64,000 nucleotides of DNA from contig JADBYQ010000018.1 of assembly GCA_020402945.1 (NCBI GenBank), forward strand, positions 1 through 64,000, written 5' to 3'. Positions 1-64,000 of this stretch are shown in pieces. Below the pieces are notes generated by a model, which made no database searches, was not told where the DNA came from, and was given only the letters and a program-made list of their open reading frames with translations. The stretch is from Cytophagales bacterium. GTDB lineage: Bacteria > Bacteroidota > Bacteroidia > Cytophagales > Cyclobacteriaceae. The translations under genes and the position numbers were made by a program. Position 1 is the first letter of the stretch, and the number at the start of each line of letters is the position of its first letter.

Positions 1-267
1 GAGAAATACTAAACCACGCAACTCAGAAAATCGTCACCATTAAGGCCAAACCAAGTCCTAAAATGATCGAAATGACCAATCGCATATTCTCTCCGCACTA
101 AAAGGGACAAGTCAGGAAATAATATTGAAGAAGTTTATAAAAAGATATCTGCATCACATCCTCATCTGCTTCACCCAAATCTTAACAAGGTTACATCAAG
201 ACCTTGGGGTGCAAAGGAATTTGCAATTAAAGACAATCAAATTGGGATTAGATTTCAACAACGGTAG
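1..267 (+). pseudogene. VOC/glyoxalase-family C-terminal fragment, probably frameshifted
   Basis: The frame open over 76-267 ends in PWGAKEFAIKD and GIRFQQ, the usual last strand and end of VOC (glyoxalase/bleomycin-resistance fold) proteins, after a helix of the form NIEEVYKKI. In this frame a stop lies at 73-75, while the preceding stretch (3-98) is open in another frame. The simplest reading is a one-base frameshift near 76-98 in a gene entering from the left edge. A sequencing error is possible. Function cannot be narrowed beyond the fold. It is convergent with the pseudouridine synthase gene, whose stop lies 7 bases further on. Confidence 0.4.
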
Positions 268-274
268 CGATCAC

Positions 275-1756
275 TTAAGACCCAAAATGTTTCAATTTCA
301 CCACCTCTTCGGGTCTTAAAAAACGCCATTGCCCGCGAGACAATTCTTTTTTGTCAAGGCCCGCATAAACTACTCGATCAAGTTTTACCACCTGATAACC
401 TAAGGATTCAAAAATTCTTCTGACTACTCGGTTCCAACCAATGTGCAATTCAATACCAACAGTCATTTTATCATCACTTACAATGGCAAGGTCATCCACC
501 ATTGCTTTGCCTTCTTCCAAGTGAACACCAGCTTGTATTTTTTGAAAATCTGCTTTGGTAATTGGCTTGTCTAATTCTGCTTTGTAAATCTTTTTTGCTT
601 TGTAGGAAGGGTGAGTTAATTTATCTGCTAGCTCCCCATCATTGGTGAGTAGCAATAAACCAGTGGTGTTTCTATCGAGTCGTCCCACCGGATAAATCCG
701 TTCCTTGCCCACATTAGATACCAAGTTCATTACAGTGTTGCGCTCTTGCGGATCGTCAGTGGTAGTTATAAAGCCCTTGGGTTTATTTAACAACACATAC
801 ACGGGTTTTTCGGCTTTCAGTCGTTTGCCTTCGTATCGAACATCATCTGTGCTTTTTACCTTGTGGCCCATTTCTGTGATGGTGACGCCATTCACAGTTA
901 CCAATCCCATCTTTATTAAATCATCTGCTTCCCTGCGGCTTCCGACTCCACTATTCGCCATGAACTTGTTTAGTCGAATCAACTCGCCTTCCGTTTGTGG
1001 TTTTTCTTTGTAGTTGGGTCGTTCGGGTGCTTGTGATGATGCAATTTTCGACTCGATAAACGAGGGCTTCTTCACGACCTGATCGCGAGAAAACTTTTTT
1101 GGTTTTTCTCCACTTTCATCAAACGGGCGGCTGCTGCGCGTGGGTTTTGCTTCGGCATCAAATCCACCTTTGCGAAATGGTTTTTCGCCTTCCGACTTTT
1201 CAAATGGCTTTGAAAAACGTTTGGGCCCAGCGCTAGAACTAAATGACCGTGGTTCTTTTCTAAACGGTCCCTTGTCATCATCTCTCGAAAAACGTTTTGG
1301 TTGATCGGGGCTAAATCCTTCGTTTCGTTTTGCGAATGGCTTACCACCCTCTTCTCTCTTCACATAAGGGCCTTTTGAAAACCGATTTGGTTTGTCAGCG
1401 CCAGAGTCAAAAGAGCGGCTTTCACCGAATGGCCTCGAGCTATTCTTATGGAACTGCCGCTCAGATGAATCACCTCCTTTTTCAAAAGGTTTTGAAAATC
1501 GTCTTGGTCTTTCAGAGGAAGATTCCTCTCTTTTTCCAAAAGATCGTTTTTCATCGCCAGTGGGTTTGCTGAAGCGGGACGGCCTGGCTGACCCAAAATT
1601 TCTAGGTTTGTCATTTCGATCGCCCGAGAAAGATCTTTTGGGCCGATCGAAGTCACCTTTCTTCTCTGTCCTTTTCTTGTTGAGAAAATTCTTTTCAGCA
1701 TCAGTGCGTTTGCCAAATGAGCTGGGTCTTTTTGAAGGTCTTTCGGAGCGTGCCAT
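275..1756 (-). CDS. RluB/RsuA-family rRNA pseudouridine synthase with long disordered N-terminal arm
   Basis: Isomerises a uridine of rRNA (or tRNA) to pseudouridine in the cytoplasm. Residues 258-305 form an S4 RNA-binding domain (RLNKFMANSGVGSRREAD) and the catalytic domain follows, with the catalytic Asp361 inside GRLDRNTTG. Residues 1-255 are absent from Proteobacterial RluB/RsuA. They are Lys/Arg/Ser/Phe-rich and built from loose repeats of the type KRFSKPF or NRFSKGP about every 25-35 residues, which suggests a disordered, positively charged RNA-binding arm. The ATG start is followed by a coherent arm without stops. The target uridine cannot be told from sequence. The family call is firm; RluB rather than RluE or RluF is inference. 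Confidence 0.9.
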   Translation of the reverse strand: MARSERPSKRPSSFGKRTDAEKNFLNKKRTEKKGDFDRPKRSFSGDRNDKPRNFGSARPSRFSKPTGDEKRSFGKREESSSERPRRFSKPFEKGGDSSERQFHKNSSRPFGESRSFDSGADKPNRFSKGPYVKREEGGKPFAKRNEGFSPDQPKRFSRDDDKGPFRKEPRSFSSSAGPKRFSKPFEKSEGEKPFRKGGFDAEAKPTRSSRPFDESGEKPKKFSRDQVVKKPSFIESKIASSQAPERPNYKEKPQTEGELIRLNKFMANSGVGSRREADDLIKMGLVTVNGVTITEMGHKVKSTDDVRYEGKRLKAEKPVYVLLNKPKGFITTTDDPQERNTVMNLVSNVGKERIYPVGRLDRNTTGLLLLTNDGELADKLTHPSYKAKKIYKAELDKPITKADFQKIQAGVHLEEGKAMVDDLAIVSDDKMTVGIELHIGWNRVVRRIFESLGYQVVKLDRVVYAGLDKKELSRGQWRFLRPEEVVKLKHFGS

Positions 1757-1869
1757 AGATTTTATGTGTCAGTGAGCCAATTTGAAAATTAGCTAATAGT
1801 GGAGAAGATAATAATTACAAGTTAACGAAGTTGTAGGAAATTGGCTAATCGACTAGTTGATCGATGGCC

Positions 1870-2436
1870 TCATTGGTTTTCAGGTGTTTCTCCAATGGTA
1901 TTTACTTCATTGGTAAAATCTTTGGGCGTAGGCAATTCGGCTATGTCGTTGATGCCAAAATACTCCATAAATTTTGCACTTGTTCCGTACAAAATGGGTC
2001 TGCCAATTGTTTCGGCTTTCCCCAAGATTTCAATCAAGCCTTTGTCTAATAATTTTTGAATCGCGTAGTCGCAGTTCACGCCACGAATATTTTCAACTTC
2101 TGTTTTTGAAAGAGGTTGCTTGTAAGCAATGATCGAAAGAGTCTCCATCGCAGATGTTGACAATCTTTTTTTCGATTGCTGCTTTAGCATAATTCCGATG
2201 CTGGCTTGATAAGCAGGTTTCGTTAAAAACTGGTACCCTCCGGCTGCCTTGTTGAGTTGAAAGGAGAAAGAATCATCTGCAAATTTTTCTTCGATACGTT
2301 GAATGGCACCTTCTATGTCTGCTTCGGGTACATCCGCATTAAACATTTCCGAAAGGCACGCCTTCAAGTCAACCACTTTAGTGGCTGTCGGTGAGCAAAA
2401 AATCAATGCTTCAATGTGGTTTTGTAAGAAATCCAT
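1870..2436 (-). CDS. scpB: Segregation and condensation protein B (ScpB)
   Basis: Winged-helix subunit of the SMC-ScpA-ScpB condensin that organises and segregates the chromosome. About 188 residues, the usual length. The N-terminal winged helix has HIEALIFCSPTA. The second winged helix has the family signature LSIIAYKQPLSKTEVENIRGV followed by GRPILYGTS. I chose the ATG at 2436 over an in-frame TTG two codons upstream. It lies between the pseudouridine synthase and the DksA-like gene on the same strand. ScpB next to an RluB-type gene is a common bacterial neighbourhood, so the pairing looks ancestral. Confidence 0.93.
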   Translation of the reverse strand: MDFLQNHIEALIFCSPTATKVVDLKACLSEMFNADVPEADIEGAIQRIEEKFADDSFSFQLNKAAGGYQFLTKPAYQASIGIMLKQQSKKRLSTSAMETLSIIAYKQPLSKTEVENIRGVNCDYAIQKLLDKGLIEILGKAETIGRPILYGTSAKFMEYFGINDIAELPTPKDFTNEVNTIGETPENQ

Positions 2437-2446
2437 TTTCAATTTT

Positions 2447-2519
2447 TGATGATTGATTTATGATTCTTGAATTGTGATCTAAAAATAAATCGTAAATCAA
2501 AAATCCTCAATCGTAAATT
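2447..2519. repeat. Heptad-phased intergenic inverted repeat (TGAT/ATC words)
   Basis: Between the DksA-like gene and scpB the sequence divides into consecutive 7-base words. On the left are TGATGAT, TGATTTA, TGATTCT, TGAATTG and TGATCTA. On the right are AAAATAA, ATCGTAA, ATCAAAA, ATCCTCA and ATCGTAA. The right half is an imperfect inverse of the left: GATTTATGATT at 2455-2465 faces AATCGTAAATC at 2488-2498. Similar 7-base phasing occurs at 56167-56221 and 58974-59036 with other words. It sits at the end of the DksA-like gene and could form a weak hairpin. Confidence 0.6.
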
Positions 2520-2522
2520 CTG

Positions 2523-3359
2523 TTAGTCTTGTTTCATCATCTTCGCCTCGATCGACTGCGTTGTGTGTGGCACCGCAATCAATCTTTCTTTTGAAATCAA
2601 TTTCCCGGTAACGGAACAGATGCCGTACGTTCCATTCTTAATGCGCACGAGTGCATTTTCAAGGTTAGTGATATATTTCAATTGACGCGCAGCAAGCTGG
2701 CTTAGATTTTCTTTCTCGGCTGTCTCGGCTCCGTCCTCTAACACCTTTGTGTTGCCACCTGAAGTGCTGTCGGTGCCTGCATCATTGGTGCGAGTAAGCG
2801 TATCCTTCAGTATCTTAAATTCTTCACGAGCTTTATCCAGTTTGCCGTTTATCAAGATAGCGAACTCTTTCAATTCGTCTTCTGTGTAGCGTGTTTTATC
2901 CTCTGCCATAGCCGAAGGATGAGCAGGCTTATGCGCGATTGGCCGTTGGTTGATAATAGGAAAAATATTCAACTGAGAAGGAGAAAGCTTCAACGGACCA
3001 GCCGCAGGCTTATGAGCCTGAGTTCTGCCATCTGTCCGCACGGGCTCTTCGTTCTCTTTCTTCGCTTCTTTTGGTGCCTTTGGAAGCTTTACTTTCTCTA
3101 CGACTACTTTTTCGATTTTGTTTTCAACTGCTTTTTTGGGTGCAATTTTGGCTTCCTTTTTAGCTTCTTTTTTGGCAGGTGCTACTTTTGCAACTACTTT
3201 CTCAGCTATTTTCTTAACCGTTTTCTTCGCTGGCGCTTCCTTTTTAGCTCCTACTTTAACTTTTGCCAATTGTGCTTTTTTGGCTTTTGCCGCTGATTTT
3301 GCCTTCGCTACGGTTTTTTTGGCAGGTGTTGCCACTTTTTTCTTGCTCGATTTAGCCAT
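2523..3359 (-). CDS. TraR/DksA-like protein with histone-H1-like Lys/Ala tail
   Basis: DksA/TraR proteins bind the secondary channel of RNA polymerase and modulate initiation. Here the C-terminal end (from about residue 245) has TYGICSVTGKLISKERL, the Bacteroidota form of the DksA zinc-finger region. Only Cys248 remains of the usual four cysteines, so zinc binding is unlikely. Residues 1 to about 100 are an AKK/PAKK-rich basic stretch resembling eukaryotic H1 or chlamydial Hc1. A helical middle part (residues 155-235) would be the coiled coil. The start is the ATG at 3359. DNA binding by the tail is inference. Confidence 0.8.
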   Translation of the reverse strand: MAKSSKKKVATPAKKTVAKAKSAAKAKKAQLAKVKVGAKKEAPAKKTVKKIAEKVVAKVAPAKKEAKKEAKIAPKKAVENKIEKVVVEKVKLPKAPKEAKKENEEPVRTDGRTQAHKPAAGPLKLSPSQLNIFPIINQRPIAHKPAHPSAMAEDKTRYTEDELKEFAILINGKLDKAREEFKILKDTLTRTNDAGTDSTSGGNTKVLEDGAETAEKENLSQLAARQLKYITNLENALVRIKNGTYGICSVTGKLISKERLIAVPHTTQSIEAKMMKQD

Positions 3360-3630
3360 AAGTGTCCTCTATTCAAGGGTTTAAAAAAGATGCGCTAAAA
3401 TACGGGGTATGGCCTGAAACAAAAAATGTATTTGAATTAATTAGCAGATGTTGCTAGGAGGTCAAAGTTTAGCCACGAAGCGCACAAATAGAAACAAATA
3501 AAGTCAAGATAGTATTCGGGTGATTTCATGGAAAAGGAATAGAGGTCGGTTATTCCTAATAAGTGATAAAAGGGCTTCCATTTGGTTGTTTTGGACGCTT
3601 TAGACGTACAAAATTCAATTGCCAATACAA

Positions 3631-6210
3631 TTAATCTTTTCCTGCAACAATCACCCTCTTTCGGAAAGTGCGGACGTTGCCATTTAGATCGAAAACTTCA
3701 AACCAAACGATATAGTATCCCAGCCTTGCCCTGCCGCCATTATCCTGATCGCCATCCCATCGATAAAAACCTTCGAAGCCGAGGGTTTCATTATTGGCTA
3801 TCGTTTTGATTTGCCGACCAGCTTGATCCAAAATCTTCACGTTGGCCACAAAACCACTTTGGTTAAAATGGTAATTGATCTTCGAAAAGTCTTGACCTGG
3901 TTGCGAACGAGCAAACACTTCAGGCTCAATTTGTATTGCATTTTCATCGACTGCCGACTCCGGTCGTGAATTAGAGTTAAGGTAGCCGGGAGTTGCAAAG
4001 CCAGAAAACGAGCTCGCAGATTTCCAGTTGCTCGGGTCGTTAGAATTTTGAGTGATCGAAATTCGCTCTAGCGAAACACCTTCTTTATCCTTTAAAAGCG
4101 ATGAATGAAATTGATCCGAGTAGAGAAAGTAGTCCACCATTTTTCCGTTTTCATTTGCGAGTACGACAGAGCCTTCGTCATCATTGAAACTCGGGAGGCT
4201 AAACTCAAAGAAGTTTTTTTCAACGCCTTGCAAGTACTGAGTTTTTAAATCGGTTTTACTACTTGTAAAAACAATGAATGAACTAGGAGCAATAATGAAA
4301 TCAGATGAAATTGTTTTTGGATTCTTGATTGTCCCATTTTCAAAGTTTGCAATCGAAAAGCCTTTTAGGTTAATAAACTTGGGTGATTTGTTAAATACTT
4401 CTACAAAATCAACGCCACCCGGGCGTGGATTAAATAATATTTCATTGATTAGAATGTCTAAACTATCCGCTGCTTCAGGCAGCGCGAAATTGAGTTTGTT
4501 GAACTCAACTTGAATGAAATTCCCTGCGCAATCTCTCAAATTAGAAACTTGTATGCTGTAAAATTGTCGCAGCACCAACGACTGACTTAACTCAACTTTG
4601 ATTTCTGTCAAAGCTGAATTATTGAAATTGTATCTTGAAACACCAATTAATGGATCAATCAAAAAGGAGACGCTGCCCAATGGCTTTTCGAGCTTTTCAT
4701 CAAACGAAAGAATAAGCCCGTTTTCAGACGGAACAACTGTCAGTAGTTTCGGACCAGTAAGATCAGGCTTGTTTGCGAAGGCAGAGTTTTGTTTTCCGGG
4801 CGTTCCACCTTTTGGATCGTTCGACACCACCCAATTGTTACTTTCTCCACAATTATTTTCCGGGTCTATCAATTCTAGCGACCAGCCTCCACTTTGTTTG
4901 TCTTCGTCTTTATACCAAGTGAGATTGTAATTAATGGAGTCAATTGTTGTGGCTGTTTTTAAAGTGAGAACATCAGTGTCATTGTTTAAAGTTGGGAAAT
5001 TGACAAGCCCAATCGTTTTTCCGAACGATGAAAACTTTGAAACCGAAGTTGAGGAAGTGACGATCCAGTACTCGTTCGGCAAAATGATTTGAGTGGGAAA
5101 AATGGCAGTAGAACTGGCATCAGATAATTTCCATCCGGAAAGATCAATAGGATTTTTGCTTCGGTTATAAATTTCAATGTATTCGGCATCGGGCAAACCA
5201 ATTTGAGGATTGGGGTCTGCAAAAATCTCGGTGATGATTAAGTCTTTTGCTTTCGTGGGTATAGCTTGAAAAAACAGGAATGTGCGCGCATTGGTTGCCA
5301 TTGCGTTTCCTACCATGTCCTTAACGTCTGAGAAGGTCAGTACGTTTTGAATTCCATTTGCGAACGCTTTGCTAAAAGAAAGTTTTACAGTTTTTTGATC
5401 AGGCTGTAAGACGGCACTGGCCGGGTTTCCAATTGCATTATCAACCGAGTAGTTGGATGCAAGTTGTGCCGAAGGCGGATCCAGATTTTCACTGAATAAA
5501 AGATTCAACTCGGTGGCTGAGACAACGCTGATAGCATTGAGCACAGGGGGAATGTTATCAAGAATAATGGGCCCCACATAAAAATCATCGAAGAAATGCT
5601 TGTCAAAAAAACTCGCGGTGGATTGCGTGATACGAATGCCAAAGAAGGAACTGGTGGTAAATGAATTGTCAACGGCTGTTCCCTCTGAAATATAAGAGTT
5701 GCCTGTTCCTGCTATATCTCGTTCCAATTTCCAAAGGTTGGACGCGTCACGGGTCACTTTGATTTTTAGCGTATTGTTAGAAGTATTAGTGATGCCATCT
5801 GTGCCGTTAATCAAAATGGTAGCTACGCCAGCAGTACTTTTATACAAACTGATCTCATCGGGTGTTCCCCCAATGCGCACAAAATATCCGTTGGCAGAGA
5901 CCATGGAGGCATTCGAGGATATCAAGTAAACATCTACAAAATTTGCACCTGAAGTGTTGAAAGAAAGATTTGTAAAAAACTCCCATTGCGCATTCAGCGA
6001 TTGCGAGGAAGCCGTGCTCAAGTAGAAAGTCGAACTTGGTGTTGGCGAATCTGAACGAAGTTGGTTGCCGGCAACCGTCCAGTTAGTTGCATTGTCAGGA
6101 GTCCAGGTGGGGTTGTTGATGTAGTCTCCATCCGAAAAATCATCTACAAACTGACCACTACAAACGAGTGCAGAAAAAAGCAACGTTATTATCGTGACGA
6201 TGAACCTCAT
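3631..6210 (-). CDS. Large secreted protein with two lamin-tail domains and FlgD-like C-terminus
   Basis: The start is the ATG at 6210 because it opens a clean signal peptide (MRFIVTIITLLFSALVCSGQ); the frame is open upstream but overlaps the divergent asd gene. The 859-residue product seems to contain an N-terminal jelly-roll-like part, an SbsA/Big-type domain around residues 225-310, a lamin-tail domain around 317-445 (ITEIFADPNP, EYIEIYNRS), a second around 580-710 (INEILFNPRPGG, DFVEVFNKS) and an FlgD-like Ig domain in the last 85 residues (YRWDGDQDNGG, GYYIVWFEV). It is probably exported to the surface or outside. Binding partner unknown. No clear type IX secretion sorting domain was recognised. 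Confidence 0.8.
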   Translation of the reverse strand: MRFIVTIITLLFSALVCSGQFVDDFSDGDYINNPTWTPDNATNWTVAGNQLRSDSPTPSSTFYLSTASSQSLNAQWEFFTNLSFNTSGANFVDVYLISSNASMVSANGYFVRIGGTPDEISLYKSTAGVATILINGTDGITNTSNNTLKIKVTRDASNLWKLERDIAGTGNSYISEGTAVDNSFTTSSFFGIRITQSTASFFDKHFFDDFYVGPIILDNIPPVLNAISVVSATELNLLFSENLDPPSAQLASNYSVDNAIGNPASAVLQPDQKTVKLSFSKAFANGIQNVLTFSDVKDMVGNAMATNARTFLFFQAIPTKAKDLIITEIFADPNPQIGLPDAEYIEIYNRSKNPIDLSGWKLSDASSTAIFPTQIILPNEYWIVTSSTSVSKFSSFGKTIGLVNFPTLNNDTDVLTLKTATTIDSINYNLTWYKDEDKQSGGWSLELIDPENNCGESNNWVVSNDPKGGTPGKQNSAFANKPDLTGPKLLTVVPSENGLILSFDEKLEKPLGSVSFLIDPLIGVSRYNFNNSALTEIKVELSQSLVLRQFYSIQVSNLRDCAGNFIQVEFNKLNFALPEAADSLDILINEILFNPRPGGVDFVEVFNKSPKFINLKGFSIANFENGTIKNPKTISSDFIIAPSSFIVFTSSKTDLKTQYLQGVEKNFFEFSLPSFNDDEGSVVLANENGKMVDYFLYSDQFHSSLLKDKEGVSLERISITQNSNDPSNWKSASSFSGFATPGYLNSNSRPESAVDENAIQIEPEVFARSQPGQDFSKINYHFNQSGFVANVKILDQAGRQIKTIANNETLGFEGFYRWDGDQDNGGRARLGYYIVWFEVFDLNGNVRTFRKRVIVAGKD

Positions 6211-6258
6211 GATTCTTATCAAAAATAGTATTTTTGTCACCTTAAATAACAGACAGAA

Positions 6259-7254
6259 ATGAAAATTGTAGTAGTAGGTGCAACCGGATTGGTCGGGCAG
6301 GAGATTTTGAAAGTGTTGGAAGAACGCAATGTTGAATTTGATCAATTGTATCTGGTGGCTTCTGCCAAATCGGTTGGCCAAAAAATAAAATTCAAGGGCA
6401 AAGAGTATGCTATCATTGGCATGCAAGAAGCGATTGATCTGGTGGCTGACATCGCTATTTTTTCAGCAGGTGGAAATACGTCATTAGAATGGGCGCCCAA
6501 ATTTGCAGAAAAAGGAACCATCGTGATTGACAACTCTTCGGCTTGGCGGATGGACCCCACTAAGAAGTTGATTGTTCCAGAAATAAATGGCAATGACCTA
6601 GTAGCAGAGGATAAAATTATCGCCAACCCTAATTGCTCTACCATTCAAATGGTAGTTGCGTTGGCTCCGCTCCATGCGAAATACAAAATCAAAAGAATTG
6701 TGGTTTCCACCTATCAATCTGTAACTGGCACTGGAAAAGATGCCGTACAGCAAATGATGGAAGAGCGTCAGGGAATTGTGGGTGGAATGAAAGTGTATCC
6801 GCACAAGATTGATATGAATGCGTTGCCACACATAGATTCGTTTTTGGAAAATGGGTACACCAAAGAAGAGATGAAAATGGTAAATGAAACAAGAAAAATT
6901 TTGAATGACCAGACGATTGGGGTGACCAGTACAACAGTGCGCATTCCTGCGATTGGCGGTCACTCAGAGGCCGTGAACGTTGAGTTCTATTCTGATTTTG
7001 TTTTAGGTGAGGTACGCCAAATATTGGAAGAAAGTGCGGGTGTTATCGTGCAAGATGATGTGAAAAACAATGTGTACCCGATGCCGATTACCTCGCATGG
7101 CAAAGACGAGGTATTTGTTGGTCGCTTGCGCAGAGACGAATCACAACCCAATACCTTAAACATATGGATTGTATCTGATAATCTTAGAAAGGGGGCAGCC
7201 ACTAATGCGGTGCAGATCGCAGAATTTTTGATGGAGAAAAGCTTGGTTAGTTAA
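6259..7254 (+). CDS. asd: Aspartate-semialdehyde dehydrogenase
   Basis: NADPH-dependent reduction of aspartyl-phosphate to aspartate semialdehyde, the branch point to lysine/diaminopimelate, threonine and methionine; cytoplasmic. The Rossmann motif GATGLVGQE is at residues 7-15. The catalytic cysteine is Cys126 in NPNCST. IPAIGGHSEAV supplies the C-terminal active-site residues. At 331 residues it has the usual length. A sequence TATTTTTG at 6229-6236 matches the Bacteroidota -7 element 22 bases before the start, although I see no convincing -33 element. It is transcribed divergently from the lamin-tail protein gene. Confidence 0.96.
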   Translation: MKIVVVGATGLVGQEILKVLEERNVEFDQLYLVASAKSVGQKIKFKGKEYAIIGMQEAIDLVADIAIFSAGGNTSLEWAPKFAEKGTIVIDNSSAWRMDPTKKLIVPEINGNDLVAEDKIIANPNCSTIQMVVALAPLHAKYKIKRIVVSTYQSVTGTGKDAVQQMMEERQGIVGGMKVYPHKIDMNALPHIDSFLENGYTKEEMKMVNETRKILNDQTIGVTSTTVRIPAIGGHSEAVNVEFYSDFVLGEVRQILEESAGVIVQDDVKNNVYPMPITSHGKDEVFVGRLRRDESQPNTLNIWIVSDNLRKGAATNAVQIAEFLMEKSLVS

Positions 7255-7267
7255 TTGTAGAGAGACT

Positions 7268-7807
7268 TTAGAATATTCCAGTCAATCGATAGTAATCCGC
7301 CATCGTTATTCTAAAGGCCTCCCGTTCTTTATCGTCTTGAAAGATTGGCACATATTTTTCCTTGGAAAGAATTGTCATGTCGTTCTTTGCCTGAATCGCC
7401 TCATAGATTTTGCTGCCAAATTCGAGCATACGCTCTCGGCCTCGTTCCTTCAGCCGGATGGTGTCGGGCTGGTTTTTGATGACCACCGAAATCAAATCTT
7501 CCTCGGCTAGAATTGGATTCGGTTCGATTAGCAAGTAGGCTTCATCCTTGATCCAGTGGATCACTATAACTGCATTTAGACTGGGCTGTTCATTGTTAGT
7601 CTTTCGGTCGCTGAAACGATAGGCTTGCCATTTTCCATCAGGGCTTTCTCGGTCATAATAAATCTGGCGTACGTTTCTGAAAAAGAGATTCGCATCCGCT
7701 CCAATTTTAAACTGAAATTTTTCACGATTCACCTTTTTGTCTCGGTCGATTTTGCAGCCAGACAGTAGTAAAGGAAGTAAAAACAGCAAGATTGATCTAA
7801 AAACCAT
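7268..7807 (-). CDS. Hypothetical lipoprotein
   Basis: The N-terminus is a lipoprotein signal (LLFLLPLLLSGC), with the lipid-bearing Cys at residue 18, so the product is exported and anchored in a membrane. The mature part, about 160 residues, includes YYDRESPDGKWQAYRFSDRKT, hinting at a beta-rich fold, but I do not recognise the family. It is convergent with asd (14 bases between stops) and divergent from lemA. Function unknown. Confidence 0.75.
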   Translation of the reverse strand: MVFRSILLFLLPLLLSGCKIDRDKKVNREKFQFKIGADANLFFRNVRQIYYDRESPDGKWQAYRFSDRKTNNEQPSLNAVIVIHWIKDEAYLLIEPNPILAEEDLISVVIKNQPDTIRLKERGRERMLEFGSKIYEAIQAKNDMTILSKEKYVPIFQDDKEREAFRITMADYYRLTGIF

Positions 7808-7822
7808 GCTCTTCTAAGTTAG

Positions 7823-7853
7823 TTGCTGAAACGCCAAATAGCCTTTACCTTTG
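7823..7853 (+). promoter_or_regulatory. Bacteroidota-type promoter of lemA
   Basis: TTG at 7823-7825, a gap of 20 bases and TACCTTTG at 7846-7853 fit the Bacteroidota -33/-7 promoter form (TTTG and TAnnTTTG). It lies 23 bases before the lemA ATG. Confidence 0.6.
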
Positions 7854-7876
7854 TGGAAAGTTAACTAAAACATTTT

Positions 7877-8461
7877 ATGGAGATTTTAAAGAAATTTTGG
7901 TGGGTAGGCCTTTTGGCCATTCTCATTTTCTGGGTGATTGGCAAATACAATGGCATTGCTGCCAAAGATCAAGAAGTGAAAAGAACGTGGGGAGATGTAG
8001 AATCAGATTATCAGAGAAGGTCTGATCTTATTCCAAATTTGGTCAATACAGTGAAAGGTTATGCTGATTTTGAGCAGAAAACATTAACGGATGTAATTCA
8101 GGCACGAGCCAGCGCTACGCAAGTAAAGATTGATCCGACTAATTTGACACCTGAGAAATTACAGGAGTATCAGCAAGCACAGAGCGGAATCAGTTCAGCA
8201 TTGGGCAGACTGTTAGTAGTGTCTGAAAACTATCCGAATTTAAAAGCCAACCAAAACTTTTTGGATTTGCAGGCACAGTTGGAAGGCACCGAAAACAGAA
8301 TTTCCGTTTCTCGTAAGCGCTTTAACGAAGCTGTTCAAGGATTCAACACCGCTATCGTAGGGTTCCCTGGAAACTTAGTGGCTAAGTTGGGAGGATTTGT
8401 AGAGAAAGGTTTCTTCAAAGCTGCCGAGGGTGCTGAAAAAGCTCCGGAGGTTAAGTTCTAA
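7877..8461 (+). CDS. lemA: LemA family protein
   Basis: A small membrane-anchored protein of unknown biochemical role. One N-terminal membrane segment (FWWVGLLAILIFWVIGKYNG) is followed by a long helical bundle with the family signature RRSDLIPNLVNTVKGYADFE and ENYPNLKANQNFLDLQ. At 194 residues it has the usual length. It has its own promoter upstream and a strong terminator 20 bases after the stop, so it is monocistronic here. In many genomes lemA pairs with a TPM-domain or M48 protease gene; neither is present. Confidence 0.93.
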   Translation: MEILKKFWWVGLLAILIFWVIGKYNGIAAKDQEVKRTWGDVESDYQRRSDLIPNLVNTVKGYADFEQKTLTDVIQARASATQVKIDPTNLTPEKLQEYQQAQSGISSALGRLLVVSENYPNLKANQNFLDLQAQLEGTENRISVSRKRFNEAVQGFNTAIVGFPGNLVAKLGGFVEKGFFKAAEGAEKAPEVKF

Positions 8462-8480
8462 TTAACACGGTACTATAAGA

Positions 8481-8512
8481 AAGCCTGATCGAATCTCGAT
8501 CAGGCTTTTTTA
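8481..8512. terminator. Intrinsic terminator after lemA
   Basis: A perfect 12-bp stem: AAGCCTGATCGA at 8481-8492, loop ATC, TCGATCAGGCTT at 8496-8507, followed by T residues. The hairpin differs by one base from the one at 9742-9768 on the far side of the toxin-antitoxin pair. Confidence 0.85.
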
Positions 8513-8564
8513 TTTTACAACTTGCCTCGTCCGTTAAAACAAGCATGCGGGTAACCTGGCGTGT

Positions 8565-9200
8565 TTAACCAAACTTCTTACGCGAATGCAACACGCTATC
8601 TTGTATGCGTTTTTTGATTTCGGAAAGAGGAAGTTTAGCCTTCAGTTTAGGTGGGTCAATGGCTGGGTCAATGTCTTCAAAATAGTTAATGGCTTTCAGA
8701 GCGATAAGCGGATTGAAACGTGGATATTTAATAGCATAGAATTCGATCATCTCGTGGAGCGAGAAATGCTCGAGCAAAAAGTAAACATCAATAAAATCTT
8801 TTAATCGTTTGCCGCTATTGCTGATGGCGTTGAGTTTCATAGCGGCAATATCTTGCAAAGAGAGAAAAGTTATTCCCTCTTCCGTAATGGGTGGAAGTAC
8901 CAATGGGTAAGCGTGGCAGATGAAATCTACTTTAATGCTGTTAATGATGGAAAGCAATGTATTTTTTGTTGCGAACGATGGCTGTATGGAAAAAGCTGAC
9001 TGTATGAATTTCAATAACGATTCTGGTGTAAAATCATTTTTAGTAAACAAATCAATATCAATTGAATTTCGATGACCCAATTGTAATGCCAGGGCAGTGC
9101 CGCCCACCAAATAAAATTCTCTAAGTTCAGGTAATGCTTGCAGCTGCTGAATAAGTTTGAACGTAGCAGGCTTAACAATAAATGGGTCTTTATGCAGCAT
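8565..9200 (-). CDS. AbiEii-family nucleotidyltransferase (toxin-like)
   Basis: Nucleotidyltransferase of the AbiEii/AbiGii fold; in studied AbiE systems the enzyme is the toxin of a type IV pair, and relatives act on tRNA. LVGGTALALQLGHRNSIDIDLFT (near residues 31-53) contains the GG and the D-x-D metal-binding pair of the polymerase-beta-like active site. The later KLNAISNSGKRLKDFIDVYFL (near 141-160) is also typical. The 211-residue length is near that of other stand-alone family members. The start overlaps the upstream gene's stop by 11 bases, implying coupled translation. Toxicity in this host is inference. Confidence 0.85.
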   Translation of the reverse strand: MLHKDPFIVKPATFKLIQQLQALPELREFYLVGGTALALQLGHRNSIDIDLFTKNDFTPESLLKFIQSAFSIQPSFATKNTLLSIINSIKVDFICHAYPLVLPPITEEGITFLSLQDIAAMKLNAISNSGKRLKDFIDVYFLLEHFSLHEMIEFYAIKYPRFNPLIALKAINYFEDIDPAIDPPKLKAKLPLSEIKKRIQDSVLHSRKKFG

Positions 9201-9444
9201 TCAGAAAATCGGATTTTAGGAAAAACCGTGAAAACTCCTTTCCTCGTCTATCAAGCTGTGCGCTCCACTCTATGGTTTCAACTATTTTTTGCTCCCCGTA
9301 ATAGGAAAGTATTTCACGCCATTCCTCTAAATTCCCACGCTCCAAAATGCGCTCAATGACAATCTTATAAGACTTGTCATAATTGAACGTATCCAAATCA
9401 TATTCCCACAAAAAGTAGTCAGGAATGTTGGGTTTTTTACGCAT
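9190..9444 (-). CDS. DUF6922-type small protein, putative antitoxin partner of AbiEii
   Basis: 84 residues from the ATG at 9444. The pattern PDYFLWEYDLDTFNYDKSYK, then VIERILERGNLEEWREIL, matches small Bacteroidota proteins encoded directly before AbiEii enzymes. It occupies the place of AbiEi but is far shorter and lacks the recognisable winged-helix antitoxin. Its stop lies inside the AbiEii start. A longer reading would begin upstream at 9558, but that part runs through the hairpin cluster and looks non-coding. Its role as antitoxin is inferred from position only. Confidence 0.7.
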   Translation of the reverse strand: MRKKPNIPDYFLWEYDLDTFNYDKSYKIVIERILERGNLEEWREILSYYGEQKIVETIEWSAQLDRRGKEFSRFFLKSDFLNAA

Positions 9445-9511
9445 GGACACTTTTTTTTGGTAAGTCAAAGATACGAAAATAGAGCTATAATAGCGCGTCA
9501 GAAGTTGAACC

Positions 9512-9653
9512 CAAATTTTGCAGTAGCAAAATTTGCCTGCGGTTGACGCAAAATGCATGGCATTTTGGTCAAGGTTAAACCCTGAAAATACTGAAGGTAC
9601 GGTCGGTATTCTTCAGCCCTCCGGGCAGATTTTGCAGCCAACAGCAAAATCTG
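9512..9653. repeat. Cluster of three perfect hairpins sharing a GCAAAAT-type arm
   Basis: Lies in the 347-base gene-free stretch 9445-9791. Hairpin 1: CAAATTTTGC 9512-9521, loop AGTA, GCAAAATTTG 9526-9535. Hairpin 2: TTGAC 9543-9547, bulged G, CAAAATGC 9549-9556, loop ATG, GCATTTTG 9560-9567, GTCAA 9568-9572. Hairpin 3: CAGATTTTGC 9626-9635, eight-base loop, GCAAAATCTG 9644-9653. The arms are related in sequence, which chance does not readily explain. None is followed by a T run, so they are not ordinary terminators. Confidence 0.7.
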
Positions 9654-9740
9654 GGTTGAAGCAGGGAGGTCATGCCGAAACCGCAGAAAGAACTTCAGGA
9701 GTAAAATTCTATTCGTTACAGTCAAGCTACACTCAATAAA

Positions 9741-9775
9741 AAAGCCTGATCGAATCTCGGTCAGGCTTTTTTTAT
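9741..9775. terminator. Terminator between the AbiE-like module and infB
   Basis: AAAGCCTGATCGA at 9741-9753, loop ATC, TCGGTCAGGCTTT at 9757-9769 (one G-T pair), with A/T runs on both sides, so it can work in either direction. It lies 16 bases beyond the infB stop and most likely ends the rimP-nusA-infB transcript. Confidence 0.8.
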
Positions 9776-9791
9776 TGACTTAAAGTGTTGT

Positions 9792-12470
9792 CTAAGCTTT
9801 TGCTTTCTTCACCTCACGCTTTTCATAACTCTCGATCACATCGCCTACGTTGATGTCATTCAGGTTCTTGATGCTCATACCACAATCAAAGCCCGATTTC
9901 ACTTCTGAAGCGTCATCCTTGAATCGTTTTAGTGCTGTCATTTCACCAGAGTAAACCACAATACCATCTCTAATCAAACGAATTGGATTGTTGCGCTTGA
10001 TGTACCCATCGGTAACCATACAGCCGGCCACCGTACCCACCTTCGTAATCTTGAACACTTCGCGTACTTCTGCATTTCCTACGATTACCTCTTCAAACTC
10101 TTTCTCGAGCATGCCTTCCATGGCAGCCTTGATTTCGTTGATGGCATCGTAAATAATGGAGTACATTCGAATTTCAATCTCTTCATTGTCGGCAAGTCTT
10201 TTAGCAGAAGCTGAAGGACGAACCTGGAAACCAAGGATAATGGCATCAGAGGCTGATGCCAACAATACATCCGATTCAGAAATCTGACCAACTGCCTTGT
10301 GAATAATGCTTACTTCCACTTTAGGTGTAGACAATTTTAACAATGAATCTGACAATGCTTCTATCGATCCATCCACGTCACCTTTAATGATCACGTTCAA
10401 TTGCTTGAATGAACCGATGGCGAGTCGTCTTCCAATTTCATCCAGCGTAATATGCTTCTTCGTGCGAATGCTCTGCTCTCGCAAAATCTGACTGCGCTTG
10501 TTGGCTACCTCACGTGCTTCGCGGTCAGATTCCATGATTTGAAACTTCTCTCCAGCTTGTGGCGCTCCGTCTAATCCCAATATTTGTACGGGTGTTGATG
10601 GACCAGCTTCTTTTACTTTTTTTCCGGTGTCGTCAAACATGGCTTTAACGCGGCCATAGTTAGAACCCGCCACCATTACATCACCCACACGTAATGTTCC
10701 TGATTGTACCATTAGCGTAGTGACATATCCGCGCCCTTTGTCAAGCTCTGCTTCTATGATCGAGCCCACCGCTGGCTTATCTGGATTTGCTTTAAGATTA
10801 AGCAACTCTGCCTCCAGCAATACTTTTTCCAATAAATCTTCAATACCAATTCCGGTTTTTGCTGAAATCCCTTGACTCTGGTATTTACCTCCCCAGTCTT
10901 CAACCAGGATATTTATCTTCGAAAGTGACTCTTTAATTTTCTCCGGGTTGGCGGTTTGTTTATCAATTTTATTGATGGCAAAAACCAACGGAACGCCCGC
11001 GACCTGTGCGTGATTGATCGCTTCCTTGGTCTGTGGCATAACGTCATCATCGGCAGCGACCACAATCACAGCAATGTCTGTCAACTTCGCGCCACGTGCG
11101 CGCATCGCTGTAAACGCTTCGTGACCAGGAGTATCCAAGAAAGCAATTTTGTTCCCGCTCTTAGTCATCACATCATACGCGCCAATATGCTGCGTAATTC
11201 CACCCGCCTCAGACGCAGTAACTTTTGTATTTCTAATAAAATCCAGCAATGAAGTTTTACCATGATCCACATGACCCATAATCGTAACGATAGGAGCGCG
11301 TGGCTTTAAATATTCTTCTGCTTCCGGTTCTTCATTGGCAGCATCCTCTTCTTCAGTCGAAGCAAATTGCACTTCAAATCCAAATTCATCGGCAATCACC
11401 GTAATCGCTTCTGCATCCAAACGCTGATTGATGGAAACGAACATACCCAACCCTAAACAAGTCGATATAACATCGTTTACAGAAACGTTCATTAATGAAG
11501 CCAAGTCGTTGGCTGAGATAAACTCGGTAACTTTTAATGTCTTTGATGACTCTTGCTCTTGGCGTAATCTTTCATCTTCCGCATCAGATACAGTCTGGCG
11601 TTTTTCTTTTCTATACTTTGCTCCAGAGAACTTCTTTTGGCCACCACTTAGCTTAGCCAGTGTGGCACGTACTTGGTCTTGAATTTCTTTGTCGGTGGGT
11701 TCTGCTTTTGGCGTTCTAACAAAAGGTTTTTGACCCTGTCCCTGATTAGGACGAGGCCCAGTACTTTGTTGCCCACGTTGCTCATTTGGAGTTGGTAATC
11801 GTTTCCGTGGTCTTTTTTGTTGATTGGCCTTGTTCAAATCAGACGAAGCAACAGGTTGAGTTTTCTTTTCGGCAGGAAGCTCAATTTTAGAAAGAACTTT
11901 TAATCCCTGAAGTTTATCAGCCTTCGCTTTGATCAACTCTTGCTCAACTGGTTTTTCTACTTCAACTTTTACTTCTACCTGAGGGATAATTACTGGTTTT
12001 TCTTCTTCGACTTCTACCTTGGGCACGACAGTTTGTTGAGGTTTTGTCTTTGGCTCTTTCTCAAGATTAATCTTACCAAGCACCTTAATGCCCTCTAGTT
12101 TTGGCTTTTCCGCCTCTACCTTTTCAGGTTTAGATTCGTCTTTGTGCTTAACTATCTCCTTCGAGCCCAGATTTTTAATAAGCACATTTTCCTCCTCATC
12201 CGCTTTTTTGCGGTGTGTCTCTGGTTCAGGTTTTGGCGCAATATTCTCAACGGGCTTTGTACCGATGGTAATCCCAGAGGCTTCTAATTTTTCTGATGCA
12301 GAAGAAGCATATTCTTTTGCAAGCATGGCAAACTGCTCTGCAGTAAGCTTAGCGTTAGGATTGTTCTCCACACTAATACCTTTTTTGGAGAGGAATTCCA
12401 AAATGGTATTGTGCCCCACGTTTAGCTTACGTGATGCTTGCCCTAACCGTACTGATTTTTCTTCTGCCAT
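9792..12470 (-). CDS. infB: Translation initiation factor IF-2
   Basis: GTPase that brings formyl-Met-tRNA to the 30S subunit and promotes subunit joining. The N-terminal domain ([19 protein letters not shown]) is followed by about 250 charged Lys/Glu/Pro-rich linker residues, then the second IF2-N domain, the G domain ([12 protein letters not shown] near residue 400, [12 protein letters not shown]), and the C-terminal beta-barrel and fMet-tRNA-binding domains. About 892 residues. I chose the ATG at 12470; the frame also has a TTG two codons earlier. Third gene of the rimP-nusA-infB operon, ended by the hairpin at 9741-9769. Confidence 0.98.
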
Positions 12471-12522
12471 GCTCAAATATCTGCTTTTTTACTGATTAAA
12501 TGCCCATTTCAAGAGCAACTAC

Positions 12523-13767
12523 CTATTCAAATTCCTTTTTCAATACATTTAACACTGCTTCAGCGGTCTCTTCTTCTAAATCTGTTCTGCGAACGATTTC
12601 TTCTTTATTAAGATTCAAAACGCTTTTGGCGGTATCCAAGCCGATGCGTTTCAATTCATCGATCACCCAGCTTTCAATCTCATCGCTGAATTCATCCAAG
12701 TCAACATCCTCTTCCGCTACTTGTGTATCGTTTTCACGGAATACGTCAATCTCCATTTCTACCAGGCGGCTGGCCAATTTGATATTCAACCCACCCTTGC
12801 CTATTGCCAACGAAACCTGATCAGGCTTTAAGTAGACCGCCACTCGTTTGTTCTCTTTGTCAATTTTGATGGAGACCACTTTTGCGGGGCTTAGCGCACG
12901 TTGTATATAGAGCTCTAAGTTTTCAGTGTAATTGATCACATCGATGTTCTCGTTCTGTAACTCTCTTACCACTGCATGTATACGTGAACCTTTCATCCCT
13001 ACGCAAGCTCCTACTGGATCAATACGATCATCATATGATTCCACAGCAACTTTTGCGCGCTCGCCTGGTTCACGAACAACTTTTTTAATCGTGATTAGGC
13101 CGTCAAACACCTCTGGAACTTCCTGTTCAAATAACCTTTCAAGGAACACAGGTGAGGTACGAGAAAGAATAATTTTCGGGCTGCCGTTCACCATGTCAAC
13201 TCGGTGTACGATCGATTTTACGTTCTCGCCTTTGCGGTATCGATCTTTTGGTATTTGCTCGTTGCGTGGAATGGAAATCTCATTGCCGTCAGCGTCAATC
13301 AATAACACCTCACGGCTGAGTACCTGGTATACCTCACCAGTAATTACTTCTCCTACAATGTCTTTATACTTTTGGTAAATAATATCCTTCTCTAGGTCTT
13401 TTACTTTTTGCATGAGTGTTTGACGCGCGGTAGTCACCGCCCTGCGGCCAAAATCCTCTAAATGAATTTCTTCGGCTACTTCTTCTCCCACTTCGAAATC
13501 AGGTTCAATTTTTTGCGCTTCACTCAGGGAAATTTTATCATGTTCCCAGATGTCTTCAGAGTCATCCTCCACAATTTCGCGAAAGCGCCAGATTTCCAAA
13601 TCGCCTTTATCGGCATTGACGATAATGTCAAAATTGTCGTCCTCCACATACTTTTTCTTGATCATGTTTCTGAACACATCTTCTAAGATGCGGATCATGG
13701 TCGGGCGGTCGATGTTTTTTTGCTTTGCAAAATCAGCAAACGATTCAATTAATGTGGATGCATCCAT
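12523..13767 (-). CDS. nusA: Transcription termination/antitermination factor NusA
   Basis: Binds RNA polymerase and nascent RNA to control pausing, termination and antitermination. The N-terminal polymerase-binding domain comes first. The S1 domain (GEVITGEVYQVLSREVLLIDADG) starts near residue 135, followed by tandem KH domains (VGACVGMKGSRIHAVVREL and VSLAIGKGGLNIKLASRL). A short helix-hairpin-helix tail (ELKRIGLDTAKSVLNL) ends the protein. The 414 residues match Bacteroidota NusA, which lacks the long acidic repeats of the E. coli protein. It lies between rimP (8 bases) and infB (52 bases). Confidence 0.97.
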   Translation of the reverse strand: MDASTLIESFADFAKQKNIDRPTMIRILEDVFRNMIKKKYVEDDNFDIIVNADKGDLEIWRFREIVEDDSEDIWEHDKISLSEAQKIEPDFEVGEEVAEEIHLEDFGRRAVTTARQTLMQKVKDLEKDIIYQKYKDIVGEVITGEVYQVLSREVLLIDADGNEISIPRNEQIPKDRYRKGENVKSIVHRVDMVNGSPKIILSRTSPVFLERLFEQEVPEVFDGLITIKKVVREPGERAKVAVESYDDRIDPVGACVGMKGSRIHAVVRELQNENIDVINYTENLELYIQRALSPAKVVSIKIDKENKRVAVYLKPDQVSLAIGKGGLNIKLASRLVEMEIDVFRENDTQVAEEDVDLDEFSDEIESWVIDELKRIGLDTAKSVLNLNKEEIVRRTDLEEETAEAVLNVLKKEFE

Positions 13768-13775
13768 ACAGCTTA

Positions 13776-14237
13776 CTAGTTAAACGAAACAGTTACAATT
13801 GTTTTTTCTATATCGGTGAAAAGTATTTCCATTTTGATCAGTTCTTTCTTTCTTTCTTTCGAGGGTGTTTCAATTGTGATTTGCTCTTCAGTAACGGCCA
13901 GCAGTTTCCCCTCCATGTAATTTTTTGTTTTCAATTGCATTTTAATGGAGCGTTCTATATTGGCATAATACTGACGCTTTAGTTTTAGCGGCACATCCAA
14001 CCCAGGGGTTCCTACCTCCAGATTATAGGCACCTTCAATCAGATTCAACGTTTCCAAATCTTCCGAAAGTTTCCTACTTACCTCCGCACAGCTATCAATA
14101 CTGATCCCTCGGTCGCCATCTAATTGAACGACTATTTTAGTCGGCTTGTATTTGGAAATGAGCACGTCCACCACAAAGTGGGAACTGTCCACCAGGTGTG
14201 ATTCTGCCAATTCTCTTAATTTCAAAGCCAATTCCAT
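13776..14237 (-). CDS. rimP: Ribosome maturation factor RimP
   Basis: Assists late assembly of the 30S subunit. The 153-residue product starts at the ATG at 14237. The frame is open further upstream, but that region holds the leader hairpin and promoter. Family features are the DGDRGISIDSCAEVSRKLSEDLE stretch and YNLEVGTPGLDVPLK, where most bacteria have VSSPG; here it reads VGTPG. First gene of the rimP-nusA-infB operon, behind a promoter at 14301-14331 and a terminator-like hairpin in the leader. Confidence 0.94.
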   Translation of the reverse strand: MELALKLRELAESHLVDSSHFVVDVLISKYKPTKIVVQLDGDRGISIDSCAEVSRKLSEDLETLNLIEGAYNLEVGTPGLDVPLKLKRQYYANIERSIKMQLKTKNYMEGKLLAVTEEQITIETPSKERKKELIKMEILFTDIEKTIVTVSFN

Positions 14238-14254
14238 AAGTTTCGATAAACAAA

Positions 14255-14275
14255 GAGGGGACTTGCGGTCCCCTC
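14255..14275 (-). promoter_or_regulatory. Terminator-like hairpin in the rimP-nusA-infB leader
   Basis: In the transcript direction GAGGGGAC (14275-14268), loop CGCAA, GTCCCCTC (14262-14255), then TTTGTTT. The 8-bp stem is perfect and GC-rich and lies between the promoter and the rimP start, ending 18 bases before the ATG. It could act as an attenuator, perhaps sensitive to NusA, or shield the start. The structure is visible; regulation is inference. Confidence 0.5.
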
Positions 14276-14300
14276 CAGTTGATTTTCTAAGAAAGTGATA

Positions 14301-14331
14301 CAAATGTAATGCATTTTTATTTTATCGCAAA
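14301..14331 (-). promoter_or_regulatory. Bacteroidota-type promoter of rimP-nusA-infB
   Basis: On the minus strand TTTG (14331-14328), a gap of 19 bases and TACATTTG (14308-14301) match the Bacteroidota -33/-7 consensus exactly. The leader of roughly 60 bases holds the hairpin at 14255-14275. Confidence 0.7.
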
Positions 14332-14369
14332 TTTTTGTGTCCTTTGAATTGCTATATCTGATTTTGTAA

Positions 14370-15362
14370 ATGAGAGTTACTGTCCGTTTTTTGATTTTCT
14401 TATTACTGTTTGCTGGTATCGCTTGCGAACCTAAAAAGGGAAAGGAACAGCAAACGGCCGTAGTAAAAATAGACGTTCCCCCGTTAAATGCCGATTCGGC
14501 TTACTTCTTTGTTGAAAGTCAGGTGAAATTGGGGCCGCGCGTGCCCAACTCAGAAGCCCATCGAGAGGCTGCCGCTTTTTTGGTCAACCGTCTCAAGAGT
14601 TATGGCGCTATGGTGGTAGAACAAGACTTCCAAGCTTTCACCTATGATCACCAGCAATTGAAGTTAAAAAATATTATCGCCAGCTTTTTCCCAGAAGCCA
14701 CAAAGAGAATATTGTTGGCCGCACATTGGGACACGAGGCCATTTGCTGATAAGGATAACAAAAATAAGAACGCCTCTTTTGACGGGGCAAATGATGGTGC
14801 CGGTGGGGTGGGTGTGTTACTTGAGATTGCCCGGGTACTAAGCTCGAGTGAAGCACCTCGCGTTGGCATTGACATTATTTTGTTTGATGGCGAAGATTGG
14901 GGAGAGCGAGAGGGAATGTCTGCTGTAGAACTACCCAATGGTCAGGAGTCGTGGTGGTGTTTGGGTTCACAATACTGGGCTAGGAATAAACATAAGAAAG
15001 GCTATTCCGCACAATATGGCATTTTGTTGGATATGGTGGGTGCAAAAAGGTCACAATTTTATCGCGAAGAAATATCGTTGCAATTCGCTGCGAAGACAGT
15101 CGAAAAAGTTTGGGACAAAGCAGCGCAACTTGGGTATTCGGATTACTTCGTTAAGCAAAACGTGGCGGGCATTACGGATGACCACGTTTTTGTTAACCAA
15201 TTTGCGAAAATACCTATGATCGACATTGTGCCATACAAGGCTGGCATCGGATTCTTTGGCGATTATCACCACACTACCAAGGACAACCTGAATTTAATCA
15301 GCAAAGAAACCTTAGCAGCTGTCGGCAACACGTTGTTGCATGTGCTTTACTACGAGGAATAA
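14370..15362 (+). CDS. M28-family glutaminyl-peptide cyclotransferase-like lipoprotein
   Basis: Zinc-dependent enzyme of the M28 fold. The arrangement (AAHWDTRPFAD near residue 117, FDGANDGAGGVGVLLE, FDGEDWGE, DDHVFVN, YHHTTKD) matches animal-type glutaminyl cyclases, which convert N-terminal Gln to pyroglutamate. Visible ligands are His119 or Asp121, Asp142, Glu175 and the later His. The N-terminus is a lipoprotein signal ending in Cys19 (FAGIAC), so it is membrane-anchored outside the cytoplasm. Aminopeptidase activity is the alternative. A second, unrelated glutaminyl cyclase lies at 31884-32660. It is convergent with the UXS gene. Confidence 0.85.
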   Translation: MRVTVRFLIFLLLFAGIACEPKKGKEQQTAVVKIDVPPLNADSAYFFVESQVKLGPRVPNSEAHREAAAFLVNRLKSYGAMVVEQDFQAFTYDHQQLKLKNIIASFFPEATKRILLAAHWDTRPFADKDNKNKNASFDGANDGAGGVGVLLEIARVLSSSEAPRVGIDIILFDGEDWGEREGMSAVELPNGQESWWCLGSQYWARNKHKKGYSAQYGILLDMVGAKRSQFYREEISLQFAAKTVEKVWDKAAQLGYSDYFVKQNVAGITDDHVFVNQFAKIPMIDIVPYKAGIGFFGDYHHTTKDNLNLISKETLAAVGNTLLHVLYYEE

Positions 15363-15366
15363 TAAT

Positions 15367-16359
15367 TTATTTGATGTAACCATCAAAATTTTTGTGATCC
15401 CTTTCAAAGAGTACCTCTTTCGGCAGCGATTTGAAATACTCATAAGTAATTTTCAAACCTTCTGCCCGCGATACTTTTGGTTCCCACCCCAATAATTTTC
15501 TCGCTTTGGTAATATCAGGTTGACGTTGCTTAGGGTCATCTTTTGGAAGAGGGTTGTAAACGACTTTTTGGGTTGTTCCGGTAAGTTTAATGATCTCTTC
15601 TGCAAAATCACCAATTGTTATCTCATTCGGGTTTCCGATGTTAACCGGCTGAGCGTAGTCTGACAGTAGCAGTCGATAGATTCCCTCGACTAAATCATCA
15701 ACATAACAAAATGAACGGGTTTGCGAACCATCGCCAAATACTGTGAGGTCTTCTCCACGCAATGCTTGCCCAATAAAAGCAGGAAGCACACGGCCATCGT
15801 TTAGTCTCATGCGCGGCCCATAGGTATTAAAAATGCGCACGATCCGAGTTTCTAATCCATGAAATGTATGGTAAGCCATTGTGATAGCTTCCTGAAATCT
15901 TTTGGCTTCATCGTACACACCTCGAGGACCAACTGTGTTCACATTGCCGTAGTACTCTTCCGTTTGTGGATGAACGGTAGGATCGCCATACACCTCTGAT
16001 GTAGAGGCAATGATGATGCGTGCTTTTTTCACACGCGCCAATCCAAGCAAATTGTGTGTTCCCAATGATCCAACCTTCAGCGTTTGAATCGGTATTTTCA
16101 AGTAATCGATTGGGCTGGCCGGTGAAGCAAAGTGGAGAATGTAGTCCAACTCTCCGGGTACATGAACGAATTTAGAAACATCATGGTGATAGAACTCAAA
16201 ATTCTCAAGTTTGAAAAGATGCTCGATGTTTCGTAAGTCGCCTGTGATCAGATTATCCATTGCGATCACATGATATCCTTCCTTAATAAAGCGATCGCAA
16301 AGGTGCGAACCCAGGAATCCGGCACCGCCTGTAATCAAAACTCTTTTTTTATTTCCCAT
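15367..16359 (-). CDS. UDP-glucuronate decarboxylase (UDP-xylose synthase), SDR family
   Basis: NAD-dependent decarboxylation of UDP-glucuronate to UDP-xylose, a precursor for surface glycans. The Rossmann motif [12 protein letters not shown] is near the N-terminus. The catalytic YDEAKRFQE (YxxxK) and STSEVYGDP follow, as does [10 protein letters not shown], which is characteristic of UXS. About 330 residues. I chose the ATG at 16359. It overlaps the stop of the UDP-glucose dehydrogenase gene by 11 bases, so the two are translationally coupled and catalyse consecutive steps: UDP-glucose to UDP-glucuronate to UDP-xylose. Confidence 0.93.
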
Positions 16360-17665
16360 AAATTGTTTCTCGTCCAATGCTGTAGTAAGTGTAGCCTAAT
16401 TCTTTCATTAATGGCAAATCGTACAAATTGCGACCGTCAAAAATCACTTTATTTTTTACAATCGAAGATAGCCTTTCAAAATCAGGCGTTCTAAACTCGG
16501 GCCATTCGGTGGCAATGAAGACTGCATCAGCACCTTGAGCTGCTTCATAGGGCGTTTCACAGTAGGCTATCTTTTCTCCAAGTAGTCTTTTCACATTTTC
16601 CATTGATTCAGGATCATGCGCTTTTATGATGGCGCCTTCCTTCAGAAGTTCTTCAATATTGTAAAGAGCTGGCGCTTCCCGAATATCGTCTGTGTGAGGT
16701 TTAAAAGCCAAGCCCCAAAGCGCGAAAACTTTTCCTTTCAGCTCTCCTTTAAAGTAATCCTTGATGCGGGGGATCAATTTTGTCTTTTGCTCCGAATTTA
16801 CGTCCATCACTGCTTTCAGGATTTTAAAATCGTAATTGAAATCAGTAGATGATTTTTCCAAAGCCTGCACATCTTTTGGAAAGCAACTTCCGCCATATCC
16901 AATACCAGGAAACAAAAAACGCTTTCCTATTCGGCTGTCCGTTCCAATTCCCTTCCTTACCGAGTCAACGTCCGCTCCAACAAGCTCGCACAAATTGGCA
17001 ATCTCATTCATGAACGAGATTTTGGTTGCCAGGAATGAGTTAGCTGCATACTTTGTCAGTTCGGCAGATCTTTCATCCATAAAAACTAAAGGATTTCCTT
17101 GACGAACGAAAGGTGCGTAAAGTGTTTCCATTACTTTGCGGGCTGCTGTCGAATTTGTTCCAATGACAACCCTCTCAGGTTTCATAAAATCTTCTACAGC
17201 GACTCCCTCCCGAAGGAACTCTGGGTTTGAAACCACATCAAACTTCACCTTGGATTTCAGTGCAATTCTTGTCCTTACTTTGTCGGCAGTGCCAACCGGC
17301 ACGGTACTCTTATCCACAATAACAGTATACTCCTTTAGCAACGGGCCGAGATCTTCTGCCACACCTAAAATATATTTCAGGTCGGCTGATCCATCCTCAC
17401 CGGGCGGGGTTGGCAACGCGAGGAAAATGATTTTGGCGTCCCTAATCCCTTCTTCCAAGTTGGTCGTAAAAGATAGTCTTTCCTGCTTTAGGTTGCGCTC
17501 GAAAAGTAACTCAAGGCCTGGCTCATAAATAGTGATCTTGCCACTTGCAAGTTTTTCTACTTTTGTTCGATCGATATCTACACAGATAACGGTGTTGCCT
17601 GTTTCAGCAAAGCAAGTTCCTGTAACTAATCCAACGTAACCTGTTCCAACAACTGCAATTTTCAT
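16349..17665 (-). CDS. UDP-glucose 6-dehydrogenase
   Basis: Oxidises UDP-glucose twice with NAD+ to UDP-glucuronate. 438 residues from the ATG at 17665, which starts directly at the Rossmann motif [16 protein letters not shown]; the upstream open frame overlaps the divergent promoter. [17 protein letters not shown] and the catalytic cysteine in [10 protein letters not shown] (around residue 260) are present, and the C-terminal UDP-binding domain ends with [11 protein letters not shown] -7-like element TATTTTTG lies at 17693-17686 on this strand. First gene of a two-gene operon with UXS. Confidence 0.95.
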
Positions 17666-17751
17666 CGTATTAAAAAATTTGAGGCCAAAAATAAGCCTTT
17701 TTCGCGCCTTTAAACTTACTGATAAATTAATATTACCAAAACTAACGATTG

Positions 17752-17782
17752 TTTGTTTTATTAACTCGAAGTCGTACGTTTG
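17752..17782 (+). promoter_or_regulatory. Bacteroidota-type promoter of the acyl-CoA dehydrogenase gene
   Basis: TTTG at 17752-17755, a gap of 19 bases and TACGTTTG at 17775-17782, 20 bases before the ATG at 17802. GGAG at 17796-17799 is a plausible ribosome binding site. Confidence 0.65.
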
Positions 17783-17801
17783 CAAACTAAAAAACGGAGT
17801 T

Positions 17802-18971
17802 ATGGAGCTGATGACAGAGCCAGCACAACAGATCAATTTTGATCATTCGGAAAACCAAAAAATGATCGCCCAGATGATCCGCGATTTTGGAGCGAAAGAA
17901 ATTAAGCCCAAAATGATGGAATGGGATGAAAGTCAACATTTTCCAATTGAACTTTTCAAAAAATTGGGTGGGCTCGGCCTAATGGGTGTATTGGTTCCCG
18001 AAGAATATGGTGGCTCCGGCTTTGGCTACCACGAATATGTAACAGCTATTTTGGAACTCGCCAAGATTGACGGCTCGATCGGCCTTTCAATGGCAGCTCA
18101 CAATTCGTTATGTACAGGCCACATTCTTCAGTTCGCGAATGAGGAGCAGAAACGCAAGTACCTCCCGAAATTAGCCACTTGCGAATGGCTTGGTGCCTGG
18201 GGTTTAACAGAGCCAAATACCGGTTCTGATGCCGGCAACATGAGAACAGTTGCGGTAAAACAAGGTGAATATTATGTCTTAAACGGGGCCAAGAACTTTA
18301 TCACCCACGGAAAGTCGGGAGATGTGGCGGTGGTGATTGCCAGGACAGGGAAAGTCGGAGATTCACATGGCATGTCAGCGTTTATAATCGAGAGAGACAC
18401 GCCTGGGTTAACGGCAGGCAGAAAAGAAAATAAGTTAGGCATGCGCGCTTCTGAAACTGCCGAGATGATCTTTTCGGATTGCCGGGTTCATGAATCTCAA
18501 TTGATCGGTAAAGAAGGCGATGGATTTGTTCAGTCTCTTAAGGTGTTGGATGGCGGCAGAATATCAATTGCAGCTTTGAGTTTGGGTATTGCAGAAGGTG
18601 CTTTTGAGGCGGCTCTTCATTATTCAAAAGAGCGGCATCAATTTAATCAACCTATATCCAGTTTTCAAGGTATCTCGTTCAAATTGGCCGAAATGGCCAC
18701 AAAGGTGGAGGCAGCAAAATTATTGACTTTTCGTGCGGCCGATCTAAAAAGCAAGGGTTTAAGTGTCAATAGGGAATCTGCAATGGCAAAGTTGTATGCT
18801 TCTGAGGTGGCCGTGGAGATTGCGAATGATGGAGTCCAAATTTTTGGGGGATATGGGTACACCAAGGATTTTCCGGCAGAAAAGTACTACCGTGACGCGA
18901 AACTTTGCACCATTGGCGAAGGTACGTCCGAAATTCAAAAACTGGTCATCTCAAGGTCTATTTTGAAATAG
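17802..18971 (+). CDS. Acyl-CoA dehydrogenase
   Basis: FAD enzyme of the first step of fatty-acid or branched-chain acyl-CoA oxidation, introducing a C2-C3 double bond and passing electrons to ETF. The 389-residue length, [15 protein letters not shown] and the C-terminal [18 protein letters not shown], holding the probable catalytic Glu, are typical of the short-chain/butyryl-CoA type. I chose the ATG at 17802 because of the GGAG site and promoter just upstream. Substrate chain length is not certain. The thiolase gene at 57760 could act in the same pathway but is not linked. Confidence 0.93.
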
Positions 18972-18974
18972 GGC

Positions 18975-19006
18975 TTGTGTAATTCGCACTGAAACGTATA
19001 TATTTG
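18975..19006 (+). promoter_or_regulatory. Bacteroidota-type promoter of rpsU
   Basis: TTG at 18975-18977 (CTTG from 18974), a gap of 21 bases and TATATTTG at 18999-19006, 20 bases before the rpsU start. It begins directly after the stop of the upstream gene. Confidence 0.6.
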
Positions 19007-19025
19007 TACCCCAAACATTAGAAAG

Positions 19026-19220
19026 ATGCTAATTATCAACATTAAGGAGAACGAGTCGATCGATAAAGCCCTAAAGCGCTTTAAAAAGAAGTTTGAAAAG
19101 ACGGGAGTATTGAAGTCTCTTCGTGCCAGAACAGCTTTCACAAAGCCATCTGTGAAAAGAAGAAGTGAAATAATCCATGCTTCTTATATTCAGAAACTAT
19201 ACGAGAAAGATAATTACTAA
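19026..19220 (+). CDS. rpsU: 30S ribosomal protein S21
   Basis: 64-residue basic protein of the small-subunit platform. Recognisable by ENESIDKALKRFKKKFEKTG and the Arg/Lys-rich C-terminal half. Bacteroidota S21 is relevant to their atypical ribosome binding sites because it lies near the anti-Shine-Dalgarno in the known structure. It is transcribed alone between its own promoter and a strong terminator. Confidence 0.95.
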   Translation: MLIINIKENESIDKALKRFKKKFEKTGVLKSLRARTAFTKPSVKRRSEIIHASYIQKLYEKDNY

Positions 19221-19246
19221 CAAATAGTAGACATTTTATAAACAAT

Positions 19247-19282
19247 CCTCCCTTTGCTTCGCAGGGGGAGGAATTTTTTTTA
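19247..19282 (+). terminator. Intrinsic terminator of rpsU
   Basis: CCTCCCTTTG at 19247-19256, loop CTTCG, CAGGGGGAGG at 19262-19271 form a 10-bp stem with two G-T pairs, closed by a C-G pair in the loop and followed by AATTTTTTTT. Confidence 0.9.
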
Positions 19283-19323
19283 TATTCGAAGCGTCAGATA
19301 CGCGTTTGGGATGTGCCGATGCA

Positions 19324-20205
19324 ATGATAGACTCTTTCTTAAAATATATTCAGTTTGAAAAGCGGTATAGCCCCCAAACCGTTATTTCCTACGCTACTGA
19401 CTTGCACCAATTTCAAACGTTTCTAACCGAAGAGTTTTCAGGCACAATGATCGTAGATGCCAACTACGGACTTGTGCGTTCATGGGTCGTAAAATTGGTC
19501 GAGCTAAAACTAGATCCCACCTCTATAAATCGAAAAATAGCCTCCTTGCGTTCTTTCTATAAGTTCTTGCTACGCCAAGAAGTGATTAGTCAAGATCCCA
19601 TGCAGAAGATCAAGATATTGAAGACGGCAAAGATGTTACCTCATTTTGTGAGTGAGGCAGATGCCGTGCAATTGATGGACAACGTTGAATTTCAACCAGA
19701 TCATCAAGGGCTTCGAGATCAGCTTGTCCTGGAGCTTTTTTATGGAACAGGCATGCGGCTTTCTGAACTGATCAATCTAAAGGAATCTAGAATTAACCTT
19801 AGAGATAGAACGTTGCGAGTCGTAGGAAAGCGAAACAAGGAGCGCGTCATCCCATTTTCTGCACAGCTGGTTTCGTTGATTGAGTCTTATTTAAAAATCC
19901 GGAACAAGGAAATTGGAAGCCCAACTCACGGGTATCTATTTGTGACCGATGCAGGCGAACAACTCTATCCTGTTTTAGTGAATCGGGTTGTAAAAAAATA
20001 TATGAGACTTTTCACCACAGTGGAGAAAAAAAGCCCCCATGTGTTGCGCCATACTTATGCCACTCATCTTTTAAATAAAGGTGCAGAGATTAACGCGGTG
20101 AAAGAGTTGCTAGGGCATAGTAGTTTGGCGGCTACGCAGGTTTATACTCATAATTCGATGGAAAAGTTGAAAAAGGTATTCGAGCAAGCCCACCCGAAAG
20201 CGTAA
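19324..20205 (+). CDS. Tyrosine recombinase XerC/XerD family
   Basis: Site-specific recombinase; the housekeeping form resolves chromosome dimers at dif with FtsK. The N-terminal SAM-like core-binding domain (residues 1-90) precedes the catalytic domain with Arg145 (GTGMRLSEL), Lys169, His239 and Arg242 (HVLRHTYATHLL), His265 (LLGHSS) and the nucleophile Tyr274. 293 residues from the ATG at 19324; an upstream TTG is less likely. It sits between rpsU and hpf, a chromosomal setting. No phage genes or att-like repeats flank it, so I read it as chromosomal Xer and not an integrase. Confidence 0.9.
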   Translation: MIDSFLKYIQFEKRYSPQTVISYATDLHQFQTFLTEEFSGTMIVDANYGLVRSWVVKLVELKLDPTSINRKIASLRSFYKFLLRQEVISQDPMQKIKILKTAKMLPHFVSEADAVQLMDNVEFQPDHQGLRDQLVLELFYGTGMRLSELINLKESRINLRDRTLRVVGKRNKERVIPFSAQLVSLIESYLKIRNKEIGSPTHGYLFVTDAGEQLYPVLVNRVVKKYMRLFTTVEKKSPHVLRHTYATHLLNKGAEINAVKELLGHSSLAATQVYTHNSMEKLKKVFEQAHPKA

Positions 20206-20248
20206 TTTTTTTGATTGTTTATATGTTTAACTTTAATTTTTATAATTT

Positions 20249-20536
20249 ATGAAACTGCAAGTTCATTCCATTCATTTTAATGCTGACAGCAAATTGGTTG
20301 AGTTCATTCAAAAGAAAGTTGACAAACTAGAAACGTTTTATGATCGCGTAGTGGATGGGGAAGTTTTTTTGAGAATCAATAATGAGGGAGTTGACAACAA
20401 GACGGTCGAGATAAAGGTAAAGGTGCCGGGAAGCCAACTTTTTGCGAAAGAGCAAGCTCGATCATTCGAGGCGGCCACGGACCTTGCCACCGAAGCGTTG
20501 CGTAATCAATTAAAAAAGTACAAGGAAAAATTATAA
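20249..20536 (+). CDS. hpf: Ribosome hibernation promoting factor, short form (HPF/RaiA)
   Basis: Binds the 30S decoding region and keeps idle ribosomes inactive. 95 residues, only the N-terminal HPF domain (beta-alpha-beta-beta-beta-alpha) with DGEVFLRINNEG and the helix ATDLATEALRNQLKKYKEKL. It lacks the C-terminal dimerisation domain of long HPF, so it corresponds to the short type. It lies 43 bases after the Xer gene and is ended by a hairpin terminator. Confidence 0.92.
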   Translation: MKLQVHSIHFNADSKLVEFIQKKVDKLETFYDRVVDGEVFLRINNEGVDNKTVEIKVKVPGSQLFAKEQARSFEAATDLATEALRNQLKKYKEKL

Positions 20537-20559
20537 AACAATGTCTAACCTTAAGAAAG

Positions 20560-20580
20560 GCCTCGTTCGAGGCTTTTTTT
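20560..20580 (+). terminator. Intrinsic terminator of hpf
   Basis: GCCTCG at 20560-20565, loop TT (larger in practice), CGAGGC at 20568-20573, then TTTTTTT. Confidence 0.85.
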
Positions 20581-20660
20581 ATTTCCCTTTACGCCATCAT
20601 TTACGTGGTGTCATCTCTAAAATGAAGTAATTTCGCGGGCTTTTAATCCATTTAAACAGA

Positions 20661-21797
20661 ATGCAGTTTTTGTTCCGTGTGTGGCTTGTGGTAGTGTTAA
20701 TGTCATCGCTGGTACTCAATAGCACGTTTGCGCAGAATCAGGGATCTAACTTTTTTACTAAAAAGGATTCAGCAAAGGCGAGCTACAAAAACAAATTATT
20801 AGTTTTTCCTCTTGTTGCTTCATCCCCTGAGACAAGTTGGGTTTTTGGTGTTGCTAACGCCTTTATATTCAAAACCGCCAAAAGCGATTCGGTGCTGAGA
20901 GTTTCAACTATCCCCTCTGGAATTTTATACACACTAAATAATCAAATTCTGATTGCGTTGGGTGCTAATATCTTTTTGCCCAAGGAACGGTACATCATTC
21001 GCTTTGAAAATTCTTTTAGCAAATTTCCAGATAAGTTTTGGGGACTTGGCAACAACACGGATGATAAGACTTCAGAAAGTTACACGTTCACGCAGTTTTA
21101 TATTAATCCTCAACTTTATCGAAAGGTTTATGGTAGTCTTTTTTTAGGAGGAGGACTTGACTTTCAGCGAGTTTTTGATATCAAGTATGACAGTGGAGGG
21201 TATTTTGATCAAGATAAAGTGCTGGGGGTTTTCGATCGTTCTTCTTATGCCGTTTTTGGCTACAGCTTGTTTATCAATTATGATTCGCGCAACCATGCAT
21301 ACGTTCCAGATCGCGGAAGTTTGTTTAGAGTGCGCCTTTCAAACTTTGACAAGAGAATTGGCAGTGACTATGATTTTCGAACCTTAGAGATTGACTTTCG
21401 GAAGTTTTTTCGAGTAACAAAAAAAAGCATTTTTGCGGTGCAAAGTTTAAGCACATTCAATTTTGGAGATACACCCTATCGTAACCTGGCGATCCTTGGC
21501 GGCAATGGTATGATGAGAGGCTACTTTGCCGGAAGATTCAGAGATCAGAAATTTGCCGGTGTGCAAGCGGAGTATCGTTTTCCAATAAAAGGGAGATTTG
21601 GTGGGGTGGCGTTTGCTGGTTTTGGCCAGGTGGCGAATAGCTTTGGAGATTTTGCGTTTGATAAAATCAAGCCATCGATCGGAACTGGCGTCCGGGCAGC
21701 AGTGTTGCGCAAAGAAAAATTAAATTTAAGATTTGATATCGCTGCCGGAGCTGGTGGGGCACTAAATTACTACGTGGTACTTGCTGAATCATTTTAG
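20661..21797 (+). CDS. BamA/TamA-family outer membrane protein
   Basis: A 378-residue outer-membrane beta-barrel of the Omp85 surface-antigen group. Signal peptide ending in STFAQ. The barrel strands show the alternation typical of the family, with FINYDSRNHAYVPDRGSLFRVRLSNF and the RGYFAGRFRD-type turn (here MRGYFAGRFRD) that matches the conserved VRGY/RGF loop in Omp85 proteins. The terminal Phe is typical of BAM substrates. No POTRA domain is recognisable, so it is not BamA itself. First gene of a four-gene operon with lgt (gap of 5 bases). Substrate unknown. Confidence 0.85.
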   Translation: MQFLFRVWLVVVLMSSLVLNSTFAQNQGSNFFTKKDSAKASYKNKLLVFPLVASSPETSWVFGVANAFIFKTAKSDSVLRVSTIPSGILYTLNNQILIALGANIFLPKERYIIRFENSFSKFPDKFWGLGNNTDDKTSESYTFTQFYINPQLYRKVYGSLFLGGGLDFQRVFDIKYDSGGYFDQDKVLGVFDRSSYAVFGYSLFINYDSRNHAYVPDRGSLFRVRLSNFDKRIGSDYDFRTLEIDFRKFFRVTKKSIFAVQSLSTFNFGDTPYRNLAILGGNGMMRGYFAGRFRDQKFAGVQAEYRFPIKGRFGGVAFAGFGQVANSFGDFAFDKIKPSIGTGVRAAVLRKEKLNLRFDIAAGAGGALNYYVVLAESF

Positions 21798-21802
21798 AAA
21801 GA

Positions 21803-22585
21803 ATGCATCCAATACTATTTGAGGCGGGGTCAGTTACCGTTTACACCTACGGATTTTTTATTGCGCTCGGGGCTGTTCTTGGTGGCCTTTACATGTGGTG
21901 GCAAGGAAGTAAACAATTCGGTCTAACGTTTGACCAAGCAAATACACTTTTTGTGTTGTTGATCATTGCCGGAGTAGTAGGTGGGAAACTGTTTGTTCTT
22001 TTTGAACAGCCATCTTTTTATCTAAAAAATCTCACCAAACTGTTTTCCGGAAGTGGCTTTGTTTTTTATGGCTCGCTGCTTACGGCCATTCCCGTTATGC
22101 TTTGGTACTTTAAAAAGAATAAGATTCCAACGCTGGCGATGTTGGATGTGATGGCGGTGGTCACTTGTATTGTACACGGTTTAGGTAGAATAGGCTGCTA
22201 CAATGCAGGCTGCTGCTACGGAATTCCTACAGATAGCATTTTCGGAGTTGTATTTTCTGATCCGGTTTGTCAAGCGCGCCCTTTAAACGTTGTGCTACAT
22301 CCGACTCAACTTTACGAAGCAACGTTAATTTTTAGCATTCTTACTTTTTTGTTGATTTATAAGAGCCATAAAAAGTTTGATGGGCAATTGTTTATTCTGT
22401 ATTTGATCATTTATGCTTCTGGGCGAAGCGTGCTGGAAACGCTGAGAGGCGATTTGGAGCGGGGGTTTGTAATTCAAGACTGGCTTTCTAATTCGCAGTT
22501 CATTTCAATCTTGGTTATCGGATTGAGCATTTATTTTTATGTAAAGTTGAATAGAAAAGCTACCTTGATCCATCGAAAAAAATAA
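21803..22585 (+). CDS. lgt: Phosphatidylglycerol-prolipoprotein diacylglyceryl transferase
   Basis: Inner-membrane enzyme that transfers diacylglycerol to the lipobox Cys of prolipoproteins, the first step of lipoprotein maturation. About seven membrane segments, the Lgt signature GLGRIGCYNAGCCYG, and HPTQLYEA near residue 170. 260 residues, the usual length. The sequence between the two motifs is rich in Cys, as in other Bacteroidota. Second gene in the operon, between the Omp85-like gene and a small membrane protein. Several predicted lipoproteins in this window would be substrates. Confidence 0.95.
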   Translation: MHPILFEAGSVTVYTYGFFIALGAVLGGLYMWWQGSKQFGLTFDQANTLFVLLIIAGVVGGKLFVLFEQPSFYLKNLTKLFSGSGFVFYGSLLTAIPVMLWYFKKNKIPTLAMLDVMAVVTCIVHGLGRIGCYNAGCCYGIPTDSIFGVVFSDPVCQARPLNVVLHPTQLYEATLIFSILTFLLIYKSHKKFDGQLFILYLIIYASGRSVLETLRGDLERGFVIQDWLSNSQFISILVIGLSIYFYVKLNRKATLIHRKK

Positions 22586-22590
22586 TAGTT

Positions 22591-23007
22591 ATGGAAAATC
22601 AAAGTTTTGGACAACGACTAAAACAATCGACTTATAAAATCGTAAGACGCCTGCTCATTTTTTCTTTGTTAATAGGGTTGGCCATCTTTTCTTTTTTTTA
22701 TTTCGGTACTTATGAAAGTGGCGTACTAGCTGGTAAGGTTTTGAGGATTACTGAAAAGGGGGTTATTTTCAAAACACATGAAGGTAAAATCAACTTAGAA
22801 TCTTTCGGTGCGCTAAAGGGCACCAACCCTATAGCGGAAACGTTTGATTTTTCGGTAGAGAATAGCGAAGTGGAAGTGATAAAGCAATTACAAGAAGTGG
22901 CGTTGACCGGAGAGCGGGTAAATCTGAAGTTTGAGAAACGTTACATGGCTTTTTTTTGGCGGGGTGACACTAAGTATTTTGTTACGGAAGTAGAAAGACA
23001 AAAATAA
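22591..23007 (+). CDS. Hypothetical single-pass membrane protein
   Basis: 138 residues. A short cytoplasmic N-terminus precedes one hydrophobic helix (LLIFSLLIGLAIFSFFYF, about residues 21-40). A small soluble domain follows with GKVLRITEKGVIFKTHEGKINLESFG, which looks like an OB- or Sm-like beta barrel. I recognise it as a type often found beside lgt in Cytophagales but know no function. Its stop overlaps the next start (TAATG), so it is translationally coupled. Confidence 0.75.
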   Translation: MENQSFGQRLKQSTYKIVRRLLIFSLLIGLAIFSFFYFGTYESGVLAGKVLRITEKGVIFKTHEGKINLESFGALKGTNPIAETFDFSVENSEVEVIKQLQEVALTGERVNLKFEKRYMAFFWRGDTKYFVTEVERQK

Positions 23008-24074
23008 TGCCTGTGAAAAATTCATCTCAAATTGTTGTGTATGGTTCTTATGGCTATACTGGCAAACTGATCGTTGATCTTTGTAAAGCCAATAACATGG
23101 AAGTCGTGTTGGCTGGCCGCAATGAACAGTCCTTAAAGCTGCAAAGCGAAAAGACAGGCTACGCCTACCAAGTGGTGGAGAGTAACGATCTGGCAGGTTT
23201 GAAGCGACTTCTCAATCCTGCCGCGTTAGTGATTCACTGCGGTGGCCCTTTTCGCTACACAGCAAAAACAATGAGCGAGGCTTGTATCGCGACAAACACA
23301 CATTATACGGATATCACTGGAGAATATCAGGTTTTTGAGTCGTTGCCGGATTTGGATCAGAAGGCGAAGGAGCTAAACATCACTATCATGCCTGGTACTG
23401 GCTTTGATGTAGTTCCCTCCGATTGCTTAGCACTTCATTTGAAAAACAGACTGCCATCGGCCACTCATTTACAGCTTGCGTTTACGATGAGCAAAGGAGG
23501 ACTTTCGCGAGGCACAGCAAAAAGCATGACCGAAGGTCTCGGTTATGGCGGGTTGATTCGCACAGATGGAAAGCTGACCTATTGTGCTATGGGTTCAAAA
23601 GTAATGGAAATCGATTTTGGATCATTCAAGTCGAAAACACTGAGCATTCCTTGGGGAGATATTTCAACAGCATGGAGAAGTACAGGGATACCCAACATTG
23701 AAGTCTATACCGGAGCAACCGATAGTATGATTGCAAATGCAAAAAGAAGCAACTATTTCAATTGGCTGTTGAGAATGCGTTGGGTAAAGAATTTTATGCT
23801 CAAGCAAATTGACAAAAAGCCGGCTGGTCCCAGCGATGAAAAGCGAGAGAGTGGAAGAAGCTTTTTGTGGGGAAGAGTGTGGGATGCTTCCGGCAAAGAG
23901 TGTGTGAGTCGGTTGGAGACATTGAGTGGATATTCGCTCACCGCACATACCGCTGTGAATATTGCACAAAAGATATTAGCTGGAAATTTTAGGCCGGGCT
24001 ATCAGACTCCGGCTATGGCTTATGGGGCGGAGTTGATTATGGAAGTGAACACAACCAAGCGTACGGATGTGTAG
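23007..24074 (+). CDS. Saccharopine dehydrogenase-like NAD(P)-binding protein
   Basis: The N-terminal Rossmann fold (VVYGSYGYTGKLIVDLC, residues 10-26) and the following VLAGRNEQSL place it in the saccharopine dehydrogenase/trans-acting enoyl reductase group. GTGFDVVPSDCLALHL is characteristic of the enoyl-reductase-like branch. The 355-residue protein lacks a recognisable lysine-pathway context, so true saccharopine dehydrogenase activity is unlikely. Last gene of the Omp85-lgt operon. Lipid-related reduction is an inference from family relatives. Confidence 0.8.
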   Translation: MPVKNSSQIVVYGSYGYTGKLIVDLCKANNMEVVLAGRNEQSLKLQSEKTGYAYQVVESNDLAGLKRLLNPAALVIHCGGPFRYTAKTMSEACIATNTHYTDITGEYQVFESLPDLDQKAKELNITIMPGTGFDVVPSDCLALHLKNRLPSATHLQLAFTMSKGGLSRGTAKSMTEGLGYGGLIRTDGKLTYCAMGSKVMEIDFGSFKSKTLSIPWGDISTAWRSTGIPNIEVYTGATDSMIANAKRSNYFNWLLRMRWVKNFMLKQIDKKPAGPSDEKRESGRSFLWGRVWDASGKECVSRLETLSGYSLTAHTAVNIAQKILAGNFRPGYQTPAMAYGAELIMEVNTTKRTDV

Positions 24075-24142
24075 TTAGTGCAAGCCTAGAGATAAAATAA
24101 ATGGGGAGGTAAACAAATTTATCTTACCGATGAGTAAAGAGG

Positions 24143-25567
24143 CTAGCCGTGAATCATAACGCCAAAAACAAAACCCGGCCAAAATTCAAAAGTTTGATTA
24201 TTGTTTTGGATTTGCCATTTCAATAAAGAAGGGGCAAGGGTACGATCCGTATCAGTCCAAAAACAATTGTAGGTGAGTCCCCCGAAAATGTAAATGCCGT
24301 ACAATTTGGGTTTTAATCGTGTACCGATTTCAACTTTAGCTCGCGATAGTAAACTCAGTGATTTGGTGAGATTGTCGCTATCAAAACTCACATGTTGAAA
24401 ATCCATTCCATAACTCAGAAATCGAAACTCCATCATCCCCGGCACTGTTGATCGGTTGAAAAACATTTTCTTTACACCGTACCCCATGGACCATGCACCT
24501 TTTGAAAATGGCGATCGAGAATAAGTTACCGAATTGACCCAATAGGTATTTCTATTTGCTAAGTTGATACGTTTGTTCTTGGCGTTTCCCGTGGCAAACT
24601 CGTAGTTAAGCGCAAATAGTTCTGTTGAATAGACAGACAAATAACCTAGTTGACCAATATTCAATAACCCGAATGCGGTGCCATCTCGACTATTGACTTG
24701 CCCTCCTTGTCGGTAGATGTTAATTAATCCTATTTGCGTTCCTTGAGAACGCTTGGCCCAATTGATCAATCCGACCTGAAATCCATTCATCCGCTCAGCA
24801 AAATTGAACAAGCCTAGCTGTACACCCCAGGGATTTTTATTTTCAAAGGAGTTTATTCCTTCCGTTGACCCTGCATGATTAAATGCCCCGAGTTGAAAAC
24901 CATACAAACCACCCTCAGTCCGGTTGATCAGCGCTGCAATCTGTACTCCATCCATAGATGTCACCGAAACATTTGAAATGCCAGCTACTTGCAAGCCAAA
25001 TGAGAATTTGTAAATGATATTAGAAATGCCTGCGACCTGCGTACCGAACATCGAATTTTTACCCAGATTTATACCACCTGTTAGCTGCAAGCCAAAGACT
25101 TCGTCTACAACAATATTGGTAAGCCCTGAAACCTGAATACCCGATAGATGCGAGTTAAATCCACTCTTTAATTTTTGATTGGCTTCTTTTTTTGATAAGC
25201 CTGCAAAAGCATTTCCACCAGTTACATTGGCAAGCCCCGCGATTTGCAAACCGCTTGTGCCATTGGTGTTTAAATTTGAAATCCCAGCGATTTCAAAATC
25301 TAAATTTTTAGCGGAGTAACCAGAGGTAAGGTTGAAGGAAAACTGATTGGCAAAACTACCTGGCTGCAGTCCATTGGTACCCACAGATGGAGCAATCGAG
25401 AATTGCAGCGGACGAATTTTTACCGACTTTTCTTGTGCAGTCAATGATAACACGCAACAATTAAAAAGTAAAAAAAGATAGATGTCTTTGGAACTAATTA
25501 ATCTATTGTGGGCTATTGACGAAGGTCTGTCATAGTTAACCGAGAAAGTAGAAAATAACAAGCGCAT
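24143..25567 (-). CDS. Surface repeat protein of LA_2272 type
   Basis: The centre (about residues 90-290) repeats an 18-24-residue unit of the form GLQVAGISNV / GVQLGLFNFA / GTQIGLINIY more than ten times. This is the pattern of LA_2272-family surface repeat proteins, a predicted beta-solenoid or barrel. A hydrophobic stretch, YLFLLFNCCVLSLTAQ, is the signal peptide. The ATG at 25567 leaves an unusually long 28-residue head before it, so a downstream non-ATG start is possible. Last gene of the operon with the FGE-like, sigma and anti-sigma genes, suggesting it is the envelope output of that regulator. Confidence 0.75.
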   Translation of the reverse strand: MRLLFSTFSVNYDRPSSIAHNRLISSKDIYLFLLFNCCVLSLTAQEKSVKIRPLQFSIAPSVGTNGLQPGSFANQFSFNLTSGYSAKNLDFEIAGISNLNTNGTSGLQIAGLANVTGGNAFAGLSKKEANQKLKSGFNSHLSGIQVSGLTNIVVDEVFGLQLTGGINLGKNSMFGTQVAGISNIIYKFSFGLQVAGISNVSVTSMDGVQIAALINRTEGGLYGFQLGAFNHAGSTEGINSFENKNPWGVQLGLFNFAERMNGFQVGLINWAKRSQGTQIGLINIYRQGGQVNSRDGTAFGLLNIGQLGYLSVYSTELFALNYEFATGNAKNKRINLANRNTYWVNSVTYSRSPFSKGAWSMGYGVKKMFFNRSTVPGMMEFRFLSYGMDFQHVSFDSDNLTKSLSLLSRAKVEIGTRLKPKLYGIYIFGGLTYNCFWTDTDRTLAPSLLKWQIQNNNQTFEFWPGFVFGVMIHG

Positions 25568-25577
25568 AAATTTATAA

Positions 25578-26144
25578 CTAGCGCGAACCGGAAACTAATA
25601 ACTTGCCCAGCTCTTCTTTGTCCAACATGGTTACACCCTTTTGCGCAGACATGGTTTTGTCAGTGGAATTGGTTTGATTGACTGAAGGCTGATTTTCATT
25701 TACTAGTTCTACAATCGTTCGGTAAACAATTTTTTCTTTGACAATAGTATCCGGTTTGGCTGCAAGGAAAACAGTGTCTATTTGAAGTGTAGTTTTTTCC
25801 ACAATCAGAGGCTGACGATTCAGTGAGCCTGAGAACCAAGCGATGCCACCGACTATCATGACTAAAGCCACTGCCGCATAGGATGGGATTGGCTTTGCGT
25901 ACCATGGATAAATCGAAACAGCGCGACCTGTCTGACGTGTGTGTTTAATTTTACGCCACACATCGGAAGATTGAAAGACTGGTGATTGAGGCTTTAACTC
26001 GCTCAACGAAAAATTCACTTTTCGAATTTCCGCGTATTCCTCTGCTGAATCGATGACAGTGTTTACCAACTCTCTTTCAGCAACCGTTAATTCCTGATAG
26101 GTGCGTGACTGAAGAAGTTTTTCGATTTGATCGATGTTTTCCAT
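25578..26144 (-). CDS. Putative single-pass anti-sigma protein
   Basis: 188 residues. The cytoplasmic N-terminal part (about 1-90) is followed by one membrane helix (YAAVALVMIVGGIAWFSG, about 89-106) and a periplasmic tail of about 80 residues. No zinc anti-sigma motif (HxxxCxxC) is present. The assignment rests on the topology and on its place 5 bases after an ECF sigma gene. The periplasmic tail could sense envelope state. It could instead be another kind of membrane regulator. Confidence 0.65.
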   Translation of the reverse strand: MENIDQIEKLLQSRTYQELTVAERELVNTVIDSAEEYAEIRKVNFSLSELKPQSPVFQSSDVWRKIKHTRQTGRAVSIYPWYAKPIPSYAAVALVMIVGGIAWFSGSLNRQPLIVEKTTLQIDTVFLAAKPDTIVKEKIVYRTIVELVNENQPSVNQTNSTDKTMSAQKGVTMLDKEELGKLLVSGSR

Positions 26145-26149
26145 ACTTA

Positions 26150-26731
26150 TTATTTTTCTAAAACCAACTTATATTGTTGCAAACGACTGGCCAGGCGTTT
26201 TTTTAAATAGAACAATCTTGATTTGACTGTTCCTTCCGGACACTGAAGGACTCGCGCGATTTCACTCACATCCATTTCCAATTCGAAACGCAAAGAGAAC
26301 ATGGCGCGCACATCTTCATCTTCTTCGCATAATACCTGATCTAACTTTTGTTGGAAGGCGAGCTGATCCAGATGATTGCTGACAGACTCATGTGTGTGAT
26401 CAGAAATGACGATCAGACTATTCGCCTGCTTTCGAAATGCTTGCCTACGGTATTCATTCTTGCACATGTTGTGCGCTATCGAATACAACCACGTGGAAAA
26501 TTTTCGACTAGAATCAAAGGCAGTCCTGTTATCTAAGATACGAATGAAAAGGTCGTGTAAAAAATCTTCTGCCTTCGGCTTGTCCTGCCACAGCATGCGA
26601 TAGAAGTACCTAAGAAGTGGCTGGCTATAGCGATGATAGATCACCTCCAATGCCCGCTCACTTCCCTGGCTTGCTTTCTCCATCAGCGCTTCGTCTGACA
26701 GTTTTTTTAAATCATGATTAAAAAATAGCAC
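26150..26731 (-). CDS. ECF RNA polymerase sigma factor
   Basis: Region 2 (YHRYSQPLLRYFYRML, then DKPKAEDFLHDLFIRIL and FSTWLYSIAHNMCKNEYRR) recognises the -10-type element. Region 4 (LRFELEMDVSEIARVLQCPEGTVKSRLFYLKKRL) carries the helix-turn-helix. 193 residues with a GTG start at 26731; an ATG 16 codons downstream would cut into the region before 2.1. The gene sits directly after the FGE-like protein gene (5 bases) and before the anti-sigma gene (5 bases), so sigma factor and partners form one transcript. Confidence 0.92.
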   Translation of the reverse strand: MLFFNHDLKKLSDEALMEKASQGSERALEVIYHRYSQPLLRYFYRMLWQDKPKAEDFLHDLFIRILDNRTAFDSSRKFSTWLYSIAHNMCKNEYRRQAFRKQANSLIVISDHTHESVSNHLDQLAFQQKLDQVLCEEDEDVRAMFSLRFELEMDVSEIARVLQCPEGTVKSRLFYLKKRLASRLQQYKLVLEK

Positions 26732-26736
26732 GAAGT

Positions 26737-28728
26737 TTATTTCTCAATTACTTCCATGAAAATTCTGAATCCCACAGCCGCATCCGGTTTGGTATAGCTG
26801 TTGATGCTTTTGATGGTTGATTCTTCCGGAACGTGATTCCAACTTCCGCCACACGCTTTTCCTTTTTCCTGTATCATTTCGGCTACGTTGCCCACTACAT
26901 CGTATAATCCAATATCATTCGGAAAATACACTTTGGTGGCGCTCATGGCAAAGAAACCATCGGCTGCACCTAATCCGACCTTCTGTATTCCGGGGCAGGT
27001 AATCTGATCAGATACTTTAAAATTTCCCAAGTAGCAACCTCTACTGTTGATTGGGCTATTGCGTAAGCCATAATAACGGAACCAAGGATAAAGAATATCA
27101 GCATCACTCAACGAGACCATTCTCTTTTCGTGATTTTTGTCAAATTCTTTTCCGGGAGGAGTGATTCGTACTTCCACTTTTTGCTCATTCGGATTCAAGG
27201 AGGTTGGGTTTTTTATTGCAGCCGCAGCCAGCTGCCATTCGTTCAATGAAGGTAAGCGGAACTTTACTTTTTTAAACTTATGTTCAGTCGAACGGTTGTA
27301 TTGTTCGGTAAGCCAATCGCAATACGCAACTGCGGCCTCGTACGAAAGGTTGACGGCCGGATAGGTTGAGAATCCTTTGTTCTTTTTTGTTGGGATATGA
27401 TTTGACGAGTAGCCTTTCATGAGCGAAAGAGTCGGCTCGCTATACTCTGAATAATCGAATTTGTATTTTTCATAGAGATCTGTCAGATTGTGATCCTTCA
27501 GGTAATTCAAAAAAAGATTGTATTGCTCGTTCGTCACTTCTGTGTCGAAGGCATAGATCGTTTGATAGACTTGCCTAAAGCCATCATCTACCGATTTGAT
27601 GTTTACCTTTGAAGGGTAGTAAGGAATCCCTTCCGGAGCATTATCCAGAAAGCGAGCTATGATGCTTTCGTTGCCAGTATCCTGCGCGATTTTTTCCATC
27701 ACTTTTTTTAGTTCGCGTGCCTTTTTGATTGATCCCTCTTTGATGTACGATTCATATAACAGAATCATTGGCAATAAATAATTGGGACTGAATTGCTTTC
27801 CGGCATCGTGGCTTGATTTACCATTGAAGTCGACCAACAGATAGTCCATCAAAAACTCTTTTTCAAGATTTTTTCGAATTTGTGAAATGTTATCCACGTT
27901 GGTTAAACTGTGCAGCGATGCCAGCCCCACTACGTACAGGTATTCTTTGATAGAGTGAACATTTTCTTTTGGGATGGTTAATGCATAGTAGAATTTTTTA
28001 CCAACGTTTTCTTTCGGCAGCATGGCGCAAAGCGCAGAAACATTCCACGGTCCGCTATTGGTGTAAGTGATATTGGCTGCTTTGAACTTTCGTTGAAGAT
28101 AGTTGGCGTCATTCAGCATTTCTAAATTGATAATGCAAACATCTTTGCGGATTCCATACGCATCTTGCAACATATACAAAGGAATAGTGGTGTTTTCTCC
28201 TTCCGTAATTAAAATGGAAGATGGTTCTACAGATTGAAGCACGTTGTAGCTGTAGTTGAGAAGCGAAGAAGACACCTGAGTACCTTTCAACAGACGATCG
28301 CTAAACTGAGAGCGCCCCGAATGATCTAATTCAAATTCCGAAAGCAATTGCAAGAGCGCATAGGTTTCCGGTCTTTCCGGATTTCGTGCATAGGCTGTTT
28401 TTAAAAGTGTTTGTGCCTCCGATGTTAACCCTTTGTTCCAACCTTTCACTACCAGAAGTTCAAATGAATTGGGAACGGACATTTCCATTTGGTGAATAAT
28501 TTCAGTGAGCTTTTGAGGAGGCTGTTGCGCAAATACGGATGCCGTGTAATAATTGAGCCAAGCCGATGCGTTGGCAACAGATGTGGCTGTTTCCATTTCC
28601 CAGGCTTTTGCCTGATCGCCATACCACGCTAATGTCTTTATTTCCAATGTTTTTGGAAGGATTCGTTCGGCAGGCAAGCTCATGCCCACGAGGGGTAAAG
28701 CCAGTAGTAAAATTAAGAGTCGTTTCAT
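26737..28728 (-). CDS. Secreted protein with TPR-like N-terminus and formylglycine-generating-enzyme (SUMF1/EgtB) domain
   Basis: 663 residues with a signal peptide (LLILLLALPLVGMSLPA). The first 380 residues are helical and include EAQTLLKTAYARNPERPETYALL, which resembles TPR repeats. The C-terminal 275 residues have the FGE-sulfatase fold: TEVTNEQYNLFLNYL, YPAVNLSYEAAVAYCDWLTEQ, FRLPSLNEWQLAAAA, VGNVAEMIQEKGKACGGSW and GFRIFME. It resembles GldJ/GldK-type FGE domains of gliding and type IX secretion but is longer. The two Cys used by true sulfatase-activating FGE were not identified, so catalysis is doubtful. First gene of a four-gene operon. Confidence 0.8.
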   Translation of the reverse strand: MKRLLILLLALPLVGMSLPAERILPKTLEIKTLAWYGDQAKAWEMETATSVANASAWLNYYTASVFAQQPPQKLTEIIHQMEMSVPNSFELLVVKGWNKGLTSEAQTLLKTAYARNPERPETYALLQLLSEFELDHSGRSQFSDRLLKGTQVSSSLLNYSYNVLQSVEPSSILITEGENTTIPLYMLQDAYGIRKDVCIINLEMLNDANYLQRKFKAANITYTNSGPWNVSALCAMLPKENVGKKFYYALTIPKENVHSIKEYLYVVGLASLHSLTNVDNISQIRKNLEKEFLMDYLLVDFNGKSSHDAGKQFSPNYLLPMILLYESYIKEGSIKKARELKKVMEKIAQDTGNESIIARFLDNAPEGIPYYPSKVNIKSVDDGFRQVYQTIYAFDTEVTNEQYNLFLNYLKDHNLTDLYEKYKFDYSEYSEPTLSLMKGYSSNHIPTKKNKGFSTYPAVNLSYEAAVAYCDWLTEQYNRSTEHKFKKVKFRLPSLNEWQLAAAAIKNPTSLNPNEQKVEVRITPPGKEFDKNHEKRMVSLSDADILYPWFRYYGLRNSPINSRGCYLGNFKVSDQITCPGIQKVGLGAADGFFAMSATKVYFPNDIGLYDVVGNVAEMIQEKGKACGGSWNHVPEESTIKSINSYTKPDAAVGFRIFMEVIEK

Positions 28729-28790
28729 GCTAGTTTTATAAGATTGTGGTGAATTATGTCAGTTCGATTGCCATTTGCTTGCCCGCGAGC

Positions 28791-28880
28791 CAAGGTCAAA
28801 TAAAGCAATTCGTAGCGCAGTACACCCGAACAGAAGAAACGTTCAATTGGCTGGAGAAGTATTTAAGAGAAGAGCGATGA
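28791..28880 (+). pseudogene. C-terminal remnant of a lost gene (hydrolase-like tail)
   Basis: Thirty codons in one frame, ending in a TGA, encode a tail with VAQYTRTEETFNWLEKYL followed by REER and stop. This is a typical end of alpha/beta hydrolases or S9 peptidases, with a helix and a charged terminus. No start or fold core is present before it, and the frame lies between two genes on the other strand. I read it as the tail of a deleted plus-strand gene. Confidence 0.4.
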
Positions 28881-28882
28881 CC

Positions 28883-30388
28883 TTATTTTTTGTTGATCAT
28901 TTTTTTTACAAACTCCAACTGCCTGTCGTAGTTGTTTAATAAATCTTGTGGTTCAATGGTCACGATGTGATCGGGTATTGTGCCGCGCCCCTGTTCGAAT
29001 TCGCCACGTGTGGCATTTGAGTAAAATACCAACGGACTACCAATTTGAATTTTTGAGCAAGGAAGTTCTACATGAATGAAGCTGGCTCCGTTGCCTCCTT
29101 CATAGGCACCACCACACTCCATACCTACTAATGAGCCTACTTGATACGTTTTGCAGGCCGCGAGGAACTCAGATGTCGTGGAAAACGAGCGCTCATTTTG
29201 TAAGATGTAAACAGTGCCTTTAAATCGATTGGGCTTTGGTTGCTGAGGCTGCAAGTCAGGAGAGAATTCTTCTAGCAATGAAAAAGTACCATCTGGTTCT
29301 TTCTTCAACTGCTTTTTTACATTTTTTTTATCCTCCACCGAAAGGTCAGAATAGGCCAGGAATTCAGAACTGTCACCTATGGCATGCATCTTCCGATAGT
29401 ACCGCACAGCCGTGTCTTGCTTCATCAAATAGGTGAATAGTTCAATGCCTTGACTGTCCCACCCGCCCGGATTGCTCCGCACATCAATAATCAGATTCGT
29501 ACACTTTTTAGATTCTATTTTTTTCATGGCAACGTCCATGAAGTTTTTCATTCCTAATCTCGCTTTTCCGCTAGTCGTCATTCCATTGCCACCAAACCCA
29601 TCGAATCGGAGGAGAGCGGTACTAGGAGCATCTGCCGGAAAGGACAACCGCCAAGGTTGTTTGTGTCGTTGGTTGTACAATTGATTCGCTTTCTGATTGA
29701 TTTTATTTTTCGTGTAAGCTCTTTCGGTAACTCCGTATTTTTGAGCAGGCACAGTGGTGCGATACGAATTACCATTGAGGTCTTTAAATTCAATATCAAA
29801 CTGATCTGGGCGTTCGATCAGCGTGTAATAGAACAAACAAAATAATCCGCCTTGCAAGGCCGTGTTCTTCGATACCTCAATGTAGCCATCCGACCAATAG
29901 TGTTTTTTAATCACCTGCATGATGTCCTCTGAAGAACGGCCATTGATTTGCACCAACTCATAGCCTAAGGTAATCTGTGGATCGGTGCTGCCATTAAAAA
30001 TAACATACAGCTTGTTGTCAATTAAAAATAAGAAAAATGGAAATGTGCGAATACTTCTGATGTAGCGATTGAAGTCGGCAGTGGGTAGTGCATTGGTGTG
30101 AGCACAGCGCACATTCGCAATAACATATAGAACACTTTTGTAAAACGAATAGAAAGGAAATGGCTTATCAAATGATTGATATACACTGTCCAGCTTAGCA
30201 TCCATTTTTTCCTTGGGCAAATAGCGATAGAATCCCGGATGAGTTTCGGTAAGTATTTTTCGCAGGTAATTAAAATCTTTCTGCATCTGCTCGGGCGAAA
30301 GTATTTTCGTGGCGAGCGAATCCGGTTGTGTAAGACCGATCAATGGAGAAAGTAAAAGGATCAGAAAAAGATGACGAGGCTGCTTCAT
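28883..30388 (-). CDS. S41 family peptidase
   Basis: Secreted serine protease of the C-terminal-processing/tricorn group. Signal peptide (LFLILLLSPLIGLTQ). The protease core (about residues 260-480) contains LIIDVRSNPGGWDSQGIELF and VYILQNERSFSTTSEFLAAC, where the Ser in the second motif is the probable nucleophile. It is 501 residues long. A PDZ domain is not obvious. It stands 69 bases after the AraC-type regulator gene, with a perfect 20-base palindrome in that gap, so it may be the regulator's target. Confidence 0.88.
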   Translation of the reverse strand: MKQPRHLFLILLLSPLIGLTQPDSLATKILSPEQMQKDFNYLRKILTETHPGFYRYLPKEKMDAKLDSVYQSFDKPFPFYSFYKSVLYVIANVRCAHTNALPTADFNRYIRSIRTFPFFLFLIDNKLYVIFNGSTDPQITLGYELVQINGRSSEDIMQVIKKHYWSDGYIEVSKNTALQGGLFCLFYYTLIERPDQFDIEFKDLNGNSYRTTVPAQKYGVTERAYTKNKINQKANQLYNQRHKQPWRLSFPADAPSTALLRFDGFGGNGMTTSGKARLGMKNFMDVAMKKIESKKCTNLIIDVRSNPGGWDSQGIELFTYLMKQDTAVRYYRKMHAIGDSSEFLAYSDLSVEDKKNVKKQLKKEPDGTFSLLEEFSPDLQPQQPKPNRFKGTVYILQNERSFSTTSEFLAACKTYQVGSLVGMECGGAYEGGNGASFIHVELPCSKIQIGSPLVFYSNATRGEFEQGRGTIPDHIVTIEPQDLLNNYDRQLEFVKKMINKK

Positions 30389-30431
30389 AGTTTTTTTGAG
30401 GCAAAGAAACGCAGCAGTGGCCTCCTTTTCT

Positions 30432-30451
30432 GCTCAAATCTAGATTTGAGC
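30432..30451. promoter_or_regulatory. Perfect 20-bp palindrome before the S41 peptidase gene
   Basis: GCTCAAATCTAGATTTGAGC is a perfect inverted repeat with no spacer. It is 44 bases before the S41 start and only 7 bases past the end of the AraC-type gene. No T run follows, which argues against a terminator. An operator for a dimeric regulator is plausible; the regulator is not shown by the sequence. Confidence 0.5.
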
Positions 30452-30457
30452 GTTGAT

Positions 30458-31561
30458 TTAACTCTTTTTTTGTTGTTGGGTCAAAAATTCGGTTGGCGAT
30501 ACGCCCGTAAATTGCTTGAATGTGCGCTGGAAAGTAGCCTGCGAATTAAAGCCACACTCAAAAGCGATGCCTGTGATGGTGAGATGCGATTGAGATTTCA
30601 GCAATCGCTTTTTTAATTCTTCAATCCGATATTGGTTGACGAATTCATTAAAGCTTTTTCCGGCATGCTGATTTAATACTGCTGAAATTGTTTTTTGTGG
30701 AATGCCCGTTGCCTTCACTACATCGCTCAGCGTCAATTCTGGGTTGAGAAACAAGCGATCTTGGTGAACAACTTTTTCTAATACTGCCAACGTTTTTTGG
30801 ATAGTTTCTGTGTCTATGTTTTTTGCAGAAACCGAAGTTCGTGCTTTCAAATATCCATTGAATCCAAGCCAGTACACCATCACCGTGAGTGGAATGTAAA
30901 CCGGGTACCATCCCACCCAATCGAGCAAAGCATCCGACAATGATGGGATGAGGTAGGGCACTAAGTGAAGCAACCAAATGCTTTGAAAAATAGTAAAGCT
31001 GATCAAAAATTGTTTGGGCCATGCCAGAGCTTCAGGTTTGTGATTAGTAATCCATTTATGCCAGGCGACCACAGTATAAGTCGTTAAAGATAACCAACGA
31101 GGGAAATCCGCATAGACATTGTATTGATAGATAAAATTATCCCAAATCTTGAATTCATTTTTAGTTATGATTTGTAGAACGGCTCCTAACACAAGAACAA
31201 CACCGATGAAGCTGGGAAAAGTGTCAATAATAGATGAATAAAAATGTACCCGATGTGATCGATTGAGTTTGAATCCGGGCACGTAAAGTGACTCAGTATA
31301 AAAATAAACCAGCGGTCCGATGGGCATGATGATAACAAGCGGGATAATCAGCGAGATGATGGCCCAGATGGTTGAACCACTTAACAAGTTTTGGTTAAGC
31401 AAGTAGAGATTCAAACAAGCAAGAGAGATTAGAAAAAGGATTACAGCCAGCAACTTATTTGCATACAACTTTTCTTTTTTGTGATAAAGCAATAAGCTAA
31501 TAATGAAGCCCTGAATGGCTCCCAGCAAAATGAGACTATCTAAGAAATTCTTCAGTTGCAT
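30458..31561 (-). CDS. AraC-family regulator with seven-helix membrane N-terminus
   Basis: The first 235 residues form about seven hydrophobic segments. The last 105 are an AraC-type DNA-binding domain: TISAVLNQHAGKSFNEFVNQYRIEELKKRLL and ITGIAFECGFNSQATFQRTFKQFTGVSPTEF, with both helix-turn-helix units. This membrane-AraC form is common in Bacteroidota and may sense lipids or membrane state. It starts directly after the stop of the WYL-like gene and is the last gene of the selD operon. Confidence 0.9.
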   Translation of the reverse strand: MQLKNFLDSLILLGAIQGFIISLLLYHKKEKLYANKLLAVILFLISLACLNLYLLNQNLLSGSTIWAIISLIIPLVIIMPIGPLVYFYTESLYVPGFKLNRSHRVHFYSSIIDTFPSFIGVVLVLGAVLQIITKNEFKIWDNFIYQYNVYADFPRWLSLTTYTVVAWHKWITNHKPEALAWPKQFLISFTIFQSIWLLHLVPYLIPSLSDALLDWVGWYPVYIPLTVMVYWLGFNGYLKARTSVSAKNIDTETIQKTLAVLEKVVHQDRLFLNPELTLSDVVKATGIPQKTISAVLNQHAGKSFNEFVNQYRIEELKKRLLKSQSHLTITGIAFECGFNSQATFQRTFKQFTGVSPTEFLTQQQKKS

Positions 31562-31873
31562 TTAAATGTGATATACCCAGTTTTTGTATTGGCCATCGGT
31601 AGAATTAAAATCCGTTCGCTTTTGAAAATGCCAATCTAAAGCTTCGATGGATTCAATTCGATCGAGTTGAAGATTACGACAACCTTCTTTGCCTCCGGCT
31701 TTGGTAAAATCACCGGTTTGCCAGCAGACCAGTACAATTTGATTTCGGGAAGTAGTACACACGCCATACGGGCAGCCGGTGCGAGGTAATAGCTCACGGC
31801 TAAGCGAGATACGACACGCCTTTTTATCTTCAGATGCCTTCCAGAGTTGCTGTGTTAGTTCTTCGAGCGACAA
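31562..31873 (-). CDS. WYL-like small protein
   Basis: 103 residues starting with TTG at 31873; no in-frame ATG exists. VCTTSRNQIVLVCWQTGDF, then GGKEGCRNLQLDRIESIEALDWHF, matches the second half of the WYL-domain beta core (the region before the DRI-x-x-V/I pattern). No DNA-binding part is present. WYL domains bind ligands or nucleic acid in transcription and defence regulators; here function is unknown. It abuts the AraC-type start with no gap and follows the glutaminyl cyclase gene by 10 bases. Confidence 0.6.
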   Translation of the reverse strand: MSLEELTQQLWKASEDKKACRISLSRELLPRTGCPYGVCTTSRNQIVLVCWQTGDFTKAGGKEGCRNLQLDRIESIEALDWHFQKRTDFNSTDGQYKNWVYHI

Positions 31874-31883
31874 CGTATTTACT

Positions 31884-32660
31884 TTAATTGAATCTAACGG
31901 CTACCATCGCAGGCCACAACTTGCCGGTGATCAATAGTAGTTTACTTTTCTTTTCATAGGCAATTCCATTTAGTACATCCGCATTGGGATTGAGTGGAAA
32001 TACCTTTTCAGCGAGTTCGGTCATGTCCATGCGACCAACCACTTTACCGTTGGATGGATCAATTTTCAAAATAAAATTAGTCTGCCATTGGTTGGCGTAA
32101 ATGAATCCATCGATGAACTCCAACTCATTCAGTTTTTCAGAGGGTTTATCTCCATCAGTGACTTTCAAAATGGTTACGGGCTCAAGTGTTAGCGTGTCAA
32201 GAAAAAAAAGTTGGTTGGTGCCATCACTAACAATCAGATTGTTGCCATTGTGAGTGATGCCCCATCCCTCGCGATCGTATTCAAACTCTCGGATTTTTTC
32301 AAACGTCCGTAAGTCATACACAAAACCGATTTTTGTTTGCCAGGTGAGCTGGTAAATTTTGTTGTTTAGAATGGCAATACCTTCACCAAAATACTTTTTA
32401 TCAAGAATCACCTTTTTGTCCTGTTGACCCGTGGCGATATCTACTTCGGCAATCCAAGAGGTGCCGTATTGGCCGGTGCTTTCAAAAAGCCTGCCTTGCT
32501 CAACAACAAGTCCCTGGATAAATGCACTTTTGTCGTGCGGAAAGACTTTAACAATCGAATAGGGAATTAGATCTTGCGAAGTGGCTTCTTTTTTCTCCTT
32601 GGTTTTGCATCCAATGAAGAGAAAGATCAACCCGATTATAAAAAGAGACGCTAATTTCAT
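31884..32660 (-). CDS. Glutaminyl-peptide cyclotransferase, five-bladed propeller (plant/bacterial type)
   Basis: Converts N-terminal Gln of peptides to pyroglutamate. The PF05096-type propeller: FIQGLVVEQGRLFESTGQYG at the start, GEGIAILNNKIYQLTWQ, EGWGITHNGNNLIVSDG and LNGIAYEKKSKLLLITGK. Lipoprotein signal with Cys18 (IGLIFLFIGC), so it acts outside the cytoplasm. 258 residues, the usual length. Six bases after selD. A structurally unrelated M28-type cyclase is at 14370-15362. Confidence 0.9.
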   Translation of the reverse strand: MKLASLFIIGLIFLFIGCKTKEKKEATSQDLIPYSIVKVFPHDKSAFIQGLVVEQGRLFESTGQYGTSWIAEVDIATGQQDKKVILDKKYFGEGIAILNNKIYQLTWQTKIGFVYDLRTFEKIREFEYDREGWGITHNGNNLIVSDGTNQLFFLDTLTLEPVTILKVTDGDKPSEKLNELEFIDGFIYANQWQTNFILKIDPSNGKVVGRMDMTELAEKVFPLNPNADVLNGIAYEKKSKLLLITGKLWPAMVAVRFN

Positions 32661-32666
32661 TTTTTT

Positions 32667-33698
32667 CTATTTACTATCTATCACTTTCTCGCCCTTACTA
32701 ACCAATCTGCCAAAAGGTTTCAGTCGACTGCCTTTTTCCTCGGCAAAACGTTCAAATTCTGCAGCATGATTCTCATCTACCGAAACCAATAAACCTCCGC
32801 TTGTTTGTGGATCTGCCAGAATAGAACGTATTGCATCATCGAGCATTCCTATCTTGCTTCCATAACTATCCCAGTTACGTTGCGTTCCACCCGGTGTTGA
32901 CTTTTGTGAAAGGTATTCAGCCAGAAAATCGAACTTTGGTACTTTATCAAATTCAATTTCAGCGGAAAGATTGCTTCCCTCACAAACCTCTGCCAAGTGA
33001 CCCAACAATCCAAAACCAGTGACATCGGTCATCGCATTGATATAAGGCAGCTTACCGAAATTTGCGCCAAGTTTATTTAGTGTTAACATCGAATCGATGG
33101 TTACTTTCAAATGCTCGTCTTTTACAATTCCTTTTTTTTGTGCAGTAGTCACTATCCCGACACCAAGAGGCTTTGTTAGGTAGAGCAGTGATCCCAATTT
33201 AGCTGTATCGTTTCGTTTCAAATGTTCTTTTTTCAATTTTCCGGTAACTGCCAAACCAAAGACCGGTTCAGGGCAATCAATACTGTGGCCACCCGCCAAC
33301 GGAATTCCCGCTTCTGCACAAATCTTCCGACTTCCTTCCAAAACTTCTTTGGCAACGGCAGCTGGAATTTTGTTGATCGGCCAGCCGAGAATGGCAATAG
33401 CCATGAACGGCTCTCCACCCATCGCATACACGTCACTTATGGCATTGACAGAAGCAATTGATCCGAAAGTAAACGGATCGTCCACAATGGGCATAAAAAA
33501 ATCAGTAGTGCTTACGATGCATGTCCCATCACCGATATCAAATACAGCGGCATCGTCTTTCGATTCGTTGCCCACAAGTAATGATGGAAATTGTGCTTTT
33601 GGTAAGTCGGAGTGAAGCATGGCATCCAGTATTGCTGGTGAGATTTTGCATCCACAGCCAGCGCCATGTGAGAATTGAGTGAGTTTTATAGCATCCAT
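32667..33698 (-). CDS. selD: Selenide, water dikinase
   Basis: Makes selenophosphate from selenide and ATP. Residues 9-19 hold HGAGCGCK: Cys15 corresponds to E. coli Cys17 and Lys18 to Lys20, the catalytic pair. No selenocysteine TGA is used. The later glycine-rich [10 protein letters not shown] and [12 protein letters not shown] are typical. 343 residues. Nearby mnmH (34021-35040) uses selenophosphate for tRNA 2-selenouridine; no selA or selB is seen in the window. First gene of an operon with the cyclase, WYL-like and AraC-type genes. Confidence 0.95.
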
Positions 33699-33817
33699 GT
33701 CGGCAATTAACGGTAAGGTAAGATTGGGCTACTTTAGCGATGTGGCAAATAACCGAAACTTAATGTTTACAAAACTAATTATTTATAGTGTAACCGTTAG
33801 TTTGTGATATAGTTAAC

Positions 33818-34015
33818 ATGAGTTCCATCATCTATTATTTCGTAGCTATTATTCATATCGCAGTAAGTGCTTTCCATTTGCATGACTTATTTACCAAAAG
33901 TAAGCGATCTGACAAATTGCTTTGGTGCCTATTTCTAGCAGTAGCTCCATTCATAAGCGTCTATATTTACCGAAAAACGATGCGTAGACGAAAGCAAGAT
34001 TTCTTTTTTTCGTGA
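33818..34015 (+). CDS. Small two-helix membrane protein (PLDc_N-like)
   Basis: 65 residues with two hydrophobic helices (YYFVAIIHIAVSAFHL and LLWCLFLAVAPFISVYIY) separated by SKRSDK, then a basic tail. This resembles the small PLD-nuclease-N (PLDc_N) type proteins that occur alone in Bacteroidota. The call rests on this composition and a clean ATG. It is convergent with mnmH (5 bases apart) and divergent from selD. Function unknown. Confidence 0.5.
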   Translation: MSSIIYYFVAIIHIAVSAFHLHDLFTKSKRSDKLLWCLFLAVAPFISVYIYRKTMRRRKQDFFFS

Positions 34016-34020
34016 GATTG

Positions 34021-35040
34021 TCATCGGTTGCCGTATTCACGAGATAAGTTCTTTGCAAAAGTAATAGCGTCTTTTCCATCCCAAGGCAATGTCAGTTTGA
34101 CTCGGTCTTTTTTATTTTCTATGCTTTCCAAATAATACTTGTCGTAGTAGGTTAGAAGTATTTCAATAGTGCCGGCCATGTCTCCCGCCAAGAGTTTTTC
34201 CTTGGCTGCTTTGAAATGCTGTCCACCCAATCGCTTCACAATTTTCGTCATGGCTTCCAAGAACTCTGCCCTATCTGCATGACCATATTCTGCGACAAGT
34301 CGTTGAACTCGCACTTCTTTAGTTACATTCATTTGTAAGATGGGGCTACTTTTCATCAGCAACCAAAAATCCGGTGGCAGAAAGACTTTCCCTATAGTGA
34401 TTGATTCATCTTCTACCCAAATCGGTCTCGAAATGTCCAGTTTAAAAATTTCCTCAAATAAATTGTTGTGAAATTGCTCGGTGGTAGGTTGCGGAAGTTG
34501 CATCAGACTGCCAAAGGCAGAGCCTTTGTGGTGCGCCATTTTTTCTAAATCAAGAATCTGTTCGCCTTGTACAGCCAACGCTCTTAGCACTTCACTTTTG
34601 CCACTGCCCGTGCAACCACCAATTAGAGTTATTTGCAAAGGTTTTTGGAAAGCCTCGAACCCAAACTGGCGGTAGGCTTTATAGCCGCCTTTCAATAATT
34701 GAGATTTGATTTTGGCCATCCCTGCAAACTGGCAGAAGTTGGACGAACGCATTCCCCCACGCCAGCAATGCACAAGAATTTCTTTGCCGGCAGCAATCGT
34801 TTCAGTTTGTTGGATGATCTCTGCGAGACGTGGGCCCACCAAACGAAATCCTTCCCGAATGGCCTCGGCTTGACCTTTCTTTTTATAGGCGGTTCCTACG
34901 ATTGCGCGCGCTTCATTGTTTAACAATGGAACATTGATCGCGCCTAGAATATGGCCTTGTTCGAATTCGCCTTCTGATCTGACATCAACGATTGGGTGAG
35001 AAGCACGTAGCACAAGGAAATCTTCAACTGACAAAGGCAT
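34021..35040 (-). CDS. mnmH: tRNA 2-selenouridine synthase
   Basis: Replaces sulfur by selenium at U34 of tRNA (via a geranylated intermediate), using selenophosphate from SelD. The N-terminal rhodanese domain has the catalytic Cys92 in HCWRGGMRS. The C-terminal P-loop domain begins with GGCTGSGKS at residues 141-149. 339 residues, a little shorter than E. coli YbbB. With selD 300 bases away it defines a selenouridine pathway. Confidence 0.95.
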   Translation of the reverse strand: MPLSVEDFLVLRASHPIVDVRSEGEFEQGHILGAINVPLLNNEARAIVGTAYKKKGQAEAIREGFRLVGPRLAEIIQQTETIAAGKEILVHCWRGGMRSSNFCQFAGMAKIKSQLLKGGYKAYRQFGFEAFQKPLQITLIGGCTGSGKSEVLRALAVQGEQILDLEKMAHHKGSAFGSLMQLPQPTTEQFHNNLFEEIFKLDISRPIWVEDESITIGKVFLPPDFWLLMKSSPILQMNVTKEVRVQRLVAEYGHADRAEFLEAMTKIVKRLGGQHFKAAKEKLLAGDMAGTIEILLTYYDKYYLESIENKKDRVKLTLPWDGKDAITFAKNLSREYGNR

Positions 35041-35103
35041 TTACCAAAGATCGGAACTATTGATTGGATTTTCTAACGGAAATAGTTAGCTCAGGCGTCT
35101 AAC

Positions 35104-37749
35104 TCAATCCCCAAAATTAACGGAAAATATCGAAGAGATACCGAGTCGGAATCCATAGTCCTGATAGGTTCCATTGGTGAATGAAACAGCACCTTCGATA
35201 CGGAAGATCCTCAAAATGCCATCTAGCCCATATCCAACTTCGGTATAATTTTTCGATGAAGGAGTGGCCAGATAATTGACAAAGAAGTTTTCTTGTACGC
35301 CCATCAATCGAATTACAGGGATTCTTGTGATGAGAAATTTTCGAAAATGATAATGCGCGCTAACTGAAAGGTACTGATCCTTGGTACTATAGAGGTAGTA
35401 GTCCATGAGGCGGAAACCTGCTACGGGGTCTGTCGTGATTATAGGTGTTTTATTTCCTAAAAAGTGCTTAAAGTCCATGAAGTAGAGCTTGTCGGCATTC
35501 AGAAATTTACCTGCCTTTACATTGATATCAAAAGTGCCGCGAATGCCAAACTTAACTTGCTGACGGATGCCCGCTTCAATCAGATCAAAGTTTACATCGC
35601 TGCCTAAAACACTATTGAATCCTTTGCGATAGTCAAGTGTGAGTAGTGGCGAAGAGTTTTGTATTCTGGATTTGAAACCGTTACGAATAACGAACTTTTG
35701 CCATGGCCTCGCTTCTAAACCGATGGCTCCGGTGAATGCGGTGTTCGTTTCGAACCCCGTTTGAGACTCAATATTGACAGGAGCATTTGGTCGGTAGTGC
35801 TCTTTATTTTCGCTAAAGAAAGTATAGTTGGATGTGTTGTCAAGTTCAGTTCTTCGCGAAAAAGACCAGGAAGAATGAAATGTGAATTTCTCGTTGACAC
35901 GTTGCCGGTACTTCAGGTCAACAAAATTCTGTTCATATAATTTCATCCAGTTATCGCCACTAAACAGAGAGGTAAGGGTATTGACAAAGGAATGTATCGG
36001 CTCGTCTGAATTGTATTGTTCTACATATCGTCCGCCTTCTAAGGTAAGTCGCGTATCAGCATTTCGATATTCCACACGAAGCTTACCGCTCAACAATTCT
36101 CTGGAAAACGCATAACGTGCAATAGGGCTGATTTCAAGCCTCGAAGTTCGGGCCTTTTTTGTGCTGTCTTTTTTGTCTTTGATCACCCAACGCTTGTAAT
36201 AGCTAGTTCGGTAAATCAAGTTAAACCCTTCCACCGTATTGAATCCACCGTAAGGTGTATGAATCCGGAAGTCGGACGTTTTGGATAGCTTATAGCTGTC
36301 GCCAACAATGATGTCGGTCAACTGAAATCCCTTTTTACCTTTTTTATTTCGAAGCGTGTCACCTTCTTCTTTTTGTTTTTCAACCGCTGAAATACTATCA
36401 GTGATTACGTAGCCTCGCTCTTCCTGTTTAGAAAGCGCAACCGGGCGTACTTCTGACCAGAAAACGGAATCCTTCTTGTAGGCCAGCGAGTCCACGATAA
36501 ATGTCCGTTCTGAAAGTACCTCCGGTTCTTTGGTCTGCTTCTGTTCTTGCTTTTCGTATTCCTTCAGCATCTGCCGTAACTCTTTATTCGCTACTTCTTT
36601 GCCAGAGGCAAGTCGTTCCTGAAGTTGCTGATCTTTTTTGCTGAATTTCTTTTCAATTTTTTTAGCTTCTTCTTTTTCAATCTTTGCATCAATCACTTTC
36701 ATCTCAGGTATCACCAGAGCTGGATTGGGTTTGATTTTATAGTTTTTCAATGTGGCAAAGTATTCGCCCGTAAAGTCAAAACCCAAAACTTTGCCCTCCA
36801 CAAAAAACTGCTGCGAGATAGGAAGCCATGCCTTCTCTTCAATCGGATTATAGATTTGTTTGACTTTAAATTTAAAGCCAAGTTTCACCGTTTGCATATC
36901 TAAGCTGTGAATGCTCCACCAGTCTTCTACTATAAAAATGATCCCCTCAAAAACGTTATCGCCCCTTGAGCGAGGTGTTACTTTTATCTTACTGATTTCA
37001 TATTTATTGTCTTTGAAGGAACCGAGGTATTCAAACTTATAATATGAGAACGCCTTCGGTGACAAAGGCGATACTGCCTCCGCAATTTCAGGTTCGTAGA
37101 AACTACCAAATACAAACTGATTGGGTGAGGTATTCCGATCCTTGCCTTTGGTGTAGACTGCGATCACTTTTTCTTCAAATTTGTTGGGGCGCATGAACTT
37201 AATTTCGCTTACAGACTCAGAAATGAATACACGGTCCTTCTTAATGCCTTCTTTTTCAATGGTCTTTTTGATCCACCAAGGATAGTCTCTTACTTGCCCC
37301 TTTCCTTTTATGTACACCTTGGCCGTATATGAATCAAGCTGCTGCGTATGGTAGTTGGCCTTGCCGATTGCTTTGCGCATGATGGTATATGCTGGATCTT
37401 CTTTGCCCGCCTTCACCACGACATTTTGAAGAATAATAACCTGTGTTTTTAATGTGATGTTGATTTCCAGGAAATCAGTGCCGACTGTCACTTTTTGCAG
37501 TTGAGTTTCATACCCGAGATATTGAAACAGGATATCATACTGTCCGGGGGGGAGGGCCAATTCAAAACGTCCGTTGATGTCAGTTGCTGCCCCGGCAGCT
37601 GTTTGTTTCACAAAAACACTCGCAAAGGCGAGGGCGGTGCCGTCATCGCCCTTGATAGTACCGCGTATACCGCCCGAAAAGGCGTTGGTAATTGCCAAAA
37701 AAAACAGAAGAGCGGGAAGGATGATTTTGATTCGGTTCATCACAGCCAT
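35104..37749 (-). CDS. DUF5686 outer-membrane protein with carboxypeptidase-like regulatory domain
   Basis: Signal peptide (IKIILPALLFFLAITNAFSG). An N-terminal CarboxypepD_reg-like beta-sandwich (IRGTIKGDDGTALAFASVFV, then TDINGRFELALPPGQYDILF) is followed by DUF5686 over most of the remaining 750 residues and an Omp85-like barrel C-terminus ending in FSVNFGD. Such proteins are widespread in Bacteroidota and of unknown role, possibly nutrient uptake or envelope assembly. The ATG at 37749 and an ATG three codons later (37740) are both possible. Confidence 0.85.
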   Translation of the reverse strand: MAVMNRIKIILPALLFFLAITNAFSGGIRGTIKGDDGTALAFASVFVKQTAAGAATDINGRFELALPPGQYDILFQYLGYETQLQKVTVGTDFLEINITLKTQVIILQNVVVKAGKEDPAYTIMRKAIGKANYHTQQLDSYTAKVYIKGKGQVRDYPWWIKKTIEKEGIKKDRVFISESVSEIKFMRPNKFEEKVIAVYTKGKDRNTSPNQFVFGSFYEPEIAEAVSPLSPKAFSYYKFEYLGSFKDNKYEISKIKVTPRSRGDNVFEGIIFIVEDWWSIHSLDMQTVKLGFKFKVKQIYNPIEEKAWLPISQQFFVEGKVLGFDFTGEYFATLKNYKIKPNPALVIPEMKVIDAKIEKEEAKKIEKKFSKKDQQLQERLASGKEVANKELRQMLKEYEKQEQKQTKEPEVLSERTFIVDSLAYKKDSVFWSEVRPVALSKQEERGYVITDSISAVEKQKEEGDTLRNKKGKKGFQLTDIIVGDSYKLSKTSDFRIHTPYGGFNTVEGFNLIYRTSYYKRWVIKDKKDSTKKARTSRLEISPIARYAFSRELLSGKLRVEYRNADTRLTLEGGRYVEQYNSDEPIHSFVNTLTSLFSGDNWMKLYEQNFVDLKYRQRVNEKFTFHSSWSFSRRTELDNTSNYTFFSENKEHYRPNAPVNIESQTGFETNTAFTGAIGLEARPWQKFVIRNGFKSRIQNSSPLLTLDYRKGFNSVLGSDVNFDLIEAGIRQQVKFGIRGTFDINVKAGKFLNADKLYFMDFKHFLGNKTPIITTDPVAGFRLMDYYLYSTKDQYLSVSAHYHFRKFLITRIPVIRLMGVQENFFVNYLATPSSKNYTEVGYGLDGILRIFRIEGAVSFTNGTYQDYGFRLGISSIFSVNFGD

Positions 37750-37791
37750 AGACGTGGTATTGTTGGTTTAGGTTGCTACTATGATGGTGTG

Positions 37792-38367
37792 TTAGAGGTA
37801 AAATTTTTTGGTTCGGATCATATTTTCTACCGGTTCTGGAACGAGGTAGCGGATGGATTTATTGTTCTTGATACAGTTTCGAATATAGGTAGCTGAGATG
37901 TCAATCATAGGCGCTTTCACGATCGTCACGTTTGAATGACGTTTCAAATCCGAATTTGTTACATGGGGTCTTGGATAAACGTATAGACCAAACTGTCCAA
38001 GAATCTGCTCATGGTTTTTCCATTTTGTAAAATTCTCCAGATTATCTTCTCCGATAATTACCTTAAATTCTTTATTTGGGTGTTTTTCGGTTAAGTACGC
38101 CAGTGTGTGAATGGTATAACTTGGTTTGGGTAGATGAAATTCCACATCCGAAGCCTCCAATTTGTAGTTGTCTGCAATTGCCGCTTTAACCAGATCGTAA
38201 CGATCAAATTCGTGCAATAGACCTTTGCTTGGTTTTAATGGGTTTTGAGGAGAGACCACGAGCCATACTTTGTCCAAATCTGTGTTTTGTGCCATTACAT
38301 TGGCAATAATTAAGTGCCCCACATGAATGGGGTTAAAGGAACCGAAAAAGAGGCCAATTTTTTTCAC
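37792..38367 (-). CDS. nadD: Nicotinate-nucleotide adenylyltransferase
   Basis: Converts nicotinate mononucleotide and ATP to deamido-NAD, an essential step of NAD synthesis. GSFNPIHVGHLIIAN holds the HxGH nucleotidyl-transfer motif and ISATYIRN the ISxTxxR motif. 191 residues. The start is GTG at 38367, one base after the stop of the PIN gene; a TAG upstream rules out a longer start. In this order nadD is probably read from the gmk transcript with a toxin-antitoxin pair between. Confidence 0.94.
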   Translation of the reverse strand: MKKIGLFFGSFNPIHVGHLIIANVMAQNTDLDKVWLVVSPQNPLKPSKGLLHEFDRYDLVKAAIADNYKLEASDVEFHLPKPSYTIHTLAYLTEKHPNKEFKVIIGEDNLENFTKWKNHEQILGQFGLYVYPRPHVTNSDLKRHSNVTIVKAPMIDISATYIRNCIKNNKSIRYLVPEPVENMIRTKKFYL

Positions 38368-38368
38368 A

Positions 38369-38788
38369 TTAAAGAGCTATTGTTTTAAGGAACTCTTTTG
38401 GAGTAAAAACTGGAATAGCAGATGATCTAAAATCAATTTTATCTCGGGTAATAATGCACTTGACATCTTTGACGCTCATGGCCGAGAAATACTGAAGGCC
38501 GTCTTCAAAGTCTTTGAAATTTGAGGCCAGATTTTTTTCAAAATGAGCGACATCCAAGTCAATGACATTTACCCACTTTAGCAAAGTGGCTACCACCAAG
38601 AAGGGATTTCTGCCGTTTTTTTTTACCACATAAGCAATATTGGCAAGCGAAAGGGTAGAGATATGAATCTCTATTTCCAAGGCTTCATGTAGCGAAAAAA
38701 TGGTAGCTACATCTTCTACAAACGGATCTCTTTCTAATATCAGATCAAGCGCGACATTGGTATCCAGCCAAACTCTTCGCCTACTCAT
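38369..38788 (-). CDS. PIN-domain toxin (VapC-like)
   Basis: 139-residue PIN ribonuclease. WLDTNVALDLIL near the start gives the first acidic residue, DGLQYFSAMSVKDVKCIITRD gives the later Asp set, and the C-terminus ends VFTPKEFL, typical of Bacteroidota PIN toxins. ATGA overlap with the upstream antitoxin gene. VapC-type toxins cut tRNA or rRNA; target here unknown. It is read between gmk and nadD. Confidence 0.88.
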   Translation of the reverse strand: MSRRRVWLDTNVALDLILERDPFVEDVATIFSLHEALEIEIHISTLSLANIAYVVKKNGRNPFLVVATLLKWVNVIDLDVAHFEKNLASNFKDFEDGLQYFSAMSVKDVKCIITRDKIDFRSSAIPVFTPKEFLKTIAL

Positions 38789-39030
38789 TTATATTTCTCT
38801 GAAAGATAATCTGCCAACTCTTTTTTGTAGTCAAAATCAGTTTGGACAGAGCCACCCATACCGCGCAGTTCTAAGATGGATCCTTTTGTTTTTCCTGAAT
38901 TAGAGGACGCTGATACCTTTTTTAGATAGTCCTCCACCATCCTCGAAATGCTTTGTCCTCGCTTCTTTGAGACACGCTTCGCAGAAGCAATCACTTTGGC
39001 ATCGATACTTAGTGTTAACTTGGCATACAT
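38785..39030 (-). CDS. DUF6364-type antitoxin (ribbon-helix-helix-like)
   Basis: 81 residues from the ATG at 39030 (an upstream TTG was rejected). LTLSIDAKVIASAKRVSKKRGQSISRMVEDYL is a ribbon-helix-helix-type DNA-binding unit, and the C-terminal DFDYKKELADYLSEKYK would wrap the toxin. Directly coupled by ATGA to the PIN gene. It probably represses the pair, as in other type II systems. Confidence 0.85.
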   Translation of the reverse strand: MYAKLTLSIDAKVIASAKRVSKKRGQSISRMVEDYLKKVSASSNSGKTKGSILELRGMGGSVQTDFDYKKELADYLSEKYK

Positions 39031-39087
39031 ACGTATTTCAATAACTGATACGTAAAGAAACAAATTTTAGAAAGATAATGCAAGTCA

Positions 39088-39651
39088 CTACCTGAAGGCA
39101 TCATACAGTCGTTGCGCCTCCGCCAGCGAAGTAGACAGGTCCTCATTTAGAAGTACCACATCAAATTTATCCTGAAAGCTCATTTCAAATTTTGCTTTGA
39201 AAAGCCTTCGAGAGAAGCTTTCTTCTGACTCAGTCCCGCGCTCCCTCAATCGTTCTGCTAAAATTTCTAAAGAAGGCACTTTGACAAATATTGATAACGC
39301 TTTTTCTCCGAAATATTTTTTAAGGTTGATTCCGCCTTTCACGTCTACATCAAAAATCACGTTTTTCCCATCTGCCCATATTCGATCTATTTCTGACTTT
39401 AATGTGCCATAGAAATTCCCGGCATAAACCTCTTCCCATTCGATGAACTCATTCGCATCAATTTTAAGTTTGAATTCCTCAGGACTTAAAAAATGATAAT
39501 CTTTTCCATCCACTTCCTTCCTCCCTCGTTTATCGCGGGTGGACGCAGAAATTGAAAAGCCCAAATCTGGATTGGTCTTCAGAAGATGATGGACAATCGT
39601 TGTTTTGCCGGAGCCTGACGGGGCAGAAAAAATCAACGCCTTCCCAGCCAT
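39088..39651 (-). CDS. gmk: Guanylate kinase
   Basis: Phosphorylates GMP to GDP, essential for nucleotide supply. P-loop [12 protein letters not shown] at residues 9-20, the GMP-binding [18 protein letters not shown] and the lid [15 protein letters not shown]. 187 residues. Its ATG overlaps the stop of the zinc-type anti-sigma gene (TAATG), so gmk is translated as the third gene of the sigma operon. Confidence 0.95.
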
Positions 39652-39920
39652 TACTGAGGCAATTTTTGGGCAATCTGCGTTTTGATCTGATCGATCAGTT
39701 CGGTGGGAACATCACCACCGCAGCAGTTACATTGGAGTAATTTTTTGATTGCCATGTCCAGATCGTATGAGCTATAGCACGGCACACACTGATCCATGTG
39801 TGTCCTAAAGTAATTTCGTTGTTCTTCACTTGCTTCACCATCTAAGATGGTTTGTAGCATCTCTCTACACGTAGGCTTTGCCTGATTGCCTTGCATGAAA
39901 GGATTGTTGACGTTACTCAT
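39651..39920 (-). CDS. Zinc-binding anti-sigma factor
   Basis: 89 residues. HMDQCVPC is the HxxxCxxC zinc anti-sigma motif (near residues 41-48); additional Cys at CREM and CNCC resemble redox-responsive ZAS proteins such as RsrA. No membrane segment, so it is cytoplasmic. Two bases after the ECF sigma gene. Oxidation of the cysteines could release the sigma factor; this is inference from the family. Confidence 0.85.
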
Positions 39921-39922
39921 AA

Positions 39923-40513
39923 TTATGCTTTATTATAACCCATTGTTTTAGCGTACTCTCCTAATTTTTCTTTCAGCAGATTTCTGGCTCTGTGTAGACG
40001 GCTACGGACAGTACCAATTGGAATGTCCAATATCTTAGCCATTTCTTCGTACTTGAAGCCTTCCAGATCACACAGGATAATCACCGTTTTAAAATCTACG
40101 TCCAATGAATTCAATGCATTTGAGATCTCATCCCCAATCATATTGTTCAGCGATTCCACACGCAAGTCAGGTGTAATTTGCCGATCAACGTCCTCCGAAT
40201 TATAATACGTCTCTACTTCTTGGTAGTCTACTTTGTTAGGTTCTTTGCTTTTCTTACGATAGTCATTGATAAAGCTGTTTTTTAAAATGCGGAACAGCCA
40301 AGCTTTAGCATTAGTTCCTTTTTGGAAAGATTCTATAAAACGATAAGCCTTTAGATAGGTGTCCTGCACAAGGTCATTGGCATCGTCTCGATCGAGGGTA
40401 AGCCGATAGCCGAAATTATACATCGAGCGAATATGAGGAAGAAACTCGTTGTTGAACACGTCTCCTTTCTCTTTTTCAGTATAGTGTTGCTTAGGAGCTT
40501 CTTCTAATTCCAT
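39923..40513 (-). CDS. ECF RNA polymerase sigma factor (SigR/SigH-like)
   Basis: 196 residues. Region 2: MYNFGYRLTLDRDDANDLVQDTYLKAYRF and KAWLFRILKNSFINDYRKKSK. Region 4: VIILCDLEGFKYEEMAKILDIPIGTVRSRLHRARNLLKEKL. Paired with a ZAS anti-sigma, it fits the stress-type group (SigR/RpoE-like). It heads the operon sigma, anti-sigma, gmk, toxin-antitoxin pair, nadD, which couples an adaptive regulator to essential nucleotide genes. Confidence 0.93.
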   Translation of the reverse strand: MELEEAPKQHYTEKEKGDVFNNEFLPHIRSMYNFGYRLTLDRDDANDLVQDTYLKAYRFIESFQKGTNAKAWLFRILKNSFINDYRKKSKEPNKVDYQEVETYYNSEDVDRQITPDLRVESLNNMIGDEISNALNSLDVDFKTVIILCDLEGFKYEEMAKILDIPIGTVRSRLHRARNLLKEKLGEYAKTMGYNKA

Positions 40514-40559
40514 GGAGGGGTAAAAGTAGTAAAGAAAGCTGATTGGCTAGATGCTTCGC

Positions 40560-41420
40560 CTAAACGATTTTGTAGTTTTTGTACTCGCCAATGCGAAAGC
40601 CGACTAGGCGTTTTATTCTCTCTTTAAGTGAATAATTCTTCTTGGAAACATCAAAGTCAAATTTCCAATTTTTTTCACTAATCCGCTTGGCCATCACGGA
40701 GGGGTGGGTGTCGAGGAAAAGCGCCAATGAATCGATTTGGCTATAGTCAAATTCCGCTGCCTTGGCCACATGTTCATCTACCCAATTATCATCGTGGTAG
40801 AGACTACTAAAAGCGCGTTGTTTATGCTGCATTGCACGAGGATCACGGACCCAGCCATAGTGATAGATATAAGCATCGATTAGTTTTACGCTGAGTTTCT
40901 TGTTGGGTTTCTTCCGGAACCCTTGTGCATCGCGATAAGAGAAAATGCTCTTTTCGTTTCTAACGATTCGAATTTCCCTTCGGTACCAATTCCAAGATTC
41001 CCCGACATAGTCATATGATCCGTAAAAGTGCTTGTAGTGAAAAAGTAATCCGTCAACTTCTTTATTCTCTTTATACTTGGCCATTGCCTGACGAATGGTA
41101 TCGTAATACTTTTCATGAACAACTTCATCGGCTTGTATGTAGAAACACCAATCTGCATCTGGCGAAACGGATTGAAAGGCTTTATCGGTTTCAACAGCCA
41201 ACACACGGCCACCCTCGCGAAGGGTATCATCCCAAATAGTATGGATGATTCTAATTTTAGGGGAGTTGATGGCTAGGATTAAATCAAGCGTATTATCTTC
41301 ACCACTTCCAACAGACACAATAAACTCATCGCAAAGCGGCAGCACAGAAGTAATGGCCTCTACAATTGGGTAGTCGTATTTTACTGCATTTCTTACGATG
41401 GTAAAGCCAGCGATTTTCAT
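40560..41420 (-). CDS. GT2-type glycosyltransferase
   Basis: 286 residues from the ATG at 41420; a TTG two codons upstream is less likely. MKIAGFTIVRNAVKYDYPIVEAI is the start of a GT-A fold, FIVSVGSGEDNTLDLI resembles the nucleotide-sugar part and WCFYIQADEVVHEK gives the DxD-like acidic residues. Acceptor and donor unknown. It opens the polysaccharide region and runs on the same strand as the following GT87 gene. Confidence 0.85.
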   Translation of the reverse strand: MKIAGFTIVRNAVKYDYPIVEAITSVLPLCDEFIVSVGSGEDNTLDLILAINSPKIRIIHTIWDDTLREGGRVLAVETDKAFQSVSPDADWCFYIQADEVVHEKYYDTIRQAMAKYKENKEVDGLLFHYKHFYGSYDYVGESWNWYRREIRIVRNEKSIFSYRDAQGFRKKPNKKLSVKLIDAYIYHYGWVRDPRAMQHKQRAFSSLYHDDNWVDEHVAKAAEFDYSQIDSLALFLDTHPSVMAKRISEKNWKFDFDVSKKNYSLKERIKRLVGFRIGEYKNYKIV

Positions 41421-41448
41421 GTCCAAATTTAATTAATGAAATCACTCG

Positions 41449-42714
41449 TTAATAGTCTTCACTACTTTTTAAAATTGTGGTCAATTTTTTGGGTGAGCAG
41501 ATTAGGAGAGTAACAATTAAAAAGAGTATCGAATAGGTTAGAACTCTAAAATACTGTAGCCAGTCGTAGACGTACCTACCAAGAATATCACTTCCAATAA
41601 TGGGCGTGAACATCAGAGCATTGACAACAAACAGAATTGAAAGAATTTTGAACCTGCGCTGAGACTTATAATCAGCAATGAAAAAATATGTCAAGTATAT
41701 GATTGCAGGGAAAATATAAATAAAAGCATATTTCTGTTGGTGAGGAAACAAAAGCGGAGTCACCACAAAAAGGTAGGAGTACTCCCAGAAGTTTTTTAGC
41801 TTAGAGTCGTTTTTCATAAAGGGTAAAGACTTAAGAAAAAATAGTGTGAGAGCAATGAAACAAAGACGGGTAAGATTCAAAATCAATTCAACAGTTTTCA
41901 AATCCAGGTTAATAAAATTGCGCTGAATGTTAAATTCAGCAGTTGTGTTGGTGATCAAAACAGGTACTAAGGCCACAAGACTGTGTGGTCCAAGGCCGGC
42001 TTCAATAACAAATTCCTTATTGGTTGGATTTATTGCTTTCCACCATTCGGTTAGCAAAAAGTTGTTAAAATCATATCCAAAAATAAATGCTGGCAAGAAA
42101 AGAGAAAGTGTAAAAAATGTAATGGTGTACGCAAAGCCTTTCCATTCTCTACGATAAATCAAATAAGGAATAAAAATGATGGGTAGCAGCTTTATATTGC
42201 AAGCAAGCGAGACAATCAATCCTCCAACCGCATGTTTTGATTTTCTGAAAAGCACCAAGCCCTCTAATGTAGCCCACATTAGAAAGATGGTTACTTGAAT
42301 CATTGAAAAGTTGTAGATAACAAATCTTAGTATAAAAATGAAAGAAAAAATAGTCCAAAAGATCCTTTCACGTTTTGTTAAAAAATCAACGTAAAAATGA
42401 TCTTTTGCTAAATTCCAAATTCGATAAAGCCAGTAAGCTGACAGCATCAGCCAAATAAACTCGATAAAAAACTTTGGTAAGAAAGTAAAGGGAACTAGAA
42501 CCAACGCAAACAATGGGCTGTAGTAATATTGAAGGCATTCTGAACCCTTTGTGAAACAAGGATCGTAGATATTCCCCAATCCTTTCAATTTATCGGCAGC
42601 CATCAAATACACGTCAAAGTCACCCCCTAAAATCGCACACCAAGCACAGTAAAGAATAATTAATGTATAAGCGAGATAGCTATGATAACCGTCCTTTGGT
42701 AATTTTATGTTCAT
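41449..42714 (-). CDS. GT87/DUF2029-type membrane glycosyltransferase
   Basis: 421 residues with about ten membrane helices. The loop DFDVYLMAADKLKGLGNIYDP and the short motif YYYSPLFALVLVPFTFLP near residue 65 match GT87 mannosyltransferases (PimE-like), which use polyprenyl-phosphate sugars at the outer face of the inner membrane. AT-rich like its neighbours. Divergent from a second, poorly similar GT87 gene (42865). Substrate unknown. Confidence 0.8.
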   Translation of the reverse strand: MNIKLPKDGYHSYLAYTLIILYCAWCAILGGDFDVYLMAADKLKGLGNIYDPCFTKGSECLQYYYSPLFALVLVPFTFLPKFFIEFIWLMLSAYWLYRIWNLAKDHFYVDFLTKRERIFWTIFSFIFILRFVIYNFSMIQVTIFLMWATLEGLVLFRKSKHAVGGLIVSLACNIKLLPIIFIPYLIYRREWKGFAYTITFFTLSLFLPAFIFGYDFNNFLLTEWWKAINPTNKEFVIEAGLGPHSLVALVPVLITNTTAEFNIQRNFINLDLKTVELILNLTRLCFIALTLFFLKSLPFMKNDSKLKNFWEYSYLFVVTPLLFPHQQKYAFIYIFPAIIYLTYFFIADYKSQRRFKILSILFVVNALMFTPIIGSDILGRYVYDWLQYFRVLTYSILFLIVTLLICSPKKLTTILKSSEDY

Positions 42715-42864
42715 TTCAGTAAAAGCTAAAACTCGTACTTATTCACTTACGCACAGCAATTAATTGATTAATTGATTAACTTTTCTGTAATAAATCTTTT
42801 CTAATGCATATTTACAATATATCTATCAATTTTAGGTTTTTTGTTAGCAAAAACGATTATTCAA

Positions 42865-44067
42865 ATGGTGAAGCTACTTAGGAAAATTGGCAACTTGTGC
42901 GTTAAAAATTTTCTTCCAATACATATTTTTTATGGTTTGTTGGTGCTTGTAGTTAGTTTACAGAGTTGGCTTCTAGAACCAAAAATTATAAATGGTTTAT
43001 TGTATTGTCATTACAATAACTACGTAATTTTTAAACAATCATTTTTCCATTTAATTAACAATCAAGATTTATACAGTCTTTATGTTAATGAACAAAGGGA
43101 TCTATTCAAATACAGCCCAACATTTTCATTATTATTTGCCCCACTTGCAATACTCCCCGATATTATTGGGCTCATTCTGTGGAATGCATTAAATGCCTTT
43201 CTTTTGGTTTATTCTGTTAAACTATTGCCAGGCTTTTCCGATAAGGCTAAAATTAAAATTTTGTTTTTTGTATTGTTAGAATTAAATACTTCCCTACAAA
43301 ATTCACAGAGTAACGGATTGATGGTAGCGCTAATATTAATTGGATTTTGTTTATTTGAAAGGGGCTTTTTCTTTGTTGGCGTTTCTTGCATCGTTCTGAC
43401 AGGTTTTATCAAAATTTACGGACTAATCGCACTTGGACTCCTGGTATTCTATCCAACCAAGATAAAACATGCAATTTATACTTTGCTCAATATTGCCTTC
43501 TTCCTAATTCTCCCTTTAATCGTAATACCTGTTAAACAGCTTGTATTTCTATATCAAAGCTGGGGAAATCTTCTCTTAGGTGATCATTCGAGCGCTTATG
43601 GTCTTTCTGTCATTGGATGGTTAAATTCTTGGTTTCATGTGATGCCGAACAAGACAATTGTTTCGTTAGTGGGGGTACTAATCTTAGGCTTACCTTTGTT
43701 GTGGAGTAAGAGATATTCCTCGGATTCATTTCGGATGATGTGGCTAGCCAATGTGCTAGTATGGATGGTAATTTTCAACCATATGGCGGAATCTCCTACG
43801 TTTATTATTGCGGTAGTTGGAGTTATCCTCTGGTATTTTGCAAAGCCCGCTACTTTCACAAGTCAAGTCGTAATTCTTCTTGTCTTCGTTTTTACAATAC
43901 TTTCACGGACAGATATTTTTCCAAAATATGTAAAAGATCATTTTTTTGACCCTTACATGATCAAGGTTGTTCCCTGTATTCTTTGTTGGGTAGTAATTTG
44001 CTACGATTCGATTTTTGGGAAAGAGGAAAAGTTAGAGATAAACGTAGACAATCCGCGATCTCTCTGA
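42865..44067 (+). CDS. GT87/DUF2029-type membrane glycosyltransferase
   Basis: 400 residues from the ATG at 42865 (a TTG eight codons earlier is less likely). About ten membrane helices. YVIFKQSFFHLINNQDLYSLY and FKYSPTFSLLFAPLAILP near residue 85 resemble the corresponding stretch of the neighbouring GT87 at 41449. The gene is noticeably AT-rich and its codons differ from the housekeeping genes, suggesting acquired DNA. The 150-base gap before it, containing a repeated TTGATTAA-like word, probably holds both promoters. Confidence 0.8.
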   Translation: MVKLLRKIGNLCVKNFLPIHIFYGLLVLVVSLQSWLLEPKIINGLLYCHYNNYVIFKQSFFHLINNQDLYSLYVNEQRDLFKYSPTFSLLFAPLAILPDIIGLILWNALNAFLLVYSVKLLPGFSDKAKIKILFFVLLELNTSLQNSQSNGLMVALILIGFCLFERGFFFVGVSCIVLTGFIKIYGLIALGLLVFYPTKIKHAIYTLLNIAFFLILPLIVIPVKQLVFLYQSWGNLLLGDHSSAYGLSVIGWLNSWFHVMPNKTIVSLVGVLILGLPLLWSKRYSSDSFRMMWLANVLVWMVIFNHMAESPTFIIAVVGVILWYFAKPATFTSQVVILLVFVFTILSRTDIFPKYVKDHFFDPYMIKVVPCILCWVVICYDSIFGKEEKLEINVDNPRSL

Positions 44068-44250
44068 TTGCGCTAATAATTCAATTTAAGCTGGGTACTA
44101 TTTCACTTGTCCATTTTCTACTTGGATTTACCTTTCGATAAATTTTCTTTTTGGTCACTCGTATTTGTCCTTGACTTAAGGATTTTAGAATTGAGCTTGT
44201 TTAAAATTGCCTTATATTTACCGATATAAGATAATACTAAATTAGTAGAA

Positions 44251-45207
44251 ATGAATAGTTGTAGGATATGTGGGAATCATAATACTTCAAATGACTATTT
44301 TGTCGCTAAAGAAATGATGTTTGGATTCAGAGATGAGTTCGTTTACTTTAGGTGTGAAAAGTGTGGTTGTGTCCAGATAGAAAACTTTCCTACAAACATT
44401 TCTAAGTATTACCCAGACTATTATTACAGCCTTGGAGGATATGATGGGAAAAGATTTCAAGGTTTTTGGGGATCAGTATACAAACTTAGAAATCGCGCAT
44501 CATTTTTTCGAGACAGCTTATTTTTGAGGGTTTTACATTTTGTGAGTCCCATTGGGAAGTATGAAGTTTTTCAAGGGCTAGGAATTACAAAGAAGTCAAG
44601 AATTCTCGATGTTGGCTGCGGAAACGGTGACTTTTTTATCTATCCTTTTAAGGAACTTGGTTTTGAAAAAGTAGCAGGATGTGATCCCTTCATCGAAGAA
44701 AATCTTGATTATACAAATGGACTTAAAATTTATAAGACGGATATTTTCGGGATGAAGGGTGAGTGGGATTTGATCATTTTCAATCATTCTTTTGAGCATC
44801 TTCAAAGCCCATACGATAATCTTGCGCAAGCAAAGAAACTATTGGCACCTGATGGTATTTGTATCATCAGAACACCAGTTGTGCCTTGCTTTGCCTGGAA
44901 TAGATACGGGATTAATTGGTTTCAGCTAGATGCACCACGACACTTTATTATACAGTCCACGCAGAGTCTTCTGGCTATGTCCTTGAAAGCGAAGCTCAAA
45001 ATAGAGAAAATTGAGTATGATTCAACACATCATCAATTTACCGCAAGCGAGGGCTATCAAAGGAATGAGCCACTGATTTACCAAACGAATAAAAAAACTC
45101 TGGCGGAAAAAATTAAAAGACTGCAGTTCTCGAGGTTGGCAAAAAGGCTAAATAAGAAAAAGGAAGGAGATCAGGCAGCATTTATATTAAGGAATATCGC
45201 GGACTAA
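44251..45207 (+). CDS. SAM-dependent methyltransferase with N-terminal zinc-finger-like segment
   Basis: 318 residues. The N-terminus has CRICGN (CxxC) and later CEKCGC, a zinc-ribbon arrangement seen in Methyltransf_13/C-methyltransferase-like proteins of sugar pathways. The SAM motif is ILDVGCGNGDFF near residue 115. LIIFNHSFEHLQSPYDNLAQAKKLL is motif IV to post IV. Deoxysugar C-methylation or lipid/glycan methylation is likely. It sits alone on the plus strand between glycosyltransferases. Confidence 0.85.
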   Translation: MNSCRICGNHNTSNDYFVAKEMMFGFRDEFVYFRCEKCGCVQIENFPTNISKYYPDYYYSLGGYDGKRFQGFWGSVYKLRNRASFFRDSLFLRVLHFVSPIGKYEVFQGLGITKKSRILDVGCGNGDFFIYPFKELGFEKVAGCDPFIEENLDYTNGLKIYKTDIFGMKGEWDLIIFNHSFEHLQSPYDNLAQAKKLLAPDGICIIRTPVVPCFAWNRYGINWFQLDAPRHFIIQSTQSLLAMSLKAKLKIEKIEYDSTHHQFTASEGYQRNEPLIYQTNKKTLAEKIKRLQFSRLAKRLNKKKEGDQAAFILRNIAD

Positions 45208-45265
45208 GCTGTCTTTTCAGATCGATAACTCATAGTTCCTTGAGGGGCAGATTGCGGCAACAAAT

Positions 45266-46261
45266 TCAAGTGTTTGCTTTTACAACTACACCTGCCTTAC
45301 CGATATCTTCAATTATCCGCTCCGCTATGATTTCCAAAGGTATAGGTGCCTTGCACGAATCTAGAAGCCGTTTTTTGGATTTCTTTATTTCTGATCTTTT
45401 TCTGAGGTAATTAAGAAAGGCAATATGATACTTCCATCGAAGTGCCACCGCCTGTATGACAAGAGTTATTGCTTGTCTTGAATACCAAAACAATTTTGAT
45501 TGAGTATTCAAATGTAAAGAATGAAAAATAAGCTTGTTTCGCTGTGTCGTTATCCAAATCCTTCTTTTTTTATTGAACTTATTAATAGTGGTAGAGGCTG
45601 GATGCCTGCAAACCGCATTGTGTTCATAGTAGCATCGCCAGCCTAGCCGCCATGCCCTCACTGACAGATCAGTATCTTCATAATAGAAGGGAGCATAAAT
45701 TTCATCAAAGCCACCAAGCATATTCAATTTTTCGCGATCGACCAAGGCACCTCCGCCAGAAAGAAAAAGAGTTGTCACCAGGGTCGATGGGTTGGTTACA
45801 TAGAAATTAAAAGGCTGCATTTTTTTTGAACCCAAAAATCGAGGGTACTTTCCTGCCTCTTGTATTTTGTCATCTTTTAGGCCAATGAAGCGGCCGCAAA
45901 CGCCAAATGTATCTGGGTGGTCGAAATAGGGAAACAAATGCTCAAAATAATCGGGTAGCAATGAAACGTCAGTATTTAACAATAGGACGAGATCTTTTGT
46001 TGCTAGCTCTATTCCTTTATTAATGGTTGGTGAAAAGCCACGATTTGTTTTTTGAGCAACAACCTTAACATCTTCAAAATTTTCTTTTAAAAAAATGATC
46101 GACTCATCGGTTGAGGCGTCATCGACAACGATTATTTCATGGTCAATTCCAGCCTTATGAAGCGCAGTATACACAGAAGGTAGGTTTGCTGCCAGCAAAT
46201 TTCTTCCGTTATAGTTGGGAAGTACTACCGAAATGGACTTTTTGATATTCAACGCGAACAA
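45266..46261 (-). CDS. GT2-family glycosyltransferase (rhamnosyltransferase-like)
   Basis: ISVVLPNYNGRNLLAANLPSV, then EIIVVDDASTDES, DLVLLLNTDVSLLPD and GGFDEIYAPFYYEDTDLSVRAW are the canonical GT2/GalF-type motifs; dTDP-rhamnose or similar donor is possible. 331 residues. Only a TTG (46261, or another at 46252) can start it; no ATG is available. The 5' end abuts a GT17 remnant on the same strand, so the start region may have been remodelled by recombination. Confidence 0.85.
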   Translation of the reverse strand: MFALNIKKSISVVLPNYNGRNLLAANLPSVYTALHKAGIDHEIIVVDDASTDESIIFLKENFEDVKVVAQKTNRGFSPTINKGIELATKDLVLLLNTDVSLLPDYFEHLFPYFDHPDTFGVCGRFIGLKDDKIQEAGKYPRFLGSKKMQPFNFYVTNPSTLVTTLFLSGGGALVDREKLNMLGGFDEIYAPFYYEDTDLSVRAWRLGWRCYYEHNAVCRHPASTTINKFNKKRRIWITTQRNKLIFHSLHLNTQSKLFWYSRQAITLVIQAVALRWKYHIAFLNYLRKRSEIKKSKKRLLDSCKAPIPLEIIAERIIEDIGKAGVVVKANT

Positions 46262-46441
46262 CTAGTTTAGTGGATGGATATGTTCTTGCAAATCGAGCAA
46301 ACCGTTCCTTGTTTTCTGAATAGTAAAGTGGTTTTGGTTTCTTTTGAAATGTCTTGGTGGCCTCCACCAGCACAAAAATATCTACCAGATCATCCAGTCT
46401 AGTTCGTTAAAGAACGCGAAACAATCAAGTACTCGACCCAC
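46262..46441 (-). pseudogene. GT17-family glycosyltransferase remnant
   Basis: Reading from a GTG at 46441, RVLDCFAFFNELD matches the N-terminus of GT17 (beta-1,4-N-acetylglucosaminyltransferase-like) proteins. After a break of frame at about 46395, VDIFVLVEATKTFQKKPKPL, then YYSENKERFARF, continues the same family. About eleven residues of the expected sequence between them (typically LLEIRLN...) are missing. The frame then ends inside the GT2 gene. The gene is therefore an N-terminal piece with an internal deletion. No complete GT17 is present in the window. Confidence 0.75.
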
Positions 46442-46497
46442 ATGCAATTTTATTAATATTGCGTTAGCAATTAACTTAAAATTACTCACTAGAATCA

Positions 46498-47607
46498 ATG
46501 AAAGTAGGTTTTTTTTGTGGCTCTCGTGCCTGGGGTGGATTAGAAATCAATAATCTAAGACTATGTAGGTGGCTAAAAGAGCGTGGGCTTCAGCCCATAT
46601 TGTTTTGTGAAAGCAATACCCGACTAGCGGATGAGGCCGCCATTCATGGCATCGAGAAAATGGAATTGGGTACACACACGAAACATTTCTCCTTTCGCAC
46701 AGCTTATCAACTATCAAGAACGCTCTCCAGGCAACAAATCAATATTGTGGTCATTGGCCATTATCATCATTTTTATATGAGTGTGTGGGCAAAGATTTTT
46801 TCCGGTCAAAGCCTCCGGATTGTTTACTGGCAACAAATGCAACTGGTGTTGAATAAGAAAGATTTTTATCATTCTTTTTTCTATCGCAGACTAGATGCTT
46901 GGATCACACCACTTAATTATTTAAAAAGCCAGTTGATGGCAAACACGGTTTTGCCTCTAGACAAAATAACCGTTATACCCCTCGGTGTGGAGATAGAGTT
47001 GTTCAGCAAAGCCAATGCCGAGAAAAGGGAGCAATCCCGGAAGGAACTATCCTTACCACTAAATGAATTTATAGTCGGCACTATTGGCAGGATAGACAGA
47101 CAAAAGGCGCAAGGATCATTGATAGAGTCTATTAAAATACTTAAAGACAAAGGGCTGCCAATAAAAGCGGTTTTCGTAGGTGAAGAAACGCTCGGAGAGG
47201 AGGGTTATTTGGCAGAACTAGTACGCCTTACAAATATATATGGCTTGCAAAATGAAGTTTATTTTAAACCATTTGTAAAGGATGTGCCATTGGCTTTTGC
47301 GGCATTAGACGTTTTTGTAATGCCTTCATTGTCTGAGCCAATAGGCATGGTAACCGTAGAGGCGATGGCATCGGGGTTACCCGTGGTGGGCACTAATTCT
47401 GGGGGCACACCTGAGCTTCTAGACAACGGCAATGCGGGACTTTTATTTGATCCGTGTGATGCTGGAAAATTGGCCGATCATATTTATTCTCTTTACCATA
47501 GCCCAAGTGAAAGAAGTAGTCTAGGTGTCAACGCTCAATTATGTGCTAGTCAGTACAGCCATAATTTACAGTGTCAATTGTTTGAAAAACTGCTAAATCA
47601 GTTATGA
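46498..47607 (+). CDS. GT4-family glycosyltransferase
   Basis: 369 residues with a GT-B fold. The start is ATG, followed by KVGFFCGSRAWGGLEINNLRLCRWL (N-terminal Rossmann with glycine loop). FIVGTIGRIDRQKAQGSLIE, VFVMPSLSEPIGMVTVEAMASGLPVVG and GTPELLDNGNAGLLFDP are the GT4 donor-site motifs, with the E-x7-E pattern at EPIGMVTVE. Likely a surface-glycan transferase. Plus strand, between the GT2 gene and the GT2-GT9 fusion. Confidence 0.92.
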   Translation: MKVGFFCGSRAWGGLEINNLRLCRWLKERGLQPILFCESNTRLADEAAIHGIEKMELGTHTKHFSFRTAYQLSRTLSRQQINIVVIGHYHHFYMSVWAKIFSGQSLRIVYWQQMQLVLNKKDFYHSFFYRRLDAWITPLNYLKSQLMANTVLPLDKITVIPLGVEIELFSKANAEKREQSRKELSLPLNEFIVGTIGRIDRQKAQGSLIESIKILKDKGLPIKAVFVGEETLGEEGYLAELVRLTNIYGLQNEVYFKPFVKDVPLAFAALDVFVMPSLSEPIGMVTVEAMASGLPVVGTNSGGTPELLDNGNAGLLFDPCDAGKLADHIYSLYHSPSERSSLGVNAQLCASQYSHNLQCQLFEKLLNQL

Positions 47608-47684
47608 AACGTTCCATTGTTTCACGCAAAACCAGCTCATTAAAAAAGGAAGAACAGTCGTTTATTCTAATAAAGCAAACGCTA

Positions 47685-49475
47685 CTAGCTGGCCACCGAA
47701 TTTTCTTGAACTGCCAAATGTTTTTGTTTTGAGGCCAACAACAAACGAGACGCCACCTGCGATACGGTGATTAGGCGCATACAAGCGCAGTCACTACTTT
47801 TTCTACAATCCGAGCAAGCCTTATCGGCAACAAAGTGACTTGCCTGTTTTCCTATTGGCCCCCATCTTCCCGGGTGTATTGGCTTTAAAGGCGGGAATAA
47901 GCCCACAGAAAATTTTCCAAGTGCAGCCGCCAGATGAAGGACTCCCGTACTTGACGCGACAAGTCCATCAACTTTGTTGATAAAGGCACCCAATTCTTCC
48001 AAAGAAAACTGCCCCATTAGGTTGTGTACGCCCTCTGTCGTCAACAATTCAGGCATTTCCTTTTTGATACTATTTTCTTCGTCTTTTAGACCCGTGATAA
48101 AAAAGCAAAAGTGTTCGCTGGGAAGTTGCCTTATTAGTGATTGGTAATTGGCAAGACCCCATTCTCTCGCATTTCCTTTTGATTTAGGGTGGATGATTAG
48201 GTTGAACTTGGTGGGATCAAGTAAATGACCAAAATCTTTTGGAACAGCCTGTAGCCCATAGTTTGCCATCAACTGCGCGAAGTCGGGGTTTGTTTTTAGC
48301 CGGAAGGGGCTCAACAATTTAAAGTTCAACTGACTTTCGTGCAGTTCTGAATTCAGGCGACTAAAATTAACCAGCCGATTGCAGTAAAACCAGTTGAATA
48401 CCCGATGCGCTGTGGCAACTCGATTGGGTATTTTAAAACGCTTCGCAAGTGCGGCCAATTCTTGATCTGGGTAAACAAACAAGATAGTGTCGGCCTCAAC
48501 CGAAGCAAGCAGTGAGGGGTTCTTAAGAATTTCTTCCCGATCTAGAAAATGATCGATATAAGTGCATTGCCTGATTACTGACTCTGTGTATTTCTTTCCG
48601 ATGAAGTAAATTTCGCTGCCTGAAATTGTTTTTTTTAAATAGCCGGCAACAGGCAGCGTAAGGATTACATCTCCCAGGTTGTCAGTTCTACTAATGATGA
48701 TTCGTTTGCCGATGCCAGCTCTTTTATTGGCTTCATATAGCTTAGCGTACTTATAAAATACGTGGTTTGCTTCCGCAGCCGCTACGGCTAGCCCTTCAAA
48801 GCCATCTAAAAATCCGACTTTGATGAAGTAACTCTTGCAAAACGAGAAAAAAGTATGGCCAACTATTTTTGAAATAGAGGTAGATCGTTTACCTACATTC
48901 TCCCTTGCAAAAATCGATGAATACTGTTGAATTTTAGTGAGTGTTTCATGCCCATCTTGGTAGGCAGTATGCATCAAATCTCCTTGAAGATGAGTCACTC
49001 TGCTATCTTTGGAAAGAATCACTTTATCGTGTGGATTTTCTCCACCCCAACTTCCGAACCGCTTATTCCATAGACGTATCTTTTGATCTGGATACCAACT
49101 GCCGTGTTTAATCCATTTACCACCGTAACTGGACAGCCTGTTCATTTTGTACGCCTGGCCCACCCACTCTTTTTTTGCCTTTACGATGGAGTTGGCGAGT
49201 TGAACGGACAAATACTCATCGGCATCGATGGCAAAGACATGATCAAACGTGGCCAGCGATAGAGCAAAGTTTTTCTGTTGAATGTGACCCTCGAAAGGGT
49301 GCTCCACGAAACGAACTTGTTTCTCAAGGCAAATTTGTTTCGTGTTGTCTTTCGAATAAGAATCCACTACGATAACCTCATCAGCAAACGATCTCACTGA
49401 ATCAATACACCTTCCAATGTTTTTTTCCTCATTGAACGTGATGATAATCACGCTTATCTGCACGGGGTTCTCCAT
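47685..49475 (-). CDS. GT2-GT9 fusion: lipopolysaccharide core-type glycosyltransferase
   Basis: 596 residues from the ATG at 49475. The first ~250 residues are a GT2 domain of the WaaE/KdtX type (ISVIIITFNEEKNIGRCIDS, EVIVVDSYSKDNT, FAIDADEYLS). From about residue 253 a complete GT9 (heptosyltransferase-like) domain follows (IIISRTDNLGDVILTLPV, FNLIIHPKSKGNAREW, GVHNLMGQFSLEELGAFI, LVASSTGVLHLAAALGK). The two are usually separate proteins, so this bifunctional enzyme could add two consecutive core sugars. It is the largest glycosyltransferase in the region. Confidence 0.88.
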   Translation of the reverse strand: MENPVQISVIIITFNEEKNIGRCIDSVRSFADEVIVVDSYSKDNTKQICLEKQVRFVEHPFEGHIQQKNFALSLATFDHVFAIDADEYLSVQLANSIVKAKKEWVGQAYKMNRLSSYGGKWIKHGSWYPDQKIRLWNKRFGSWGGENPHDKVILSKDSRVTHLQGDLMHTAYQDGHETLTKIQQYSSIFARENVGKRSTSISKIVGHTFFSFCKSYFIKVGFLDGFEGLAVAAAEANHVFYKYAKLYEANKRAGIGKRIIISRTDNLGDVILTLPVAGYLKKTISGSEIYFIGKKYTESVIRQCTYIDHFLDREEILKNPSLLASVEADTILFVYPDQELAALAKRFKIPNRVATAHRVFNWFYCNRLVNFSRLNSELHESQLNFKLLSPFRLKTNPDFAQLMANYGLQAVPKDFGHLLDPTKFNLIIHPKSKGNAREWGLANYQSLIRQLPSEHFCFFITGLKDEENSIKKEMPELLTTEGVHNLMGQFSLEELGAFINKVDGLVASSTGVLHLAAALGKFSVGLFPPLKPIHPGRWGPIGKQASHFVADKACSDCRKSSDCACMRLITVSQVASRLLLASKQKHLAVQENSVAS

Positions 49476-49556
49476 TGAAGGCAAGTTAGCCTCAAATAAA
49501 GTAAATAAAAAATCTTGGCAGGGTCTACCTGCACCTACCAAGATTTACTTTGAATT

Positions 49557-49803
49557 CTAGCGTTTTGCCAATGGCATGGTTGCCTTTAAAAAATTGAGAA
49601 ATTCTGAATGATACCCCTCTTTGTCGGTGCCATTTGCCGCTTGGTCAAGTTCTGCCGTCTCTTCCACACTTAAGAAGATCATATCGAATGCGGCCACTGT
49701 CTTCTTTGGGAACTAGTTTGCCCGAAATCACTCTTTCCTCTGAGGCCATGAAGCCAAGGGAAAGCATTAAGAGAACAATCAACATCGAAAATTGCTTTTA
49801 CAT
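49557..49803 (-). pseudogene. Frameshifted small secreted protein
   Basis: Fills the 409-base gap 49476-49884. From the ATG at 49803 the second codon is TAA. After it KQFSMLIVLLMLSLGFMAS forms a full signal peptide, followed by EERVISGKLVPK. From here the frame shifts by one base near 49710: the new frame reads AAFDMIFLSVEETAELDQAA, then SEFLNFLKATMPLAKR and a stop at 49557. The total length is 247 bases, that is 82 codons plus one base. Both breaks together make a dead gene likely. The family is unknown. Confidence 0.65.
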
Positions 49804-49884
49804 AACTTAGATAGTTTATATTTTATAATGAGATGCAGCTATCTTTCGGTTTTCATAAAAGAATCCAGAAAATAGAATTAACAC

Positions 49885-50460
49885 GTGCGGGGTCATTCAC
49901 ATACAGACATGGAACTACTTCGACTTTATAAAGAGTCTGGAGAATTGGAGTATTGGGGAGAATTGTATGCTCGCTACACTTCGCTTGTATATGGCGTTTG
50001 CCTGAAGTACTTAAAAGACAGGGACGAGGCAAAGGATGCGATGATGCAGCTTTTTGAAAAACTCGTTGCCACCCTATTAACCCATGACGTAGAAAACTTC
50101 AAAAGTTGGCTTTATATAACGGCTCGAAATCATTGCTTGATGCAGCTACGCGCCCAGAAGGCAAAGCCCTCCCCCATAAGCTTTCCGGAGGGCAAGCAGG
50201 GATTTTCACCCGAACTTGTGGAAAACCAGTTCTTACTGCATCTAGATGAAGAGCCCGAAATGGAGCAAAATCTTAGTAAATTGGAGAAGTGTATCGATCA
50301 ATTGGTAAATGATCAGCGGCAGTGCGTTCGATTGTTTTATTTGCAGGAGAAATGCTACAAGGAAATAACGGGGCTAACGGGATTTGACTTGAATAAGGTG
50401 AAGAGTTATATACAAAACGGCAAACGAAATTTGAAAATTTGCATGGAGCAAAATGAATGA
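49885..50460 (+). CDS. ECF RNA polymerase sigma factor
   Basis: 191 residues. Region 2: GELYARYTSLVYGVCLKYLKDRDEAKDAMMQLFEKL, with NFKSWLYITARNHCLMQLRAQK. Region 4: QRQCVRLFYLQEKCYKEITGLTGFDLNKVKSYIQNGKRNLK. GTG at 49885 and ATG at 49909 are both possible; the GTG keeps the conserved (S/T)D-E/M-EL head complete. Its stop lies inside the start of the TonB-type fusion gene (8-base overlap), so the two are coupled. Confidence 0.9.
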   Translation: MRGHSHTDMELLRLYKESGELEYWGELYARYTSLVYGVCLKYLKDRDEAKDAMMQLFEKLVATLLTHDVENFKSWLYITARNHCLMQLRAQKAKPSPISFPEGKQGFSPELVENQFLLHLDEEPEMEQNLSKLEKCIDQLVNDQRQCVRLFYLQEKCYKEITGLTGFDLNKVKSYIQNGKRNLKICMEQNE

Positions 50461-51856
50461 TTGGAAAGACGATATTGAAAAATATAGGAGGGGAGAACTA
50501 ACCCCCAATGAGATGCACTCGTTGGAAAGAAAGGCATTGTCAGATCCTTTTCTGGCAGATGCGCTAGAGGGCGCTGATACGATTTCCGCCAAGGATTTCT
50601 CAGAAGATCTGAATGAATTGAAAAAATCCATTCAATATCAGATTGAACAGAAAAGCGTAGCGTCTTTTGGGCAAGCTGAAATGGCTTCCGCGGCCGCCCC
50701 GGAACAAGCGAGCAAAGAACAGACAATAGTTGGCGAGGGAAAGCGCACAAACAAATGGGTTTGGCCTTTGCGAATAGCGGCTTCACTTTTTATCATACTG
50801 AGTGTTTTTTGGGCGGCAAATCAGCTGATTCCAAACGAAGAAAAAGAGAACCTTGCCCTTACAAAAGAAGTGGATACAAAAAAGGAAATGCCTGCACCAC
50901 CCCAGAAAGAGCCTGATTCTATTGGTGCCATTCGGCAACCGGTTGCTACACCTCCATCGAAGCTACTTGCTGAAAAACTAAAACAGATTGCCGGAAGCAA
51001 ATTAGTCGAAACCGTTGCCAAAGAATCGGAGCCAGTCGCTGCTGAAGAGGGAGAAAAACATACAGCTTTGATGGACATGGCTGAAGAAAAAAAAGCTGTG
51101 CAGGGAGTTAGTGAAGAAAAAGAAGCTAAGGTGACTGAGCTGGCGAAGTCCGAAAGAGCGGCATCTGCTCAGCCGATCGCACCAATGAATAAGAGCACAA
51201 TTGACATAGCTGCTGCTAATCAAGGCTCAAGGAAAAAGAGTCTTGACGGGCAACTCATTCGTGGGCAAGTTTTGTCTTCCGAGGATGGGCAACCATTGCC
51301 CGGAGTGAATGTGGTGTTACAGGGTACTTCAGAAGGTACGGTAACGGACGTGAATGGGAATTATCATATTGCTATTGACGCCAGCAACCCTACGCTTGTT
51401 TTTTCTTTTGTGGGATTTCAGACCAAAGCAGTGCCGGTAGGCAACCAGAAAGAAGTGAATATAAATTTGGGGCCAGACCTCACACAACTTAGTGAAGTAG
51501 TTGTTACGGGTGCAGCAGCCCGTGACGATAGTCAAAACCCTCCCGTTGTTAGATTAGCAGAGCCAGCTGGAGGGCGCAAGGCGTATGATAAATACCTGGA
51601 GAATAGTTTACGTTATCCGGTTGAAGCAATAACAAAAAAAATAAAGGGAAGGGTGACAGTTAAGTTTACCGTTCGAACCGATGGTGCACTCGATGAATTC
51701 AGCGTGGTCAAAAGCTTGGGTTATGGTTGTGATGACGAGGTCTTACGACTTGTAAAAGAAGGACCAAGCTGGTCGCCTACGCTCGAAGACAATACCCCTG
51801 TTGAAAGTGAGGTGTTAGTGAAAGTGCGTTTTGATCCTTCGAAGGCGAAACAATAA
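50453..51856 (+). CDS. Anti-sigma / carboxypeptidase-regulatory / TonB C-terminal fusion protein
   Basis: 467 residues. N-terminal anti-sigma-type part: LTPNEMHSLERKALSDPFLADALEG at residues 16-40, seen in Bacteroidota anti-sigma proteins. A membrane helix is at 104-122. A long linker (123-265) follows. Residues 268-342 are a CarboxypepD_reg-like domain (IRGQVLSSEDGQPLPGVNVV, TVTDVNGNYHIAI) followed by SEVVVTGAAARDD, like a SusC-type boundary. Residues 375-462 are a TonB C-terminal domain (YLENSLRYPVEAITKKIKGRV, VTVKFTVRTDGAL). An inner-membrane signal transducer linking an outer-membrane receptor to the sigma factor is plausible. It is one of the most unusual architectures in the window. Confidence 0.85.
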   Translation: MNDWKDDIEKYRRGELTPNEMHSLERKALSDPFLADALEGADTISAKDFSEDLNELKKSIQYQIEQKSVASFGQAEMASAAAPEQASKEQTIVGEGKRTNKWVWPLRIAASLFIILSVFWAANQLIPNEEKENLALTKEVDTKKEMPAPPQKEPDSIGAIRQPVATPPSKLLAEKLKQIAGSKLVETVAKESEPVAAEEGEKHTALMDMAEEKKAVQGVSEEKEAKVTELAKSERAASAQPIAPMNKSTIDIAAANQGSRKKSLDGQLIRGQVLSSEDGQPLPGVNVVLQGTSEGTVTDVNGNYHIAIDASNPTLVFSFVGFQTKAVPVGNQKEVNINLGPDLTQLSEVVVTGAAARDDSQNPPVVRLAEPAGGRKAYDKYLENSLRYPVEAITKKIKGRVTVKFTVRTDGALDEFSVVKSLGYGCDDEVLRLVKEGPSWSPTLEDNTPVESEVLVKVRFDPSKAKQ

Positions 51857-51916
51857 ATCCATCATTTTCAACTTTTCCCATTTAACCTGATGGATTGCCA
51901 GCGTTCATCTAATCGC

Positions 51917-51964
51917 ATGAAAAATTCATTATTATTTATACTTTTAGGGCTACTATTTACTTAA
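51917..51964 (+). pseudogene. Isolated signal-peptide remnant (15 codons)
   Basis: ATG AAA AAT followed by LLFILLGLLFT and then TAA: a complete signal-peptide-like head with nothing after it. It lies between the TonB-type fusion gene and the permease. It could be the leftover of a deleted secreted-protein gene, or a short leader peptide. Too short to judge with confidence. Confidence 0.3.
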
Positions 51965-51974
51965 TTCGAATTGC

Positions 51975-53426
51975 ATGAGTTTATTTATTAAGAAGCCATT
52001 AGAGCAATTGATGGCTCAGTCGGGTGGTGATTCTTCAAAAGGGTTGAAGCGTACGCTTGGACCAATGAACCTGATTGCGTTGGGCATCGGAGCGATTATC
52101 GGGGCCGGACTTTTTGTTCGAACTGCCGCAGCGGCAGGTGATGCAGCGGGTCCTGCTGTGGTTATCTCTTATATCGTGGCAGGCATTGGTTGTGCTTTTG
52201 CCGGTTTGTGCTATGCTGAGTTCGCCTCTATGATCCCAATTGCAGGTAGTGCGTATGCCTATGCCTATGTAACCATGGGCGAGTTTATTGCTTGGATAAT
52301 CGGGTGGGCATTGGTACTTGAGTATGCACTTGCTTCCGCAACAGTATCTATCGCGTGGAGCGAATATTTAAACAGTCTGTTGGGGGGACGAATTCCCTAT
52401 GAATGGTGTCACTCTCCATGGGAAACCTCTCTCAATGGAGTAAGTGGCATCGTCAACTTACCAGCTATTCTTATTTTGTTTTTATTGACACTTCTTTTGA
52501 TAAAAGGGACGCAAGAGTCCGCCACCGTTAACTCAATTATTGTGGTTGTTAAAGTTTCTATTGTAATACTCTTCATTGCGTTGGGCTGGGGCTTTATTAA
52601 TGAGACAAACTATACGCCCTTCACTATCCCGGGAGACATGGCGGGTCATGAACCATGGAACAGGCATGGTTGGGGAGGGATTCTCGGGGGAGCCGGGATC
52701 GTGTTTTTTGCGTTTATCGGTTTTGATGCAGTTTCAACTGCTGCACAAGAAGCAAAGAATCCAAAGCGCGATATGCCTATAGGAATTCTTGGCTCGCTGG
52801 TGATTTGTACAGTACTCTTCGTTTTGTTTTCACATGTTCTTACAGGTCTTGCAAACTGGCAAGAATTTAAAGTGGCAGGTAAGGAGGCTTCTGTAGCTTA
52901 TGCGATTAAAAATTATATGCCCGGCTTTGAGTGGCTTTCTACACTTATTACGGTTGCTATTCTGGCGGGATTCTCCTCGGTGATTTTAGTAATGTTGATG
53001 GGGCAGTCGCGTGTATTTTACTCGATGTCAAAAGATGGCCTTGTTCCGCCTGTATTTTCCGAACTGCACCCAACGTTCCGCACCCCTCACAAGGCAAATT
53101 GGATTTTGTTGGTGTTTGTTTCCCTTTTTGGCGGATTTGTTCCGGGAAGTGTAGCTGGTGACCTGACCAGCTTCGGCACTCTGTTTGCGTTTGTACTCGT
53201 TTGTGCAGGTATTTGGGTGATGCGGGTAAAAAACCCAACAGCAGTGCGACCATTTAAGACACCTTTGGTCCCTCTAATACCAATCTTGGGAATACTTGTT
53301 TGCTCAGCGTTGATACTTTCTTTGGACTACAAAACGCAGCTGATGGCGCTTGGCTGGTTGCTTTTTGGATTGGTGATTTACTTTCTGTATAGCAAAAAGA
53401 ATAGCGTCCTGAGAAAAGAAAAGTAA
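51975..53426 (+). CDS. Amino-acid permease, APC superfamily (CAT-like)
   Basis: 483 residues with about 12-14 membrane helices. The N-terminal IALGIGAIIGAGLFVRTAAAAG is the APC motif with the unwound first helix. FAGLCYAEFASMIPIAGSAYAYAYVTMGE is the second consensus segment, and FFAFIGFDAVSTAAQEAKNPKRDMP is characteristic of CAT/YfnA-type transporters. Likely proton-coupled uptake of cationic or other amino acids. The gene has its own leader and is convergent with the outer-membrane protein gene. Confidence 0.92.
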   Translation: MSLFIKKPLEQLMAQSGGDSSKGLKRTLGPMNLIALGIGAIIGAGLFVRTAAAAGDAAGPAVVISYIVAGIGCAFAGLCYAEFASMIPIAGSAYAYAYVTMGEFIAWIIGWALVLEYALASATVSIAWSEYLNSLLGGRIPYEWCHSPWETSLNGVSGIVNLPAILILFLLTLLLIKGTQESATVNSIIVVVKVSIVILFIALGWGFINETNYTPFTIPGDMAGHEPWNRHGWGGILGGAGIVFFAFIGFDAVSTAAQEAKNPKRDMPIGILGSLVICTVLFVLFSHVLTGLANWQEFKVAGKEASVAYAIKNYMPGFEWLSTLITVAILAGFSSVILVMLMGQSRVFYSMSKDGLVPPVFSELHPTFRTPHKANWILLVFVSLFGGFVPGSVAGDLTSFGTLFAFVLVCAGIWVMRVKNPTAVRPFKTPLVPLIPILGILVCSALILSLDYKTQLMALGWLLFGLVIYFLYSKKNSVLRKEK

Positions 53427-53430
53427 AGGT

Positions 53431-54177
53431 TTAGAAAATGTAACGAAGCCCTACACCACCCTGAAAGCGTTGATAGCCCGGGTCAACAAAGGCATCGGTA
53501 AACATTTCAACTTCAATAAAAGCCGACACGGGAAGAGTAAAATAGGAGTATTCAAAACCCAGCAAGACGACTGGGCCATAGGTAAATCTGTTTTCAGAGA
53601 TTCGGCCGTTTTTTGATTCAACACGCCCATTTTCGTAGAGGTACTCATACGTGAGGCTCGTATTTCTCCACTGCCATCCTGCCCCAACATACAGTTGCAG
53701 ACCCTTTGATATTTTTTCTGCATCCCATTGATAAAGAAATTTTGCTTCCAGAAACCAATCACCGGAAATAGTATGTGTCAGGTAACGTGCTGCCTGCGCA
53801 TTGCCAACGGTATCAATCAGCGGGTCTTTATTTACCACGTCAGCTATTGCCTCGTTCTCAACATTCTCGAACAGCCCCCGATAATACTTATTGTAAAGTC
53901 CACTTGAAGCTTTGCCACCATCAACAGCAAACGCCCAATTCTTACTGGGATAGAATTTATAGGTCAGGGCAACTGGATCTCCAACCTTGAATCCAATTCC
54001 CTGGTAAGGGTATTTACTTGTTTCGAAAATAGGGCAGATAGTAATTGCTTTGCTTCGCGACACTTTTGGCATCCGGTATTTTGTACTCCGAGCGCTCTTT
54101 CCGGCTTGAGAAAATCCATGCTGGCTTATCAATATAAGCAAGAAAATGGTTACCCGAAAGATTTTATAGGGAGACAT
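53431..54177 (-). CDS. Outer-membrane beta-barrel protein of unknown function
   Basis: 248 residues from the ATG at 54177, which starts the signal peptide (IFRVTIFLLILISQHGFSQ); the longer reading upstream runs into the mobile element. The mature protein alternates aromatic and small residues in short strands (ALTYKFYPSKNWAFAVDGG, YVGAGWQWRNTSLTYEYL, FQGGVGLRYIF), a terminal Phe and no plug domain: a small barrel. No family recognised. A MITE-like element ends 50 bases before the start and may affect its promoter. Confidence 0.75.
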   Translation of the reverse strand: MSPYKIFRVTIFLLILISQHGFSQAGKSARSTKYRMPKVSRSKAITICPIFETSKYPYQGIGFKVGDPVALTYKFYPSKNWAFAVDGGKASSGLYNKYYRGLFENVENEAIADVVNKDPLIDTVGNAQAARYLTHTISGDWFLEAKFLYQWDAEKISKGLQLYVGAGWQWRNTSLTYEYLYENGRVESKNGRISENRFTYGPVVLLGFEYSYFTLPVSAFIEVEMFTDAFVDPGYQRFQGGVGLRYIF

Positions 54178-54219
54178 TAAAGCAAATATAACCCTTTTAC
54201 GCAAATGTTTTTGGTGGCA

Positions 54220-54379
54220 TGCGCCAGGGGTGTACGACAGTTTTGAATTTCTCCGTGACCCTTGTGGTTTCTTTGTGTTCCCCGTGGTAAAAATGCAAAC
54301 CACTAAGTGCTCAAAGGTTGCAGAAAGTACACCATTGAGCTATCCACCTTAAGCAAAACTGTCGTACACCCTGCGCCAG
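54220..54379. mobile_element. MITE-like element with 18-bp terminal inverted repeats and 8-bp target duplication
   Basis: The 144-base element 54228-54371 begins and ends with GGGTGTACGACAGTTTTG (54228-54245) and its perfect reverse complement (54354-54371). It is flanked by identical TGCGCCAG copies, 54220-54227 and 54372-54379. The inside has no coding capacity; it contains a purine-poor stretch of the form CTTGTGGTTTCTTTGTGTTC that recalls the CACGAAGCACAAA-type phrase at 3470-3500. It lies between the ABC-exporter stop (54383) and the outer-membrane gene start (54177). An 8-bp duplication fits IS1595-, IS66- or IS256-type transposases; none is in the window. Confidence 0.85.
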
Positions 54380-54382
54380 ATG

Positions 54383-56155
54383 TTAAGCTATTTCTTTGTA
54401 CTGCATTTTGTGCAGTTGGGCGTAGAAACCATCGCTCGCCAAAAGTTCATCATGGCTACCCGATTCTTTGATCTCTCCCTTATCTAAAACGATAATTTTA
54501 TCGGCCTTTTGAATCGTAGATAATCGGTGGGCAATTGCAATAGACGTTCGATTGGTCATCATTTTTGAAATCGCATTTTGAATCATCTCTTCTGTTTCAC
54601 TATCTACCGAAGAGGTGGCCTCATCTAGCACCAATATTTTTGGGTCATAAACCATGGCGCGTATGAACGAGAGTAGCTGTCGCTGCCCCACCGAAATGGT
54701 TGCGCCACGCTCCATCACGTTGTAGTCCAGGCCCCCTGGGAGTCGATCAATAAATTTTCTTGCACCAACAAGATCGGCAGCATGTAGGATCATCTTATCG
54801 GTAACTTCTTTGTTTCCAAGCGTGATATTATACCGAATTGTATCGGAGAAGAGAAAAACATCTTGCAAGACCACGCCAATGTTTTTTCGGAGTGAGGCGG
54901 TGTCAAATTCTTTGATATCCATACCATCCACTTGAATGGAACCGCGATTGATTTCGTAAAAACGATTGAGTAGGTTAATGATGGACGACTTTCCGGCCCC
55001 GGTTGCTCCTACTAAGGCGATGGTCTCGCCTGGTTTGATATCAAGGCTAATATCTTTCAAAACATAATCGGCATCATTGTAGGCAAACCAAACATGGTCA
55101 AACTTTACCTGGCCCTTTATATCGCTTGGCGTAACCGTTCCATTTGGCATTATGTCTGTTTGATCATCTAATAAATTGATAATTCTGGAAGAACCCACTA
55201 TACCCATTTGCAGCGTATTGTAGCGGTCTGCGATCATTCGAATGGGCCGGAAGAATAACTGGATGAACATAATGAAAGAAACCAGTTTGCCAATGGTGAT
55301 GCCAGTAGCCTCCATGTTGATTATGCCTTTTGCGCTATACCAAACCAGCAAGCCTGTGCCCATAGCGGCAATGATTTCGGCAATGGGGAAGTACACGGAG
55401 TAATAGAGAACCGATCTCAAGTGAGCGTTTCGATGCTCCTTGTTGATTTCTTTAAATTTCTCGAACTCTCTCTTTTCACTTCCGAAAATCTGCACGATAT
55501 TCATCCCTGTAATGTGTTCTTGCACGAAGGAATTTAAATTAGATACTGCATTACGCACATCGTTGAAAGCTACTTTTATTTTCTCCTTAAAGACGTAAGT
55601 GGCGAGTAACATCAATGGAATAGTAGACAGGCTTACCAGCGTTAACTTCCAATCAATCCAAAACATGAAAGCTAAGATGAAAATGATTTGAAGTAAATCG
55701 CTGGCCATAGCTGCTAGCCCTTCGCTAAACACGTCAGACAAGGTTTCAACATCTGAAATGGTACGAGTTACTAATCTGCCGATAGGCGTTTTATCAAAGA
55801 AACGCAATCGGAGTTTGATCAGATGTTCATACAATTGAATGCGGATGTCGCGAATGATGAATTGTGCAATTCTTCCTGAAATGTAGGTGTGGGCGTATTG
55901 TACAGCAGATTGAACAACCAACAACCCAAGGATGATCAACATGATATTTACCATTGCCCAATAGTTGCCGTACTGGACATGGGTATCCAACGTATATTGA
56001 ATAAGCATTGGCCTGATCGGTGTGAGAATCCCCAATAAGAACGTAAGCACGATGACAAAGTAAAAACGCCCCTTGTAGGGTTTTACAAACTGCATGATGC
56101 GCTTAAGTACTTTGAAATCGATGATATTCCCGCTACTTACTTTTTCTTTTTCCAT
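54383..56155 (-). CDS. ABC-type multidrug/lipid exporter, half-transporter (MsbA-like)
   Basis: 590 residues. Six membrane helices over about 1-320 (ABC type 1). The nucleotide-binding domain has Walker A GATGAGKSSIINLL, the ABC signature VSVGQRQLLS, Walker B ILVLDEATSS and the H-loop AHRLST. A homodimer or heterodimer is required. Related to the Bacteroidota MsbA/YheHI group; substrate not predictable. Ends 4 bases from the mobile element's right target copy, which lies just downstream. Confidence 0.9.
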   Translation of the reverse strand: MEKEKVSSGNIIDFKVLKRIMQFVKPYKGRFYFVIVLTFLLGILTPIRPMLIQYTLDTHVQYGNYWAMVNIMLIILGLLVVQSAVQYAHTYISGRIAQFIIRDIRIQLYEHLIKLRLRFFDKTPIGRLVTRTISDVETLSDVFSEGLAAMASDLLQIIFILAFMFWIDWKLTLVSLSTIPLMLLATYVFKEKIKVAFNDVRNAVSNLNSFVQEHITGMNIVQIFGSEKREFEKFKEINKEHRNAHLRSVLYYSVYFPIAEIIAAMGTGLLVWYSAKGIINMEATGITIGKLVSFIMFIQLFFRPIRMIADRYNTLQMGIVGSSRIINLLDDQTDIMPNGTVTPSDIKGQVKFDHVWFAYNDADYVLKDISLDIKPGETIALVGATGAGKSSIINLLNRFYEINRGSIQVDGMDIKEFDTASLRKNIGVVLQDVFLFSDTIRYNITLGNKEVTDKMILHAADLVGARKFIDRLPGGLDYNVMERGATISVGQRQLLSFIRAMVYDPKILVLDEATSSVDSETEEMIQNAISKMMTNRTSIAIAHRLSTIQKADKIIVLDKGEIKESGSHDELLASDGFYAQLHKMQYKEIA

Positions 56156-56166
56156 TTTACGATTTA

Positions 56167-56221
56167 AAATTCAAAGTTCAAGATTCATTAAACCTAGTTT
56201 TGAATCTTGAACTTTGAACAT
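56167..56221. repeat. Heptad-phased inverted repeat (TTCA/TGAA words)
   Basis: The stretch splits into AAATTCA, AAGTTCA, AGATTCA, TTAAACC, a 6-base centre TAGTTT, then TGAATCT, TGAACTT and TGAACAT. TTCAAAGTTCAAGATTCA (56170-56187) and its exact reverse complement (56201-56218) form a perfect 18-bp stem with a 13-base loop. It lies between the truA stop and the ABC-exporter start and could end the truA transcript. Confidence 0.75.
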
Positions 56222-56223
56222 TT

Positions 56224-56970
56224 CTATTTAACAAAAACGTTTTTTGGATACTTTACACTTGTCAAGTACAATCCCTCCGGGGGCACGTTCATGCCTGCCT
56301 TCTTTCGGTCTTTACCTTTTACAATTTCCTCAAACTCTTTCATGGTAATTTTTCCTGTACCAACGTCTAACAAAGTTCCTACAATCGCTCGCACCATTCC
56401 TCTCAAAAACCGATTCGCAGTGACATTGAAAACAAGCAAATCTCCTTTTTGATTCCAGTTTGCCTTTTTGAGGGTACAAATAAAGTGATTTACATCGGTC
56501 TTCACCTTGCTGAAGCACTCAAAGTCGTGTTCGCCCACTAGTAGCGTAGCGGCCCGGTTCATGTTTGCCACATCGAGCGATTTGAAAAAATAATAGGCCT
56601 GACCAATCAATAGTGGATCCTTCACCCTTGTGATCTTGTATTCATACGAGCGCTCAAAGGCATCATATCGCGCATGTGCTTCTTGTTTTACTGGTTGAAC
56701 CGAGCGAATGGAAATGTCTTTTGGTAGAAGCGAATTTAACTTAATCAGCCACGTTGGTTCATCAAATTCATTTTCGACATCTGCGTGGAAAAATTGTTGC
56801 ACGCAATGCACCCCAGCATCGGTTCGGCCGCTGCCGACTATTTCAATTTTTGCCCTGAAAATTTTGGATAATGCCGCTTCTACGACTTCTTGTACGCCTA
56901 CTGCATTGGCCTGGTTTTGCCAGCCGTGGTAGTTGGTGCCATTATATGAAATTTCGAAAAAGTAGCGCAT
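56224..56970 (-). CDS. truA: tRNA pseudouridine synthase A
   Basis: Makes pseudouridine at tRNA positions 38-40. 248 residues from the ATG at 56970 (an upstream start was rejected). The catalytic Asp51 is in GSGRTDAGVH, and HARYDAFERSYEYKI and GFLRGMVRAIVGTLLDVGTGK-type motifs follow (here FLRGMVRAIVGTLLDVG). Downstream of the DUF6090 gene on the same strand; 13 bases separate them. Ended by the 18-bp hairpin at 56170-56218. Confidence 0.94.
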   Translation of the reverse strand: MRYFFEISYNGTNYHGWQNQANAVGVQEVVEAALSKIFRAKIEIVGSGRTDAGVHCVQQFFHADVENEFDEPTWLIKLNSLLPKDISIRSVQPVKQEAHARYDAFERSYEYKITRVKDPLLIGQAYYFFKSLDVANMNRAATLLVGEHDFECFSKVKTDVNHFICTLKKANWNQKGDLLVFNVTANRFLRGMVRAIVGTLLDVGTGKITMKEFEEIVKGKDRKKAGMNVPPEGLYLTSVKYPKNVFVK

Positions 56971-56983
56971 AGTTTTAACACAA

Positions 56984-57760
56984 TTACTTGACAAGACTGC
57001 ATTTTTTTTCGAGCAGCGCTTTCATAACTAAAATTTCAGCTTCCATCAATTTAAAAACGGCTTTTTTCCGTGCATTGGAGTTGAGATGCAGGATCGATTC
57101 ATTCAGCAGCTTTTCGCGAATGTGATTTGGCATGAGCGAGTTTTCTGACAACTTACTTACATCTACTATTGATGTGTCCAATTCAGCCTGCACGAAATCA
57201 ATCTGCGAAAAGCCTGCTTGTAGAAAATCTTTAGAAGGATGCAGATAACTTTCCAGGCTGGCGTCTGCCACAATATCTTGGATATCGCCATAGCCAGTTA
57301 GCACCGCATAATAGTTCAATAACTTTTTCTTCAATTCAAGGTCTCTAAGAATTCCGAGTTTGCCACTCGATTTCAAGTCATCAAAAGCAGACAAACTCGG
57401 CTTGAAATTGAAACGAATAAGATTAATGGAATTTCTCATGGCATTGGCGACCTCTGTACGGTTCACCTTCTCTTGCTGCAAAAGGTGAATGCTTTGATTG
57501 ACCCATTTTATTCGCTCTTGATCTTCTTCATTTAATTTTTTTAATAAGGCTTCATCTTGGGTTACATCTTCCAATAGCTTGCAATAGTAAGCCTTCTCTA
57601 ATTGGCGGTCTTCATAAGCTTGGTTCCACGTATTGATTTGCAATGCAATTAATATTCCAATCACCACCAACACGATTTCCCCGATAGCATAAAGCAGGTA
57701 GCTTTTTACTTTTCCAGCTTTCATATTTTTCTCTCGGATTTTTCGGAAGAATTTTATCAT
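56984..57760 (-). CDS. DUF6090-type membrane protein
   Basis: 258 residues from the ATG at 57760. One membrane helix (YLLYAIGEIVLVVIGILIALQINTW) near residue 21 after the basic head IKFFRKIREKNMKAGK; this is the DUF6090 signature of Bacteroidota. The rest is helical and soluble. Function unknown. The ATG overlaps the thiolase stop (TAATG), so the two are translationally coupled, although no functional link is evident. Confidence 0.85.
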   Translation of the reverse strand: MIKFFRKIREKNMKAGKVKSYLLYAIGEIVLVVIGILIALQINTWNQAYEDRQLEKAYYCKLLEDVTQDEALLKKLNEEDQERIKWVNQSIHLLQQEKVNRTEVANAMRNSINLIRFNFKPSLSAFDDLKSSGKLGILRDLELKKKLLNYYAVLTGYGDIQDIVADASLESYLHPSKDFLQAGFSQIDFVQAELDTSIVDVSKLSENSLMPNHIREKLLNESILHLNSNARKKAVFKLMEAEILVMKALLEKKCSLVK

Positions 57761-58956
57761 TACACTAATTCGTAAATGATGGCCGCTCCTTGTCCTACTC
57801 CTATACACATTGTAGCAAGGCCGTATTTTACTTTTCTCTTTTGCATTTCATGAATAAGTGTTGTGCTGATGCGCACTCCGCTACATCCTAGTGGATGTCC
57901 GATGGCAATGGCACCTCCATTAACATTTACTATTTCGGGATTGAGCTCAAGGTCATTTATACAAGCCAATGATTGAGAAGCAAATGCTTCATTCAATTCG
58001 ATCAAGCCAATATCTGAAATTTTTAATCCGGCACGCTGTAACGCTTTTTGCGTGGCGGGCACAGGACCAACTCCCATATAGGCGGGATCTACACCTGCAA
58101 TTGCCATCGATACTATTCGAGCTAAGGGTTTCAGATTTAATCTGTTGACTACTTCTTCATTAGTAATCAAACAGGCGGCTGCTCCGTCATTAATACCCGA
58201 AGAATTTCCGGCTGTTACGGAGCCGCCTTCTTTAAATGCCGGCTTTAGTTGAGCTAACTTTTCCAAGGAGGTCGTCTCACGCGGATATTCATCTTTACTA
58301 AACTCGATCGTTTCTTTGCCTTTTGCAATAAAGATCGGAGCAAGTTCTTTGTCGAATTTTTTGGCCAGCGCTGCAGTCGCATATTTTTGTTGTGACGCCA
58401 GCGCAAAGGTATCCTGTTGTTCTCTCGTAATTTTCCATTTCTCCGCTACATTCTCAGCCGTTTCGCCCATCGAATAAGGGTGGTACAATTTTGAAAGCTT
58501 GGAATTGACGAATCGCCAGCCTATTGTCGTGTCAAAAATTTCCGGTTTGCGAGAAAATGCTTCTTCCGATTTTCCCATCACAAACGGGGCACGACTCATA
58601 CTCTCTACGCCTCCGGCAATGTAAATTGAACCATCACTATTTACTATTCCTCTACTCGCATCCATAACGGCCTGAAGACCGGAAGCACACAAGCGATTGA
58701 CTGTTACACCTCCCACGGAGGTGGGGAGTCCCGCCAGTAGTAAGGCCATGCGCGCCACATCTCGATTGTCTTCACCTGCTTGGTTCGCTGCGCCAAAAAT
58801 AACATCTTCAATTTCAGCAGTGTTGATTGCCGGATTCCTTTCTATTAATTTCTTAATCACATGAGCCGCAAGATCATCCGGTCTTACAGAGGCCAATGTT
58901 CCGGCATATTTGCCAATAGGTGTTCGTAGGATGTCGATGATGTAGGCTGTCTTCAT
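57760..58956 (-). CDS. Acetyl-CoA acyltransferase (thiolase)
   Basis: Cleaves 3-ketoacyl-CoA with CoA, the last step of beta-oxidation, or condenses acetyl-CoA. 398 residues from the ATG at 58956. The nucleophile Cys90 lies in NRLCASGLQAV. NEAFASQS, GHPLGCSG and CIGVGQG provide the active-site Asn, His and second Cys. Most similar to degradative FadA/PcaF-type thiolases. It heads an operon with the DUF6090 gene. Confidence 0.94.
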   Translation of the reverse strand: MKTAYIIDILRTPIGKYAGTLASVRPDDLAAHVIKKLIERNPAINTAEIEDVIFGAANQAGEDNRDVARMALLLAGLPTSVGGVTVNRLCASGLQAVMDASRGIVNSDGSIYIAGGVESMSRAPFVMGKSEEAFSRKPEIFDTTIGWRFVNSKLSKLYHPYSMGETAENVAEKWKITREQQDTFALASQQKYATAALAKKFDKELAPIFIAKGKETIEFSKDEYPRETTSLEKLAQLKPAFKEGGSVTAGNSSGINDGAAACLITNEEVVNRLNLKPLARIVSMAIAGVDPAYMGVGPVPATQKALQRAGLKISDIGLIELNEAFASQSLACINDLELNPEIVNVNGGAIAIGHPLGCSGVRISTTLIHEMQKRKVKYGLATMCIGVGQGAAIIYELV

Positions 58957-58973
58957 TTGGGAATTAATTTTGG

Positions 58974-59036
58974 CTACAAGCTTCATGCTGCAAGCCACAA
59001 GCTGGCAATCTGACGCTTGTAGCTTGAAGCTCTTTT
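58974..59036. repeat. Heptad-phased inverted repeat (CTTG/CAAG words)
   Basis: Consecutive heptads CTACAAG, CTTCATG, CTGCAAG, CCACAAG, CTGGCAA, TCTGACG, CTTGTAG, CTTGAAG, CTCTTTT. Heptads 7 and 8 are inverted copies of heptad 1 and almost of heptad 2; GCTACAAGC at 58973-58981 and GCTTGTAGC at 59015-59023 pair perfectly. It sits between the divergent thiolase and DUF4293 genes and overlaps the -33 element of the latter's promoter. Confidence 0.6.
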
Positions 59037-59046
59037 ACTACTTTTG
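59017..59046 (+). promoter_or_regulatory. Bacteroidota-type promoter of the DUF4293 gene
   Basis: TTG at 59017-59019, a gap of 19 bases and TACTTTTG at 59039-59046, 24 bases before the start codon at 59070. The -33 element lies inside heptad 7 of the preceding repeat. Confidence 0.55.
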
Positions 59047-59069
59047 CTGCAAGTTAAATTAACCTGATT

Positions 59070-59537
59070 ATGTGGCAAAGGATTCAAACGGTGTTTCTGG
59101 GTTTGGTGGTTGTTTGTATGGCGATATGCCTTTTTTTACCGATCGGCATTTTTGTGGATGCCACGACCGGTGATTCGCACCAGCTTTATCCATTACACTA
59201 TACAATTGTTTCCGGAGAAGCCCGATCGACCACTTATTTTCCCTACGTAATTATTGCGGTTTTGATGGCTACCTCGGCCACTATTGCCGTAATGAGCATT
59301 TTGAAATTCGAAAATAGAATTACACAAATAAAGCTGGGTACGCTTAACTCTTTGGTGCTTGCGCTTGTTATGGTAGCAATGGTTTGGTTTTTCAATTCAC
59401 TAGCAAAGAAATTTGCCGATGGACATTTAGGATTAAACCTATGGGGAACATTCGCTGCCGTAGCATTCAATTGGATTTCGTTGCGTTTTATTCGCAGGGA
59501 CGAAAAAATGGTGAGGGACTCCGACCGAATTCGCTAG
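59070..59537 (+). CDS. DUF4293 family membrane protein
   Basis: 155 residues with four membrane helices, beginning MWQRIQTVFLGLVVVCMAIC. The pattern of helices and the MWQRIQT head are those of DUF4293, a Bacteroidota-specific family of unknown role. Own promoter upstream. It is followed by tpx after a short tandem heptamer repeat. Confidence 0.88.
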   Translation: MWQRIQTVFLGLVVVCMAICLFLPIGIFVDATTGDSHQLYPLHYTIVSGEARSTTYFPYVIIAVLMATSATIAVMSILKFENRITQIKLGTLNSLVLALVMVAMVWFFNSLAKKFADGHLGLNLWGTFAAVAFNWISLRFIRRDEKMVRDSDRIR

Positions 59538-59542
59538 CCCAT

Positions 59543-59575
59543 ATTCTAAATTCTAAGTTCTAAATTCTAAATTCT
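59543..59575. repeat. Tandem heptamer ATTCTAA, 4.7 copies, just before tpx
   Basis: ATTCTAA, ATTCTAA, GTTCTAA, ATTCTAA, ATTCT directly in front of the T-rich stretch and the tpx ATG (59582). Perfect except for one base. Slippage could change tpx expression. Confidence 0.8.
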
Positions 59576-59581
59576 TTTTTT

Positions 59582-60079
59582 ATGGCTCAAACTAAACTAG
59601 GACCGAATCCTGCCAACACCATTGGCGAACTTCCAACAGTGGGAATTCAAGCCCCTGAATTTGTCCTCACCTCGAGCGACATGAAAGATGTATCGTTGAA
59701 AGATTTTGCCGGAAAAAATGTGGTGCTGAATATTTTTCCTAGTGTTGATACGGGCGTTTGCGCCACATCCGTCCGTGAGTTCAATAAGCGCGTTGCTTCC
59801 CTCGATAATACGGTAGTACTTTGTATTTCGAAAGATCTGCCGTTTGCCATGAAGCGCTTTTGTGGAGCGGAGGGCATTGATAAAGCGATCACGCTGTCGG
59901 ATTTCCGCAGTCGCGGATTTGGAAAAACATATGGTGTAGAATTGTTGGATTCCGCTTTCGCGGGATTATTTGCGCGTGCCGTAGTGGTGATTGACGGCAA
60001 TGGAAAGGTAAAATACAACCAATTGGTTCCGCAAATCGGAGAAGAGCCAAATTATGAAGCTGCCTTGAAGGCGATTTAA
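59582..60079 (+). CDS. tpx: Thiol peroxidase (Tpx-type peroxiredoxin)
   Basis: Reduces hydrogen and alkyl hydroperoxides with electrons from thioredoxin. 165 residues; the peroxidatic Cys60 is in NIFPSVDTGVCATSVREFN and the resolving Cys94 in FCGAEGID, in agreement with E. coli Tpx (61 and 95). The thioredoxin fold is complete. Downstream of DUF4293 with only 44 bases between; the upstream heptamer repeat may affect expression. A strong hairpin follows the stop. Confidence 0.96.
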   Translation: MAQTKLGPNPANTIGELPTVGIQAPEFVLTSSDMKDVSLKDFAGKNVVLNIFPSVDTGVCATSVREFNKRVASLDNTVVLCISKDLPFAMKRFCGAEGIDKAITLSDFRSRGFGKTYGVELLDSAFAGLFARAVVVIDGNGKVKYNQLVPQIGEEPNYEAALKAI

Positions 60080-60089
60080 CTTAATTAGC

Positions 60090-60135
60090 AGGCGTCAGAC
60101 GGCTTGAATGCAATTGCAACAGCCGTCAGACGCCT
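60090..60135. terminator. Perfect 15-bp hairpin after tpx
   Basis: AGGCGTCAGACGGCT (60090-60104), loop of 16 bases containing GCAATTGC, AGCCGTCAGACGCCT (60121-60135). Each arm contains CGTCAGACG, itself a palindrome-like word. No T run follows directly; the next hairpin at 60149-60176 has one. Confidence 0.55.
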
Positions 60136-60148
60136 AAGAAAATCGTTC

Positions 60149-60178
60149 AAAGCCCTTTCATCATTGAAGGGGTTTTTT
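60149..60178 (+). terminator. Intrinsic terminator after tpx
   Basis: AAAGCCCTTTCA at 60149-60160, loop TCAT, TGAAGGGGTTTT at 60165-60176 (two G-T pairs), followed by T residues. Either this or the preceding hairpin ends the tpx transcript. Confidence 0.8.
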
Positions 60179-60220
60179 GTTTGAGTAAATTCAAGTATCT
60201 TTTCTTTTCAATTCTGCTTT

Positions 60221-61483
60221 ATGAAAATTCTAACTTCCTTTTTATTGCTTTCGGCAAACCTTCTTTTTGCTCAAACACCAAAAAGCTATTATCTGACTGC
60301 CGATCGCATCTTCGATGGCGAAGTGATGCATACCGGCTGGGCGGTTGTTGTAGAAGCGGACAAGATCGTTTCGATTGGCCCAAAGGAAAAAATAAAGGAG
60401 TCGGCTGGCTCCATTAAAATCAATTATCCTAACTCAACACTGCTTCCTGGTTTAATTGAAGGGCACTCACACTTGTTACTTTATCCTTACAATATCACCG
60501 ACTGGGACACACAAGTGTTGAAAGAGACAGATGCTTATCGCACAGCACGTGCCACGGTGCACGCCAAAAACACGTTGATGGCCGGCTTCACCACTGCAAG
60601 AGATTTAGGAACTGAAGGGGCTGGTTATTCCGATGTGGCGCTAAAGCGTGCTATCAATGAAGGAGTGATTCCCGGGCCAAGATTAATGGTGGCCGGCAGA
60701 GCCATTGTATCGACCGGTTCATATGGACCGAAAGGGTATGATCATGATCAGGAAATTATGTTGGGAGCAGAACCTGCCGATGGAAATGATTTGGTGCGTG
60801 TGGTGCGAGATCAAATCGGTAAAGGTGCCGACTTCATAAAAATTTATGCCGATTATCGATGGGGATTAAATGGTGAAGACCAACCTTCGTTTACATTGGA
60901 AGAACTAAAACTCATCAACGAAGTGACGCGAAGCAGTGGCCGCGTAATGGTTTGTCATGCTAAATCAAAAGAAGCCATTCGAAGAGCTGTGATGGCCGGT
61001 GCTGAGACGATTGAGCATGGCGATTTTATTGATGTGGAAACGGGCAAGCTGATGAAGGAACACAACGTCACATTTATTCCCACACTGGCGGCAGTAGATA
61101 TGATTACTCAATATCGTGGTTGGAAAAAGGGAGTTGCGCCAGACCCGGCTAATATTGTGAACAAGAAAAAAAGTTTTAAAGCGGCCATGGAGTCTGGGGT
61201 TGCCATTGGTATGGGCGGAGACGTGGGTGTTTTCCCGCACGGTGAAAATGCGTTGGAGATGGAGTTGATGGTTGAATATGGCATGAAGCCAATGGAGGTT
61301 CTAAAAGCAGCAACCACCATAAATGCAAAAGCTTTTCATTTGGATCAACAGGTTGGTGCTATTAAAGAAGGACTGAAAGCTGATTTATTGATTGTGTCGG
61401 GCGACCCATCGAATGTTATTTCTGATTTGAGAAAGGTGAAATGGGTGATGAAGGACGGAGTTGTGTTTCGAAATGAAAAATAG
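60221..61483 (+). CDS. Secreted amidohydrolase-family protein
   Basis: 420 residues with a signal peptide (ILTSFLLLSANLLFAQ). Metal-dependent hydrolase fold: GHSHLLLYPYN (HxH), VCHAKSKEAIRRAV and IEHGDFID (the two later His), and MGGDVGVFPHGENALE (the Asp). The group holds Xaa-Pro dipeptidase-like and imidazolonepropionase-like enzymes; substrate unknown. It is monocistronic and convergent with the toxin-antitoxin pair at 61489. Confidence 0.88.
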   Translation: MKILTSFLLLSANLLFAQTPKSYYLTADRIFDGEVMHTGWAVVVEADKIVSIGPKEKIKESAGSIKINYPNSTLLPGLIEGHSHLLLYPYNITDWDTQVLKETDAYRTARATVHAKNTLMAGFTTARDLGTEGAGYSDVALKRAINEGVIPGPRLMVAGRAIVSTGSYGPKGYDHDQEIMLGAEPADGNDLVRVVRDQIGKGADFIKIYADYRWGLNGEDQPSFTLEELKLINEVTRSSGRVMVCHAKSKEAIRRAVMAGAETIEHGDFIDVETGKLMKEHNVTFIPTLAAVDMITQYRGWKKGVAPDPANIVNKKKSFKAAMESGVAIGMGGDVGVFPHGENALEMELMVEYGMKPMEVLKAATTINAKAFHLDQQVGAIKEGLKADLLIVSGDPSNVISDLRKVKWVMKDGVVFRNEK

Positions 61484-61488
61484 CTTAG

Positions 61489-61749
61489 TTAGACGTAATG
61501 TGAATTACAAGAGTAAATCACGATCGATGTTTCGGTAACAGAGTAAATCAATCTGTGTTCTTGGTCGATCCGCCTGCTCCAAGTTCCTTTGAATTGATGC
61601 TTTAAGGGTTCAGGTTTACCCAATCCCTCAAACGGACTCCGAAGTATATCCTTGACCAGATCTCCAATTCGAAGAGCCATTTTCCGATCGAGTTGAATCC
61701 AATCTTGTTATTCTTTGAAGGCCTTAGGAACAAACTCAATAGTTCTCAT
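61489..61749 (-). pseudogene. yoeB: YoeB/Txe-family toxin gene broken by an in-frame stop
   Basis: From the ATG at 61749 the frame reads MRTIEFVPKAFKE, then TAA (61710-61708), then QDWIQLDRKMALRIGDLV and the rest of a normal YoeB: GLGKPEPLKH, GTWSRRIDQEHRLIY and SHYV at the end. Full-length YoeB proteins have a Tyr at the stop position (EYQDW type), so one base change (TAT/TAC to TAA) is the whole lesion. An internal ATG at 61680 could still give a 63-residue C-terminal piece. ATGA overlap with the antitoxin is intact. Likely inactive. Confidence 0.85.
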
Positions 61750-61970
61750 AACAACTCATCGAGTTTCAGAGAAATAGCTTCTTTTTTTCTTTTGTATTCT
61801 TCAATACGTTCGTTTAGTTCATTGGCATACCTTGGATTGCTCAAAATATATTCAGTATCATCTGCCGATTGAATTGTAATATCAACTGTTTTATGAGGGA
61901 ACATTTTTTTTATTCCTTCCATAATTTCTGGTGTTAATAAATCTGTGTTTATTCGGATAGTTGTTTCCAT
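61746..61970 (-). CDS. Antitoxin partner of the broken YoeB
   Basis: 74 residues. The C-terminal half (YILSNPRYANELNERIEEYK, then LKLDELL) is the toxin-wrapping tail of Bacteroidota YoeB partners. The N-terminal half (MFPHKTVDITIQSADD) has no classic Phd/YefM fold that I recognise. Overlaps the toxin gene by ATGA. With the toxin broken it may be a solitary antitoxin or still repress its operon. Confidence 0.75.
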   Translation of the reverse strand: METTIRINTDLLTPEIMEGIKKMFPHKTVDITIQSADDTEYILSNPRYANELNERIEEYKRKKEAISLKLDELL

Positions 61971-62087
61971 AAACTTATTTTAAGTAAAGGTAAATGATTT
62001 TACCTAAACCATTTTGTTATCAAGCAATTCGAAAACTAGTTGAAAGTTTCATTCATTAATGGTAAATAGAAGTCTCAAATATTTCAC

Positions 62088-62951
62088 ATGAACCGAAATC
62101 AAGCAATTAGAAAAATGGCAGCTACGGCTCTCGGAGCAGTCGCTTTACCTCAAATGGCAAAATCCATGACCGCTTTGCCAGAGGCAGTAAAGGGGAAAAT
62201 CAACCACTCTGCCTGTCAATGGTGTTATAGTGATATTCCCCTTGATGAATTATGTGCGGCTGCAAAGAAAATGGGTATTAAATCCATTGACCTGCTCAAT
62301 TCAACGCAATGGGCCACAGCCGCGAAATATGGACTTACCTGCGCGATGGCGTATGCCAATGATTGGGGATTGCAAAAGGGATTTAACAATCCTGCTTTTC
62401 ATGAACAACTTTTGAAAGATTATACGCTCAATATTCCGAAAGCGGCAGAGGCCGGGTTGAAAAATGTCATTTGCTTCAGCGGCAATGCCAACGGACTTTC
62501 AAAGGAAGAAGGTTTAGAAAATTGTGCTCGTGGATTAGAACCAGTGCTGAAAGTAGCCGCTCAATATAAAATGACGGTGAGCATGGAACTACTCAATAGC
62601 AAAGTAGACCATAAAGACTATCAGTGTGACTACACTAGTTGGGGCGTACAACTTTGCGAGAAACTGGGAATGGAGGAATTTAAGCTGCTTTATGATATCT
62701 ATCACATGCAGATCATGGAGGGCGATGTAATTGCGACTATTCGTAAAAACATTAAATACATTTCCCATTTTCATACAGGAGGAGTTCCCGGTCGTCATGA
62801 GATTGACGATACGCAAGAGCTTCACTACCCAGCCATCATGCAGGCCATCGTTGACACGGGCTTCACCGGATTTGTGGCACAAGAATTTATTCCGGCCAAG
62901 CCCAATAAACTAAAGTCGCTGAAGAAAGCGATTAAGATTTGTGATGTTTAA
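62088..62951 (+). CDS. Hydroxypyruvate isomerase-like TIM-barrel protein (secreted)
   Basis: 287 residues. The head RKMAATALGAVALPQMAKS is a Tat-like or Sec signal peptide, although the Tat double Arg is not perfect (IRK). The AP-endonuclease/xylose-isomerase-like TIM barrel follows: SMELLNSKVDHKDYQCD, LLYDIYHMQIMEGDV and ISHFHTGGVPGRHEIDD are characteristic of the Hyi/IolE group, with metal-binding Glu, Asp and His. Substrate in the periplasm is unknown. Confidence 0.85.
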   Translation: MNRNQAIRKMAATALGAVALPQMAKSMTALPEAVKGKINHSACQWCYSDIPLDELCAAAKKMGIKSIDLLNSTQWATAAKYGLTCAMAYANDWGLQKGFNNPAFHEQLLKDYTLNIPKAAEAGLKNVICFSGNANGLSKEEGLENCARGLEPVLKVAAQYKMTVSMELLNSKVDHKDYQCDYTSWGVQLCEKLGMEEFKLLYDIYHMQIMEGDVIATIRKNIKYISHFHTGGVPGRHEIDDTQELHYPAIMQAIVDTGFTGFVAQEFIPAKPNKLKSLKKAIKICDV

Positions 62952-62979
62952 ATTTTGAGATTTTTAGTAGATTTACTTC

Positions 62980-63513
62980 ATGCAAAAGGAATTCATTAAA
63001 CCACCACGCACAGCATTTGAAGTATTTCAAATGCTGCCTGAAGGTACTTTGGCAGAAGTAATCGATAATCAGTTGTTTATGGCACCTTCCCCAACTCCTG
63101 ACCATCAGGAAACTGCTGGCGACCTGTTTCTCGAAATTGCGTCTTTTGTAAAATGGAAGGGACTGGGGAAAGTGTATTTTGCTCCGGTTGATTTGTATTT
63201 AGACGAATACTCGAATGTGGTTCAACCTGATTTGATTTTTATCTCGAAAAGTAATTCGCTTCGTACCGACAAAAAGGGACTCAAGGGAATACCAGACCTT
63301 ATCATTGAGATACTATCTCCGGGAAACAAAAAGTATGACTCAGTTAGTAAGAAAAACCTGTACGAGAAATTCGGAGTTAAAGAATTTTGGTTGGTGGATC
63401 CCGAAACAAAAAAGGCTACTGGCTTTTTGTTTCAAGGGAGCAGTTATGTGAATCAGAAGGAATCTCAAAACCAACTTCTCTCTGCTGTTCTTGGCGAGAC
63501 GTTCAAATTTTAA
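62980..63513 (+). CDS. Uma2 family protein (restriction-endonuclease-like fold)
   Basis: 177 residues. GVKEFWLVDPETKKATGF and the PD-(D/E)xK-like elements VQPDLIFISKS and GIPDLIIEILSPGNKKYD are the family hallmarks of DUF820/Uma2, putative nucleases of unknown role that are abundant in Cyanobacteria and Bacteroidota. 28 bases after the isomerase-like gene and convergent with the nucleoside phosphorylase gene. Confidence 0.9.
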   Translation: MQKEFIKPPRTAFEVFQMLPEGTLAEVIDNQLFMAPSPTPDHQETAGDLFLEIASFVKWKGLGKVYFAPVDLYLDEYSNVVQPDLIFISKSNSLRTDKKGLKGIPDLIIEILSPGNKKYDSVSKKNLYEKFGVKEFWLVDPETKKATGFLFQGSSYVNQKESQNQLLSAVLGETFKF

Positions 63514-63525
63514 AATTATCAGAAT

Positions 63526-64000
63526 TTACTTCCAAAGTTTCGTTATCAATTCTACATAGAGCTCTGTCAATTTCGCTTCCGCCTTTCCAGCAACAGCAAT
63601 AATCTCAGAGATGACAGCAGGCTTAAGGTTGTCGGGGTCACAATCATCGGTTAAAACAGAAATGGCACAGCAAGGCAGTCCCATGTGGTTAGCTACCAAT
63701 ACTTCAGGCACGGTGCTCATCCCTACTACATCTGCACCGAGGCGATTCAAAAAGCGATATTCTGCTCGGGTTTCTAAATTGGGACCAATGACGGCCACAT
63801 AAACGCCCACGTTCAGTTTTATTTTTTTCTCCTTAGCAATTTTGATAAGGAGCTTGTTCATCTTTTTTGAATAGGGTTCACTCATATCCGGGAAGCGAGG
63901 CCCAAGCACTTCAAAATTTTCGCCCCGAAGTGGATTGTCCGGTTGCAAGTTGATGTGGTCATCAATTAACATCAGCTGTCCCTTTTTCCATTTGAGGTTC
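63526..64000 (-). CDS. Purine-nucleoside phosphorylase, C-terminal part (runs off the window)
   Basis: Phosphorolysis of purine nucleosides; cytoplasmic. The visible 158 codons include LMLIDDHINLQPDNPLRG, GPNLETRAEYRFLNRLGADVVGMSTVPEV and the base-binding NHMGLPC-type segment, all of the trimeric PNP family. The 5' part lies beyond 64000, and the frame is open to the edge (NLKWKKGQ before the LML). No frameshift seen. Confidence 0.93.
   Translation of the reverse strand, partial: NLKWKKGQLMLIDDHINLQPDNPLRGENFEVLGPRFPDMSEPYSKKMNKLLIKIAKEKKIKLNVGVYVAVIGPNLETRAEYRFLNRLGADVVGMSTVPEVLVANHMGLPCCAISVLTDDCDPDNLKPAVISEIIAVAGKAEAKLTELYVELITKLWK

Follow-up and report, generated by a model that had tools for sequence, protein, structure and literature searches.

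A 144-bp MITE with ISKra4-type ends between an ABC exporter gene and its downstream neighbour in a Cytophagales genome

Background

Among the bacterial MITEs described so far, Nezha, BrickBuilt and the Cardinium MITE appear, in the available excerpts of the sources, as small intergenic elements with inverted-repeat ends and no transposase gene (PMC4596501 and PMC9769881 for BrickBuilt and the Cardinium MITE; Nezha as cited in PMC10969869). According to the same excerpts, BrickBuilt carries a 23-nt minisatellite inside and its ends resemble those of ISPg1 and ISPg9 (PMC4596501, PMC9769881). ISKra4 is unmentioned in the excerpted descriptions of these three elements (PMC4596501, PMC9769881, PMC10969869), and a literature search for ISKra4 together with MITE gave matches, PMC9208149 among them, with neither term in the titles or abstracts. 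For GxxExxY proteins, which enter our analysis through the repeats found inside the element, the search led to PMC8934634, the excerpt of which treats reverse transcriptases. No publication pairing PDDEXK_3 with an inverted repeat was found by a search outside of which most subscription papers and ISfinder lie, and an earlier description of an ISKra4 MITE or of GxxExxY repeats may exist.

The element analysed here is likewise small, intergenic and bounded by inverted repeats. It resembles the ISKra4 family (NF033572) in its terminal GGGTGTACGACA, in duplications of 8-9 bp and in a transposase fragment from another genome that reaches the exact 18-bp end; it differs from ISKra4 insertion sequences in being 144 bp long and gene-less, and its exact ends are so far unseen on an element with a full transposase.

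Results and discussion

Boundaries and structure of the element

The element was delimited within a 64-kb stretch of DNA (the window) and its surroundings comprise the following features.

53431-54177, minus strand: downstream neighbour, a 248-aa outer-membrane-type protein (open frames, profile searches)
54183-54191, minus strand: TTATATTTG motif outside the MITE, likely the -7 element of the downstream gene's promoter (conserved as TTAT[AC]TTTG)
54220-54227, no strand: left target duplication TGCGCCAG (sequence; 8/8 match with the right copy)
54228-54245, plus strand: left terminal inverted repeat, 18 bp (sequence, 18-mer scan)
54246-54353, no strand: interior of 108 bp without a gene (sequence, open frames, no Rfam match)
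54251-54279, minus strand: array of three CRCDRAG 7-nt units, score 20/21 (array scoring)
54299-54327, plus strand: second array in opposite orientation, score 19/21 (array scoring)
54354-54371, minus strand: right terminal inverted repeat, 18 bp (sequence, 18-mer scan)
54372-54379, no strand: right target duplication TGCGCCAG (sequence, flank comparison)
54383-56155, minus strand: upstream neighbour, an ABC exporter of 590 aa (best NCBIfam model TIGR02203 MsbA, E 2.1e-143, below cut-off)

The MITE occupies 54228-54371 (144 bp), with GGGTGTACGACAGTTTTG at 54228-54245 on the plus strand and its perfect reverse complement at 54354-54371; the terminal inverted repeats match at 18/18 positions and the intergenic element is flanked on both sides by the same target repeat TGCGCCAG, identical at 8/8 positions. 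The length, exact boundaries, perfect ends and 8-bp flanking repeats given by the first-pass annotation, a reading of the sequence that preceded this analysis, are thereby confirmed to the base. With up to three mismatches allowed, the 18-mer has two sites in the whole window, both of them the MITE ends (chance mean 0.05), and none of 100 shuffles gave two matches. Rfam yielded no match up to E 1 across 53800-54800. Inside the MITE, an open frame starting from GTG at 54303 continues into the downstream gene, while the remaining frames are chance frames only; since the downstream gene in relatives begins after the MITE position, we take the element as non-coding despite the GTG frame. As a single strand the whole MITE folds well (z -5.79 as RNA, -4.58 as DNA), and the interior alone folds at z -1.34, most of the folding being owed to the ends.

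Copies, flanking duplications and relative age

The window's own genome (G000; 136 contigs, 99.91% complete) contains three full copies of the MITE. A further copy, close to the end of contig C104, is partial (59 bp); it has the same outer flank as the full C18 copy, and we read it as an assembly branch. On that contig the partial MITE is followed by 84 bp of other sequence up to the contig end (L015:2208-2292). The MITE is present in 3 of the 96 relatives searched, this genome counted, and in 4 of the 62 genomes of the genus, where 18 full copies were found in all (three in G000, twelve in G025, two in G445 and one in G010) and 58 genomes have none. The comparison of the 18 full copies left out the C104 partial copy and an interrupted copy of G025. 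The latter (L066:4984-5317) is split by about 190 bp of other DNA, has a left end without its first bases and is flanked by the 8-bp repeat ATGTCTGC.

The first-pass annotation had proposed a genome-wide search for multiple copies with different 8-bp duplications, and such copies exist: the flanking 8-mers are identical in 8 of the 18 full copies, one position off in four and worse in six, so that 12/18 match at 7 or 8 positions, compared with 0.06% of random 8-mer pairs that match at 7 or more. The six copies with poor duplications are G000 C18 (a 5-bp GTACT repeat only), G010 C95, G025 C83 (8/9 at 9 bp), G025 C25 and the copies G025 C3 and G445 C92, both of which are orthologues of the window copy. 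From the consensus the copies differ in 1 to 15 columns, and 74 of the 145 alignment columns are invariant.

Orthologous insertions of the window copy are present in G025 and G445. Its 300-bp flanks share 99.0 and 97.7% identity with those of G025 and 90.6 and 95.7% with those of G445, and the MITE itself differs from its orthologue at 8/144 positions in G025 and at 7/144 in G445. Judged by these alignments, the insertion predates the split of the three species (G000, G025, G445). No blastn match of the MITE was found in plasmids and the exact 18-mer is absent from viral contigs.

Insertion site and neighbouring genes

Of 58 genomes of the genus, 53 have the exporter, and the best 30 loci were examined. 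The downstream gene follows the exporter in 28 of these; it was not seen in L105 and L112, and in L112 the contig ends there. In 26 of the 28 loci the same gene pair stands without the MITE, separated by 28-75 bp as against 209 bp in G000 and G025; spacers were measured from the end of the exporter alignment, with the stop codon and one extra base counted, and are approximate because the downstream starts were estimated from protein alignments. Subtracting the MITE and one duplication (152 bp) from 209 leaves 57. Relatives lacking the insert, which the first-pass annotation had wished to see compared, are thus recognised by gene order and spacer length and not base for base, since the exporter of the nearest MITE-free relative is only 86% identical.

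The exporter stop codon (54383-54385) is separated from the right duplication by 3 bp, and the likely minus-strand ATG of the downstream gene (54177-54175) is 50 bp away from the MITE, both distances being as annotated before. The earlier description of the downstream product as an outer-membrane protein is borne by a signal-peptide-like start and by our own reading of the 248-aa protein, but not by family models, as NCBIfam and Pfam gave no match at E 0.001. Ahead of the start codon, TTAT[AC]TTTG is found in 25 of the 28 loci, the window among them; given the form of Bacteroidetes promoters, the TTATATTTG motif is presumably a promoter element. The MITE is 36 bp upstream of this conserved motif, which is intact, and for this reason the suggestion that the insertion may affect the promoter of the next gene finds no support. 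The insertion thus fell between the end of the exporter gene and the promoter-like motif of its neighbour.

Transposase family

Scanning one genome per species for the exact 18-mer yielded 26 loci. By our reading, seven of them are MITE copies already counted (L036, L038, L043, L044, L045, L046, L054) and L039 is an interrupted copy; L034 and L047 are other small elements, the second end of L047 being weak, and L033, L049 and L052 are single ends in Cyclobacteriaceae genomes. Ten are apparent chance matches in other bacteria, and L040 and L048, both of unclear kind, make up the remainder together with L051, where the last codons of a 194-aa frame read through the exact 18-bp end. This frame matches model positions 244-422 of ISKra4 (E 7.9e-31, 107.6 bits, cut-off 205), and L051, a truncated element, thus encodes the C-terminal piece of an ISKra4-like transposase.

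A search with L051 through 390 genomes of the order, at E 1e-30, located 17 places in 9 genomes. On ten of these the ends could be placed, delimiting larger elements of 1221-1331 bp. The first 12 bp of the MITE ends, GGGTGTACGACA, are exact at both ends in five of the ten (L085, L086, L087, L094, L100) and the other five have near variants. Perfect duplications of 8-9 bp flank seven (L085, L086, L087, L088, L093, L094, L095), that of L100 matches at 8/9, and L092 and L099 are without one; the frames of L094 and L100 are shortened. For all seven transposases tested (320-365 aa between stops), NF033572 (ISKra4) was the best model at 154-189.9 bits; as every ISKra4 match misses the curated cut-off of 205 bits, we speak of ISKra4-type elements. 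The seven frames leave the first 73-113 of the 422 model positions uncovered, and a second frame or a frameshift may supply the missing N-terminal part.

No insertion sequence combining the exact 18-bp ends with a full transposase was seen in the scans. Of the five genomes that harbour L051, L052, L049, L033 and L047, three gave transposase pieces in a profile search; apart from the L051 place, none of these pieces has the exact ends. An insertion sequence with the same ends had been expected to name the family; the name ISKra4 does follow from the GGGTGTACGACA ends and L051, but not from a full insertion sequence with the exact 18-bp ends. The MITE is short, lacks a transposase gene and has inverted repeats, differing duplications and MITE-free counterpart sites. 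With the ISKra4-type elements it shares its ends and the size of the duplication (8 bp in the MITE, 8-9 bp in the larger elements), while the scores of the latter stay under the curated cut-off (154-189.9 versus 205 bits) and no partner with the same ends turned up in a carrier.

Partner transposase in the carrier genomes

The NCBIfam ISKra4 model found nothing in G000, G010 and G025 (G445 lay outside that set) and matched 6 of the 96 relatives, none above the cut-off. A more sensitive profile of eight transposases gave nothing up to E 1 in G010, G025, G445 and G048, and four C-terminal fragments in G000, all on contigs other than that of the window. The earlier statement that the transposase of the element is not in the window therefore holds as far as tested, with the ISKra4 model null genome-wide and fragments present only off the contig. 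Read on the reverse strand, the four fragments terminate in GGGTGCATTTCAAATTG, each next to a different flank, and G000 probably hosts an unassembled multi-copy ISKra4-type element with other ends. Contigs C55, C56, C96 and C128 of G000 end inside the same ISKra4-type transposase C-terminus (L241-L244). A partner insertion sequence with the ends of the MITE was not found in the carriers, which are MAG assemblies, so that its absence is not proof. Because the carriers yielded no insertion sequence with the exact ends, the MITE is probably an old relic, and in G000 it would for the same reason be immobile now.

Origin of the element

Ends, duplications, further copies, orthologous insertions in two other species, MITE-free relatives and larger insertion sequences whose ends and duplications match were all observed, and we consider it very probable that the 144-bp element is a non-autonomous ISKra4-type MITE that was moved in trans and inserted at this site between the exporter and the next gene before the three species separated. 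An ISKra4-type transposase supplied in trans would have recognised the two 18-bp ends and moved the MITE, duplicating 8 bp of the target, and the window copy would have landed past the exporter stop codon and ahead of the next gene's promoter, at a time when the three present-day species had not yet diverged; the mobilisation in trans is what we infer from these sequence comparisons. The earlier reading of a transposed, non-autonomous element is upheld by the copies with differing duplications, the larger insertion sequences with similar ends and the relatives without the MITE. A hairpin formed by chance, or a fixed structural repeat without any history of transposition, would be in keeping with the low copy number (three full copies here, none in 58/62 genomes of the genus), but it is refuted by the differing flanking duplications at many sites and by presence and absence at a conserved gene pair, and its probability is negligible. 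The mover might instead have been the resident ISKra4-type element of G000, as the four C-terminal fragments at contig ends suggest an unassembled multi-copy element there; however, its end GGGTGCATTTCAAATTG has little in common with the MITE beyond GGGTG, and the MITE is present in G010, G025 and G445, where nothing of this kind matches up to E 1, which makes this an improbable source.

Retention of the MITE for regulating the downstream gene, for instance by contributing to its promoter or by terminating exporter transcripts, could be suspected from its position 50 bp from the start codon, at the same place in three species, and from its single-stranded folding (RNA z -5.79, DNA z -4.58). 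We regard such a role as unlikely: the conserved motif is at its usual place outside the MITE, 26 relatives manage without the element, and the folding comes mostly from the ends, the interior alone reaching z -1.34. Between G000 and G025 the MITE differs at 8/144 positions within 300-bp flanks that are 97.7-99% identical, which gives no sign of constraint, whereas the comparison with G445 (7/144; flanks 90.6-95.7%) is neutral on this point. The well-delimited element, read as an ISKra4-type MITE, is ordinary in kind, yet it makes a clean case in that its ends and duplications are known and an old insertion has orthologues, and its family, relative age and site are now established.

Interior arrays and other small elements with similar ends

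Each of the two interior arrays consists of three 7-nt units C-R-C-D-R-A-G with spacers of 1-4 nt (period 8-11); the unit was defined after the MITE and the GxxExxY loci had been looked at. Out of a maximum of 21, the arrays score 20 (54251-54279, minus strand) and 19 (54299-54327, plus strand). When the window was scanned every 54 bp, no other place reached 19, and a score of 20 was attained by none of 300 interior shuffles and none of 500 stretches of window positions 1-54000.

Five of the 395 genomes of the class, that of the window among them, contain pairs of the 12-bp core 95-125 bp apart (reversed control 0 in the listed genomes). In G048, of the same genus, a 130-bp element (L034 and L178, one place) has an array score of 20 and an imperfect duplication, and one of its ends is the exact 18-bp sequence. 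Perfect duplications of 8 or 9 bp flank the elements of G538, G805 and G510, which have different interiors. Array scores are 20 in the families of the window and G048, 18 in G538, 17 in G805 and 15 in G510. Interior folding ranges from z -0.82 (G805) through -1.24 (L057), -1.34 (window), -2.24 (G048), -2.52 (G510) and -2.88 (L047) to -5.51 in G538, whose interior is a strong palindrome of CACATAG units; the idea that every ISKra4-type MITE encloses a palindrome thus holds only partly. The interior of a 142-bp element at L180:1501-1642, which has ISKra4-type ends and 8-bp duplications, is a palindrome of CACATAG units. A genome-wide abundance of the interior repeat was considered and rejected, as the interiors match only themselves in the sequence covered (163 kb for G538, 400 kb for G048); doublets compared with the reversed control number 2 versus 2 in G048 and 3 versus 0 in G538.

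Arrays at GxxExxY genes

GxxExxY (TIGR04256) genes are present in 49 of the 62 genomes of the genus, and the one checked, at L141, corresponds to Pfam PDDEXK_3. These genes are often bracketed by inverted arrays resembling CACAGAG, CGCAGAG and CGCAAAG (L147-L176, L221-L240). A strict doublet is found within 200 bp in 21 of 30 GxxExxY loci, in 12 of them on both sides and inverted, and in none of 284 distant stretches of the same loci or 664 exporter-locus stretches; it misses the MITE of the window (0/319 stretches). With a three-unit score of at least 19 within 108 bp, arrays were recovered on at least one side in 24/30 loci and on both in 18; four of 1266 exporter-locus stretches pass, these being the MITE itself in L102 and L103 (reversed control 0). 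In 20 further GxxExxY loci, drawn in order from the match list, an array lies on at least one side in eight and on both sides, inverted, in six, compared with 1/874 distant stretches (Fisher p 1.1e-13, a value that ignores descent among the loci). This second set overlaps the first, as L223 contains the L141 place and L231 and L232 resemble orthologues of L171 and L165; with the three removed, 5/17 have an array. The link between arrays and GxxExxY genes appears clear in the genus but not universal, 12 of the 20 loci in the second set being without an array.

The repeats flanking GxxExxY genes form arrays of the same 7-nt unit as those inside the MITE. They bracket a gene and point towards it, whereas the MITE has no gene and its arrays point away from each other, and the strict doublet and CCACAGRG patterns detect the GxxExxY-flanking arrays but not the MITE of the window. 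The CCACAGRGNNCACARAGNNNCAC pattern occurs at 7 places in 4 of the 96 relatives (control 0) and is absent from the genome of the window. It is conceivable, although we hold it rather doubtful, that the MITE interior is a gene-less copy of a repeat system which is tied to GxxExxY genes, that ISKra4-type ends enclosed CRCDRAG arrays at least twice in the genus (the window family and G048), one mobile family carrying the repeats of another, and that GxxExxY genes are central to a mobile or repeat-guided element of which little is known. With these caveats, the association of the arrays with GxxExxY genes is a lead worth following: it suggests a connection between a nuclease-like family of unclear role and a recognisable DNA repeat, through which the mobility or DNA target of GxxExxY proteins would become testable. 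As a further observation, on contig C12 of G048 (L144, L146) CCACAGAG-type palindromes are repeated at a distance of about 503 bp and enclose similar sequence.
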